From NCBI RefSeq assembly GCF_000001735.4, contig NC_003070.9:19701971-19765970 (forward strand): DNA of 64,000 nucleotides. Reading direction: 5' to 3'. Below, piece after piece: positions 1 through 64,000 of this stretch (the first letter of the stretch is position 1; each line of letters begins with the position of its first letter). Source of the DNA: Arabidopsis thaliana (taxonomy: Eukaryota; Streptophyta; Magnoliopsida; Brassicales; Brassicaceae). The notes under the pieces were generated by a model. The model was given only the letters and a program-made list of their open reading frames with translations, made no database searches and was not told where the DNA came from. Both the position numbers and the translations under genes were made by a program.

Positions 1-240
1 ATATATCTGAACTTACAAAGAAATTACTTGCCACTTATAAACAAGAAAAATCTACAAATAATAAACCCTCAAAAAGGAAAGAAGTTGTTGCCTCAATTCT
101 GTCAACCATTGATATATGTATGTTGAGACTTGAGATATATATGCATGAATAAAATCAATTAAATGAATTACTCGTAGGATTAGAAAAACAAATATTTAGA
201 GAAGCATTTAGTTTGGAGTTAATTAAATGTTTTCCAACGC

Positions 241-946
241 CTATAGATTTTCATCTTTAGCCTCTAACTCGACCAATCTCTCGACGATAACATCCGATGC
301 AACTGTAACAACCTCCGATAAATTCCTAAATAAATGAATGTTGAGTTAAATCAGAAACTGAATAAACAAAAGTACAATAATAATAAAACAGAGATAGTTA
401 ATAAAAAGATTTGATAGAAAAAATAAATTACCCTTTGTAGGAATCAAACGTGAGTCCAACGATATCTTTAGCTTCTTGAAGGGCCCATCTAAACCTTTGG
501 ATTTCATCATCAGAACATGTCACCCTCTCGATCATAACATCGAGTTGTGAAGGTTTGATGTCGCAGAATATCGGTATGACCCTTTTTCTGGACTCCATTA
601 TAAGAGCAAGCTCGTGCAGACAGAAATATGAATCGCAGTAGTTAGGAGAAAAAACCGTTACAGCGACTTTAGAAGTGAGAATCGCGTTGTTGATATGATC
701 AAAAAGCTTATCTCCGGGCTTCATGTTCTTGGAATCCAAGAATGGACGTAAGTTACGAGATTTGAGATTGTCATAAAGCAATGTTGCGATGTTTCTCTTT
801 GTGTCGGATCCTCTGTGGTTGATGAACACGTCGTGCAAAATTTTGGGTTTGGCCGATGACGAGGAAGAGAGGAGATCGAGAAATAGTTTGTTGTTTAGCT
901 GAACTGTTTCGGATTGTTTCATGAAGTTGAAAACCCTAGAGATCAT
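241..946 (-). CDS. TIR-domain-only protein (199 aa)
   Basis: Two exons: 946-432 and 325-241, joined by a GT-AG intron in which codon AAAGG|G is completed; 600 nt, 199 residues plus stop. Nearly the whole protein is one Toll/interleukin-1 receptor domain beginning about residue 38 (HDVFINHRGSD), with the BB-loop region at 72-81 and FCLHELALI around residue 112, whose Glu aligns with the catalytic Glu of NAD-cleaving plant TIR domains. There is no NB-ARC or LRR part, so this is a TIR-only or TIR-X protein, a class tied to immune signalling through NAD hydrolysis. Exon 2 adds a short acidic tail. A TATA-like run lies near 1047-1056, about 100 bp upstream of the ATG. Probably AT1G52900. NADase activity is inferred from the family, not shown here. 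Confidence 0.9.
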
Positions 947-3882
947 GGTTTCCTCGTGCGATGTAATTAGATCGAAGTTGGGATGATGAATAGGACTTTG
1001 AGTATCTTATGTTAAGTGTATGTGCAACTATGTATGTTTATGTATGTATATATATAGGGGTTGAAGTAAAAAATTTCGTGGATTAATGGGCTTGAATCAG
1101 AGAAGAAGACAAGAGGAATGGTGGATTTTGAACAACATAAGAGGAATGTTTAATAGACGTTGGCCGAGTCAACAAAAATAGTTCATTTTATATTTTATTA
1201 TTTTATAGTGAGTGAAAATATATCATCAATTTTATTCCAAAGGTTAGAAATTTGTTAATTTCCAACCAAATTCTCAATAAGATTAAGTCATAGAAATTTC
1301 AAGTAATTAAAAGATTCACTACATACAAATTTCTTTTAATTACTTTGCATGACAAAGAAAAGTTACAAAATAAAACAATGTTATAATGTGACTATTATGT
1401 TTAGACAATAGTAAATGTATAGAAAAAATAAAAACAAATCCATATTTCGCAATCGAAACAGAGAAGCACCTAAGAATATATAGTATAAAAATGTCATAAA
1501 CAACAAGTATGATGAATAATCTTTTTTTTTGTTTTGTAAATTTGGTTACTATAAAGTAAAAAATCAATATATAATATTTCTAAAGTAAAAATATTAGACT
1601 TGAATTTAGGTTATAAAAAGAATAAAGAATAAAAAAGGGGTGGTAAAATAATTAAGTAGTCGTTGAAATAGGTTTGACCATTTCCCGTCAAAGAAGCTAA
1701 CCATGTGCGTGAAAATTCTTTTCCTCGCAATACGAGTTAAAAGAGAGATTTTTTAATTAAAATCTTTTGTTTTTCGTGGTCTCTATTATTTTGAAGTATC
1801 AGACAATCTTTTTTTTTTTCTATCTCCAACTTAAAAGAATTATTCAAGAAATTAAGTCAACCAATATATAGATGTTCTAAGTTATAAGAATATATCTGAC
1901 TTCTACAGATCTCGATGATTAGTCTGAGTTTCAGACTTTCAGTCCAAAATCAATTCAAGTTACTAGAACAATAGTTAGGATATTTTATATACATATATTT
2001 TTTTAACTTATAGAACATCATATTCTTCTTCTTTTTTTTGAATTAAATTTAGAAATTTCGATCAAAATCCTGAATCTCAAAAACTAAAATACAACATGAT
2101 TGGTGCACATTAAAAACTCTAAGCATAAATTTTAGACTAATAAGACTACTTCTAACGGGTGAGATGATGAGAATCCCTAAAAACCAAAAAATATTAATAA
2201 TTTAATTTTATAATTATATTTTAATTTTTTAAATATAAATTGATTACTAACAAAACTACATGTGTATCTTTGTTGCTCAGACTGTCCCTTAAATAAGGGT
2301 TTTTAGAACCCCTCTCTCATTTTTCTCTTCTTTTTTCATTATTTTCCTTTTATTATTGGAAGAACATAATTAATAGAGACCACCGTTGCAGATGCTCTAA
2401 TATACATTATGTTGCTACCAGTTATAATTATAAGTGATCAATAATTTGTCAAAAGAATATGAATATTGTGGCTTACCAAAAAAGAATATGAATATTGTCA
2501 TATAAGGTTTTTAACAACACGATGATATCAATCATAATAACATTTTGTTTTGATAAAAATCAATCATAATAACTACATACATTTAGACAAGCTTTTAATT
2601 TTAATTAAAACAAAAAATATTTAGAAAATATTTGTAATAGAATGCAAAGAAAATGTTAGAGTACCTTTAACATTAGTTTCTTGATAGAATTCTTAACAAT
2701 AAAAAAAGAAAAATAATTAAATTAAGAGAAAAGAGAGAGAAAAACTTTAAGAGCACTCTCAATGAGAGTTTCTAAACATGAGTTTTTTAAAAAACATCAA
2801 AGTGTAACTATAGATAAATAATATTTTTAATCATATACTCTTAATTAAGAGATTCATCTAATATTTAAATAATATATATTTTTTGTCTTTTTTATTAAGA
2901 ACCATGTTTAATAATATTTTTATAATTGATTTTGAAACTTTTGAAGTTAAGAGTTTGGATAAGAGTTTCAGTTTTTGGTAGACTCTTAAGTTGGTGTTCT
3001 AAAAAGAAAGATTAATTTAAAATGAGAAATATAAACATTTTAATTTTAGAAAACTTAATAATTAGTGAAATTCATAATATTTGAAATATACATGATATAA
3101 AAGTTTAAACATACATGACATAAACATATTTGAAACGCATCGAATCGCTGACTTCGTTTAATATTTCTCTTCTACCTATGAAATACTGACACGTGTACGA
3201 ATCTTAGATTATATTTTGGCTTTTATATAAAAGTCATCTCTTAGCAATATTAAATATTAAATAATAGTTTTAATATTTTTAAAAAATAGAATAAGAGATT
3301 ATTGTTTTGGATGCTCTAAAAACTCTTAGCTAAAAGACAGTATAACAAATCAAAAACACATATAACTCAATTATTGGTCTATTTATATTAAATAATTAGA
3401 ATATAAATATAAAATTAAAATATTATTATTTTTATATTTTTAGAAATTTCCATTGTGTACGCACGTTTATGACTTGTGAGCAAACCTCATGAGTTTTTAT
3501 ATTGTTTATTCATGGCAACTAAGAAAGCAGAATTTCCAAATTATCAATATTTTATTATAGTTGGCACTTCTGGGATCTTTGAAGATCAGTAAATTTTGGT
3601 TTACTTGTTTTGAACTACTAATTGGTAATTACCCAAGAACACTAAAGTCCTGACTCTCTTGAAATACAACGAAAAAATACAGAAAACTAAAAATCTTCAA
3701 AACAAATGATAATACGAAAGAAAACCAATTAAAATGAAAACAACTAAAGAAGCAACTTTGACGGAAAAAGCTATAAGAAAACTAATAGTGTTACCATGAA
3801 TATACCGCAAGGCAATTGGCCTTCCTCAATACTTTGGATATATATGTGTATTGTGGATATATATGTGGATCCAACTTTTACA
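947..3882. other. AT-rich intergenic region
   Basis: No coding signal on either strand. The first 120 bp hold the presumed promoter of the TIR gene, with a TATATATATA run near 1047-1056 read on the minus strand. The rest is low-complexity A/T DNA; no element ends were recognised. Confidence 0.6.
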
Positions 3883-4916
3883 GTTTTTCGTAGGCCTGGG
3901 ATTACGGCAGGAACCGAGCAAACCGACCCGATTAAACCGATAATTTCGGTTATCGGCGAAAACCGAAGATACTGTAACTAACCGTTCGGCGAATTTAATT
4001 TTGGTGTTCGGATTTCGGGTCGGGTCGGTTCGGCAATCGGACCGATCGGTTTATTAAAATATGCAATCATATATAAGCTTAACCCTAGTCAATAACCCTA
4101 ATTTGTTTTATTTTGCTTCTTCACTGCCTCTTACAAACCAAGTGAGTCCTTCTCCGATCTAAAAAACATTCTTCTCCAATCTATTCATCATCACATCTCT
4201 TCTCCTTCATCAATTCATTATCATCTATTCATCTTTATCCTCTAAAAACTCAATCATTCATGTCTAAATCTGTCCTCGACGAACTTAAACGTAAGATTTG
4301 TTCAGATTTGATTATTGGTGTTACTTGTTTTTTTTTGTAGTCTCGTGTCTTTGTTCTCTAGATCTTAGGCTTGTGTTTATTTCAATAATTTAGTTGTTTT
4401 CTTTCTTGTTTCAGTGAGAAAGCGAGAAACCGACTCATCAACCTTGTTTAATGCAATCTCGCTTAAAGCTGGAATAAGAAAGTTTGAGATCGCCGTGGAC
4501 GAGGCCGTCATCGCCCGAGCCTCATAGTCGGAGTCGCAGCCGTCACACTACACACAGCTTTTTCAAAACCCTAAAATTTTTACAAGTCTGGGCTTATTAA
4601 TTGTGGGTTGGGCTTATTGATTGTATGTTGGGTTTTGTTAAGTGTATTGGGCTTTTATTTTGTTGTATTTGTAATAGACCAATTTCTTTTTTAATGTGTA
4701 AACCGGATAAACCGAAGAAAAAAAAGAATTTGGTTCATATTCGGAACATATTTTTTAGGCTATAACCGACCCGAACAAACCGACGTCCGAACCGACCCGA
4801 ACCGAATTTCAATTCGGGTCTATTCGGTGAGATTTTTAGAAAACCGAATTTCCACCAAACCGAATAACCCGATCCGAATAACCCGGTTTAACCGAACTCC
4901 CAGGCCTAATTTTTCG
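3883..4916. mobile_element. Non-autonomous hAT-like transposon, about 1.0 kb
   Basis: The element spans 3891-4908. It starts TAGGCCTGGG and ends with the exact inverse, CCCAGGCCTA. It is flanked by GTTTTTCG (3883-3890) and ATTTTTCG (4909-4916), an 8-bp target duplication with one mismatch, as expected for hAT. Both ends carry clusters of CGGTT/AACCG motifs, like subterminal transposase-binding repeats. No transposase is encoded. Internally it holds CT-rich leader-like DNA and a small spliceable reading frame (4260-4527). A second element of the same style is at 41690-42416. Confidence 0.82.
4260..4527 (+). CDS. Small two-exon reading frame inside the hAT element (47 aa)
   Basis: An ATG at 4260 opens exon 1 (4260-4290), which ends at a GTAAGA donor. 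A polypyrimidine acceptor, TTTCAG, precedes exon 2 (4415-4527). The phases match (31 + 113 nt), giving 47 residues and a stop. The upstream 170 bp look like a plant leader (AACCCTA motifs, CT-rich). I do not recognise the peptide; it is charged and has no signal peptide. It may be a captured host gene fragment or decayed transposon sequence. Clean splice sites and matching phase are the only support. Confidence 0.3.
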
Positions 4917-6143
4917 GAGCAAACTCGCAATATATTGATCCAAAATATCTAAAGAGAATTGATCTCTGATGTAAACTCATGTAAAAACTTCACACTTCAA
5001 ATAAAAACCATTAGTCCACCCAACTTGATTAATATGAAAAACCATTAATATATTTTTTAGTAGTTCACTTTTAGTTATAGTTTAGCCGACTAAGGTTACA
5101 AACTTTCCACCAATACCCTGAGAATCTAGACATGAAGAAGACAAGAAAACAATTTTTTATATTTTGGTTTTTTTTTTTTTTTGTAGTCACTACGCATGAA
5201 GAATTGAATTCGTGCAGTAGTTATCATTTAATAAGATACGTAATTATCATAGACTTCTTCTCAAGAAATGAAACTAAGAATAGAGTCTTGACGAAAAAAA
5301 AGAGAGGTGAGAATAGAGTCTCCTCCGTTGACAAAGACAAAACTCGACAACGAAAAAAACACAAGGGAACACAACAAAGTAATGTGCCAAATTCGAAAAG
5401 CCCATGTATGTAATATTGATTGCGTGCGGATGCAAGATCCGGGTTTGTTGAATCAAAAATACTGGAAAAATACTAGCATCGGAGTGCATCGATTAATCAA
5501 AAATACTAGTCCAAAGATCATCGACAACGTGGACCCTATATGAGGATGCAACTCGGAGTGCCTAACCTGGAAAACCGGATTCCGGTTAAACCATTGCACA
5601 TTTATTTACATGACCGCTAACGGTAGATCCGCCGTTTTAGACTGGTGACTGTTATGATTATCTAATATCGCATTCAATTCCATTAATTCTCATTATAACT
5701 CTTCTTTTAATCTTTCGTTAACATTCCTAATTTTACGTTTCTTTTCCCACAAAACCAGTTTTTAAAAACTTAACGATTTATATTTGTTTAGGGAAAATTA
5801 GTATAAGAGCTTTAATTATTAAACAAGTTATATATGATCCCTTTAATTAACCCGTAGATAAAGCAAATGAAACCCCCCACCTGCACCACGTTATTAGTCT
5901 ATTGACGTTAGTTCATATACTTAAGTGAAACTTATTTTTTTAATTAAATCGTGTTGTAAAAGGCAACGAATTTGCGTTGTCTTTTTTTTTTTATTAGTAA
6001 AGAAATAGTCATTTCATTTTCTTTAATTCGGTCACAAGTCTCTTGACATTTTCGTCTATATATATATTAGTATTATCAAGAAAACGATCCATCTTCGAGG
6101 GAAAGAGAAAGATCACAAGAAAAGCTCTCTCAGAATAATCGCA
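4917..6143 (+). other. Intergenic region and promoter of the DUF1218 gene
   Basis: No coding sequence recognised. A TATATATATA run near 6058-6068 lies about 80 bp before the ATG at 6144 and is the likely TATA box. The stretch 6080-6143 reads like a purine-rich leader. Confidence 0.5.
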
Positions 6144-7158
6144 ATGGCTTCAAAGCTCGTGATCATCATTGTGTTCATTCTAGATCTCATTGCTGTTGGA
6201 TTAGCCATTGCTGCCGAACAAAGAAGAAGTGTCGTAAGAATCACTTCTCTCTCTCTCTCTCTAATTTGTTTCTTTACTCTCTTTTAGATTTCTTGTTCTC
6301 TTGAAGTCAAATTTTGGTGATGAGATTGTAATCTTTATTTGGAACATATGTAGGATATAGTGTTTTGACTTTCAAATCAGTTTTGGTACAAAAATATGTG
6401 TCGGTGCGATTTCTTGTAGTGGACTCTTTCTCAGATCTGATTCAAGAATCTTGTTTCTTGATCGATATGGAGCTTCACATTGTGATTTGAAGATCTTTGT
6501 AGACTTTAAGACCTTTGTAGATAAGCGTAGCTTACTACATTGTTAGATCTCAGATTAGTGGTTTTTTGATGCAGAAGAAAATGGCTGAAGATCTATCATT
6601 TTGCTTAAGTTTCTTGGGCTCTTTTGTTTGTTGTTTTGCAGGGTAAGGTTGTTCCGGATGGTGAGAAGGAATTTGAGCATTGTGAGTATGGCTCAGACAT
6701 AGCTACAAGTTATGGAGCTGGTGCATTTGTGCTTCTCTTCATTAGTCAAGTCATTATTATGGTGGCTAGTCGGTGTTTCTGCTGCGGCAAAGCTCTTAAA
6801 CCCGGTGGTTCAAGAGCTTGTGGCATTATGCTCTTCCTTATTTGCTGGTAAAACTCTATACTTAACACAATCTCTATAATTTATGACTTTGACTTGACAC
6901 ATCATTCTACACTTGGTTTTGAACAGGGTGTTTTTCTTGATTGCTGAGGTATGTTTGCTCGCGGGATCAATCAGAAACGCGTACCACACTACGTACAGAA
7001 GGATGTGGAACATCGAAAACCCTCCTAGCTGTGAAGTGATCCGTAAAGGAGTGTTTGCTGCTGGTGCTTCCTTTGCTCTCTTCACTGCTATTGTCTCTCA
7101 GTTCTATTACATCTCCTATTCTCGTGCCCGAGACGGTTACCAAACCCCACATTACTAG
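6144..7158 (+). CDS. DUF1218 family membrane protein (175 aa)
   Basis: Three exons, 6144-6233, 6642-6847 and 6927-7158, total 528 nt and join in frame (GTC|GGT, then TG|G). The protein begins with a hydrophobic signal anchor (about residues 4-24). It has three more membrane segments near 56-76, 92-115 and 143-164, and a conserved cysteine cluster CFCCGKALKPGG around 76-87. This layout defines DUF1218, a plant family that includes the MODIFYING WALL LIGNIN proteins; the molecular activity is not established. The C-terminus is a short polar tail. Intron 1 (408 bp) is long relative to the gene and starts with a CT repeat. The convergent neighbour GCR2 ends 231 bp downstream. Probably AT1G52910. 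Confidence 0.9.
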
Positions 7159-7389
7159 TGAGTAGTGAGATCCAGAACAAGAAAAGCTAAACCCTGAATG
7201 AGTTTGTCCATTTATCCACTCACTGATCAATAGGATATTAAAATTTGATGATGTTAGTCATTTTGCTTCTTGCTTGTATCACAATTGTTTTTTTTTGTTT
7301 TCTTGTGATGTATAAAATCTTATTAATATAGACAGCTATTCTACATTTCAGTATCTAAGCTTATTGTTACAGTGTAAGTTTTATACATT

Positions 7390-9078
7390 TTAGAGTTCAT
7401 AACCTGGAAACAGAGCTTGTGTTGGATCATTCATGTCGAGTAACATGTAGGCCATTCCTCCGATACCTTCAAAGAGAGAGAAGGGTCTATCTCCTCCATG
7501 CATTTGACCTTCTGAGATTAACTTCTCTGATTTATCGAGTAGGAAAGACGCGAAAGCTTTAGCGCGGTACAAATACTTTGGGTTTCTTGTTAACCGGTAT
7601 AGAGAAAGAAACACGTATGTGTTTCCGCTGATACCGTGACAGATTCCTACTCGTTTAAGCAATCCACGGCTCCACACAACTTCTCCTGCCTCCATTGCTG
7701 CCTCTACAAATTCCTTAGTGTTATAAACCTGACGATATCCAGAAAATGAGTTTTGCATTGTGGTTTTACTTACTGATAAGAGTACTTCAATCAACAAATG
7801 ATTACCTGAGCTGCCTTTACAAGTGTGAGAGCAACACCAGGAGCACCGTGACACCAGTGAACAAGGCGATCTGATTTGCTTCCTTCACTAGATAGGTAAT
7901 TCCCGCTAGGAAAACGGTTTTGTATCATATAGCTTAGTGTACCTTTGACATCTTTGATTTCATCTGGTTCAAGTTCCGTATGCATCAAAACATTCATGAT
8001 CCCAGCTAAACCGTGTGCAGCCCCCCAGTACCTCTTCCCGTGCCACTCATACATCAATGGACAAGTTCCTTTATTCCCGAGTTGTCTTCCTGCCCTGAAG
8101 ATTTCCTCAACCACTGATCTCTGAAGATATAGAGATATCATAAAATCTTGAACTTTCTTGAGTAAGTCAATTAACCAAAGAAATTTTATAACTTTATTAT
8201 ACCATTCGTTCAGATGATATACTCTCCTGACCAATATGCTTATTCAAGAACAAACACGCCCACAAGTATCCTGCTCTACCATATAGCAACTCATATGGCA
8301 AGTCACTAGGAAGCCTAATCTGTTAAACAGATCAAAGTTGCAACACTCAAGCAAAGTATAGAACAAGTTATCTATTTTCACTAGAGCAAAAGAAACTGTA
8401 ATTAGTAATTACCCCTCGGAAACGGGCTAAGTAACGATCATATAACTGGTCATCACCTAAACACTTCGCTGCAACAGCACCAAGAGCACATACACCAGCA
8501 TAGCCACATATAAATGTCACTCGCCTGATAGAAACCACAATCATTACCCCGAAATGAATTCATGAAAATTGGATCATTGAAGAAAATTCACTTACTCAGA
8601 ATCTCTTGAAGCTACATCACAAGCTTCAACATTCTCTAAGCATAGCTTAAGATCATCTTCATTTCTAGTAACCTGATAAGATTTGAACAAGAGATAAGCT
8701 GTCCCAAGAACTCCAGTATACAAGTTATAATCTCGAACACGTTTTCCAGATCGTTCCCATGTCTCCCAGACTACCTAAAACAGAATCACCACACAAACAA
8801 GAGAAAACACAACTTCACTAGACTAAAGAAAAGTCATAAATTCATTATAACTACATAACTTCATTATAACTCAAAATCATATATAATCAAATTGAAAAGT
8901 GAGTTACTTTATCTTTGATGCTTAGAGCATATCTGTGAAGCTTCTCTGAGAATGATTTGTACGGAAGTGATAGCAGTTTCGTCAACGAATCTTTACATTC
9001 GGTAACAGTTTCTTCTTCTCCGGATAAATCTTCCGGTACAAACTCCGGCATCTCATTTCGGAAAAACCGTTCTCCCAT
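7390..9078 (-). CDS. GCR2: LanC-like protein GCR2 (410 aa)
   Basis: Six exons on the minus strand: 9078-8908, 8774-8596, 8524-8413, 8319-8203, 8120-7806 and 7728-7390. They join in frame to 410 residues. The repeated GxxG turns of the LanC alpha/alpha barrel are present (TGVLG, GYAG, GRAG, HGLAG, HGAPG, HGISG, EGIGG). So are the zinc-ligand motifs WCHG and ICHG, so the metal site looks intact. The family resembles bacterial lanthionine cyclases; animal LANCLs add glutathione to dehydroamino acids. GCR2 was once proposed as a G-protein-coupled abscisic acid receptor; that claim was later disputed and the sequence shows a soluble LanC fold. The start is the ATG at 9078; an in-frame upstream GTG was not used. 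It diverges from BRX1-2 over 212 bp. Probably AT1G52920. Confidence 0.95.
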
Positions 9079-9290
9079 ATCTCTCTTTCTCTCAGCGGTT
9101 GCTGCAGAGGACCGCGAAGAACAGAGACTAACGACGAAGTGACGAAGTGACACATCGTTACCATTATTAATGGGCCTTAAGTTAAGCCCAATAATGACCG
9201 GCCCATGATTTTTTCTCTCTGTTTCGTCTCTGACCTTAAAACACTTGCTAAAACCCTAGAGAAAACGTCTCTACGCGGAAAAACAAAAAA
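9079..9290. promoter_or_regulatory. Shared divergent promoter with site II motifs and a telo-box
   Basis: These 212 bp separate the start codons of GCR2 (-) and BRX1-2 (+). They contain TGGGCC (9171-9176), AGCCCA (9185-9190), GGCCCA (9200-9205) and a telo-box AAACCCTA (9251-9258). In Arabidopsis, site II plus telo-box is the common promoter signature of ribosome-biogenesis genes, which fits BRX1-2 and leaves GCR2 sharing it. Confidence 0.75.
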
Positions 9291-11133
9291 ATGGGGAGGA
9301 AGCGGAAGCACAGTGAGACGGAAGCTCCGGCGCCGGTGAAAAAGAGCGATGAGCCTGCTCCGGATAGACCCAAAAGGACTCTATTGGGATGGAAAGATAA
9401 GAGTGAAGGTGAAGCTGAGAAAGCTAAAGCTTTGACTTCATCTGGATTCAAGAACAAAGAGAAGGTTTTGGTGACTTGTTCTCGTCGTATCAGTTTCAGG
9501 TTGAGTTTAAATTGCTAAATTTGTTTCCTTTCTTTTGGTTTTGATTTCGTTTTTAGGGTTTGAAATTGATTTGTTTATTGGGGATTTTTGTGTGAAGGTA
9601 TCGGAGTTTGATGTTGAACATTGTTTCACTTCTACCACACTGTAAGAAAGACAGTAAAGTTGAAGCAAAGAGTAGCAAAGGCGCGACTTTGAATGAGCTC
9701 ATTGAGCTTAAGAATTCTAATTCCTGCTTGTTCTTCGAGGTAAAGTTTCCATCTTACTTATTTCTAGGCTTAGTTTTTGTTCCATGTAGTCAGATTTGTT
9801 CCTTTACTGTGGAATGTTTGACTCAAAAGTCAAACCTCAGAAACTTGTGATTAGAATACTCGATGGAAGCTTATGTATATGCATATTGATGCAAATGGAC
9901 AATCTTTGACTCTATTGGTATTTAGTATTTGTTCCATGTCATCAAAATTTGATAGTTATCCCAAATTGTTAGGGTTTGGTTTGTTGTGGAAGCTTAATAT
10001 ATGCATATTGATGTAAATGTACAATCTCTGAATGTATTGGTTGATTTGTATTTGTTTATGTTTCCATTTTCAGTGTAGGAAACATAAAGATCTTTACATG
10101 TGGATGGTCAAATCCCCTAATGGACCATCTGTGAAGTTTTTGGTTAAAGCTGGTAAGAGTCGAGATCCTCTGACTTTAGTTTAAGTGGCAAGAGCTGATA
10201 GATCTAGTCACGTATTTAGCTATGATGGGTTCAATCAGCTTGTGTCTTGTTCTATATCTGAGTTCTGTTTCTGTAACTATGTATTTTTTGGTAAAAGGAT
10301 TTTTACTTTTGTTCTCTGTATATTGAAGTGCACGCAATGGAAGAGATGAAACTCACTGGAAATCATCTCAAAGGGTCACGTCCACTTTTGACATTCTCAT
10401 CCAATTTTGATAAAGATGCGCACTGGAAACTCTTGAAGGAGATGCTTACTCAGGTTGTTGCCAGATTCATATCCTTGGATAATGTTTTTGGTCCATTAGT
10501 TCTCAAGACTTTCACATCCTAATTAGTTTTGTTTTGTTTATCTCTCAGGTCTTCGGAATTCCTAAGGAACACAGGAAATCTAAGCCTTACCATGACCATG
10601 TATTTGTCTTTTCAATTGTTGATGAGCATATATGGTTCCGAAATTACCAGATTTCGGTTCCTCACAATGAGTCAGATAAAATTGCAAAAGGTGGCCTGGA
10701 TAAAATGACCCTTATCGAGGTTTGTGGACAAAGAGTTACAAACTTTTAATAATAGTCTTTCGACCATGGTTTTTGATTGAAATGGATACACTATTGACAA
10801 CAGGTTGGTCCAAGGTTTTGTCTGAATCCAATCAAGATATTCGCGGGCAGCTTTGGAGGTCCTACTCTTTATGAGAACCCGTTATACGTATCTCCAAACC
10901 AGGTATCATTGATTAATCTCTTATTTGCAAGCAAAAGATATAACCAAATGAATCTTAGAACTTTCCTTAAGCAAATTTTAAATCAATGTATTTAGATTCG
11001 AGCATTGGAGAAGAGAAATAAAGCTGGGAAATTTGCTAAGAAGATCAAGGCGAAGACGAGGAAAAAGATGCATGAGCTCTCAAACCCGTTGGAGCCTGAT
11101 GAGTTTGCAGATATGTGGAAAGATGATGAATGA
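9291..11133 (+). CDS. BRX1-2: Ribosome biogenesis protein BRX1 homolog (320 aa)
   Basis: Seven exons (9291-9499, 9598-9739, 10074-10152, 10329-10453, 10549-10719, 10804-10902, 10996-11133) join in frame to 963 nt, 320 residues. The N-terminus is lysine-rich (GRKRKH), as in nucleolar proteins. A Brix domain follows from about residue 60 (TCSRRISFR) to about 250, where VGPRFCLNPIKIF is typical of the BRX1 subfamily. The C-terminus is basic, then acidic (ending WKDDE). In yeast Brx1 acts in the nucleolus in assembly of the large ribosomal subunit and 27S pre-rRNA processing; the same role is expected here. The telo-box/site II promoter fits. Probably AT1G52930. Confidence 0.95.
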
Positions 11134-11623
11134 TCAGAGTTCAGGAAAATTGTATCACTTCACTTTGTCTTACTGTTATTTTAGTTTTGTCTTGTTTTCG
11201 CTCACTATCAAACATAAACAAAGTTTTGTCTTGCAATGATATGTTTCTAAGTTTCTTGACATCATTGAAAGTAAGGAACAAGCAACTCAGGATCATATCT
11301 TCACTTTCTCTTCTGAACGCTATTAATCTTTGCACAAGCATCGCCTTTAAAATTAGTTCTACATATAACTGATTATCAACATCTCTGATGCAGCGCATCT
11401 CAAATCGTTCTTCAAGTTTGGGCTAGCTCGTTATTTGGGTTTTGTTTCTCAAGGGCTTAATGTTTATTTGGGCTTTTAGGCTAGAGTTTTCATTATCTTT
11501 CTTTTATTTAAAGAGACGTAATTCATTATTGTATAGTCACAGGCTGATACTTGAATCACTTGCGCAGAGAATGCACTCCCGCTCAATCGATATACCATCC
11601 TAAATCTGGATCATTTCTATTTC
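11134..11623. other. Intergenic; 3' flank of BRX1-2
   Basis: Holds the presumed 3' untranslated region of BRX1-2 and non-coding DNA. No further feature recognised. Confidence 0.5.
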
Positions 11624-12271
11624 CTAAATTTTATCCCTCCGCTTGAACAGAGCTTCTATTATGGCTAAAGAAAGAAGAAACGGTAAATCTATATGCTTCA
11701 ATTCATGACATCGTCTAGTTTCCTTCCCATGACCAAGAGCCCACGCAGTTGTACCACAAGAGTATACTTTTGAGTCCTTGGTTACCATTGTGAATCTATC
11801 CCCCGTGGTTACTTGCATCTGCAAAAGTGAAGCAACTTGCATCATAACAATTCATGCTCTTCAAAACAATTTCTACTGCAACACTTACCAAAATCATCTA
11901 ACTAAACTGACAAATCTAAGCAAAAAGTCCAAGTCTTTATCAAAGAAACAATATTTTGCCTCTTCAAGTCTTCACCAAATCCCGAGATTTATATCATAAC
12001 CAAATGGTATGTAACAACAAGCCACGCTCTTTAAAACAATTTCCAAACTTTTATGAAAAAGAAAAATTACATTGCCTCTTGAAGTCTTCACCATAGCACA
12101 AGATTCATCAATGGACTGCATGAAACTCAAAACTTGCTTCCAGTTTCCCTCGCATCGTGCAACGAGTTCGTCCTGTTTCTTCAAAGACAAAGCATCGTAG
12201 ATAGGATGCTCTAAGCATCGACTAGCGGCAGCGTGATCAGCCAATGATTTGAATAGGTCATGTTGGTTCAA
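11624..12271 (-). pseudogene. RCC1-like gene fragment
   Basis: On the minus strand, 12271-12060 encodes a clean stretch (CEGNWKQVLSFMQSID and flanks). After a gap, 11845-11640 encodes a blade-like segment (DRFTMVTKDSKVYSCG, then ALGHG), the signature of an RCC1 beta-propeller repeat. Only one repeat survives, against seven in a normal propeller, and no start-to-stop model joins the two parts. This is best read as a decayed or captured piece of an RCC1-family gene. Confidence 0.55.
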
Positions 12272-14264
12272 TTTGATAGGTTAAGTGTTCCTTTAGCATG
12301 TATGAGAAAGAGGATGAGGTCTGGAGGGAGAAAGGCTAAGGCCATGGAGAGATACTTGAGGAAGTTACTAAAGAAAAGTGGCTAAAGGAACAAAAAGACT
12401 ATGAACGAAGTAGAGGCTTTCCTCTACTGTTATTCTATTATGTTTTGTTAAACTCTGCGTTTTGTGTTAAATGTCGAGGTCTTGTATTTAAAACGCCTTT
12501 TCCCTCATGTGAACATACAACTATAAACCTAAACCCATCGTCTTCTCTCCTTAGCGTTTAATGGACCATCGATCTCCCTTTTTCCGTTCTTTAAATCAGT
12601 TAGAGTGTTGTCGATCCACCAAAATCTCAGTTCTACGTTGCTCATATTGTTCCAGCGAAGATTAAAGGCCGTGATCTGATACCTTTTAGTCGGAAGCAGG
12701 AAGTTGATTCCATTAAGTGTAAGAAAGTCGATTCTATTTTTGTTAAGTTTACAAGTTGATTATTCTTAAAGGAAGAACTCGGCCCTACATCTCCCAGAGG
12801 CGGGATCCACACCAGGTTAAATTCATCTCCTTTAGAAAAGAGATCCCTCCTAACATGCTTCGAACTTCCACCTGAGAGATTTTACCACTGGTCCAACAGC
12901 TCGTTGGTTTTTTGATATGCTTAACGTAACTCACATTCTAAAATCACACTCTACGAGCTACATATACTAGTTGTTTTATCTCTTTTGTAAAAATTTTGTA
13001 ATTATTTGTTGTTTTAGCATCATATTTTGAAAAATAACTACCATAGGTTCGTTTCTCTAAAACTCTTTTCCACAAACTCATCTTTAGTATATTCGTCTTG
13101 ATTGCATGTTTAAAATCACAAACGTCCTCTAACTTAGATTTGATGTATATGCAGATGGCAGTAGCAAAAGAATCATAAGCACTTCATAAAACTAAAGTGG
13201 ACTCCATACTAATTATTTACACAAGTTCATTATGAGATGTAAGTGGTGCTTTGCTCTTTTCTTTTAATTATTATTATTTAGTTATGTTTGTCTTCCAATT
13301 ACTGTTTTAGAGGTTCAATACAATTTAGACCAATTTTCTCCAATCAAAGTTAATGTTTACGAATTCGTTTAGTTACGATGGTCATCTATGCCAGGTATAT
13401 TTCCGGTTTTCTGAAAGCTATGTATTTGGTAGGTCTCACATACACTAAGGCCAATTCTGGTGAAAAAGGAAACAGAATCAGAGCAAGACGAATTATGATC
13501 GACCATTCTGGTAAGGTTTCGTAATTGGTGATTTTAAGTTCATCAATATTTGCAAATATAGTTTTTTGTTTGTTTGTTTGTTTGTGTTAATGTGTTCAAA
13601 GTATTTTTTTTTCTACCAGTGATTTCTTAATGACCTATCTATGATCTCTGTATGGAGTTGTAATTATTAGTTTATATCTCTTTGCTTTCTTCTTGGACAC
13701 ATGCACGTATTATAAATGTAAGTGTTTGTAAAAGGTATATAATTAAAATTGAATGTATTGATTACTAGATCGATGGAAAGAGAATTTCTTTGTAAGCTCA
13801 AGCTTTGTTACCACTTTCATCATAAATACGTATGTTTTGTTTCATTATTGCTCTCTTTTCTATGTAGATTCATGTTTTGCTCGATTTCCAAAGCTTAGAG
13901 TTCGAGGAAAATATAATGTGTGCTAAAGTTTAGTCTACCATCAGTTTGTCAAATTGATTCACGAAAATTATTTTCTTATTTTCTTTTAAAACCATTTTCT
14001 TATTTTCTTTTAAAACTTCTTAATTGATGAACTAATAATTCTATATTTTTTTTATACTTCTTGTTTGTTGTACCGATCATTAAGTTAGAACATTATAATA
14101 TTATAAGAATAATTGTTGGCAGAAAAATTAGGAAATTGTAGGATTTTCTCTGATTTTTTTGTTTGAAAATGAAAAATAAGAATAATTCTTAGAATATTTT
14201 TCAAACTTATTATCTTTGGAATAAAATCTTCAACAAGAGAATATACCTAGTATTTTGTTTTCTC
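12272..14264. other. Intergenic region with unresolved gene-like fragments
   Basis: A short basic frame at about 12301-12384 (MRKRMRSGGRKAKAME and on) and G/C-richer DNA at 12540-12900 look like worn gene debris, but neither could be assigned. The remainder is AT-rich. Confidence 0.4.
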
Positions 14265-14270
14265 TATAAA
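14265..14270 (+). promoter_or_regulatory. TATA box of PAP5
   Basis: TATAAA inside TCTCTATAAAAGC. It lies 70 bp upstream of the first ATG (14340), so that ATG, not the one at 14432, is the first in the expected transcript. Confidence 0.6.
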
Positions 14271-14339
14271 AGCACATCGATCCCATCATAAAAATTATCA
14301 TTTACAAAGCAATATTTACTAGAATTTTTTCAAAACGAA

Positions 14340-14431
14340 ATGACGTTCAATCACTTAGCTTAAGCATCCTTGTCGTTAGCCAAGCTAGAGTCACCAGTAC
14401 CCATGTCCGAGTATCTGAGCCATCTAAAAAA
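14340..14431 (+). other. Frame-shifted remnant of the PAP5 signal peptide
   Basis: The ATG at 14340 reads only seven codons to TAA. One base out of register, the frame is open into exon 1 and encodes a hydrophobic run, [16 protein letters not shown], followed by residues leading straight into MSLETFPPP. This looks like an N-terminal secretion signal separated from its ATG by a one-base loss. Confidence 0.55.
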
Positions 14432-17400
14432 ATGTCACTCGAAACATTTCCTCCTCCGGCCGGTTATAACGCTCCTGAACAAGTAATTTTCAATTTTTCT
14501 TTATAAAATCATTTTTTACTTATTATTTGTAGAATAATTGGATTGTATGCCCTAAATTTAACTAGAGATTTGAGATGTACACTATAATTTTTTAAATTTT
14601 GTGATATATCTAATTATTATTTTTAAATGACATTTTTGCTCATAATTAATTAAAAAAATTAAAAATGTATATAAAATAATTTGATTAATTAATATTTACA
14701 AATATTATTAAAAATCTAAAACACTATTATATACTCAAAAAATTATATTTTGTTTTGAGAAAATTTTAAATAATGATAAACTAAAACTAACAATTACGAA
14801 ATAAATTATTAATTACCTGAACTTGGGTTAATTTAGTAAATCTTTTGGATAATGATTCACTACGGTTATATATAATTCAAATTTATTTTATTAATCTTTT
14901 TCATTAACAAATGTTTTGAGAGACATGTATATAATTACACTATTTTGATTTTTAAATTAATTACGAATATAAACTCAATAATTAAAATTTATTTATTGTA
15001 ATATAATTATTAATTTAAACGTTATCACAAAAATATGTTTGTTTTTAAAAAAAACAAATTGACAGTAAAAAAGAATCTAGAATGTAAAAACCAATTAACC
15101 ATCGGTTGTTTTAATATAAGTTAATGTAGATAAAAATTTAGTACAAAAATAAAATATAAATCCACAGTTTAACAAATCAAATTTTCTCAACAAATCAATG
15201 TTAAATTGATTAAAGTCAATAGTTATAAAAAATCGACTATGTAAACATCAATCAACTAAAATATAAGTTAACTGTTTCAAAATATGTCGATATAAAATAA
15301 ATTAAGTCGACAAAAATTAAATATACTAGGATTGGACCCACACTAATTTAGTTTTCTGTATTTATGTAATGTGTATTTGTACGTATTTTGTTTTTAATAA
15401 CGGACGTATTTTAAAATTACCGCAATGTAATATATTTTGATGTATTTTAATTAAAAAAGTTGTGATTTTGATTTAGGACGTCTATAGTTTAAAATCCTAT
15501 AGATGATAGAAAAGTACATACTGATATTATGTAAAATGTGTATTATAGTTTCATATACTTAAAATTTAATCAAAATACAGATGTAATGTTTTATATAAAT
15601 GGACAAAGTTGTGTAGATAATGAATGTTTATATAGTTTAGTTAGCTAATGCAATTAAATTTTAATTGTATAATATTGATTCTTAGTTTTTATGTTTGACT
15701 CTTTTATATACAAAATTCCAAAATAAGATCTCACAGAATAGATGCACCTAAATGGGTTTATTTGATTATTCTTTTGAAAATAATTTAAAAGAAAAACAAT
15801 TCATTTTGAGTTAATACATTTCGGAAAGGAAAAAAAATTATCATTTATCTACTTTTAACTTTATTTTTGTTTATATATTAAAAATGTTATTAATTATTTT
15901 AATAATTAAAAAGATTAGTCAAATTTCGAAATATTTATATAGCTTTGGAATAATTAGCCATTTTGTAAAATAAATCCTGGAGTTGGAACTTACTTACAAT
16001 GGCTGCCACTCGCTTTTAATTATTGGTTCTCTTTTGGTAATAAATTGATTAACAAACAAAAATATTCCAAATATATTTTAATCTCATATATCACGCAGTT
16101 ATTTCTAAAATTTGAACCAGATTTCGAAAACTATTTAAAACAAAATATATTTGACAAACCAAAATACAATTGCAATCCCTTAAAATGAGCAAAACGCACC
16201 TAAATACATTTCTTATCAGTTCACTAAATCTTATTTCTCCTATATTTGAACTAGATTTTGATAACTATTTAAAACAAAAATTTGTTTGACAAACTAAAAT
16301 ATAATTGCAATCCCGTAAAATATTTATTTAAATTAGCGGTGTACCGCGGATTTTTTTTAACGGGACGGGTTTGGCGGAACGGGTTTGGAAGGATATTACT
16401 TAATAACAATTGTAAACTAAAAAATAGAAATATTTTATAGATAAACATAATTTGCAGACTTTTATATATACTAATTTTAAAAAGAAAAATTGTCTCCGCG
16501 GTGTACCGCGGGTTATAATCTAGTCTAATTTATAATGATTGTTCCATAATATGAAAATTTACAGAATATTTTTTAAAATAGTATATTTTAATAACTATTT
16601 ATTAATAAGATTTTAAAGATTTAGATTTGATTTGTTATTTTTGTTATCGGATTTTTTGACTGAATATGTGGGATTAAATGTTTGGGTCAAAGTTTATTGA
16701 AACTGGATCTACTTTGCACCGACCCGTTTATTTTATTTTTTTTTAACTATTATGGGTAATTTAAATAATATGGGTAATTTTAACTACCGTAATAATGCTT
16801 ATGAAAACTCTAGTTTTGTATTTCTAGTTTAATTTAAAGTTGTTGAAAGAAAGTATAGATAATTGATTATTTTCTTTTAACTACTAACTAATCCAATCTT
16901 GCTGGTATATATTGAGGTAATAGCAAATAACTATGGTATATCTTTCTTATTTTGAGCAAATCAGGTTATATATTTAAAGTATCCACATTCTAAACAAAAA
17001 TATTATGGTTAAGTTGCACATCATGATTGTGAATATTAAATTATATAACGTAATTCGATTTTGGTATTTCAGTGTTATTTTAATAGAGCAAAATTTAAAA
17101 GCCTGAATTTACTTTTATCACGTAATATATTTATGTTATTTTTAGTGAACAACAAAATAAGTAAAAGCCAAAATTTGATTAAACAAACATTTATATAATT
17201 TCTTGAAAAAGAAATAAATAACAGTACCTCTAGACAACATAAAATATTAGCAACGTACGAGAATTTGTTTATGGAACTTGGAATGTCTCAAGAGGTTTCT
17301 TGCTTGTTTGTTTTGATCATTATCAAATAGATATGAAACTATTGTCTCGATGATCGTTCACGGTTTTGTTGTTAGACGATTGAGTCAAGACATACGCAAC

Positions 17401-20400
17401 ACATCCCTATATACAAAAATATTTAAAATATCATCATATTATAGGTTTCAGATATAATAGTATTATAATAATACACAAGCCAATGCTTTAGCATTAGATC
17501 GACAAAAAAAAAACTAAAACGTTTGTTGTTGGTGATAAAAGAGTAACTTGAGAATCGTAGAATTTCAATCGTTAGATTTATTTTAAACCAAAGAATTTAT
17601 TATTTTCTAAATTATGGGAAATATAAATGCACAGATTTAATGGAATTATTAATAAATGTAAAATATTCTATAGAATAACCCATAACTATGGTAGCATATA
17701 AATCGGTTACAATATTGTTTTTTGTTACCACAAAAATTGGAATTTAATTGTTTTTATCGTTTTGGAAAAGCTACCATAAACTTCGGATAATATATTGGTT
17801 GCCATAAACATTTGGTTTTTACTTTTTCCTAGATAATATCAATTTGTTAAACAAAAAATAACTAAGTTACCTTATAAATCGGATTTGTTATGGTCAATAC
17901 TGTTTGGGTACTTAAAATCGAAAATGAAATTAAATTATCCGATTGAAATTATTCGGGTCAATTTATTTTTAATTTTGATTTTAATGACTCATTTCCGTTT
18001 TGTACTTCTCTTTTAATAATATAGAGATATTGACAGTTCAAAAAATTGACCTTATTAATAAGTCAACATATAATAAATTAAATCTACCATGAATAAACAT
18101 GTCAACAACAAAAAATTATAAATCATTCAACAAAATAAATAAGTCAATAGTTCAACAAATCGATTATATTATAAATCAACTAGTCAAAACATAAATCGCC
18201 TGTTTTAAAATGAGTTGACTAAAATGAAAAAGTCAACAGTACTGAAAAATAAATCGATAATTTAAAAAGATCGACTTAATAATTAATATAAAACAAAATA
18301 AAATTTTACCAAAAAATAATAAGAAAAATAATTGTTTTTAATTTTAATTATATAATTTTGAATTACTTAATGTTTAGTAAATTACAAATCTTACTAATAT
18401 TATCAAGAAGAATAGTTTTATTTTTATCTGTTTAAATTGTAGATAATGAATACTCTAAAAATTGTAAATAAGTTTTTATTTTATTTTATTATTAATAAAT
18501 AATTACGAATGAAAAATAGTTAAATCGAGTGTAGTTTTCAACGATAAAATAATGCTTAAATAAAAGGTGATAATGGTAAATTTTTAATATAAAAAGAGTA
18601 ATTTTCAAATTACGATAAAAAAAATTGAGTGTAGTTTTCAAATTCATTATAGAATTTGGTAAACTTATAAAAATCTCTCATTATTTATTTCTTTCGCCAC
18701 TTGGGACTTATGAGCTTTCACTCTTGCTCTTTTCTCAGGTTCACATAACGCAAGGAGATCACAATGGTCGAGGTATGATCATCTCGTGGGTAACGTCATT
18801 AAATGAGGATGGTTCTAATGTCGTAACATATTGGATCGCAAGTAGTGATGGTAGTGATAATAAGAGTGTTATAGCGACAACTTCGTCCTATAGATATTTT
18901 GATTACACATCTGGTTATCTTCACCATGCCATCATAAAAGAGCTTGAGGTATTATAAATTTATTTGACTATCTTCCAAGTAATATATATATATATATACT
19001 TAAACAAGGTTTGTAAGTAAATTAACCTCTTTTTTTTTTTTCCTCATTCAGTATAAAACTAAATACTTTTACGAGCTTGGAACAGGTCGCTCCACTAGAC
19101 AATTCAACTTGACTCCTCCAAAAGTCGGTCCAGATGTTCCTTATACATTTGGTGTTATAGGTACGTAGTTTACAAATTCATAGTTTCAACATAGAGCTGT
19201 GCCTGGATTTTAATACTGTAAGCGAAATAAATATATAATTAATGTTAAAAAATTAGATATAAAATTAGAAAAAAAAATTCACAAAACAATTTGTCAAAAT
19301 TTTTTTTTCGAAAAATAGAATTGATTTTGTTAGTAACCAAGACATGTAGTAATTTGTGTTAGTGTTTCATTATTATCGTCGTATCATCACTCGAGTTCTA
19401 ATCTGATAAAATGTAAGTTGGGCATAATTCTACATTTAAAATAAAATCAGATGTCGTAGGCGAAAGTTTCTTATTTTATTGAAGTGGCACGGCTATGTAA
19501 CAGAGTTATGCTTTGGGTTTTTAAAGATATATGTAGAAAGTTAAATATAGTAACCATAACATATAGCCTAATTATTTTATGATTAACAATTTCAAAGATT
19601 TTGTAAATGTTATTAAAAGATATTAAAGACTCAAAGTCAATAAGTGATTTAATGTATCTTGTTCTACTACTCTCATTTATTCCAAAAATGCATACATTTC
19701 TAAACTTGTAAAAATCTATATGAACGTTATTACTTCACAAATATACTATTACTAGTATTAAGCCCGTACTATGTACGGGACAAAACTTTAGCCAAATTTA
19801 TAAATAAACCAACAATATTTAGAAATCTTTAGAAAAATTACAATCCCAAGTCTTTTGGTTACTGGATTTAATCGCAGGTCAAGTCTTACAAAGAGTTTTG
19901 GCTCAATGACAAAAGATAGGTAAGTAAAACTTACAGGTTCATTGTCACCAACCTGCTATTTGATTTTTCTTAACTTGTCAACCTGAAGAGAAAAAGAATC
20001 ATAAGAAAATTCCATCAAAACTTAGAAGAAGAATGTGGATGTGATTTTATTTGCATAAACAATATAATCATGTAAACTTATAAGAGAATCGTGACAGAAA
20101 TTTAGACACAAAGATGATTATTGATTTACAACGCTTAAGAACTAAAACTCAGGTCACCAATCTTTGAACTTTGAGACACGAAGAGTATTGTATTGTTGCA
20201 GGAAAAAGGAATCAGAAAAAATGATTTGGAAGCTTTTTGTATGAAATCATGTTGATGTTCTATTGTTGAAGAAGAGAAGCAAACTGGAGATATTGAGATC
20301 GTGGGTGTGAAGGGAGGTGAAGCAGTTGCAAGGAGTTTTTTTTTTTAATTGTAATTATTTTTCTTTCGAATAGTAAAAATTAATTAAAAATCTGAAAGTG

Positions 20401-21746
20401 TCAAAATTAGGACTTAAAACAGGTGTCAAGAGGAGAATGTTGTATTTATTGTAAAAGTGACTGTTGATTTAGTATAATTAGATGTATTAACAAATATGAC
20501 TTGTTATTGTTCTAAAATTAGAGGCGTAGACGAGTATTTCTTAATTTAGTGAATAGACTTTGAGTTCAAGTTTTAACTATGAGTTTAAATATTTTGAACC
20601 TAATTTCAGTAATCTTATTTTTTTTTTAAGGTGATCTTGGACAAACATATGCCTCTAACCAGACATTGTACAACTACATGTCGAACCCGAAAGGCCAAGC
20701 GGTGCTTTTTGCCGGAGATTTGTCTTATGCTGATGACCATCCTAACCACGACCAAAGCAAATGGGATTCATACGGCCGGTTTGTGGAACCAAGCGCCGCA
20801 TATCAGCCTTGGATTTGGGCTGCAGGGAACCACGAGATAGATTACGCCCAAAGCATAGTAAGATCCAATCTATATGTTTATCTCCTAGGTTCAGTATTAA
20901 ATCATTAAATCTGCTTACAGGGCGAGACTCAACCCTTTAAACCGTACAAGAACCGTTACCATGTTCCGTATAGAGCCTCACAGAGTACATCTCCACTTTG
21001 GTACTCAATCAAACGAGCCTCGGCTTACATCATCATACTCTCCTCTTTATGGTATGATCTAAGACTCACACTCTATTATATTTTACTCTATATTACAATG
21101 TTAATGTTTTTCTTTTGTGACACATTATCATAGACAAGTACACACCGCAAAACTCGTGGCTCCAAGATGAGTTCAAGAAAGTTAACCGATCAGAGACTCC
21201 GTGGCTGATTGTTCTGGTTCACGCTCCATGGTACAACAGCAATAATTATCACTATATGGAAGGTGAGAGCATGAGAGTTACGTTTGAGCCATGGTTCGTC
21301 GAAAACAAAGTCGATATCGTCTTTGCTGGTCATGTTCATGCCTACGAGCGATCAGAGCGAGTCTCCAACATTCAGTACAATATCACTGACGGAATGAGTA
21401 CTCCGGTGAAAGATCAAAATGCTCCGGTTTACATAACCATTGGAGATGGAGGCAACATAGAAGGAATCGCTAACATGTTAAAAAAGCTTTATATAGTGAA
21501 TTTGACTAAAGCTTTCGTTTTGTGAATTGTTTGATTAAGATTATTTATTTTTCATATAGTTTCACCGATCCCCAACCAAGTTACTCGGCGTTTAGGGAGG
21601 CGAGTTTCGGACACGCCCTTTTGGAAATAAAAAACAGGACCCATGCACATTACACTTGGCATAGAAATAAAGAAGACGAAGCTGTTATTGCAGACTCTAT
21701 TTGGTTGAAAAATAGATACTACTTGCCGGAGGAAGAGACAATTTAG
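14432..21746 (+). CDS. PAP5: Purple acid phosphatase PAP5, frame apparently damaged
   Basis: Exons: 14432-14482, 18739-18948, 19052-19160, 20631-20857, 20921-(20984 or 21051), 21134-21476, 21560-21746. All five metallophosphatase motifs are encoded: GDLG, GDLSY, GNHE, VLVH and GHVH, the Fe/Mn-Zn ligands of purple acid phosphatases, which hydrolyse phosphomonoesters and are usually secreted. Exon 5, if spliced at the family-conserved donor (21052), shifts frame and stops at once (TTA TG|A) after 242 residues. The frame is kept only with a donor at 20985, giving 396 residues but losing about 22 residues of the core ([11 protein letters not shown] and flanks). The N-terminal signal is also out of frame. 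Introns 1 (4,256 bp) and 3 (1,470 bp) contain Helitrons. Probably AT1G52940; a role in basal resistance to Pseudomonas has been reported for PAP5. Confidence 0.85.
15934..16523 (+). mobile_element. Non-autonomous Helitron in PAP5 intron 1 (590 bp)
   Basis: The 3' end shows a CCGCGG-TGTA-CCGCGG hairpin, then an 11-nt tail ending CTAG before a T. The 5' end begins at A|TTTATATAGC, where the canonical TC has become TT. Inside are two imperfect copies of an 85-bp unit (from about 16105 and 16245). A close relative lies inverted at 39571-40167. Confidence 0.8.
19752..20482 (-). mobile_element. Non-autonomous Helitron in PAP5 intron 3 (731 bp)
   Basis: Read on the minus strand it starts TCTAATTATACT after an A (20482/20483). 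It ends with a CCCGTAC-ATA-GTACGGG hairpin and CTAG before a T (19752/19751). The A|T insertion site, 5' TC, hairpin and CTAG are the full set of Helitron hallmarks. No coding content. Confidence 0.85.
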
Positions 21747-21989
21747 GGTCGAGCTTATTTGGTTTCTTTTAAGAATCTTTGTTTCTCTTTTTAATAATAA
21801 GACTAGTGGAGTGTTTTATTGTTCTTTCAACATTTATTTAACTTATTTTCCTTAAATTTATTTAAATTAACGAAATGTGAAAATCATTTCTCTTTTAATA
21901 ATTCCACTATACTTGTGGCAAGCTATAGTCCATGAGATGAGTAGTAGTGATGAACATAGAGTTAAAGAGAAAAGATAAAGAGAAGATAG

Positions 21990-22640
21990 AAAATATAGAA
22001 GAGGTATAGACAAAGGGAGAGACAAACGAACAGAAGAACCAGAGGCATTTTGCTTTCACTTTGGATTCACAAAGCCTATAACTCACATCTAAAGAGGGAT
22101 ACTAAGGAGAAATCTCTCTCTCTCTCTGTCTTCTTACTCTTCTCGCTTTTGTCACCACAACAACTAAACTAGTCATGCAATGAAAGCACATAATATGATC
22201 GGAGAGGAAGGTCACTAGAAGAAAAAGGCAACGCGGCCGGAGTTATGGATAGGATCATCAAGAAACAACGAAGAAGACAATCAACAAAACACAAATTGGG
22301 TTTGGTACAGAAGCACCAATAATAACCCAAGTACGAGCCACAACAATCAGATATGGCAGCAGCCAAGCCTCGATCTATATCCGGGTCAGATCGAGGTCTG
22401 TGATTTGACCACGTCATCGAGATCTCTAACGATAAGCTGTCAAGACTCAAGAGTATGGAAACCAAGCCAAGAAAGGGTGCACGCACGGGCGTTGTAGAAC
22501 TTGCTGCAAGAGTCACGGGCTCCACTGTCCCACCCACGTGAGGAGCACGTGGATCCCCATTGCCAAACGCCGTGAGGAGCACGTGCTGCTACAGACGCCA
22601 ACCTCCAACCCAACCGGCTACTTTAGACTCATCAGGTTTG
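21990..22640 (+). pseudogene. Degenerate unidentified gene-like segment
   Basis: Far G/C-richer than its surroundings. A CT-rich leader-like part (22110-22150) is followed by a plus-strand frame at about 22215-22500 that is open for some 90 codons ([14 protein letters not shown], then [20 protein letters not shown]). The frame is entered only past a stop, ends at a TAG, and continues in another frame. The composition looks like a transcription-factor-type coding region. I cannot name the source. Confidence 0.4.
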
Positions 22641-23063
22641 GTTTCACTAGTTTTTCATTGTTGTTGCGTAATAAATCTTTATTTGTACTAGATAATGCAT
22701 CACTTTTACTTTGATCAAATATCATTTGTAAACGGGTCAAAGAAAAAGATCTCCTAAAAACATAATAATTTCAAAATGGTTTACATCCTACTATATTATT
22801 TGGGAAGTACATTTTAAAAATAACCTTGATTTTGTAAATTAATTACATATCAATGCCATTGGAAAAATCAATTCAACCTTATTTTCTAAAAACAACAATA
22901 TCTATTTATTAAACCACGGGTAAATGGATAATCAAACAAATATTTTTCTAATGGGTATATACCATATATTTCTACGATAATCATAATAGTTTACTTTAAA
23001 CAAAAATTTTCAAAATCTTAACAAATATTTTTCTACTTTATAGACTTATAGATTTTGTAGAGA

Positions 23064-23234
23064 GGTTAGGATATTAGATATTAGATATCACGAATATTAA
23101 TTAAAACACTCCACGACTTCAAAACAAGATATTGTTGTTTGAGAAGTTGCAAAGGTTAGGATATTATCACAAATATTAATTAAAACACTCGACGACTCAA
23201 AACAATATATTGTTATTTGAGAAAATGCAAAACG
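23064..23234. repeat. Imperfect 90-bp tandem duplication
   Basis: Two units start with GGTTAGGATATTA at 23064 and 23154. They share an internal core (AATATTAATTAAAACACTC) and a tail ending TTTGAGAA plus TGCAAA. It lies 280-450 bp upstream of the OB-fold gene. An 18-bp duplication with AAATCGAAGATCTC follows near 23365-23400. Confidence 0.75.
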
Positions 23235-23512
23235 TATCTTTTGTTGTTTTGAACAATTTATGGTAAACGCATTTCTCGCAAAGATACGTTCGCAATTATT
23301 TCTCTTGGTATATCTTCCTCTTAACAAATAATATTCCATATAACAAATCGAAACACACTTATCAAATCGAAGATCTCTATCTAAATCGAAGATCTCTATC
23401 TATCTAATCCACCCAGCACTTATTATAAATAAACGTGAGTAGGAATACCTTCACGATATCAATGTGCCTTCTCTCATAAACCAATTCATTACTCACTGCA
23501 AAACCAAACAAA

Positions 23513-26037
23513 ATGGATGAAGTGAATCCATACACAGCTATCAAAAACTTGAAACCGTTCAAAACCTCTTGGTGTATTCAAGTTAAAATTCTTCATGCGT
23601 GGAATCATTATACCAAAGGTTCTGGGATGTCTTATGAAATGATGTTAGCAGATGAGGATGTAAGTATTTTAGACTTTACAATTTGTCTATAATCTTAATG
23701 GTTGTCTTTAATTGTTTTTAACTCTCGCATTCACGTTTTCTTATGCTATTTTCAGGGAAATAAAATTCAAGCAGGAATAAAAAAGGAACATCTACTCAAA
23801 CTACAGAGGTATGTGAAGATAGGACACTGGACAATCATCGAGGAATTTTCAGTGACTAAGGCGTCGGGACTATATCGATCAACAACTCATCCATACAGAA
23901 TAAATATCCAGAGCTCTACTCGATTCTCCAACTCGCCAACAATTTCAGACGAGATTTGGCTTGATTTGGTGAATTTTAATGATGTGCTAAGTGGAACTTT
24001 AGATCAAAACAAGCTGGTTAGTGAGTGAAATTTGATATAATGAACTCTTTTAATCTTTTTATATATAACATAGATTAGTTATTATTCTCATTTATTGACT
24101 TTGTATATTACTCTTTATATAGATGTAATTGGTCAGCTTGTGAATGTTGGAGAAATCCAACTCTTGGATGTACAAGGCAAACCTACCAAGAAGATTGATT
24201 TCCAATTAAGAGACACTGAGTAAGTAGTATGCTAATGTTGCTGTTTCATCAATCTATTAGGAGTTTCATATTTGATCAAAAACTGTTTGTCATTTAACTT
24301 TTTTTGGTATAGCGATAACCGTCTACCATGCTCTCTATGGGGAAAATTTGCTGATCAAATCCACAAAGTTTCAAAGGAGTCTGTTGGTGGGATCGTGATT
24401 TGTTTAATCAGATGGGCCAAGCTGGGTCATTACAAAGGTATAACATTTCCTTAAAGTTTTATTACCCTATATATTACGTGCTAAAAAAAGTCTGATTGGT
24501 AATCTTTATTTTTTCAGAAATAAGGAGTATTTCTAATGCTTTTGACGCTTCTGAAGTTTTCATAAATCCTATCTTGACAGAGGTTGAAGAATTTAAGAAC
24601 TTGTGAGTGTTGAACAAACATCTAAACGTTGTAACTTTTGACCTACATGATAAATCAGTGAGAACTTTTACTAATTCACTTTTTCAGACTTCCATCTGAT
24701 GGGCTTGCCTTGACAATCATGGAACCTAAACCAAGATTTCAGCCTCTCAGGGTGCGTGAAGAGAGATCTAAACAATTTGAGAGGAAGACTATTGCAGAGC
24801 TTAAGGCATCGTTTGAGGTATAATGATACATCATAATTTATATATTCTCTTGGTTTAGTAGACTTTTAGTTATCTAACTTAAGAGACTTTTCGTTATTTT
24901 ATTAGGTTGAAAAAGTCAAAATAATTTGTTCCATTTTGTCCATTGACTTGGACTATTCCTGGTATTATTATGCTCATATCAAATGTAACAAAAAGGTTTT
25001 CAAAAGCAAAAAAACCCTAAGCTCTGGTGCCAAGAAGATAATATACAGGTGTGATAAATGCGCTACTGATGTAACCAGCATTGAAGCGAGGTAATTGTGA
25101 AATTTATAATGCGTATCTACCTATTAGATCATTTTGTATATACCACATACATCAAGTTAAAATGACTAAGAGGCTTATTATCTTAGGTATTGGCTCCACT
25201 TAGACATTATGGATAACACAGGTGAAAGCAAACTAATGTTGTTTGATAGTTTTGTCGAGCCAATCATCGGGTGTCCTGCTACTGAACTTTTGGATGTCAC
25301 AAATGAACAGGTATTTTTGTTTTATATTTAATACATTATTCAACAAATTTTTTGGATGAGTTAATAACCAAATGATCCTTACAGTATTTCATATCTTATT
25401 AGATTGATGAACCCCAACCATTGCCCGATGTTGTTAAGAACATCATTGGGAAAACATACCAATTTCTGGTATGCGTAGAGCAAGATAACATCTCTAGAGG
25501 GAATGATGAATACAAAGTCGCTGAGGTTTTAACAAGTCAGAACATCAATCAAGCTTTACCTATTAATGATTCTGTAAACCCTGTGGATCATTCTTCAATC
25601 AGTTCCAATGACCAGGTTATTCTAATTCTTAGTGTTATTGTCGTAATCTATAATATTTACCTCTATCATTTATTGAATGCGTAATTATTTATTTCTTGGT
25701 GATTTAGGTGTTAATGTTGACTAATAATTCTGAGAAGGAGGACAACTCTCAGACATTGAGCCGTACCCCATTATCAAAGAGGAAAGAAATTGTTGACGAC
25801 GGATCTGATCAGTCATCCACAAGCAAAAAGCAATGTACTAAAGATAGTGATGAAACTGTCACAGATGTAACAGTCATTGATGTAGACAATCCTAATGATT
25901 GGCATGAGCCTAAGTTCTTTCATAAACTTGAAGAGGCAGCGCAAGGAAACCTCAAAGAAGTTAAACATGAACGAGAGAAGATTGTTCTGAAGAACATTAA
26001 AGTTGAGAAGATTGATGGGAAAAACGCTCCAAAGTGA
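23513..26037 (+). CDS. RPA1-like OB-fold nucleic acid-binding protein (566 aa)
   Basis: Ten exons (23513-23659, 23756-24020, 24123-24219, 24313-24437, 24518-24602, 24688-24817, 24906-25090, 25187-25310, 25403-25615, 25708-26037) join in frame to 1,701 nt. The architecture follows plant proteins related to the large subunit of replication protein A. An N-terminal OB fold (KTSWCIQVKILHAW) is followed by a second OB fold (LQRYVKIGHWTIIEEF to CSLWGKFADQI). A C-terminal OB/zinc-ribbon domain has HIKC and YRCDKC. A charged tail carries a likely nuclear signal (SKRKEIV, SKKQ). Expected role: single-stranded DNA or RNA binding in the nucleus. The first ribbon Cys appears replaced by His. Such genes have multiplied in Brassicaceae and often relate to transposon-borne RPA copies. 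Probably AT1G52950. Confidence 0.9.
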
Positions 26038-26544
26038 TTATTGTCCACACCACAATGGATTATCCAACTGCTCTAGGAATTGTTCAATGTTCAATAAGTA
26101 TCTTAATGTCCTTTGTTTTATTTCACTCTACCAAATTGTTTTGCTAAGTTTCAGAATTTAGGGTTTATGTTCTCCATTCCTTATGTTTTTCAAGCATATT
26201 GATCATTTTATAATAAAACGATGTGTTTTAAAACTTTTTTATATGAGTACAGTAAAAGAAATGAAAACTATGTAGCGTATATACCTGTTATAACATGGAC
26301 ATGTCCTTCATGTGTTAGCCACTATTTTTCCTTAAAACCTAGATCAATGTTCCTTAAAACCTGTAATCGAAAACGAAACAGAGTAAACCATCTTTCTCAT
26401 TACAGATAGTTTGAGAAATGAGCTAAGAAAATAAATCAAAACCAAAGATACTCTATTTGTACTATCAAATTAGAGACAAACATTCCCATGCGGAATTATG
26501 TGGGCTCCAAATAAAAAAAGATGAATATGATAGAAGGGGAAAAA

Positions 26545-28060
26545 AAATTGGGAAATTTACTAGAGTAACCCATATTTTATACATAATGACCCAAAAGGAA
26601 TGCTAAAAATATGAGTTATTTGAGTAATAATTATACCTAAATTATCCTTGTTTTCCTTTGCAGAGAAAAACAATATTACAGAAATGCCATTACTATTTAA
26701 TTCCAGCAAGGCAATAAAACCATATTTATTTACGAAAATGCCATCGTCGTTTTTGGTAAATTTGTGGCTCTTGTTGCGACGGATTTGTTATCGATCACAG
26801 ATTTGTTGGTCAACCACAGATTTTTTACAACAGACTTGTCTTGTACCACAGACTTTACTGTGTTATGTTACGCCAGACTTTTTTTTTTCGCAGATTTTTT
26901 AACCGTGACTGATTTGTTTCATATAGTTTCCACAGATTTTATTTAAATTTCAAAAGTAAGAATGTTGAAACCAAATCTGTCACTGATTTGTTTTCCGGAC
27001 CACAGATTTTTCTTTATGGTGGCAACAGATTTTCTATTTGCACCCAAAAATCTGTTGTGTTATAACAGATTTGTTAACCTCGAAAAATGTTATATAGGCA
27101 TGACAGAGTTGTTTTGTGTAATCACAGATTTAATTAACTTGTTAACAAATCTGGTGTTTTACAACAGATTTTTGTTAAAAAAGAAAATTACTACACAGTC
27201 ACATAGTGATAACAGATTTGTTTTTAGTGATGACAGTTTTGTTTTTCAGTGTCAAAGCATAACAGATTTACTCATGTCAATGTTATGGCCGATTTGTTTA
27301 TGACTAGAATAACCTTTTTAGTAATAACAGACTTTTTTTGGCAGATTTATTTTTAAAATTTCGAAATTTTTTGTTATATGAGATTTATTAGCTAGCCCTC
27401 AATTAAATTATTTCCTGGTCTAATTGTATGTTAAATCCGGTTTGACTGGATTTTTTTTTTTTTTTTTGAAAACGTTACGACAGACTTTTATTAGCTGACA
27501 GATTTTTCCGAAATATTACCATATTTGAGTCAAGGAATATTCTCGTAACGCCTAGGGTTTTCTTACGGCAGATTTGTTTATGTTATTTCCATATTTGATG
27601 TTTAATGCATTAAATTGACAATAAAGTGTATATCTTTCTAAAATCAAAATTTTTGGTTTTTTTCCTTATTCTACACATATCAACTATTTCAATAAGATCT
27701 TTTGATTGCGTTTCCTTTTATCAATTTATATTTTTAATTTATATTTTTAATATAATCTTAATTTATATTTTTCAATTTATATTCTTAATTTATATTTTTT
27801 CATATCAATAAGATCCAGTTTTTTTCGGGATCTTATTCATTTATATTTTTAATTTATTTGATTCATAATTCGTTTTTTTTTTGCTAAAAATATGGTATTA
27901 AGGTTGATTAAGGTTAATTGGTCTTTTTACTTAAAATTGGAGTCATTTTAGTTAATCATTGCCAAGAGGAGTCATTCTAGTTATTTTTGTTAAAATTAGA
28001 GTCAATCTGAGCAAATTTCAGTAAAAAATTAAAGAATCATTTTGAGTGATCAAAATGACA
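26545..28060. mobile_element. Probable non-TIR MULE/VANDAL-like element, ends uncertain
   Basis: The left side begins near GGGAAATTTACTAGAGTAACC. The right side carries three GAGTCAATCT- or GAGTCATTTTAG-type repeats and ends near GAGTGATCAAAATGAC. These edges resemble non-TIR Mutator-like elements of Arabidopsis. No transposase frame is present and I found no clear 9-10 bp target duplication. The interior holds the motif array listed separately. Confidence 0.45.
26780..27576 (+). repeat. Array of CAGATTTG-type motifs, about 25-30 copies
   Basis: The octamer CAGATTTG and close variants (CAGATTTT, CAGACTTT, CAGACTTG, CTGATTTG) recur every 15-40 bp through about 800 bp, almost all on the plus strand, with a few as AAATCTG. 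Examples near 26797, 26816, 26891, 26931, 27003, 27024, 27065, 27124, 27164, 27212, 27262, 27342, 27498 and 27569. Sequence between copies is unrelated and spacing is irregular, so this is not simple tandem duplication. It resembles a cluster of protein-binding sites. Confidence 0.75.
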
Positions 28061-29660
28061 TATTTAAAAACGTTTTCAAAGTAGAAAACAGAGGAAATGC
28101 TCTCCATTTGCAAAAAAAAAAAAAAAAACACTTAGAAACATATTCACAAACATCTGGTGAACATAAAACTGTAAGAACTCAAGAAACAGAGTAATAACTT
28201 CACAGAGAAAAATCTAGAGGTGTATGTAATAATACCAATTCGTTGCCTAGATCCACAACAACATCTTGGTAACTACTCTTCTTGCCTTACACATACTTCT
28301 CAAACCAGCTACAGGAAAAAGTGCACAATTGAACTTAGATGTACTGAAAATTCGAGATTTCTGCTATGCATAAGCCTATATGACCTTAACAAGCGAATCG
28401 CTAATACAAGCGAATCGCTCGTACGGTCACCAAATCACGACCAGAGAGAAAGACCCAGATTGAGAAATAGAAGAATTTGCCCAACTGAAATTCGGGATTT
28501 TGTCAAATCGATTTCGCCCAACAAAACCAATAAAAATAAAAACTTTTGTTTTCCCTCTTTGTCAAAAAGGTTTTTTTTTGACGCCCCTCAACTTGAGTGA
28601 GGAAGAGAGATAGAGATCGAATTCTGATCTGAAAGAGGATGAAGAAGAGAGAATCTCAGCCGTTAGATACAATTACTTTGACTTAAAGTCAAATCCTTCT
28701 TCTTTTATTTTGAAGACACAAGTTGTTTACTTTTTTTCAGTTGTTGCAATAAATTGAAGACAACAAAAAAAACGTATCATTGATTCATCATAACATAAAG
28801 ATTATACAAAGGACAAGATTTGAGACCAACATATGTTATTGAATCAATTGTTACAAGTTATACTAGATTTTATGGCCAAATGGAATTTCTATTTTTAAGA
28901 AACATGTTATACAAGGTATACCGTACAAGTTATACGGTGAGTGCATATGGCCAAATCGAATTTCTATTTTTTTGTGAGTTGACTACAAAAAAATCCCTTA
29001 TAATTCACATGTTTAATCACTTATCACTATTTCTAATGGCAGCAATAGTGATGTAAATATAATACTAACCTGAACAAAAACTTAGTATACGTATAAAATA
29101 CAAGAGTGGGACAATGACCTATAGTGATGTACGTAATAGAAATAGTGATGTCAATATAATACTAACCTGAACAAAAAGTTGATTAACCAAACTTGCTCCT
29201 CATTTCTTGGCTTTTATTCCTGAAATATTCTGAAAATAAAGACATAAATTTAGTTACTAACTGATATACACAAATATTAACTAACTCAATCAACTTTCCA
29301 ATATTTTGGAGATATTGATAATCTAGAGATATGGATTAATCTTTTGACGCCAGACGTTCGGTAGTAGTATATTTACATTGAGTTTAATAATGCTCCACCT
29401 TCGAGACATCAAACACTCATAAACAAAAAAAATTATTGTGTTCCTAAAGACAGATCTTAGAAACACAATCAATCCTTTATGAAAAGCTGAAATTTAACAA
29501 GGTACACAAACTTTCCAACACATTCCAAGGTACTCATATATTATATGTATATTAACTTCAAGATGAATCGTGTGATTTATTGAGATGTGTCATATATATT
29601 TGCAAATTGTTTACTAAAACACCTATATTCTTATATGTTCCTCAGCAAAGTCAAATTCAA
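28061..29660. other. Intergenic; leader-like segment on the minus strand
   Basis: Between about 28780 and 28250, read on the minus strand, there is CT-rich leader-like DNA without a convincing reading frame. A 12-bp AAGCGAATCGCT occurs twice at 28393-28420. The rest is AT-rich. The 5' end of the downstream Helitron should lie here or further left but could not be found. Confidence 0.4.
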
Positions 29661-32600
29661 ATGAAAAAAAAGAGAGAGGCAAGGGGTCAAAGTTCAAGTC
29701 CGCTCACTCAAACACCAAAAAGAAAAAGACCAACCTCGACTGTAACCGATGAAAATCATGTTCCACCTACAGAAGAAAGCGTATCATGTAAGTCGTGTTT
29801 TAACTATCATATGTTGTTAAGACTACACTTAAATTGTAACACATAATTTATACAGCTTACTTATTATCCATGATCAGGTACTGGAGACGCTAATTATCAG
29901 AACACCGACACTGACAATATTGAATTTCAGAAAAGAGGACTTCCCCATGCACACATATTGTTATTCATGCATCCTACCAGTAAGTTGTCTACAGCCGAAG
30001 ACACTGACAAAATTATAACTGCTGAAATTCCTGATAAGAAAAAGAAACCAGGGTTGTATGCAGTGGTTAAAGACTGTATGATTCATGGACCGTGTGGTGT
30101 TGGTCATCCAAATTCACCATGTATGGAGAATGGAAAATGCAAAAAGTATTTCCCCAAAAGCTATTCTGACACTACTAAGGTTGATAATGATGGGTTTCCA
30201 GTTTATAGAAGACGTGACACTGGTATTTACGTCGAGAAGAACGGTTTTCAATGCGATAATCGTTACGTCATCCCATATAATGAAAAGGTATCTCTACGTT
30301 ATCAGGCTCATATTAATGTGGAATTGTGTAATCAATCAGGTTCAATAAAGTATCTTTTTAAATATGTTCATAAAGGACATGACCGTGTAACAGTGACTGT
30401 TGAGCCAAATGACCAAGATACTGCTAAAAAGGAGAAGGACGAAGTGAAGGATTACTTTGATTGCAGGTAATTTCTTTAGTATTTGGATTACTTTTAGACA
30501 CATAAAGTAATTATTATTATACTTCACATTGTTAATTGCAGTTCTTTTTTAATTATAACAGGTACGTTTCAGCTTGTGAAGCTATGTGGAGAATTTTCAA
30601 ATTTCCCATACACTATAGAACAACACCAGTTGTTAAACTTTTCTTTCATGAAGAAGGAAAACAACCAGTTTATTATAAACCAGGTCAGACATATATATTA
30701 TATTGACTTCCATTATTTGGGAAGTATGATGACACATATATAGAGTTCTATTCTATTAGACGTTTGAGATTATAATGACTTTATATACTTCTACCGAATT
30801 TGGAGATGAATTGTTTAATTAAAATTTACCTATGTACGTGTAACTAAGATATTGTTATATTCCAGGTGAAACAACGGAGAGTGTAATGGATCGATTAAGT
30901 AGTGAAGCAACACAATTTTTGGCATGGTTTCAGCTTAACAAGAAGCCTCCAAGTAGAACAATTCGTGCTAATGCCAAAAAACTACCAAAAGCAGCTCCAG
31001 ATCCAACAAAGCTCTTATTTGAAGAAATTCCAAATCACTTCACTTGGAACAGCAAAGAAAAGAAATTCATGATCAGAGAAAGGGGATTTGCTATTGGAAG
31101 GATTAACTTTGTTCCACGGACAATAGAAGATGCTTATTATTTGAGAATTCTCTTAAACATCAAAAGAGGTGTTACAAGTTATAAAGATCTAAAAACTGTG
31201 AAAGGTGTAGTTCACAAATCATTCAGAGATGCGGTTTTTGCTTTAGGCTTGCTTGACGATGACAAAGAGTACATCAACGGGATTAAAGATGCAAAGTTTT
31301 GGTGCTCTGCCAAGTATGTTCGTAGGCTATTTGTCATCATGCTACTTTCGGAAAGTTTAACCAAACCAGAGATGGTATGGGACGAAACTTGGAGGATTCT
31401 ATCTGAGGATATTGAGCGCAGAAAAAGAAAAGAATGGAAGCGACCAGGTCTGTCTCTTCAATATATATATTTAATTATATATAAATCAGATTATATGGCA
31501 TTAACGATTCATAGACATTTATATTGGTTGTGTGACTAACGTTCAATGTTTTTATAAATTTTGCAGATCTTCAACTAAGTGATGAGGAAAGACAACAATA
31601 TTGTTTGCAAGAGATAGCTAGGCTACTTACCAAAAACGGAGTTTCACTTTCAAAATGGAAACAGATGCCACAAATTTCAGATGAACACGTTGAAAAATGC
31701 AACCATTTTATATTAGATGAACGCAAGTACGACCGTGCATATTTGATAGAGAAGCATGAAGAATGGTTGACTATGGTGACTTCAGAGCAAAAGAAGATAT
31801 ATGATGAGATTATGGATGCTGTGTTACATGACAGAGGCGGAGTGTTTTTTGTTTATGGTTTTGGAGGCACCGGAAAAACTTTTCTATGGAAATTATTATC
31901 TGCTGCCATTAGATCAAAAGGAGACATATCATTAAACGTCGCATCTAGCGGTATTGCTGCTCTACTTTTAGATGGCGGCAGAACAACACACTCTAGGTTT
32001 GGTATTCCTATAAACCCCAATGAATCCTCTACATGTAACATTTCACGTGGTTCAGATCTTGGTGAGTTGGTCAAAGAAGCAAATCTAATTATTTGGGATG
32101 AAACTCCTATGATGAGTAAGCATTGCTTTGAGTCTTTGGATAGAACTTTAAGAGATATTATGAATAATCCAGGAGACAAACCTTTTGGTGGTAAGGGTAT
32201 AGTTTTTGGAGGTGATTTCAGACAAGTGTTACCGGTGATAAATGGTGCTGGTAGAGAAGAGATTGTTTTTGCTGCACTAAATTCTTCTTATATCTGGGAG
32301 CACTGCAAAGTTTTGGAGCTAACAAAGAACATGAGACTTCTTGCAAACATTAGTGAGCATGAAAAGCGAGATATCGAGTATTTTTCCAAGTGGATACTAG
32401 ATGTTGGGGATGGGAAAATTTCACAGCCCAATGATGGAATTGCTTTGATTGATATCCCAGAAGAATTTCTTATTAATGGGGATAATGATCCGGTGGAATC
32501 AATCATAGAGGCAGTTTACGGAAATACTTTTATGGAGGAGAAAGACCCAAAGTTCTTTCAAGGAAGAGCGATTCTTTGTCCTACTAATGAGGATGTGAAT

Positions 32601-33383
32601 TCCATAAACGAGCATATGATGAGTATGTTAGATGGTATGTTAAACTTTAACCAAAAACTATTGTATTTTCGCTGAAATTACTTAATCTCAAATAGCGTTT
32701 AACTAAAATTTGGTATTCATTATGTTTGTAGGTGAAGAAAGAATCTACCTAAGTTCTGATAGTATAGACCCTGCTGACACAAGTTCTGCGAATAATGATG
32801 CTTATTCAGCTGATTTTTTAAACAGTGTCAGAGTTTCTGGATTGCCGAACCATTGCTTGCGCTTGAAAGTTGGTTGTCCGGTCATGTTGTTGAGAAACAT
32901 GGATCCTAATAAAGGTTTATGCAATGGGACAAGATTACAGGTCACTCAAATGGCAGATACTGTAATACAAGCTAGATTTATTACAGGTAATAGAGTTGGT
33001 AAGATTGTTCTGATTCCTAGGATGTTAATCACACCATCAGATACAAGATTACCTTTCAAAATGAGGCGTAGGCAATTTCCTCTATCTGTAGCTTTTGCCA
33101 TGACCATAAATAAGAGTCAAGGGCAGACACTAGAGTCTGTTGGACTTTATTTGCCTAGGCCTGTGTTTTCACATGGGCAACTATACGTGGCAATCTCTAG
33201 AGTGACGTCAAAAACTGGTACGAAGTTTTTTTAAGCCACCATTTTAATTACTATAATATGTATACGATTATTAATCTTCCATTTATATCAGGTTTGAAGA
33301 TTCTTATAACAGACAAGAAAGGAAAACCACAGAAAAAAACAATGAATGTTGTTTTTAAAGAAGTGTTTCAAAACCTACACTAA
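29661..33383 (+). CDS. Helitron Rep-helicase, internally deleted (1,021 aa)
   Basis: Seven exons (29661-29787, 29878-30466, 30562-30683, 30866-31447, 31567-32634, 32732-33217, 33292-33383) join without a stop. The Rep part keeps the HUH motif (GLPHAHIL, His 66 and 68) and the two-tyrosine motif (Tyr 201 and 205 in [10 protein letters not shown]). The C-terminal half is a Pif1-type superfamily 1 helicase: Walker A GFGGTGKT at 571-578, [20 protein letters not shown], and TINKSQGQT near the end. Only about 65 residues precede the HUH motif, so the zinc-finger and first Rep region of full-length plant RepHel proteins (about 1,400 aa) is missing. The protein would nick and unwind DNA for rolling-circle transposition; with this deletion activity is doubtful. 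Probably AT1G52960. Confidence 0.85.
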
Positions 33384-34613
33384 GACAGTCATGGAAAGAA
33401 AGTTATGGGATTCCTATTCAACCAGGTTAATAAGTTAAGAAATCAAAAACGTTTTTCAGTTTTTTTATAGAATTACATTCAACGTAATATTTGGCACTAA
33501 TGAAATTATTTAACAAATTCTATCTTTCAGATTTAGTTGCATCAAATCAAGGAATAAAGATGCTCAAGCACTGTCAGGACGTGTTAAATGGAATAAGAGT
33601 TAGTAAAAAAAAATTGTTGGATTTTCTTAACTATGTTATAGTTCGAAAGAAACTTATGGTTTTTTAATTTCTTTATTACTCTGATTATGTCTAATATTCG
33701 AATATGAGATTGAATATTTCTTTACTATATAAATACATGACGCAGTCAACATCATCCATTCAAAATAAGATTTTAGGAATCAGGTGCTAACCTTTATACA
33801 CATATTAGGATCTGAAGTTGATGTCGCCTGCTACTTCATGTTTAGTTTGTCCTTCTTATATAGATTTACACTAATCCAAAAGCTTCAGCTGGTGCAAACC
33901 TGCATTTAAATTTGTAACAGATTAGAGTTCTTCTTAAGAGAACTTACTTGATAATATAACAAGTTAAACCTTAAGCTGTCTTAAACATATAAGTAGCTTT
34001 TTCAATCTTTAAATAGAGTAATTGGATTCTCGAACAGCAATATATAATATACTACTTACCTTTCATGTATAATCTTTAAATAGAGCTATTGGATTTTGAT
34101 GGTCGTAAGAAGCCGCAGTCATAGGAAGTCATGTAATTTCCAAACAATTTTTTTTTGTCAGCATTCCATTCAGTTTTAGGTATAGTTTTTTATTTATTAA
34201 ATTTGTAAATAATTAAATTAGACATAATAGAATCTAGAGCCTATATATCTTCATTAGACCATATTAGGCCCACGACTAAAACCAACACACAATACATAAA
34301 CAAATTCAAAGTTGGGCCAAAAACTATATGTTCTCAAACAAACAAATCATTTTTCTTTCCAAATAAAATACGTAATATAGCTTGGATACAAAATTTTCAC
34401 ATTTAATATAAACTAAATATTATATATTTAATATAAATACGATATTTTAAAACAAAGACAATCTAATGCAACATTAATCATTATATTCAAATAGTAATAA
34501 AAGTAAAACATATTATAGCATCACTTTTACACTTAGATAATTAAAACAAAGTATTCAATTTTATTCATGAAAAATATTAATGCCCGTGCTGTATAGCACG
34601 GGTTATGATCTAG
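29661..34613 (+). mobile_element. Protein-coding Helitron (3' end certain, 5' end not found)
   Basis: The 3' terminus is textbook: GCCCGTGC-TGTATA-GCACGGG hairpin (about 34581-34602), an 11-nt tail and CTAG (34610-34613), then T. It lies downstream of the RepHel gene in the same orientation. The start given is the RepHel ATG; the true 5' end is further left. The region 33384-34580 is AT-rich non-coding tail. Confidence 0.8.
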
Positions 34614-34663
34614 TGTATGTATAATTGGATAAATATAACTTTTTATGATCATTAACTTAAAAA

Positions 34664-35113
34664 TCAAGTTTCAAAAGCGAGAGGAGCACCAATCTTAGCA
34701 GCAGTGGTCTCAACACATTTATTCCACATCCGTTTGCTCCTAGGAAGAATCGCAGAAGCAACATCTTTTAGCTCATAAGTGGCGAACACAAAAGTCATCA
34801 ATCCTTCGTGACATTCTCTTCCAATCTTCAAAAAGTTCACACAACAATCCTCCGAAACGGGCTTGTCGTCGATCAATCCTTCCGTCATCTCAACATTGCA
34901 TTTCGAGCTCATTTTATCCGAACAATCTTGGAGAAATTTGATGCGCCGGGTCGTCATGTGGCTTAGGAGTTCGTGGTCGTACTCGTAAGCTGCAGCGGGT
35001 TCGTATGCCAATGATTCAGGAGATATTGGACTGATCTCTTCTTCTTGACCAATAGTTTGATAAACCATCGATGTGGTGGCTATGAGAAACGTTATGAGAA
35101 TTGCTTTCTCCAT
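34664..35113 (-). CDS. DD11: Small secreted ECA1/prolamin-like cysteine-rich protein (149 aa)
   Basis: Single exon. An N-terminal signal peptide (about residues 1-23, ending TIGQ) is followed by an acidic spacer and a prolamin-like domain. That domain has six cysteines at 64, 72, 90, 91, 101 and 133, including the CC pair typical of the ECA1 gametogenesis-related family that includes the EC1 sperm-activating peptides. Expected to be secreted with three disulphides. Identified as DOWNREGULATED IN DIF1 11, a female-gametophyte gene that I recall as synergid-expressed. The stop codon is only 50 bp from the 3' end of the neighbouring Helitron, so its 3' untranslated region probably runs into it. 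Probably AT1G52970. Confidence 0.88.
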   Translation of the reverse strand: MEKAILITFLIATTSMVYQTIGQEEEISPISPESLAYEPAAAYEYDHELLSHMTTRRIKFLQDCSDKMSSKCNVEMTEGLIDDKPVSEDCCVNFLKIGRECHEGLMTFVFATYELKDVASAILPRSKRMWNKCVETTAAKIGAPLAFET

Positions 35114-35353
35114 TTTCTTTTTCTTGTAATGAAGAAGAAAAGCTTTAACGAAGTAGCCTTTTAATGGTTTATTAATTTGTAACGAGTAACGACTAGCTTT
35201 TTATGTTTCTGGTCATTAAAGGATTGTTTGATTTTTTTGACATGTTTACATATGTTACTTACTTGATTAATAATTAAGTCACATTTCAGTTTATACACAT
35301 TTTTTCATGTTCACGCCAAATGCATAGACTTAGAAGGGGCTTTTGTGTTATAA

Positions 35354-35430
35354 TGGGCCTATGGGCCTATGGGCCTTTTGGGCCAAAACCATTGAAGCCC
35401 ATTTTAAGAGGAGACTCACAGCAAACCCTA
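35354..35430 (+). promoter_or_regulatory. Site II cluster and telo-box of NUG2
   Basis: Four TGGGCC motifs (35354, 35362, 35370, 35379) and one AGCCCA (35396) within 48 bp, then a telo-box AAACCCTA (35423-35430), about 95 bp before the start codon. The same signature as the BRX1-2 promoter, typical of growth-linked ribosome-biogenesis genes. Confidence 0.8.
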
Positions 35431-35522
35431 GCAAAAACACTCGAAGCCACTCTGTTTCTTCTTCCTCCTCTGTTTCTTTCTTCTCTTCCATCGTTCGCCG
35501 TTAAGGAAAACAAAAATCAGAG

Positions 35523-38231
35523 ATGGTGAAGAAGGAGAAGAAAGCGAATGTTTCCGGTAAACCAAAGCATTCGCTCGATGCGAATCGTGCTGATGGCAAA
35601 AAGAAAACCACCGAAACCCGGTCCAAATCCACAGTTAACCGGCTTAAGATGTACAAGACTAGACCTAAGAGAAACGCCGGTGGTAAAATCCTTAGCAACG
35701 AGTACCAGTCAAAGGAATTACCCAACTCACGAATCGCACCTGATCGACGATGGTTTGGTGAGTTTCAGATTTTCGTGAGAATTTATGTCACTCAATTGAT
35801 TTTCATAGTCATCTGATTTTCTGTTGATGTGTTATTGTATAGGGAACACTCGTGTTGTGAATCAGAAAGAGCTTGAGTACTTTAGAGAAGAGCTTCAGAC
35901 TAAGATGTCTAGTAATTACAATGTGATTTTGAAGGAGAGGAAGTTGCCTATGTCTCTTTTAACTGATAACAAGAAGGTAAATTTTTTAACTTTGTTGAAT
36001 TTAGATTATCAAAGGTGTTAAAGTTTCGATTTTTGATTGGTTTTGGTGTTTCTTTGTTAAGCAATCGAGAGTTCATTTGCTGGACATGGAGCCCTTTCAA
36101 GATGCTTTTGGAAGGAAGACTAAAAGAAAGCGACCAAAGCTGGTTGCTTCTGATTATGAAGCCTTGGTGAAGAAGGCAGCTGAATCTCAGGGTAATTTGG
36201 GCTATTTTTGACCTTGTTGTAATAAAATGATGCATTATGTATTCATTTGGGACATTTTGGTTCATTTTGAAGATGCATTTGAGGAGAAGAATGGGGCAGG
36301 TCCTTCTGGTGAAGGAGGAGAAGAAGAGGACGGGTTTAGAGACCTTGTGAGGCATACTATGTTTGAAAAGGGACAGAGCAAGCGTATTTGGGGGGAACTT
36401 TACAAAGTCATAGACTCCTCTGATGTAATTGTCCAGGTATGTTTCTATTCACGGTTCAAGTTAATGAAAGAGATTTTGTAGTTTTCTTTCTCTGGCTTAT
36501 TTGTATTTCGTGTGACAGGTTATTGATGCTAGGGATCCACAAGGTACTAGGTGTCATCATTTAGAGAAAACTTTGAAAGAGCATCACAAGCATAAACACA
36601 TGATTCTATTATTGAACAAGGTTAGTTGTTTTCATATTTGGAAACTCAGCTAGCTTAAGTTGACTGTTCCTAGTGTGAAAGATGCTTACTAGTTATCTTA
36701 ATGTGTCTTTTTCTTAAAGTGTGATCTGGTTCCGGCTTGGGCCACTAAAGGATGGTTGAGAGTATTATCAAAGGAATATCCAACTCTAGCATTCCATGCA
36801 AGTGTTAACAAGTCTTTCGGAAAGGTACTTCATCGATAATTTATCTCCTTAAAGATCCTCTGATCATTGACTTGTATTTTATATTTTTGAAGTCTTATTA
36901 TCATCCTATGTTATTTTCTTAATGTATGTTCACCAAATGATGGCTGATTTCAGGGGTCACTTCTCTCAGTTTTGAGGCAGTTTGCTCGTCTAAAGAGTGA
37001 CAAGCAAGCCATATCTGTGGGATTTGTTGGGTATCCGAATGTTGGGAAATCATCAGTTATCAACACGCTGCGTACTAAAAATGTATGAACTTCTTTGCTA
37101 CTTCAGTGAATCCCTAATTGCCAATTTACTATTGCTCACATATCTCCTTCCTCTGTCTCTTCTTTAGGTTTGCAAGGTTGCTCCAATTCCAGGAGAGACT
37201 AAGGTCTGGCAATACATCACACTCACTAAGAGGATTTTCTTGATTGATTGTCCTGGAGTTGTTTACCAGAGCCGTGATACCGAGACAGATATTGTTCTCA
37301 AGGGAGTGGTATGTATCTTGTATTATCAGTCTTTTCTTCCACGTATTACACGCAAATGCCTTGAAAACTTTTGGTTCACCTTTGCTCAAACCCATTGATT
37401 AATTATCTTACATATTCATAATTTTGGTTTATAGGTAAGAGTTACAAACCTGGAAGATGCATCTGAGCACATTGGTGAAGTACTGAGGCGTGTCAAGAAA
37501 GAGCACTTGCAGAGAGCGTATAAAATAAAGGACTGGTATGGGAATTTTTCACTTTTCAATATTTTCTTATTAGTCATCCCTATTTTGGCCACAAAGTGTT
37601 TATTTCCGGGGTCGATATATACAGGGAGGACGATCATGATTTCCTTCTTCAGTTATGCAAATCTTCTGGCAAACTGTTAAAGGTATGTCTCGTAATTTTA
37701 ATAGGCTACGAGTTTTGTTCAATAAGTAGAGATCGATATCTTAAAAAGGTTTCTCTGTTTTCGTGTAAGAATAACTGAACTTGATATAACCTTGTTCAGG
37801 GTGGAGAGCCTGATTTGATGACAGGAGCAAAGATGATACTCCATGACTGGCAAAGAGGTCGTATTCCCTTCTTTGTCCCACCTCCTAAGCTAGACAATGT
37901 GGCCTCAGAATCAGAAGTAATAGTGCCAGGCATAGATAAAGAAGCCATAGCTGATAACAGTCAGGCAGCTGCTGCATTGAAAGCCATTGCTGGAATCATG
38001 TCTACCCAACAACAGAAAGATGTTCCTGTCCAAAGGGACTTCTATGACGAGAAAGACCTCAAGGATGATAAGAAAGCAAAAGAGTCAACTGAAACAGACG
38101 CCGAAAACGGAACTGATGCTGAAGAAGATGAGGACGCGGTGTCGGAAGATGGAGTGGAAAGTGACTCTGACGCAGATGAGGACGCAGTGTCAGAAAATGA
38201 TGAAGAAGACGAGTCAGATTCTGCTGAGTAA
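35523..38231 (+). CDS. NUG2: Nuclear/nucleolar GTPase 2 (576 aa)
   Basis: Eleven exons (35523-35757, 35843-35976, 36062-36191, 36273-36436, 36519-36620, 36720-36824, 36954-37082, 37168-37308, 37435-37535, 37625-37682, 37800-38231) join to 1,731 nt. A basic N-terminal NGP1-type domain precedes a circularly permuted GTPase: DARDP at 224-228, NKCD (G4) at 254-257, then GYPNVGKSS (G1) at 316-324 and DCPG (G3) at 360-363. The tail is strongly acidic (Asp/Glu/Ser-rich from about residue 520). This is the Nog2/Nug2 family, which binds pre-60S ribosomal particles in the nucleolus and nucleoplasm and gates their export. Length and motif order are complete. Probably AT1G52980. Confidence 0.95.
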
Positions 38232-38532
38232 TTTGGTTACACATGCAAAATTTTGTTTTTTGTTACTTGTAAACTTTTTTTTGTCTTAATTAACTCAAAA
38301 GTGAGACTCTTATCAAAAACTATTTATCATTATGGGTCCAATTGCATTATCCATCTTTAGTCATAATTTACCATGATCAAGAAGTAATGATTAAAGTAGA
38401 GAGCATAGTTTATTATTCAAGGAGATAATTATTTGTAGTAGTAAAGGAGACAAACAACACTCAACAACATAGTAAAAGCAAAGGTTTTGACAAATGAAGA
38501 AGCAAATATATGAACGGACGAGCCAAGGTAAC

Positions 38533-38800
38533 TCATATGTACTTCTTGACGAGTTCCCTTAACTTCTTTGGGTCAGCTCCGGTGACTTTAGCCATTTGTT
38601 CACCGCCTTTAAAGACGAGAGTGGTCGGGAGATAACTTATGTCAAAACGTTCTGTGAACCTTATCTCTGTGTCAAAGTTTACTGTGTAGAATTTGAACTC
38701 ATTCTTGTATTCCGAGTCCATTTTGTTCAGTATGGGGATCATGTCACGACACGGTCCGCACCACCGGGCTGTGAACATAACCATTACTGGGAACATAACT
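38533..38800 (-). CDS. Truncated thioredoxin-fold protein
   Basis: An open frame of about 88 codons encodes the core of a thioredoxin: VMVMFTARWCGPCR with the redox-active WCGPC, the central helix, and the cis-proline loop YLPTTLVF, ending in KKLRELVKKYI. The first strand and helix of the fold (about 25-30 residues) are missing. The frame can start at the ATG at 38796, or be entered by a splice acceptor (CTAG) just before 38800. No matching upstream thioredoxin exon was found in the next 700 bp. It could be a truncated gene or the last exon of a longer one (see findings). Probably part of AT1G52990. Confidence 0.7.
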
Positions 38801-39189
38801 CTAGTTCACTTGGTAACTAATTAAATGATACAGCTCACTTATCAAATAATTTATTATCACGTTGAAGAAAAGATAAGGGTCCCCACATTATCACTCCTTT
38901 TTCTTATCAGCACCATATATTTTGAAATGGCTACTGTGGCGTACGTCTAACCATTGAAATCTGTTGAACACGTGTTAGCCCATATTGAGATGAGAGTCAC
39001 AAGTAAACCAAAACCCTAGCAAAATAACAAAATGATCAAATATAACACTTTTACTCAAAAAATTACAAAATGATTAAGAATCTGTAACGTGTAAATCTTT
39101 TATATGGAAATTACCATATAGCATGTTTTAGGGAGAAAAATAAAACCAATGACAAAGAAAAAGGGGACTGCCAGCTCCATGTTCAAGCT

Positions 39190-39370
39190 CGAGCGCTCAT
39201 GTGTATAAAAGCTTATTTTTGTTGGAGAGCCTATTGTTTTTCTCCTTCCAAATGGAGAAGATAGTGACTTGTACCGTGAGGCGTTTGAGAGTTAAGCTCT
39301 GTAATCCGTAGGAGGAGGGGTAACCACGCAATGAGGCCAGACCAATCAGCAAAATTGAGATGTGGCTGTC
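39190..39370 (-). pseudogene. LINE reverse-transcriptase tail fragment
   Basis: On the minus strand the segment encodes LKRLTVQVTIFSIWKEKNNR, the conserved region after the reverse-transcriptase zinc-binding domain of plant non-LTR retrotransposons. A frameshift separates it from a preceding piece (DWSGLIAW). It is short and clearly dead. Confidence 0.6.
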
Positions 39371-39570
39371 CTAGTATTGACAGAACAATGCTCTAGATTT
39401 GAGAACATACAGGGTAATGAAATAACAAATGATCTCTAGTCTCAAACCAAATGATAAAAATATTATTCAAGTTCTATTGAGTAGTAAAGGACCAAGTGAC
39501 CAAGTCTGCATGGATTTTTTTCTAAAAACTTTATATTAATTGGGGTTGGACTTCACTTATATATAAATAA

Positions 39571-40167
39571 CTAAATTTTAACCCGCGGTACACCGCGGAG
39601 ACAATTTATTTTTTTAAATTAGTATATATATAAAATTTTGCAAATTATATCTATTTATAAAATATTTTTATTTTATAGTTTACAATTGTTATTAAATAAC
39701 GTCCTTCCAAACCCGTTCCGCCAAACTCGTCCTGTAAAAAAAACCGCGGTACCCCGTTAATTTAAATTTATAATTAAAATAAATATTTTACGGGATTGCA
39801 ATTGTGTTTTAGTTTGTCAAACAAAATTTTGTTTTAAATAGTTGTCGAAATCTAGTTCAAATTTTGGAGAAATAAGATTTAGTGAATTGATAAGAAATAT
39901 ATTTAGTTGCGTTTTGCTCATTTTAAGGGATTGCAATTGTCTTTTGGGTTGTCAAACATTTTTTGTTTTAAATAGTTGCCAAAATTTTGTTCAAATTTTG
40001 GAAAAATCTGCGTGATATATGGGATTGGAATATATTTGGAATGTTTTCGTTTGTTAATCAATTTATTGCTGAAAAACCCAATAATTAAAAGCCAGTGACA
40101 GCCATCGTAAATAAGTTCCAACTCCATGATTTATTTCACAAAATGGCTGCAAAAATGTATATATAGA
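39571..40167 (-). mobile_element. Non-autonomous Helitron (597 bp), inverted copy of the PAP5-intron element
   Basis: Read on the minus strand it starts A|TCTATATATAC (40167). It ends with the CCGCGG-TGTA-CCGCGGG hairpin and TTAG (39571), one change from CTAG, before a T. The interior aligns along its whole length with 15934-16523, including the duplicated 85-bp unit. Confidence 0.82.
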
Positions 40168-40641
40168 TTATTTTCTAATCTTCCGGGAAGTTTGTTTGTC
40201 TCCCAACACCAATAAGTCACCATTCGGGTGTAATACACCAAATCATTGTTAGATGTTAGTGAGGATGATCAAGTCCAGCCTAGAGGCCAAGCCACTGAAG
40301 ACAATGATTCGGGCCCAAAAAATTAAAGCTATTTTAAGCAAAAAAATTGTTAAGTCGTAGACTCGTAGTTATACTGTAAAACTATTTATGTTTAATGTAG
40401 GGTCTTTTTTAGAAATTAATTTGGGATTTTAGAGAAAGACAAATTATATCTATAATAACAAAATTAAGGAAAAAAAAAATTATTTAATAGACCTAAAACG
40501 TTGAACGACGCTTTTTCTTTGAACTTACGTGATACCACTTCTGCACAGATTAGACCAAATACAAAAAAATAGTCGTTTTGCTTTTTTTATACAATTGAAA
40601 TCATATATATTTTTTTTTTTCCAACTAATATCTTCATTTAT

Positions 40642-41104
40642 AGTTTAAGCAATATCATTGTTTACATACGGATAAAGGAAATGAGGACAACAATTAAACA
40701 AAGACCATTGAGTAGAAGACTTGATAGCCTTCTTAACTAGCGTATCAGCACATTGGTTTTGTTCTCGGTGTGTGAAGATGAACTCCGTTGATGTAAAGCT
40801 TGGAATCCAACTTTTTATGGTATCGAGATAATGTTTGAGCCTGGGGTTATCTGACTTTGTGTTTATCAGACGATTAACGTTACTGTTATCTCCCTCAAAT
40901 ATTACCTTTGTATATCCAAAAGCGGAGGTGGCTTGTATTGCCCATATCAGTGCCGAGCATTCAGCCTCTTCCGGTGTCATTCGGCCTTGGAATTTACCCA
41001 TGCCGCACTCTAATACCGTCCCTTGGGAGTTCCGTATTAGCCATCCAAGTCCGGACACTACATCTCCCTCATGATGAGAAGCATCATAGTTGCACTTTAC
41101 TCTT
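40642..41104 (-). pseudogene. RNase H-like domain of retroelement origin (RVT_3 type)
   Basis: The minus strand is open for about 150 codons: KCNYDASH, GLGWLIRNSQG, then EAECSALIWAI, IFEGDNSNVN, and EFIFTHREQNQCAD. These match the plant RNase H-like domain carried by non-LTR retroelements and by stand-alone relatives, with the acidic catalytic residues visible (Asp in NYDAS, Glu in EAE, Asp in GDN, Asp in CAD). No start codon or upstream reverse transcriptase is present. A T-rich run (41109-41138) lies beside it. The frame is surprisingly intact for a relic. Confidence 0.65.
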
Positions 41105-41254
41105 TGAAATCATATTTTTTTTTTTTTTTTTTTTTTTTATATTGAAATCATATTTATTTTTAGAAGAGTTGTTTGTTTGTTTTTGAATTTATTTCCTTTT
41201 GTATTTCGCAAATTGTTTTTTTTTTGAAAAAGTTGCAAATTTGAGAATAGTTTT

Positions 41255-41479
41255 TTAAAAGAATATTTGTTTATGGTTTTTGTAGTATATAAAAAAACAT
41301 TTTTCTAAGCTTTGCGTAGGGCATTCGCAACTGTCGGACCGGCACGACGGCACTGATGATGATGACACGTAAGTCTCGATCAAGAAATCGAATTCTGAAC
41401 ACTTCCCAACATTAAACCCGTAACACACCAAGCACGTTATCGTCAGTATCAAACGGTACAAAACCCTAAGTTTCTCCAT
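41255..41479 (-). CDS. Candidate small secreted cysteine-rich peptide (74 aa)
   Basis: Single-exon frame from the ATG at 41479. Residues 1-26 form a good signal peptide (a basic start, then LILTITCLVCYGF). The predicted mature part of about 48 residues has five cysteines (27, 46, 51, 53, 61) with a PSCRSDSCECPT core. A TATATAA box on the minus strand at about 41546-41551 sits 70 bp before the ATG, at normal promoter distance. No family recognised; the odd cysteine number and Phe/Tyr-rich end suggest a possible downstream exon or decay. Confidence 0.45.
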   Translation of the reverse strand: MEKLRVLYRLILTITCLVCYGFNVGKCSEFDFLIETYVSSSSVPSCRSDSCECPTQSLEKCFFIYYKNHKQIFF

Positions 41480-41681
41480 CGATACTTTGTAATCTCTCAA
41501 ACCGTTTTCTAGTTAAGTGTCGGAAACAAGGACCTCTACTCTTGTTATATAATCGTCCATGGCTTACCTAAACAATCACCATTATTTCTATTTTTATTAT
41601 TATTATCAATCACCATTATTTTGATAAATGTACACGTGTATTTCAAGACATTATTCAATCTTCCTTTCAAATAAGTTAGAG

Positions 41682-42424
41682 ATATAGACTAGTCCTTGGT
41701 TCGGTTCTAGAATCGAACCATTCGGTTCCAATTATTTTGGTTCTGAGATTTAGGAACTATATTGGAACCAAACAAAGATCGGTTCGGTTCCGGTTCGGAT
41801 CCTACTCGATTCGGTTTGGTTCGGATATTAACCAATAGAACCGAGAAGGAATCAATTTATTTTGGGTATTTTTGAAACCGAAACAAAACAATAAAAGATA
41901 ATGCAAAACTCATAAGCAATTATCCAAGTATGCAATAAAACATCACATATTAGTCATCATACGATTACAAATCCAATAAGAGGCTTGTCTTTGCCTCTTA
42001 GGTTTGCAATGAATCGAGGAGTTTTTATCTTCGTCTTTGAGAAAGAGAGAACTAGGGTTTCTCAAATATTAGGTTACGGATGAGAGTGAAAGAGAGAGCA
42101 GAGGTTAGTAAGAGAAATAGATGGTGAGCTTATGGATTGGATCAAGGGTTGTTATGTTTAGTTAAGTAGATTAATATGAGTTATAAAAGAAATATGAGTT
42201 AATGGGCTATCATTATAAAAAATATATTGACTAATGGGCTTTAATTTTTAGGTACCCGAATAGGTATTGGTTCCTACCCGAACCAAACCTATACCCATGG
42301 ATCATTGAATCAAGATCTGATCACTCTTTTCAATAGAACCCGAACCGAACCATATCCATTAATTTCGGGTTGGTTCGGTTCGGTTCCATTCGGTTCCATA
42401 TTTGTGCCCAGAACTAATATAGAC
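41682..42424. mobile_element. Non-autonomous hAT-like transposon with perfect target duplication
   Basis: The element spans 41690-42416 (727 bp). Ends TAGTCCTTGG and CCCAGAACTA form an imperfect inverted pair of the same TAG-CCTGGG type as the element at 3891. The flanks are identical 8-mers, ATATAGAC, at 41682-41689 and 42417-42424. Both ends are packed with GGTTCGGTT/GAACC motifs. The inside is AT-rich with a CTAGGGTTT leader-like piece and no transposase. Confidence 0.85.
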
Positions 42425-42426
42425 TA

Positions 42427-42646
42427 TAGAGTCACCACATCATAGCCATTATTATTCTTAGCTGTTTTTGTCTTTTTCTCTATCTTCCCCAACTCTTGGT
42501 CATGACACTTAACACGTGTTTCACTAAACATCTTTCTTTTCACAAAAACAAACAAACTAAACACGTCTCTCTTCTCTTTTTTCTTTAATCTTCCCCAAAT
42601 GATTAGTTTCACTACATTACCACTGTAGGCTATTCTGAACAACCAC

Positions 42647-42677
<31 letters not shown>

Positions 42678-43359
42678 AATATATTTCTCAATCACTCTGA
42701 GCCATTTTTAACATAATTAATTATATCATATGTTAATAAGAAGTAGGTTGCAAAAGAAAAAACTAATAAAAAGTAAAACCAAATGTTTTTATATTTTTAA
42801 TGTGTCAAAAATCCTAGCCGATATATATACAGTATTTATAACGAAAGAGTGATTAGGAACTAGATTATACTGTTAAATGAGTTTAATTTGTTTTAAGTGA
42901 CATATTCTAATTGGTTAGAAAAAGATGGGGTGAATAAAAGGATTCACCTTTAAACTCAAAAAGTTTATGTTTCCTTGCTTTGGAACTGATTGAAGGATAT
43001 ATTCTACAAATGCAATGCACAAACTCGACCGTTTCCTGTTTCTCAATCGTTTTGAGGATCTCAACAGTCAACACTAACGTAATCAGGAGCGTAATCATCG
43101 ATTTCAAAAGTTTACAAACATCAATATCAGAGAGTAACAAAGGAGATCGATACTAAAAAGGAATTAAGGGGAAAATAAAAAGATCGATACTATCAAAAAG
43201 TAACACGATACTTTCTTTAGGTAAATGATAGTAAACCTTCGATGTCGTATCAGTAAACCTTCGATGTCTCACACACAATGCCACAACTCTTTCAAGGCGT
43301 TTATCACGTACTCCTAATGAAAGGGAAAAAAAGAAAAGAAAGGAAAATGATTTTGTGGA
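42427..43359. other. Intergenic; contains a TA microsatellite
   Basis: A (TA)n run at 42651-42677 is the main feature. The 3' flank of KDSB occupies the right end. A short minus-strand frame (43098-42907) has no support beyond being open. Confidence 0.5.
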
Positions 43360-45163
43360 CTAGGACATGTTTCTTTCGCGCATTAAAGATTCAATCTTTT
43401 CGACATCATCGGGTGTGTCAACTCCATGAGCTTCATGATCTACCTTTATAACCTGTACACAACCAAACATTTAGACCTTAGTGCCTACTCTCTATATTCT
43501 CTACGAAAAGACTCATTTCTTTTGGTAGGATGATATACTGACAGGCGATACTTTTACATTACCTTCATTTTGTAGCCATTCTCAAGAACTTTGAGCTGTT
43601 CTAGATCCTCTTCTTGCTGCAATGGCGTTGGTTGAAGCTCTGAATATACCTTCAGAAACTTCGAATCAAAGCTCTGAGGATAAAAACATAACCGAGATTA
43701 GATCATGACAACAAAAAAAGAAAAGCAAACAGAAATTGGTTGCTCAGTACCTGAATTCCAAGATGAAGCATGTACGGAAAATCTGGATTGACTTTACCAC
43801 TCCTAAACCGCAAAAGCATATCAATAATGAACATTACAAACAGATCAATATGAACGTATGAGGATGAATAAGATATTCATATAACCAATACACACAAGAA
43901 AAAGAAAAAGAAAAGAGAAATTACTTGTTATAAGGAATCAAACCCCTTGAGAAATAGATAGCATAGCCACGATTGTCCACCACACATTTAACTCGGTTAG
44001 GATCAAGCCCGTCTTCTGGTTTCAATGATGTCACCGCTGTGCTAAACACTGCATCCGGTGTTACCTAGAAACCACAACCATAGGAACACTATTCAACAGC
44101 ATTCGAAAGACTTCTAAGTAGTAGGATCATAATCCACGATGAAACATATAAGACATCATCTCACTGAGCAGTTTACGAGACCTGAAGTGCTTTGACTACA
44201 CCGTCTATAATCTCAGGCTCAATAAGTGGTTCATCTCCTTGAATGTTAACAACGACATCATACTTCTTCTCCAGCTTTTCTAGCGCTTCGTTGCACCTCT
44301 CAGTGCCTAAACATCACCCAAATGATACAGAGCTTAAGCCAGAGGCTCTATATCCCACCAAATAAAAAACCAAAATTATGAAGAAAACAGTAAAGAAACC
44401 ATTTCTGCAAGACTCTGAAGTCATGATAACATCGGCACCAAATCCACGACAACACTCCGCGATTCTTTCATCATCAGTGGCTACAACTGATAAATTAATA
44501 ACACACAGAAATCAGACATCTTGTAATCTGAATAATCACAAGTTGAAAGAAAGAATCAAAACCAAAGGCAAAGTTCATAGAAGAGATCTTAGATGCATAA
44601 AGTAGAGATTTTTCATATATAAAGATTATGAGACAACATTACCAATATGATCAAGCGTAGTAGCTAACTTCGACCTCTCCCAAGTTCTCTGCTCAAGAAC
44701 GAACCAACAAAAATGAGAAACACAAAATATATAGTTACAAAAGATTCAAACTTTATCTAACACCAGATTGAGAGTTAACGAAAGTAGAAAACTTTTTAAC
44801 AAAAATAAACTTGAATGTGTGATCTGAAAACTTAAAGGCAGTGCACAAAAATTCGACTAAAATTTGCCAAACTAAGCCAGATCCGACACAGCGATATTAC
44901 AGAGAATAAACAGAGATACTGAAAAGAGACAACTATGGAGGAACCTGGATCATGGGTTTGCCGAGGATTTGCACGAGAGGCTTACCCTCGAATCGAGAGG
45001 AAGCGTAACGTGCGGGAATGATTCCGACGACCCGGCTCCGGAATTTCTTGGATCGACCCAGATAAGCACGTGCGCCGATTGCGGCTGCAATCGCTGTTCC
45101 GGCCAAGATCCCGTTAACAATCCATGTTTTCTGAGAAGAAGAAGACGAAGAACACACCGACAT
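43360..45163 (-). CDS. KDSB: CMP-KDO synthetase (3-deoxy-manno-octulosonate cytidylyltransferase, 290 aa)
   Basis: Eight exons (45163-44945, 44688-44643, 44486-44400, 44306-44182, 44064-43925, 43802-43751, 43673-43563, 43452-43360) join to 873 nt. An N-terminal membrane anchor (residues 14-35) precedes a complete KdsB-type nucleotidyltransferase: IIPARYASSRFEGKPL near 48-63, VVATDDERI, then VVNIQGDEPLIEP with the metal-binding Asp. It activates KDO with CTP to CMP-KDO, needed for rhamnogalacturonan II in the pectic cell wall; the plant enzyme (AtCKS) has been placed at mitochondria through this anchor. Loss impairs pollen tube growth. Probably AT1G53000. Confidence 0.95.
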
Positions 45164-45876
45164 CACTTTGCTCCGGTGAGTGAGTGAGAGAGTGAGACAG
45201 AGAAAAAGACAGATTGTTCTGTTGAAAAGCGGTGGCCGAGCCAGCGAGAACAGAACCGGTTTGGACCGGTTTAATTAGACTTTATGACCAATTTAATTCC
45301 TTACAAAGGTCAATTTGCTGAATAACTTAATTATGGAATCTAATTGGATTAATAACACTTTTTGCGTAAATAATATTTTGTCAAAAATAAAGTGAAAATA
45401 TTTTCAGACACAAAGGAAAAGAATAACAACATATATGTATCAGTGTTAAAAAACAACAACATATATGTATCCTTTTATTATTTTGGTCATATGTATCACC
45501 ATTAAGAAAATATTACCTTTTAAATATAAAATGAAAAATTTTCAAATCACCAAAGAAATTTTGACCAAATCCACAACATAATTTATATTTTTTTAAAAAA
45601 CATGTAGGACTTTTGTGTGCAAATAACAGATCAAATGGAATGGAACTCTTTCTAACGATTTAGGATAATTTTGAGAGAAAAAAATCAGAAAACTTTAGAT
45701 ATGAATTTGAAACCAAACCCTAAACTTAGAATACACACAAATCCTTCCTCACTGCCTTATCCTAAACAACAAGCTATCATGACTAAAAATATATAGCTGT
45801 TTAAATCTTTAGGTTGTCACCTGAAAATCACCATTTTGGACAAAACCCTTGGAACTTGTTTCTTGTAAGAATCAAC
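45164..45876. other. Divergent intergenic region between KDSB and the RING-H2 gene
   Basis: Left part holds the KDSB leader (CT-rich on the minus strand); the middle is AT-rich with a direct repeat AACAACATATATGTATC near 45426 and 45455. No other feature seen. Confidence 0.5.
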
Positions 45877-46413
45877 ATGAGCTCAGAAGAAGATGATGCG
45901 ATTAGTCTCATCAGCGTTCTTGGTCTCGCTGTTTTCATCGGTCTCTGCATCTTGCTCGTTGTTCTCATTGCAACCTCAGCTCTCATTCTTGTAATCTACG
46001 TCATCATCGATTGCATTCTGCGACCATTCTTAGGAACATGTCTCGACCTAGATCTCGAAATCGGAGTACAAAGAGGCCAACAACGTGCTAGAATCGTTAC
46101 CTACCACACAATCATCTCGACCGGTCTACGGTTACCAGATTTCGAGAGAGAAGGAAAAAAGCGCGGGCTGAAACAAAGCGTGATCGAAACCCTACTACCG
46201 AAGTTGCTTGTTGGACAAGGCAACCATGAGGAGGATGAAGAAAAGTCACTAGAATCAAGAGAATGCGCGATTTGTCTCAGTGGTTATGTCGTTAATGAAG
46301 AATGCAGAGTATTTCCTGTTTGCAGACATATCTATCATGCGCTTTGTATCGACGCTTGGCTTAAGAATCATCTCACATGTCCTACTTGTCGTAAAGATCT
46401 ACCAGAATCATGA
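45877..46413 (+). CDS. ATL-type RING-H2 ubiquitin ligase (178 aa)
   Basis: Single exon, typical of ATL genes. The ATG at 45877 is used; the frame is open further upstream but without an ATG. A long hydrophobic stretch (about residues 10-45) anchors the protein in a membrane. A GL-containing segment (GLKQSVIETLL) stands before the RING as in ATLs. The RING-H2 has cysteines/histidines at 130, 133, 149, 151, 154, 157, 168 and 171 (C-x2-C-x15-C-x-H-x2-H-x2-C-x10-C-x2-C) with the E2-contact Trp in DAWLKNH. Expected to be a membrane-bound E3 ubiquitin ligase; targets unknown. Probably AT1G53010. Confidence 0.92.
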   Translation: MSSEEDDAISLISVLGLAVFIGLCILLVVLIATSALILVIYVIIDCILRPFLGTCLDLDLEIGVQRGQQRARIVTYHTIISTGLRLPDFEREGKKRGLKQSVIETLLPKLLVGQGNHEEDEEKSLESRECAICLSGYVVNEECRVFPVCRHIYHALCIDAWLKNHLTCPTCRKDLPES

Positions 46414-46952
46414 CAAGTCCCTAGCTTTGTTGCGTAAGCTGTACATAGATATTTTGTCTCTTCTTCAAGAGATATCTATTTAATTGAAACCAATTTGCCA
46501 ATGAAACCTATCATTGATTCACCTTATAATTTGGTTTGCATATGGGAGGTTTCGTCAGAAACAGAACACTAATGTCCTATTTTCTCATAAATTGCAGAGG
46601 AATAGTAATGTCATTAAATCTATGATTTTTGCCATATCTTTCCCCGCTAACCCGGTTTGGAGAAAAGTTTTCGAGAAAACCAGCAATTCATTCGAAACCA
46701 AACCTAAGTAAAACAGATGTCATTACAAAATTTCAGAAGTAGGAAAGAGTGCAAGGAACCAGAAAGAAATGTTTTGATCGATTTCCTATCAATTGTTTTG
46801 TAGAAAAGCTATCTTCTACCAATTCCCTATAAATTATTTCTCACGATTTTTCTATAAAATTAATTAAATTGGTTTTAATATAAATATTAATTGCAAAAAT
46901 TAAATTCAAAATTATGAATAGTAATTAATTAATTATTTATTAACATGAATAA

Positions 46953-47808
46953 TCTATATCTCTTACTAATAAAAGTAGTTGTTTTAGGTCTCTCAAGCAA
47001 AATGAAAATTATGTAAGAGGATGCCACACCTACACCTAGCCAGGTCACCTAAAACATAGAGAAAGAAATCGTCTCTTCGCATATGAAAACGTTCGGCCAC
47101 AAACTTTCCCTGAATCCATCATCTCCCACGATGCCTCAAACTCTTTGATTTCAAACTTATCTCAACTCATATGACTTCCGTTTTAACCCATATCAGGTTA
47201 CTTTTGGATTAAATTTAAATTTCAGTACATGTTGTTTGAAGCTCCTCTCATCTAATATTATGAGAGAAGCTCCTCTTATATGATCTGAAGTTCACTCGAT
47301 TCTTTTATAAGAAATTCAAACATTATAAATATTTAAACTTTATACTACTGATAAAATCATATATTGACGATCTTTGGATCAATAATAATACAGAATAATA
47401 TATTACGGGTAAAATTCTAAAATTAAGAATCAAAAATATAATTATACAATCTTAAATACTAAACAAAACATACAATATTAACAAAACTTATACAACAGAT
47501 GCATCTCGCAAACAATATTAACAAAACATATACAACAGATGCATCTCGATTCTTTTATAAGAAGTTTAAATATTATAAATATTTAAACTTTATACAACAG
47601 ATGAAATATTAGAATTGACGGGTTTGAGTGAATATTAATACGGGATGGTATACTACGGGTGAAATCCTAAAATTAACAATTAAAATACAATTACACAATT
47701 TTAAACATTAAACAATTTAAACAATATTAGCAAAACAAATACAACTTAAAATTTTAAATATTTAGTTATAAAATATCGTCTTGCGGTGTACCATAAATTT
47801 GATATCAT
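46953..47808 (+). mobile_element. Degenerate Helitron-like element
   Basis: Begins A|TCTATATCTCTTACTAA, a Helitron 5' style. Near 47781 there is a damaged version (TTGCGGTGTACC) of the CGCGGTGTACCGCG hairpin seen in the other copies; the terminal CTAG is lost. No genes inside. Ends are approximate. Confidence 0.5.
47295..47760. repeat. Imperfect tandem repeat with a 250-bp period
   Basis: The sequence CTCGATTCTTTTATAAGAA recurs at 47295 and 47545, followed in both units by AAATATTTAAACTTTATAC and later by TACGGGTGAAAT- or TACGGGTAAAAT-type blocks. It lies inside the Helitron-like element. Confidence 0.7.
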
Positions 47809-47861
47809 ATATCCATAGATCATCCTAAAAAAATATTCAAAATTTATATTTAAATAATATT

Positions 47862-48360
47862 TGACAGTTTGGCTGGTTTGGCAGCTTTGGCTCACCTCGA
47901 TAATCTGCTTCTCCTAAGGTTTGTTTTATTGCTCTGGGTCTCTTTGTTAGCATTGCTCTCAGATGGTTTTGGTTTTCGTTTTGGTTTCGCTCTAAATTAA
48001 CGAATTCATCAACCAATGTCTTCATAAAGCTAGCTACATCGGTCCTAAACTTCTTGGAGCCGCTCTGGCTAGTTTGTTCACGTTCTTGGACTCAGTCTCT
48101 GCCTTTAACCATTGATCCAACAAGAGCTCCATTTTTATAAGCATTGCACGCTTTCACTATGTGGTGAGACCGGACGAGGAAATGGCTACGAACAAACTCT
48201 TTGAAATGCTGTTCATTCATCACAACAACAGTCGTTAATTAAAGTGCTGCATTTTCATCACTATTTTAAACCAAATTTTGACTAATTATTTTACCTTTGG
48301 TTGTTATCTCATGCTGTAAACCATAGTCTTTAACGACAATAAGAATATGTCCTCATTGTA
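47862..48360 (-). pseudogene. UBC26-like fragment (copy IV)
   Basis: The minus strand from 48215 to 47880 matches the last exon of UBC26 (HFEE... GAPLGSM, DEFVNL) but with frameshifts and a changed tail. 48360-48294 matches the end of the preceding exon. Everything upstream is missing. The least preserved of four related copies. Confidence 0.75.
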
Positions 48361-48443
48361 AAAAAAACTCTATAAATACCTTTATATATTCTTTCAATAT
48401 TATTCATACAATTCACATTGGTATATCAAAACTTCATGCATCG

Positions 48444-48827
48444 ATGAAAAACCTAATTCGTTTTTCTCTTTTCCTCGCTTCGGGCTACCTTGAGCCTCGG
48501 CAACTTCGTTTCTTTTCATCGGTGACGAGGATCATACACTATCATTCTATCAACTCAGGTAACGATTGATGGTGTCTCCCCACACAGTAAATCCACTTCT
48601 TGCTTCATGGACACGACAGTATCGTATGTTGTGTACTTTTTGCAAAAGAAATATTTCCAGTTTGGTTGTGACTTAGAGTTTCTTGGTGACTTGGTAAAAA
48701 CCAGGTTATGGCATTAGGCTCGACAGAATTGGATACACATGATTTAGACAGCCACTCGTGTAGTCGTGTACTGATGGAACAAATGACTCCAACCGACTTG
48801 AGATTAATTGTGTCAAAAATCGGTTAA
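48444..48827 (+). CDS. Unidentified small two-exon gene in the duplicated spacer (74 aa)
   Basis: A TATAAATA box at about 48371 precedes the ATG at 48444. Exon 1 (48444-48558) ends at a GTAACG donor; an acceptor (CATTAG) opens exon 2 (48718-48827). Phases match (115 + 110 nt), giving 74 residues. The N-terminus (MKNLIRFSLFLASG, then PRQLRFFSSV) is basic and hydroxylated, like an organellar targeting peptide. The second exon (SCSRVLMEQMTP, LRLIVSKIG) is not recognised. It may be a live mini-gene or the head of a broken larger one. Confidence 0.35.
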
Positions 48828-49401
48828 ACCATCCATTAAAGCTATGGAAATGATAGCATCGTCCAAAGGTCGTGGACGTGGAAACCATGGACTTGGGAAC
48901 CGAGGTGGACATTGCTAACTCTAATTTAGTACCAAAGAATCTCTAGCTTTGTAAATCAGAAAAGAATAATGTGAACCCACCAATTATCAAAACCATTTGT
49001 CCTTTGAAAACCGAATGTCAATTATAAAACCACTTTTCTAAACCGGAAAAACTATTGTCATTCATATATCAAAAATAGTAAAAAGAAAAAGGCTAAAATT
49101 TTGTCTTCGATCTACTACTCCATGTTAGGTCCTTAGTCACCACCAAGTCTTCTTTCTCGTATCTTCAACTTGATACTACTGAAAACGCAGCGTCCAATAT
49201 TTGCTAGAAATTCTTTGATGCTATACCAAAATGCCAAAAAAACAACAATTATCATAAAATGATAAAATCCTAAGTTAAAACTCGATAAAATAATCAATCA
49301 CCATTCCTAATTAAACACTACAAATGATAATAAGAAAATACATAAGAGACTGAGAAAGTCATAAATTTCATAAAATTTTTTAAACATTTGGTGGATTTGG
49401 C

Positions 49402-51028
49402 TCACCTCGATGATCTGCTTCTCTTACGGGTTTTTTTCTTGCTCTGATTCTCTGTGTTAGCATTGTTCACAGGCGGTTTTGGTTTTTCTGCAAGCTCCTT
49501 GACTCCTAGTTTAACGAATTCATCAACCACTGTCTGCATAAAGCTAGCTACATCGGTCTTAAACTTCTTGGAGCCGCTCTGTCTAGCTTGTTCAAGGTCT
49601 TGGACTCCTCCTTTAACCATCGATCCAAGCGGAGCGCCAGCTTTATAAGCATTGCATGCTTTCACGATGTCGTGAGACCGGACAAAGTAATGGTTTTGAA
49701 CATACTCTTCAAAATGCTGCACATTTCATCACAACAAGTTTCAGGAAAGAACAACCCAATTCAGCTTGGAAACCAAGAAGATGTCAGCCTATTCAGGAAA
49801 CGTATGAGGATTTGACAAATTCTTTACCTGGGGTGGTTTTCTCATGCTGTAAACCATAGTCTTTAACGACAATAGAAATACGTTCTCACTGTAAACTTTA
49901 GACTTGGACTCGCCTAACCAAGTCCCCTTGATCAGGCCGTAGCCAGGTTCGTTAAAGTATGGTTGTTCATTCAAGACAAGTGCTTGTATTGAGACAAGAA
50001 CCTGTAACATTGTGGACTCCTTTGGGAGCCAGCTTTGCCTCGCGTTACCATGCCAGGTACCGAGAAGACTCAAGCATACCTTACCACAGTTGTATAGATT
50101 CGGGTTGATTCTAAGCCCACCGGAATGGTAATAAACATTCTGCCAACAGAAAAATGAACTTCCAGAGTCATTAAGGTTTAAAAACAGAACACATTTTGAG
50201 GATGTTTCTGGGAGGACATACTGGTGGCACTGAAGGATAGGTATCTGGGAACTGAATATCGAAAAAGAAAAGACCGTCATGGTAAGGAGTTCCCTCGGCT
50301 CCAATAATTACAGCTCTCAAAAGATCCATTCTTGATTCGCAGGCTCTGACAAATATTGTCTCTGTTTAACAAAAAATGTGAGAGAAACGAAAGAACAAAT
50401 AATGTGGAAAATTGTTGCTGCAGACTATACACCGACCTGGCAAATTCTGGTTAAGAATTTTCCACTCGTCTTGAACCTTTTTCACCCAATTCTTCGAGTG
50501 CTGAAGAGATAAAAAGAGAGATGGCGGGTAAAGTTACAGCGGTTGAATATGAAAAAAGCGATTAAGGAAACAACAACCCCTATCGAAGAGGATAAATTAA
50601 TCATCACCTGCTTTGACGCTTTCCCCTTAGAAACATAGTGATGATCTGAGAAATCCTCAACGGAGTCAAATCTTTTAAAGTTGCGCAGAAACTCTTCCTT
50701 AAGTTTCTTAACACTGGAAGAATACTGTACTAGAGAAATAACCTCAGTTAGGATTTAACATAACCTAAACTACTGATTCTTTTCAACTTAATAAACTTTA
50801 ATATGATTCATCAATCCGAGGTGTAAAGAGAAACAGTAGAAGCATATATAATAAACGTACGTGAGCAAACAAAGAAACAAGATCAGCCAAACACACGTAA
50901 ACCCTAAATCAAAACAAAACCCTAAAATTGTTACATATTTAACTCCTCTAAAACCCCATTGATATTAACAGAACCAAAAGAAGAAAATAAAAAATCGCGA
51001 CCTTTTTCTCCACAACGTCAGGCTCCAT
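49402..51028 (-). CDS. Shorter PHO2-like ubiquitin-conjugating enzyme (copy III, 324 aa)
   Basis: Six exons (51028-51002, 50724-50608, 50500-50437, 50361-50222, 50139-49828, 49716-49402) join to 975 nt without a stop. It is a near copy of UBC26 from residue 220 onward but lacks most of the large second exon, so the long N-terminal extension is reduced to about 48 residues. The UBC fold is complete: [18 protein letters not shown] holds the catalytic Cys (about 138), and NPN replaces the usual HPN as in PHO2/UBE2O/BIRC6-type E2s. The tail is Lys/Arg-rich ([12 protein letters not shown]). Predicted to carry activated ubiquitin. Probably AT1G53023 or AT1G53025. Confidence 0.85.
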
Positions 51029-51030
51029 TG

Positions 51031-51330
51031 ACTAAATTCCCCAAGATGGATTCTTTCTGATGTGAAAAGAGAACTTTTTTTCCTCGGGGTCTAGAAGAGA
51101 GTTAGCATATTTCAATATCTTTTTTGTTTTCCCTATATTTTAGATATACACTAGATACGGATCCATCGGATGAATGGGTTCAAAACTAAAATCAAATTTA
51201 TCAAAAACATTATTAATAACGTAGTAAGTAGAAATTATCTTTCAAAAATAAAACAAATTATTTATTTTTACTGTTGCATTGTATATTTAACTACTAATTA
51301 CTAATAATGGAGATTGGAGGCAATATAGAT

Positions 51331-51368
<38 letters not shown>

Positions 51369-51425
51369 GTATTAGACATATGTTGGGGATACATACTAAT
51401 AATGGAGATTGGAGGCTATATAGAT

Positions 51426-51467
<42 letters not shown>

Positions 51468-52243
51468 GAATTTTTATTACCATACGGAAAAACCATGGGT
51501 GTTATTTACAACCAAGAAATATGCTATATACAGTATCATGTGCTTGAGTTAGAGATGTTTGTATGATTTGCGATGTAACAGATACACAACCAATGATTTT
51601 CTAATAATTTATCAGAATTTTAATTATCTAAAAGATGATAGCCAAACAAGAAAACCAACTTAGATCGAGAAAACTGTCAAGGAAAATAACATTTGGTAAT
51701 CTATTACCATGTAAGCCTTAAGTGCGAAAGGAAACAATGTTTTAGTTTTTCGACTATTTTGTTCTACCTTAATTTTGTTGTATACGAGTGTTCGTTGATA
51801 ACTCTGTAATTTCTTACTAATAAAACAGGATGTTAAGGAAAAAGAAAAATTGTAAACCAAAACAGAAAAATCGTAAATGTCTAACCATTTTGACTTTTTA
51901 ATGGAACGTCAATTATAAACTACTTTACTTAATCTGAAAAAAAATGTAATACAAAAATAAAAAATAGTTCAAAGGAAAATAGGCTAAAATCTTGTCTTCT
52001 ACTCCATGTTATATCTCATACTCACCAAGTCTTCTTTCTCGAGTCTTCGTTGCGACTCAAATCCTACTGCTGAAAAATGCAGCAACCAATATTTGCTAGA
52101 ATTTTTTTGATGCTATACCAACTGCCAAAAAAGGCAACAATTGTGATAAAGAAAGAGATCCCATAAAGAAAACCTGAGAAAAAAATAAAAATAAAATAAT
52201 TAGACTTAAAATTGAATAATAATCAATCACACTATTCAGAGAA
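51031..52243. other. Intergenic between UBC copies
   Basis: AT-rich. Contains two copies of a 95-bp block, each ending in an (AT)n run (listed separately). 51960-52240 matches part of the UBC downstream flank seen after copies I and III (CACCAAGTCTTCTTTCTCG). Confidence 0.55.
51298..51467. repeat. 95-bp direct duplication ending in (AT)n
   Basis: ACTAATAATGGAGATTGGAGG starts at about 51300 and 51395. Each copy continues to GGGATATATA and a dinucleotide run (51335-51365 and 51431-51465). Confidence 0.8.
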
Positions 52244-53885
52244 TTAAACACTACAAATAATCAATTCAAGATAACAAAAAAAAAAACAAGAAAACAATGT
52301 TGGGTTTGGCTCACCTCTATGATTTGCTTCTCTTATTGCTCCTAAGTTGACGAATTCATCAACCACTGTCTTCATAAAGCTAGTTACATTGATCCTAAAC
52401 TTCAAAGAGCCTCGTTGTCTAGTTTGTTTTTTGACTCCGCCTTTATCTATTGATCCAACAGGAGCTCCATCTTTATAAGCATTGCACGCTTTCACTATGT
52501 CGTGAGACCGGACGAAGAAATGGCTACGAACAAACTCTTCAAAATGCTGCACAGATTCATCGCAACAACAGTTCTAACTTCTAACACCAAATTTAATGGA
52601 AAAAAAAACAATCCAATTTTTTTACTTATTACTTATTTACCTAGGGTGGTTTTCTCATGCTGTAAACCATAGTCTTTAACGAAAATACGAATACGTTCTC
52701 ACTATAATCTTTAGAATAGGACTCGCCTAATGGAGTCCCCATGGATTTCTCGTAGCCAGGCTCGTTATAATATGGTTTTTCATTCAAGATTAGTGCTTGG
52801 ATTGAGACAAGAAGCTGCAACATTGTGGACTCCTTGGGGAGCCATTTCTCCCTCTTTTTACCGGTCCAGGTACTGATAAGACTCAAGCACACTTTACCAC
52901 ATTTGTATAGATTCGGGTTGATTCTAAGCCCGCCCGAATGGTAATGAACTTTCTGTCAACAACAAAAAGGACTTCCAGAGTCATTGAGGGTTCCAAGTAA
53001 AAAATAGAAAACAGAACACATATTGTTTCTGAGGACATACTGGTGGCACTGAAGGATAGGTATCTGGGAACTGAATATCGAAAAAGAAGAGACCGTCATG
53101 GTAAGGAGTTCCCTCGGCTCCAATAATTACAGCTCTCAAAAGATCAATTCTTGATTCACATGCTCTGACAAATATTGTCTCTGTTTGCCAAACAAAAAAT
53201 GGGATAGAAACTTAAGAACAAATGTGAATAAGTGTTGCTGCAGTCTATACACCTACCTGGCAAATTCTTGTCAAGAATCTTCCACTCTTTTTGAATATCT
53301 TTCACCCAATTCTTCGGCCGCTGAAAAGCCGATAAAAATCGGAAGTTTGAGAAGTTATCAAGTAATATATAAAGGGTTATGGCGAATTTTAGAAGCCATG
53401 TTAAGCCCAAATATTGTCATCTATGCATATTACCCCTTTAAATTTTAGGTGCCAAAGCGAAAGTTTAGCCGGACTCCCCTCAGCAGCATAGTGATGATCT
53501 GAGAAATCTTCAACGGTGTCAAATCTTTTAAAGTCTCGCAGAAACTCTTCCTTAAGTTTCCTAACATTGGAAGAATCCTGAACTAGAGAAATATAACCTC
53601 GGTAAGTAAGCTTCTGATTTCACATTACCTAAAACTGATCTGTTACAACTTAACAAACTTTAATATGATTCATCAATCCGAGGGCAAAGCGAAACAGCAG
53701 AAGCATATATAGTAACGTGAGCAAACAAAGAAACAAGATCAATAACCAAACCCCACGTAAACCCTAAATCAATACAAAACCCCAAAATTGTTACATATTA
53801 ATCTCCTCCAAAACCCCACTGAAATTACAGAACAAAAAGAAAAAGAGAAAAATCGAACCTTTATCTCCACCATGTCAGGCTCCTT
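52244..53885 (-). pseudogene. Broken PHO2-like UBC gene (copy II)
   Basis: Exons equivalent to UBC26 exons 3-6 are at 53320-53257, 53180-53041, 52952-52641 and 52546-52250, with good splice sites. Lesions: the start codon is AAG instead of ATG (53883-53885); exon 2 is shortened and has lost its donor (about 53455-53600); and the last codon of the catalytic exon is TAG instead of CAG (52641-52643), giving MRKPP-stop. The last exon has lost the basic tail and reads into new sequence. The catalytic motif [11 protein letters not shown] is still encoded. Confidence 0.8.
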
Positions 53886-54126
53886 TTGACTAAATTCCGC
53901 AAGATGGATTCTTTCGGTTGTGAAAAGAGAAATTTCTGTTGTGCATATATCTTTATCTTAGTCCTTTAGATATATATGTATAATTTCCATATCTTTCGCA
54001 CATAAATTCTTTCAGGGTTCTCTTTTTTGTAACTCTATAAATAATTACAAAAAAAAAAGCACTCTATAAATACCTTTATATATTATTCATAAAATTCACA
54101 TTGGTATATGAAAACTTCATGCATCG

Positions 54127-54561
54127 ATGAAAAACCTAATTTGTTTTTCTCTTTTCCTCGCTTCGTTTCTTTTCATCGGTGACGAGGATCAAACACTATC
54201 ATTCTATCAACTCAGGTAACGATTGGTGGTGTCTCCCCACACAGTAAATCCACTTCTTGCTTCGTGGACACGACAGTATCCTATGTTGTGTACTTTTGCA
54301 AAAGAAATCTTTCCAGTTTGGTGGTGACATAGAGGTTCTTAGTGACTTGATAAAAACCAGGTTATGGCATTAGGCTCGACAGAATTGGATACACTTGATT
54401 TAGACAGCCACTCGTGTAGTCGTGTACTGATGGATCAAATGACTCCTTCCGACTTGAGATTAATATCGTATCAAAGATTGGTTAAACTATCCATTAAAGC
54501 TATGGAAATGATAGCATTCTCCAAAGGTCGTGGACTTTGGAACCGAGGTGGACATTGCTAA
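54127..54561 (+). pseudogene. Frameshifted partner of the small gene at 48444
   Basis: Same TATAAATA, ATG (54127), donor and acceptor as the left copy, but exon 1 lacks 26 bp (after CTCGCTTCG). The exon phase no longer matches exon 2. A separate ATG frame (54364-54561) covers the second exon. Confidence 0.4.
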
Positions 54562-55101
54562 CTCTAACTTAGTACAAAAGAATCTCTAGCTTTGTAAATC
54601 AGAAAAGAATAATGTGAACCCACCAATTATCAAAACCATTTGTCCTTTGAAAACCGAATGTGAATTATAAAACTACTTTTCTAAACCGGAAAAAAAATAG
54701 TCATTCATATATCAAAAATAGTAAAAAGAAGAAGGCTAAATTTTGTCTTCGATCTACTACTCCATGTTAGATCCCTAGTCACCACCAAGTCTTCTTTCTC
54801 GTATCTTCAACTTGATACTACTGAAAAACGCAGCGTCCAATATTTGCTAGAAATTCTTTGATGCTATACCAAAATGCCAAAAAACAACAATTGTCACAAA
54901 ATGATAAAATCCTAAGTTAAAACTCGAAAAAACAATCAATCACCATTCCTAATCAAACACTACAAATGATAATAAGAAAAATACATGAGAGACAGAGAAA
55001 GTCATAAAATTTTTATCAAGTAAAACTGTACATACGAGAATTACTTGTCTTTCCTCTCTAATTCAAGATATGAAAAGCATGAAACATTTGGTGGATTTGG
55101 C

Positions 55102-57504
55102 TCACCTCGATGATCTGCTTCTCTTACGGGTTTTTTTCTTGCTCTGATTCTCTGTGTTAGCATTGCTCATAGGCGGTTCTGGTTTTTCTGCAAGCTCCTT
55201 GACTCCTAGTTTGACGAATTCATCAACCACTGTCTGCATAAAGCTAGCTACATCGGTCTTAAACTTCTTGGAGCCGCTCTGTCTAGCTTCTTCAAGGTCT
55301 TGGACTCCGCCTTTAACCATCGATCCAAGCGGAGCTCCAGCTTTATAAGCATTGCATGCTTTCACAATGTCGTGAGACCGGACAAAGTAATGGTTTTGAA
55401 CATACTCTTCAAAATGCTGCACATTTCATCACAACAAGTTTCAGGAAAGAACAACCCAATTCAGCTTGGAAAACAAGAAGATTTCAGCCTATTCAGGAAA
55501 CGTATGAGGATTTGACAAATTATTTACCTGGGGTGGTCTTCTTATGCTGTAAACCATAGTCTTTAACGACAATAGAAATACGTTCTCACTGTAAACTTTA
55601 GACTTGGACTCGCCTGATGCAGTCCCCGCGCTCTGTACGTAGCCAGGTTCGTTAAAGTATGGTTTTTCATTCAAGATGAGTGCTTGGATTGAGACAAGAA
55701 GCTGTAACATTGTCGACTCATTTGGGAGCCATTTCTCCCTCGCGCTACCTGCCCAGGTACCGAGAAGACTCAAGCATACTTTCCCACAATTGTATAGATT
55801 CGGGTTGATTCTAAGCCCACCAGAATGGTAATGAACATTCTGTCAACAACAAATTGAACTTCCGGAGTCATTAAGGTTTCGAAGTAAGAAAAACAGAACA
55901 AGTACGAAGTTGTTCCTGAGGACATACCGGTGGCACTGAAGGATAAGTATCTGGGAACTGAATATCGAAGAAGAAAAGACCGTCATGGTAAGGAGTTCCC
56001 TCAGCTCCAATAATTACAGCTCTCAAAAGATCCATTCTTGATTCACAGGCTCTGACAGATATTGCCTCTGTTGGCAAAAATAGTTAAATTTAAAGAACAA
56101 ATGATGCAAGCATTGATCTGCATAAGTGTATACACCAACCTGGCAAATCATTCTCAAGAATCTTCCAATCTGCTTGAACCTTTTTCACCCAATTCTTCGA
56201 GTGCTGATAAGATAAAAAGAGAAGCCGCAGGTAACATTAAAGTTGGTGATATGAAAGAGAGATTAAGGGAACAACAACAGAGAGAATAAATATATCATCA
56301 CCTGCTTTGAAGATTTACCCTTTGAAGCATAGTGATGATCTGAGAAATCCTCGACGGTGTCAAATCTTTTAAAATCCCTCAGAAACTCTTCCTTAAGTTT
56401 CCTAGCATTGGAAGAATCCTGAACTGAAGAAATAGGCTCAGCCGCTATAGGATGAGAAGAACTAGCAGAAGCATCATAACTAAAAGGGTTTGGAGTAGGA
56501 TTGGTGACCATCACTACATCAGGAGTCTGAGGTTGAACCGCAGAAAACGATACAGAAGAATAGATAGCCTGATTCTGCTGAGGCAAAGTATAATCCCATA
56601 ATTGAGGAACATTAGTCGTTGCCAGAGATACTGTTCCATATCCTTTCATGGATTGACTTCTCATAATGCTTATACTTGATTTCGCAGTTCCCTTACTGCT
56701 CGAATTTAAACCCCAAGGTACCGTCACCTCTGCACCAGCTGGAACATCCTTAGGATCTAGAACGTCTTGATACATTGAGTAGTCATCAACATCAATTGGT
56801 TGATTAGCAAATTCACTAAAAGGGATATTCTTATGACCATAATAGTCTTGGAACGTCTCTAAGTTAAGCAGCGACGATCCATGATGATGAGATTGAACGT
56901 TGTTGAAAGAAAAGGAGTCAACTTGTATTGCCTTCCCTTTGTTCTTCTTATCAACAACATTGTTATCCTTAACAACACCAACATTGCGGAATTCATAACT
57001 TTCCACATCAATCACTTCAGGAACAGCCTACAACAAGATAAAAGCAACAAACTTTACCATCAACTACGATTGATAAACAAATCAAAAACAGAGAAAACAA
57101 TTGAAATTTCACAAACATTCACAAGAGACGAACCAAACACAAAATCTAAACGTAAGCTTATTGATTTCACATAAGCTATAAAGCTGATCACTTTCAAACT
57201 TATGAAACTCTAAGAACACAATCAATACAATTCATGAAGAACAAAACCCATCAATCAAACGGCAAAGAGAAACAGTTGAAGCATAGATTAACCAAACCCC
57301 ACATAAACCCTGAAATCAAAACCAAACCCTAAAACACCCAGATGATCATTCACGCATCATAAGCGAACAAAATTCCACCTTTATCCAGGTGAATCAGCAA
57401 AATTCTGCATAGAAATATAAAAATCGAACCTTTCTGGGTTTACGAGTTCTAGAACCCGAAGCGATCAGAGGAGGAGGAGGGATCTCCACCACGTCAGGCT
57501 CCAT
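55102..57504 (-). CDS. UBC26: PHO2-like ubiquitin-conjugating enzyme UBC26 (543 aa)
   Basis: Six exons (57504-57430, 57027-56302, 56203-56140, 56067-55928, 55839-55528, 55416-55102) join to 1,632 nt. The first 270 residues are a low-complexity, Ser/Asn/Gln-rich extension (MEPDVVEIPPPPL at the start). The catalytic domain follows: [13 protein letters not shown], the strand [14 protein letters not shown], then [15 protein letters not shown] with the active Cys at about 357. The C-terminus is a basic tail. Large E2s of this type (UBC23-26, with PHO2 as UBC24) resemble animal UBE2O/BIRC6 and may act as E2 and E3 in one. The substrate is unknown. A TATATATA box lies at 57632-57639. Probably AT1G53020. 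Confidence 0.92.
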
Positions 57505-58253
57505 TGACGAAATTCCCAAAGTTTTTGAAAACAAATATAAAAAACCAAACAGTGAGTGATTATAGAAAAGAGAAAGATTTGGGCCTCGGGATTATAGGGA
57601 AGGTTTTGTCTCTTCACAATTCGCGCCGGAGTATATATAACACACACCCAAACAGTGAAGATTTTACTCTATCGACTCTTTTTAAACACGCCACTCCAAA
57701 ATTTCTCATACTCTATAATCTCTATTTTTTTTTTTTTTGTCGAGTTCTCAATAATCTCTTAATTTAATTAACTTTTAATCATATTTGTTTTCCAAATTAA
57801 TCTCTTAATTTAATTAACATTTAGTCAATCAAAAGGTCTCCGTCGATTATCCTTAATTTGCTGACGTGGCAAGATCGACGGTTCTGATGGGTGATTAGGA
57901 AGGTGAAGCTAGGAATTTATACCCGTTGGATATGAGGATAGGTTTTTATAATCAATCCAACGGCTAACAACAGAGGAATTATCATTGGAAATCAAAATGG
58001 AAGATTAGAAGATAATAACACCAATAAAGTAAATTTATAATTGATTTTACTATTTCAATGATAAATTTGGAATTAAATAAAGAAGTTAAATATATCAAAA
58101 ATCAGAAATAAATATATTGGTGTATCTAGAGTTTTGACCAATATATAACCTTTTAGTTGCTCTATTTATTACATGACCATTTGTTTAAATTCCCAAAAAG
58201 AATAAAATCAACAATATGTTTTTTGATACATGAAATTCTGTTTTTAATTACTC
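57505..58253. other. Intergenic; UBC26 promoter and COX17-2 3' flank
   Basis: The UBC26 leader and TATA box occupy the left 140 bp. A short repeat, TCTCTTAATTTAATTAAC, occurs at about 57754 and 57801. The rest is AT-rich. Confidence 0.5.
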
Positions 58254-58472
58254 TCAAACTTTGAAACCCTCTGATCGAAGACACAAAATATGAGCTTCGA
58301 TCCATTTCGTGCAAGCGGATTCACCGTGTTCTACAATGCATTCATCTCTAAGTTTCTTTGTATCAGGACAAGCACAACATATCCTCTTCTTTGGTTTTGT
58401 CTCTGTGGCAACTACATCTTTGCTTGGCTTGTCCAAAGAACACGCACTGTCTTGTGCTTGTAAACCACTCAT
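58254..58472 (-). CDS. COX17-2: Cytochrome c oxidase copper chaperone COX17-2 (72 aa)
   Basis: The coding part is a single exon. It has the CC pair (Cys 32-33) that binds Cu(I) and the twin CX9C motif (Cys 35/45 and 54/64) that folds into a disulphide-linked helical hairpin in the mitochondrial intermembrane space. It passes copper to SCO proteins and COX11 for cytochrome c oxidase assembly. Just upstream is an acceptor (GATAG at about 58482) and, at about 59403, a matching donor (AAAGG|GTCAG). A leader intron of about 920 bp is therefore likely, with the first exon at about 59404-59490. Site II motifs lie at 59519-59546. Probably AT1G53030. Confidence 0.93.
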
Positions 58473-58481
58473 CCCTCCGAC

Positions 58482-59403
58482 CTATCATCATAATCTCAGA
58501 ATGTTAGGCCAAATATCGAAACCACATTCAACAATAACCAAAGAGCATTATCAAAGTAATTTCGGATGTGAAAAAAAAAAAAAAAAAAAAAGTAATTTCG
58601 GTTAAAACATTTGATGCTTCAAAGGGTAGATCAGGAGATGAATAAATGCTCTTCTAAGAATTGCTATAGACAATAACCAAAACCAATGATCAATTAGAAG
58701 AAACAAGAACATTGGTATCCACAAACATAAACATTAAACACTAATCATATGAATCTTCTAAGATTAATCGATACACAGGTGTTTCAGAAATTAAGCGAAA
58801 GAGTGATAATCTTTAATAAGAGCTTCTTTTTGTTACTGGTTACACCAAGAAGTTTAAAACCTCACACTCAATCATTTACCAGACACAGATAAAACAATCA
58901 ACCTGAATGCTCTTCTAAGTGAAATTTACAAAACTGCTTTTTCATCCACAATGCAAAAGAGGGATAATCCTTGAAGACAATCCTTCTTAATGAACTTACT
59001 TGGTTCCACTTAAAAAAACAAGCTTTACATGAATCAGCTACTAAAGAGATAAATTTTGGAACACTTAATTACCAAACACAACGAACGGATTCTAAATCTT
59101 TTTTGAGTGATTGATAAATTCATGTTGATTTGTTTTCACCAGCAATCAGGTAAAACCCTAAAATAAACTTTAAACCCCGAACCCCAAATCACAAATTCTC
59201 ATTCCTTAGTGAAATTAACCATCTCATCAATGAAATATTAGAAGCTTATTTTGTAACACTCTAATCCTATTGAACCTCAAATCAAGCAAACAGATAATCA
59301 ACACAAAATTCAGGAATTTTTTTTGATAAATTCATTCGCACAATCATATGTTCTTCCGATAGGCGAGATAAGGGAACTTAAGAGATTAACGAAAAAAACT
59401 GAC
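58482..59403 (-). other. Probable 5'UTR intron of COX17-2
   Basis: Minus-strand GT at 59403-59402 and AG at 58483-58482 bracket AT-rich non-coding DNA. This accounts for the distance between the ATG and the promoter motifs. Long first introns in leaders often raise expression in Arabidopsis. Confidence 0.6.
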
Positions 59404-59518
59404 CCTTTGATCGGCTTGAATGAGGAAGAGTCAAGAAACGTAGAACAATGAAGAATCTTGGGCGAGCAAGGAAAGAAAGAACTGAGAAATGTAAAAGCTC
59501 ACAACAATTTATAGTTAA

Positions 59519-59546
59519 TGGGCTGTTGATGGGCTTTTCAGGCCCA
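59519..59546 (-). promoter_or_regulatory. Site II motifs of COX17-2
   Basis: TGGGCT at 59519-59524 and 59530-59535, GGCCCA at 59541-59546. Site II motifs are characteristic of Arabidopsis respiratory-chain gene promoters. Confidence 0.65.
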
Positions 59547-59895
59547 TTTACTCATTTTAAGTTTTTCACAATTGAGTAACCCAAATGAAAAGAATCTCTG
59601 ATTCTTCTTTTACAAAGAGTTGAATGGATTTACCAAATATAGGATCTACACATAGGACAATCGAAGAACAAAGACATCAATAAAGTTGCCATTAATTTCA
59701 GACAAAACACTTGATCTTCTGATATTCATGAATCCCAAACTATGATTTTGTTTGTTCTGATCTTGTCTGAATCTAAAGCTTTTTCACATTTCCTCTTTTA
59801 TCAAATCTGAAGATCAAAAACAATATCATAATACATCATCTGGTTTTGCTTAGCCCACAAGTTTTTTTTTTAAAGAAAAGAGAAAATCAAAAACA

Positions 59896-60348
59896 TCAAT
59901 CATACTTCTCTCTCCAAGAATAAACAAGAAAGAAAACCCAAGAAATAGCCAAAGCAATGTCTCCAAGAGCTTGTTTAGGCCATTCATAAGCAAGATCTTC
60001 AATTTTCCACTCGAACAAAACCCTCCACATAGCCATTAACACATACAGAATCACGGACCCACCAGCGAAGAAGCTATGAAACTCTTTGTCTTTCACAAAC
60101 GAAACCATGAACAGTACCAAACCAATTGCAAACAGAAGCAAACCAGAGAATGACTGAGAAATCTGTATGAGTAGTTCATCGTGTGGTGTTGATCCTTTTA
60201 GTTTGCTAGCAATCTCACTTCCTGGTCCAAAGATTGAAGCTTTCTCTGTGTAGAACATCATTAAGGTTCCACTAGTAAGCGCAATTATCGAATGGAGTAT
60301 ACAGATTACTCGAAACAAAGATGGATTCATCGATATTGCTGTAGTCAT
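59896..60348 (-). CDS. Four-pass membrane protein of unknown function (150 aa)
   Basis: Single exon. Hydrophobic segments near residues 12-31, 62-84, 91-110 and 128-145 suggest four membrane helices with a short soluble loop (EIASKLKGSTPHDELL) after the first. The C-terminus is polar (SWREKYD). I recognise it as a small plant-specific family with a paralogue beside the UBC25/COX17-1 genes on chromosome 3; no function is established. Probably AT1G53035. Confidence 0.85.
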   Translation of the reverse strand: MTTAISMNPSLFRVICILHSIIALTSGTLMMFYTEKASIFGPGSEIASKLKGSTPHDELLIQISQSFSGLLLFAIGLVLFMVSFVKDKEFHSFFAGGSVILYVLMAMWRVLFEWKIEDLAYEWPKQALGDIALAISWVFFLVYSWREKYD

Positions 60349-60791
60349 TGATGAATAAAGGAAGAGACTTTGTTATGTATGTATCTGAAACCAAAACTTA
60401 AAAAGAGAAGATCTTTAGGAGAAAAAGGCAAGTTTTGGATCACGGGTTTATTGTGGAAATGGAAAGCTAGGAGATTTTACTAGTTTGGGAAAGCAATGAA
60501 GAAGCCATGGAGGAAAGGTATGGACTTGGCTTTTGGGAAGAGAGATGATCTCATTTAGGGATTTGGACTTTGATAGATTCCATGATTTTTGAGTTCTTTT
60601 AATATACTATAAAGTTATGAAAATTTGTAAGGTTTTTGGTTTAATGTGGGTCACTCTTTTGGACAAATTTCATTATTATTTTTCCTCTAGAAAAGCTAGA
60701 CAATTTCAATCCCCACGTCCCAACTAATTATATTAATTATGCTAATAAGAATTTAGTAATTTTTTACATATAGGGTTGCAAATTTTTATAA
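60349..60791. other. Intergenic; promoter of the membrane protein gene
   Basis: Non-coding. No clear TATA box within 100 bp of the start codon; AT-rich to the right. Confidence 0.4.
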
Positions 60792-61640
60792 TCTATACTA
60801 TTAATTGGGAATCATTAAAAATAAACAATTTTTAATATTTTTAAATAAATTCATTAAAGATACAATAGTAATCACAAAATTAATAGATTTAAATAATAAA
60901 AAATGGAATATCTTTTTGAATACTTATTAGTTTTCCAAAATTAAATTCACTTTCTCTTTCCTATTAAATTATGGACGAAAATTTAAAATTTATTTCTTAA
61001 AATATGTTAACCAATAAGAATTGAAAAACTAAGATTTGATATCCAATTATATACTATACTAGATAAGGCCCGTCTATTTAAAAACATATTAAATTTTTTA
61101 AAAATTATTTGTTAAAATGCTATTTATATTTTTGAATTTGAAGAAGGAAAAAAAATCAAGAAAAGGTATTTGTGTGTTTTAATTTATGTTATATTTGTAA
61201 AGTTTAACATCATATATGTTAATCCGTAAAACTCAGTCATATATAACATGTATTTAAAGGTAAGCAAATAAGAATTTTGGAACATACTTTTAATGGAGTG
61301 AAATGAAAATAGGATCACAAACTGATATTAAGTTATATCTTAATTTTATCTTACTAATATAATTTCATCCTGTGAGTCCGGATCTTAAAATATAACTATA
61401 CACAAACGCAATTGAATTTCGATCATTACTCTTAACTTTATAATATCTATACTATTACAAAGTTTACTCATAACAAAATATTATTTATTTTTAAAATCAA
61501 TTAAACAATTTTTTATTTTGAACGTATATGCGAATTCAAATCTAATACATTATATTATAATATATATCACAAAATAATAAAATTATCTATATTAAATTAA
61601 AAATATGAAACCCCGTACGTATGTGCGGGTCAAGCTATAG
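60792..61640 (+). mobile_element. Nested Helitron fragments
   Basis: Two plus-strand 5' ends, A|TCTATACTATTA, occur at 60792 and 61446. A plus-strand 3' end (CCCGTAC-GTAT-GTGCGGG hairpin, then an 11-nt tail ending ATAG before T) is at 61640. A minus-strand 3' end (CTAG at 61059-61062 with a half hairpin, GACGGG) lies between. At least two insertions overlap; which ends pair is unclear. Confidence 0.6.
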
Positions 61641-62596
61641 TTGTTTTCTGAAATTTGAGGTGGAGAAATAATTGAAAGATTCTAGGCAAAAATACAAAAG
61701 AATAATAATTGAAAGAAATAAATCTTTGTATGGTCGAAGAACCTATCGTCATGGACAAGACTTGTGGGAGCCATTTGTATATTTTGGATTTGAAATTTTT
61801 GTAAATATCTTTCCCCTTTTATTCTATTTCAAAGATATTTTTGTGCATTAGGAAAATAACTGGGTCGACATACACTGCACCAATGAGGAAATTACAAAAT
61901 ATCTATATAGTTGAATCAATCTCTCTTCTTACTTTTTATATTTTAATTTTCTATTTTTTAATTGTTTTATACATAGTTGATGATACTCAATTTTTCTAAA
62001 GTAATAAAGCAGGTAAAAAAGGTTAAATATATCCCCTTTATATTAAAAGAGCCGAAAAAATAATATCAAATGATTATAATTAGTTACAGAATGATAGTTG
62101 AGTAAATTAATGCCAAGTGGAAAGGACTTCATCAGTTACTACTACAATGACCCCACCTTCAAAGTTAATATCCATAGCCGACAAACCAAGTATTCACCGG
62201 TTCAGATTAAGGTTTATGTCCTACCGGTTCTAATTTTTGGACTATATTGATCAATTCACACAACTTATAGTAGTCTTAAATCTAAATCCATCAAAGGAGC
62301 ACAAAATTCTACAAACATGAACAAAAAAAACAATAATAATGGTTTACAAAAATTATATATAATCAAATTGGCCAAATATTTATCAGTTAATTTTAGTTAG
62401 AGGGCAAAATTTGAAAACCACACTTTGGTTCTTTTGACAGAAACTCACGAGATTTGTTTCTTCTACCTACTTTGAAATTGTGCACACACAAAAAAAAAAA
62501 AAACTACTTTGAACTGTATGTAATAGAATAAGAGCCAAAAAATATTGCATCAAAAACAAATCTTGCAGAAGAAAAAGTGTGGAATCTCTCTCTCTA
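61641..62596. other. Intergenic
   Basis: AT-rich, with the presumed 3' untranslated region of the DUF616 gene at the right. Nothing else recognised. Confidence 0.5.
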
Positions 62597-64000
62597 TCAC
62601 ATGTTTCTGCCACCGGCTGAAACTTTCCGGTGACGCCTTTTCCCGCGTTGTCCCGGAGTCTTCTTACCCGGCGTGGCTCTACCACCGGCTAATCTTCCAC
62701 GTGGTAAAACCAGTGGCTCGGGAAGAACTCTAGAAGAAGCTCGAGGAGGTTTCATGGTCAGCAAAACGTCTCTATGATATACCTGTCATCAAGGATAAAC
62801 AAGTCTCAGGTTTTCACAAATCAAAACCGAAACAAAACTGTAGTTTCCTCTGCTTTTACCTGTTTCACAAAGTTGCGTCTTTCACAGTCCAAGAACATAT
62901 TGATGCTCCAATCAACTTTCTCTCTTATTTTGTCTCTCGCAATTGCAAAGCTTAGCTGATCTCTTGAAGTAAACCGATCTACCTCGTTGAACCATACACA
63001 TGTGAAAAGGTTTGTGATCGGTATGTGTTCTCTTATGATGGTACAACCTTCAGGGACATCTGCCAAACGATTTGAAATGTTTCAATTGTGATCATTGAAC
63101 AGAAGAAAATTGTGGAACTTTATCATCCTCATATGGTTAAAACCATTACCACTTGTTATTGGAAGCTTAGCCTCCGTATAAGGTGTTAAACCTTCCTTCT
63201 TGTAGAACTCTACTTGGTAATCTATTGAGGCATTGTCGTACTTTCTTGCGGCCTTATTCGCTTCAGCCTCTACAAACACATCAAAACGTCGGTAATGTCT
63301 CGAGATTGCAAAACTAGAATTCGTTCTCCACAAGAACCTGAACATTGAGAAGACAAATAAAGCTAACTGCTTGGAACAAAATATGTTGAAAGAGAGAGAC
63401 AGAGGAGTCAATTTCTCTACCTTTCAAGGATTTGATATGGATCTACAACAAGCTGGAGCTTTGCATCAACCCATATAGAGTACCGGACATTTGGGAATAA
63501 TCTATGCAATAAAAGCTTCGGAACCTGTAAAAATGCATAAACGTTTTACCCAAATCGTATTTGTTAAATCAGGAAACATTCAAATCTTGGCTATTTATTC
63601 TCAATTCTTTTAACCTTTCCATTACGCCGTGCATCGGTATAAGGGACATTATGTACAACAATGATCCTCCACAATCCCACTCTCTTGTTATCGTCTGTAT
63701 AACTCGACGTGTTCTTAAGGTATAAATGTGTTTCTTCATCAACAAACATGTAGAATGGGATGTTCTTCCTCGCCATTTCACTGATGTTCACCGGTTCTTG
63801 AATTATGTCATACTTTCCTGAGAATAGATTGAAACTTTGTAAGAGAAGTAAGAATATCTAAACAATCAATGTCACACAATGAATTTCTCTTCTAAGCAAA
63901 ATACCAAATATCGCTGACGCGACAATCACATCATGGGACTGGTCCAACTCATGAAGGATATCCTCATCGATGTCAAATCCAGTTTGGTGGCCCGGTTTTG
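62597..64000 (-). CDS. DUF616 protein, 3' part (5' end outside the window)
   Basis: Six exons visible: beyond 64000 to 63905, 63817-63615, 63524-63421, 63337-63150, 63059-62860 and 62782-62597, all in frame (about 325 residues). Motifs of the DUF616 family are clear: VIVASAIFGKYD, then FYMFVDEET, YSIWVDAKLQL with a DxD-like pair, and CVWFNEVDRFTSRDQLSF. The tail is basic (RGKRRHRKVS). The fold resembles Golgi glycosyltransferases. The one studied member, TOD1, was reported as a Golgi alkaline ceramidase affecting turgor. The start codon and any membrane anchor lie to the right. Probably AT1G53040. Confidence 0.85.

Follow-up and report, generated by a model that had tools for sequence, protein, structure and literature searches.

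The window analysed here, a 64,000-nt stretch of the Arabidopsis thaliana genome corresponding to bases 19701971–19765970 of contig C1, contains the purple acid phosphatase gene PAP5 (At1g52940). The identification is based on the start residues, end residues and RT-qPCR primers published for At1g52940 in the available text of PMC3751912 and PMC4523723, all of which match the window. The coding sequence is divided among seven exon blocks (Table 1), as in PAP6 and PAP25. Together with PAP11 and PAP19, these genes constitute subgroup Ia-1 of the Arabidopsis purple acid phosphatases, a subgroup described as missing from maize, rice and soybean (PMC4436580).

Table 1. Features of the PAP5 locus, in window coordinates (a slash marks the exon–intron boundary)
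Feature	Position	Strand	Basis
Family start codon followed by damaged signal-peptide code, ATG ACG TTC AAT CAC TTA GCT TAA	14340..14363	+	Alignment with chr2, chr3 and chr4 copies
Out-of-frame second ATG ahead of the published start, which its 29-codon reading overlaps	14403..14405	+	Sequence reading
Exon 1, from published start to donor 14483	14432..14482	+	Start fits primer and residues in available text of PMC4523723
Exon 2	18739..18948	+	Homology in 3/3 close copies
Exon 3	19052..19160	+	Homology to chr4 copy and part of chr2 copy; no match in chr3 copy
Exon 4: GDLG (first codon split with exon 3), GDLSYAD 20714–20734, GNHE 20825–20836	20631..20857	+	Sequence reading
Exon 5, family donor	20921..21051	+	Reading and alignment with close copies
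Exon 5 in 396-aa reading	20921..20984	+	396 aa is the length given for At1g52940.1 in available text of PMC5977197
GT of upstream (rescue) donor AGA/GTACAT	20985..20986	+	3/7 scored consensus positions; lacks G at -1 and +5
Junction of 8-bp deletion	21047..21048 (or 21046/21047)	+	Alignment with close copies
GT of family donor ATG/GTATGA	21052..21053	+	4/7 scored consensus positions; G at -1 and +5
Exon 6, downstream of frameshift: VLVH 21211–21222, GHVH 21328–21339	21134..21476	+	Sequence reading and homology
Exon 7, ends in stop	21560..21746	+	Sequence reading; end residues match publication as far as available

A search of the genome (119.7 Mb, 7 contigs) with window bases 20640–21140 returned PAP5 itself, close copies at C3:16.94 Mb (89% identity), C2:7.88 Mb (89%) and C4:5.12 Mb (85%), and one distant partial match (69%). 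The close copies are referred to as the chr3, chr2 and chr4 copies. Based on gene positions we take the chr3 copy to be PAP19 and the chr2 copy to be PAP11; PAP6, PAP25, PAP12 and PAP10 are likewise names that we assume for other loci. No name for the chr4 copy (G000:C4:5120000-5127500) was met in the passages of the literature on Arabidopsis PAPs that were consulted.

The introns of PAP5 and the adjacent DNA have their own history of insertion and duplication. Intron 1 is >4 kb long, compared with ~2.2 kb in the chr2 copy and ~90–100 bp in the chr3 and chr4 copies. In the intron 1 region (14540–18670), the stretch 15956–16524 is matched at 86–93% in 38 of 45 match rows, obtained by scoring 40 of 493 candidates. 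It lies within a repeat that is also present at C5:9.61 Mb and whose ends we take to be Helitron-like, and a further copy of this repeat is present at 39562–40148 on the minus strand (87%). Intron 3 carries an insertion of ~720 bp (19762–20481) relative to the chr2 and chr4 copies; partial copies occur at other places, of which the best, at C3:4.09 Mb, covers 582 of 728 bases at 95%, and we presume that this may be a short Helitron-like element. Downstream of PAP5, at 21915–22727, lies a damaged copy of a DUF702 gene (presumably of the SHI zinc-finger type), which is split between a frame at 22219–22497 without a Pfam match and a frame at 22436–22714 with DUF702. A DUF702 copy with 80–86% identity also follows the chr2 copy, indicating that the duplication took along the neighboring gene.

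Two frame-breaking deletions in PAP5

Exon 5 of PAP5 ends in CTC TCC TCT TTA TG/GTATGA, whereas the chr2, chr3 and chr4 copies read CTC TCC (or TCT) TCT TAC TCA RCT TAT G/GTA at the same place. The bases absent from PAP5 amount to 8 bp, either TACTCAGC or ACTCAGCT, with a placement that is ambiguous by 1 bp. All three close copies carry the 8 extra bases (TCTTACTCARCTTATG), and the full exon end is also found in both outgroups, PAP6 and PAP25. A loss of 8 bp relative to the family had been suspected in the first-pass annotation, which named relatives with the same exon end as the observation that would speak against it; none of the five relatives examined, all from the same genome, shares that end. 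Chance or misalignment is untenable given this agreement, and the deletion is confirmed as real and as private to PAP5 among the six genes compared. Joining exon 5 to exon 6 at 21134 by way of the family donor creates the sequence TTA TGA, and our reading of the exons bears out the earlier statement that this product stops after 242 residues (counted from ATG 14432) and lacks the VxxH and GHxH motifs.

The signal-peptide exon contains a second frame-breaking deletion, one that is absent from the earlier sequence-only account. The family start codon is present at 14340, but 25 bp of signal-peptide code are missing between positions 14359 and 14360, and translation from this ATG gives only the seven residues MTFNHLA before a stop. 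The same 25 bp are present in the chr2, chr3 and chr4 copies. Because the signal-peptide code is broken, a 396-aa protein must begin at an internal methionine of the family, which is where the published start at 14432 lies. The out-of-frame ATG at 14403 is relevant only if transcription begins upstream of it. PAP5 thus does not encode the N-terminal signal peptide characteristic of plant high-molecular-weight purple acid phosphatases, and the 25-bp deletion accounts for the lack of a SignalP-predicted signal peptide reported for PAP5 (PMC4523723). PAP5 differs from PAP6 and PAP25 of subgroup Ia-1 in its broken signal-peptide code and exon 5 frame, and its published form is 396 aa long compared with 466 aa for these two.

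Small indels are a common type of error in reference sequences, and we considered whether the sequencing or assembly of this region could be at fault. We found no other support for this idea and regard it as extremely improbable. The lesions are clean and separate, one of 8 bp and one of 25 bp, and the published length and terminal residues fit the sequence when it is read around both, with the proviso that the published model may derive from the same reference.

Splicing of exon 5 and the 396-residue model

Splicing from the upstream donor at 20985 produces an open frame of exactly 396 residues, in which GDLG, GDLSYAD, GNHE, VLVH and GHVH can all be read; the earlier observation that the DNA encodes all five catalytic motifs is therefore correct. 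Because donor 20985 shares the phase of the family donor, its use would remove 25 family codons (67 nt still in place and the 8 nt lost) and with them the deletion. A loss of core sequence had been anticipated from this splice, and that part stands, but the original count of ~22 residues was too low. At1g52940.1 is listed as 396 aa with a predicted location of ‘Other’, and PAP6 and PAP25 are listed as 466 aa with ‘Secretory Pathway’ (PMC5977197, in the part available). Since the 396-aa reading has the published length, the public At1g52940 model very probably uses donor 20985. This model is threaded around both PAP5 lesions, in exon 1 and in exon 5.

The first-pass annotation regarded 20985 as the sole in-frame rescue, which proved too restrictive. 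We enumerated GT or GC donors from 20925 onward and AG acceptors in the range 20925–21476, with introns of at least 60 nt, and found 94 donor/acceptor pairs that stay in frame as far as the normal end; the 40 longest encode 362 aa and more. With the family acceptor at 21134, the only donors in frame are the GTs at 20985 (396 aa) and 20955 (386 aa), and any frame-keeping pair using this acceptor would give at least 376 aa. In none of the 94 pairs is the exon 5 end regained while exon 6 stays intact: a product of this kind would have to be longer than 396 residues, and the five pairs that exceed this length use other donors and acceptors. We also looked for a third in-frame splice that rebuilds the core, and rejected it; the longest pair (424 aa) translates intron sequence and loses the first 48 nt of exon 6.

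Donor strength was scored at seven positions of the consensus MAG/GTRAGT. By sequence, the comparison favors 21052 over 20985 (Table 1). The donors of PAP5 introns 2 and 6 also score 3/7, the same as 20985, and its weak score is therefore compatible with its use. We propose that splicing of PAP5 transcripts occurs mainly at the conserved donor 21052, which would yield a 242-residue fragment lacking the last two metal motifs; the stop of this form would precede the last exon junction, a position that can lead to mRNA decay. Donor 20985 may serve a minority of transcripts and give rise to the non-secreted product of published length, which most likely cannot fold into an active enzyme.

The expectation for the 396-aa product comes from comparison with solved structures. 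Its best relatives are sweet potato PAP (1xzw) and kidney bean PAP (1kbp/4kbp), with E about 1e-162. Two blocks of the 396-aa form align with 1xzw, and residues 231–255 are left out between them, leaving the catalytic core incomplete. PAP6, PAP25 and PAP12 have the aligned part of the skipped stretch. Core beta strands of the metallophosphoesterase fold are located in this stretch, and the 396-aa form is therefore expected to misfold. PF16656, PF00149 and PF14008 are all above the Pfam cut-off in the 396-aa reading; the metallophosphatase domain is reported across the gap, which indicates only that both halves are recognizable. Scored by the definitions of the five metal-binding motifs of purple acid phosphatases, PAP5 has the complete set in the 396-aa frame, but with the family splice sites the five are not united in one product, translation stopping after 242 residues. 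Thus, the 242-aa form would be impaired by the absence of VxxH and GHxH, and the 396-aa form by the absence of 25 core residues.

Codon constraint and the age of the lesions

If PAP5 is broken, for how long has it been so? We aligned 452 codons from PAP5, the chr2, chr3 and chr4 copies, PAP6 and PAP25, and estimated branch ω values with a purpose-written codon model. In the maximum-likelihood runs, stops in the chr3 and chr4 copies were treated as missing, and exon 3 of the chr3 copy was missing data. The tree is near-star (bootstrap 29 and 50). Because the stem to the outgroups is long (~4 changes per codon at neutral sites), the polarity of changes is taken from the close copies.

The PAP5 branch has an ω of 0.16, with a 2ΔlnL of 37.9 against ω = 1, compared with 0.12 for PAP6/PAP25, 0.26 for both the chr2 and chr3 copies and 0.69 for the chr4 copy, for which ω = 1 is not rejected (2ΔlnL 2.2; P = 0.14). 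Masking the codon that straddles the deletion lowers the PAP5 value to 0.137, and leaving out the chr4 copy or imposing two other topologies gives ω of 0.12–0.16 and 2ΔlnL of 26–39. Parsimony gives a similar picture: PAP5 has 31 silent and 16 replacement changes in 382 comparable codons, and the chr4 copy has 23 silent changes, 58 replacements and 5 stops in 367. The constraint extends downstream of the frameshift. In exons 6–7 (172 codons), the PAP5 ω is 0.066 with a profile limit near 0.18, and other trees give 0.03–0.09 (2ΔlnL 12–20 against ω = 1); only 1 replacement change accompanies 12 silent changes in 157 comparable codons, whereas the chr4 copy has 8 silent versus 20 replacement or stop changes in these exons (Fisher P = 0.00017). 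These results show purifying selection on the PAP5 branch.

Constraint is uneven along the gene, as indicated by 7 replacement and 6 silent changes in PAP5 exons 1–2 past the signal block. The signal block itself has an ω of 0.65 on 24 codons, not different from the background of 0.41. The block skipped by donor 20985 initially gave 0.61, and a single ω for all regions was rejected (2ΔlnL 12.4, 3 df), but the unmasked value is partly an alignment artefact caused by the codon straddling the deletion. After masking of PAP5 exon-5 codons 43 onward, with branch lengths and kappa fixed for the block-wise estimates, ω is 0.20 on 21 codons (2 replacement and 0 silent changes by parsimony); upstream of the skipped stretch it is 0.13. 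Both the signal and the skipped blocks are too short to reveal relaxation.

An old pseudogene that still resembles a gene would account for two disabling deletions and for the repeat-like insertions in introns 1 and 3. The chr4 copy is an unprocessed duplicate pseudogene of the same clade, with retained introns and disabling lesions, and it evolves near-neutrally with 7 in-frame stops in the aligned codons, where PAP5 has none. The codon constraint on PAP5 leads us to reject this explanation, which we consider highly unlikely: ω = 1 is excluded on the PAP5 branch under all trees (2ΔlnL 26–39), and its ratio of 16 replacement to 31 silent changes contrasts with that of the chr4 copy, 63 (including 5 stops) to 23. 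PAP5 has the frame-breaking lesions of a pseudogene, in the form of the 8-bp and 25-bp deletions, but not the neutral codon evolution, and we therefore class it as recently disabled rather than as an established pseudogene.

An upper bound on the neutral period can be placed from these profiles. The maximum neutral fraction f of the PAP5 branch is ~0.10 from exons 6–7, 0.17 from the upstream block and 0.19 from all codons, unmasked, where the upper ω is about 0.28. The branch corresponds to 0.126 changes per neutral site, which, with mutation rates of 7e-9 or 1.5e-8 per year, translates into a neutral time of at most roughly 0.8–3.4 million years; this bound assumes that the background ω is that of PAP6, PAP25 and the stem, that the tree is near-star and that the deletions ended the constraint. 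Each of the two deletions breaks the PAP5 frame relative to the three close copies. The codon statistics would fit a history in which both losses are young and the gene spent most of its branch under selection as a working protein. A special case of recent disabling is that only the reference accession carries the broken frame, as a private allele, with other accessions intact and the gene polymorphic. The bound of ~10–19% of the branch spans the within-species time scale, as this would require, but it fits a fixed loss equally well, and we regard the private allele as possible though on balance doubtful.

The damaged clade and the published functions of PAP5

All four copies in the PAP5 clade are damaged, each with its own set of lesions. 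The chr4 copy is heavily decayed. The chr3 copy has 2 in-frame stops, a TAG in exon 4 and a TAA in exon 5, and its exon 3 was not found by BLAST. In the chr2 copy, ~50 bp of exon 3 are absent, GNYE replaces GNHE and the simplest splice is out of frame; since PAP11 is listed at 441 aa (PMC5977197, in the part available), either our exon reading of this copy or its assignment as PAP11 may be wrong. PAP5, the most constrained of these dispersed copies, was probably broken last. In a study of ten vegetable species, none of nine PAP clades was made only of pseudogenes according to the available text (PMC6119273), these clades being broader than the PAP5 clade.

Available passages of the published work attribute several properties to PAP5. 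Two T-DNA lines show enhanced bacterial susceptibility, the RNA is induced by long phosphate starvation and a YFP–PAP5 fusion, made from a cDNA clone termed full length, is peroxisomal (PMC3751912, PMC4523723). A function in immunity has been put forward for PAP5 as a phosphatase working from the peroxisome (PMC4523723), and another paper cites it for a role in defence (PMC5977197). The RT-qPCR primers, which match exons 3 and 4, best fit PAP5 among six genes checked (forward, 0 mismatches versus 2 in the next best; reverse, 0 versus 1); they detect PAP5 RNA, but the exon 5–6 junction is invisible to them. Array probe sets of the _s_at type can match several genes. The expression profile of PAP5 cited in PMC3751912 uses such an element, 261341_s_at, which may report more than PAP5 given copies that are 85–89% identical. 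A term search of PMC4523723 and PMC3751912 found no phosphatase assay of the 396-aa form; the phrase ‘phosphatase activity’ has 0 occurrences in the former and one, in a reference title, in the latter. Among the papers listed for At1g52940/AtPAP5, no title or start of an abstract describes the deletions.

Can these phenotypes be reconciled with a broken gene? One answer is that selection maintains the 396-aa form as a genuine product, PAP5 having turned into an intracellular protein that is associated with peroxisomes and has a role in defence, perhaps without phosphatase activity. Both of its retained coding blocks are constrained (ω of 0.13 upstream and 0.07 downstream of the skipped stretch), donor 20985 keeps the family phase, the peroxisomal location reportedly depends on a defined stretch of residues (PMC4523723, as far as available) and phenotypes are reported from both loss and overexpression (PMC3751912, PMC4523723). 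We nevertheless think it unlikely. The two omitted blocks (24 and 21 codons) are too short for a test of relaxation, the skipped stretch is present in the solved relative 1xzw and two other ATGs, if transcribed, precede the start codon. In addition, the main location construct carries YFP at the N-terminus (PMC4523723, PMC3751912, from the text available), where it would not separate a 396-residue from a 242-residue product.

A related scenario is that the deletions remodelled PAP5 into a selected, non-secreted PAP-like protein that lacks part of the core and serves defence inside the cell by a mechanism other than normal phosphatase chemistry. The strong codon constraint keeps a functional short form in play, although we judge this scenario, too, to be improbable. 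Besides the reported susceptibility, induction and location and the low scores of other PAP5 donors, the following points count against a broken gene: (i) the constraint on exons 6–7 is equally expected from a working 396-aa protein and (ii) an origin of the YFP–PAP5 cDNA clone from RNA would mean that the plant uses donor 20985. Young breaks are favored over selection on the short protein itself, and we consider it probable that this genome carries PAP5 as a purple acid phosphatase gene that was disabled recently, with two deletions that are both young and splicing mainly at 21052.

For the family, the result is that four dispersed phosphatase copies form a clade in which all members carry lesions. 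For PAP5 itself, the supposed enzyme activity needs checking, since the published protein reads around both breaks. The first forces the protein of published length to begin at an internal methionine and the second to skip part of the core, and together they make the interpretation of the PAP5 phenotype in terms of a phosphatase doubtful.
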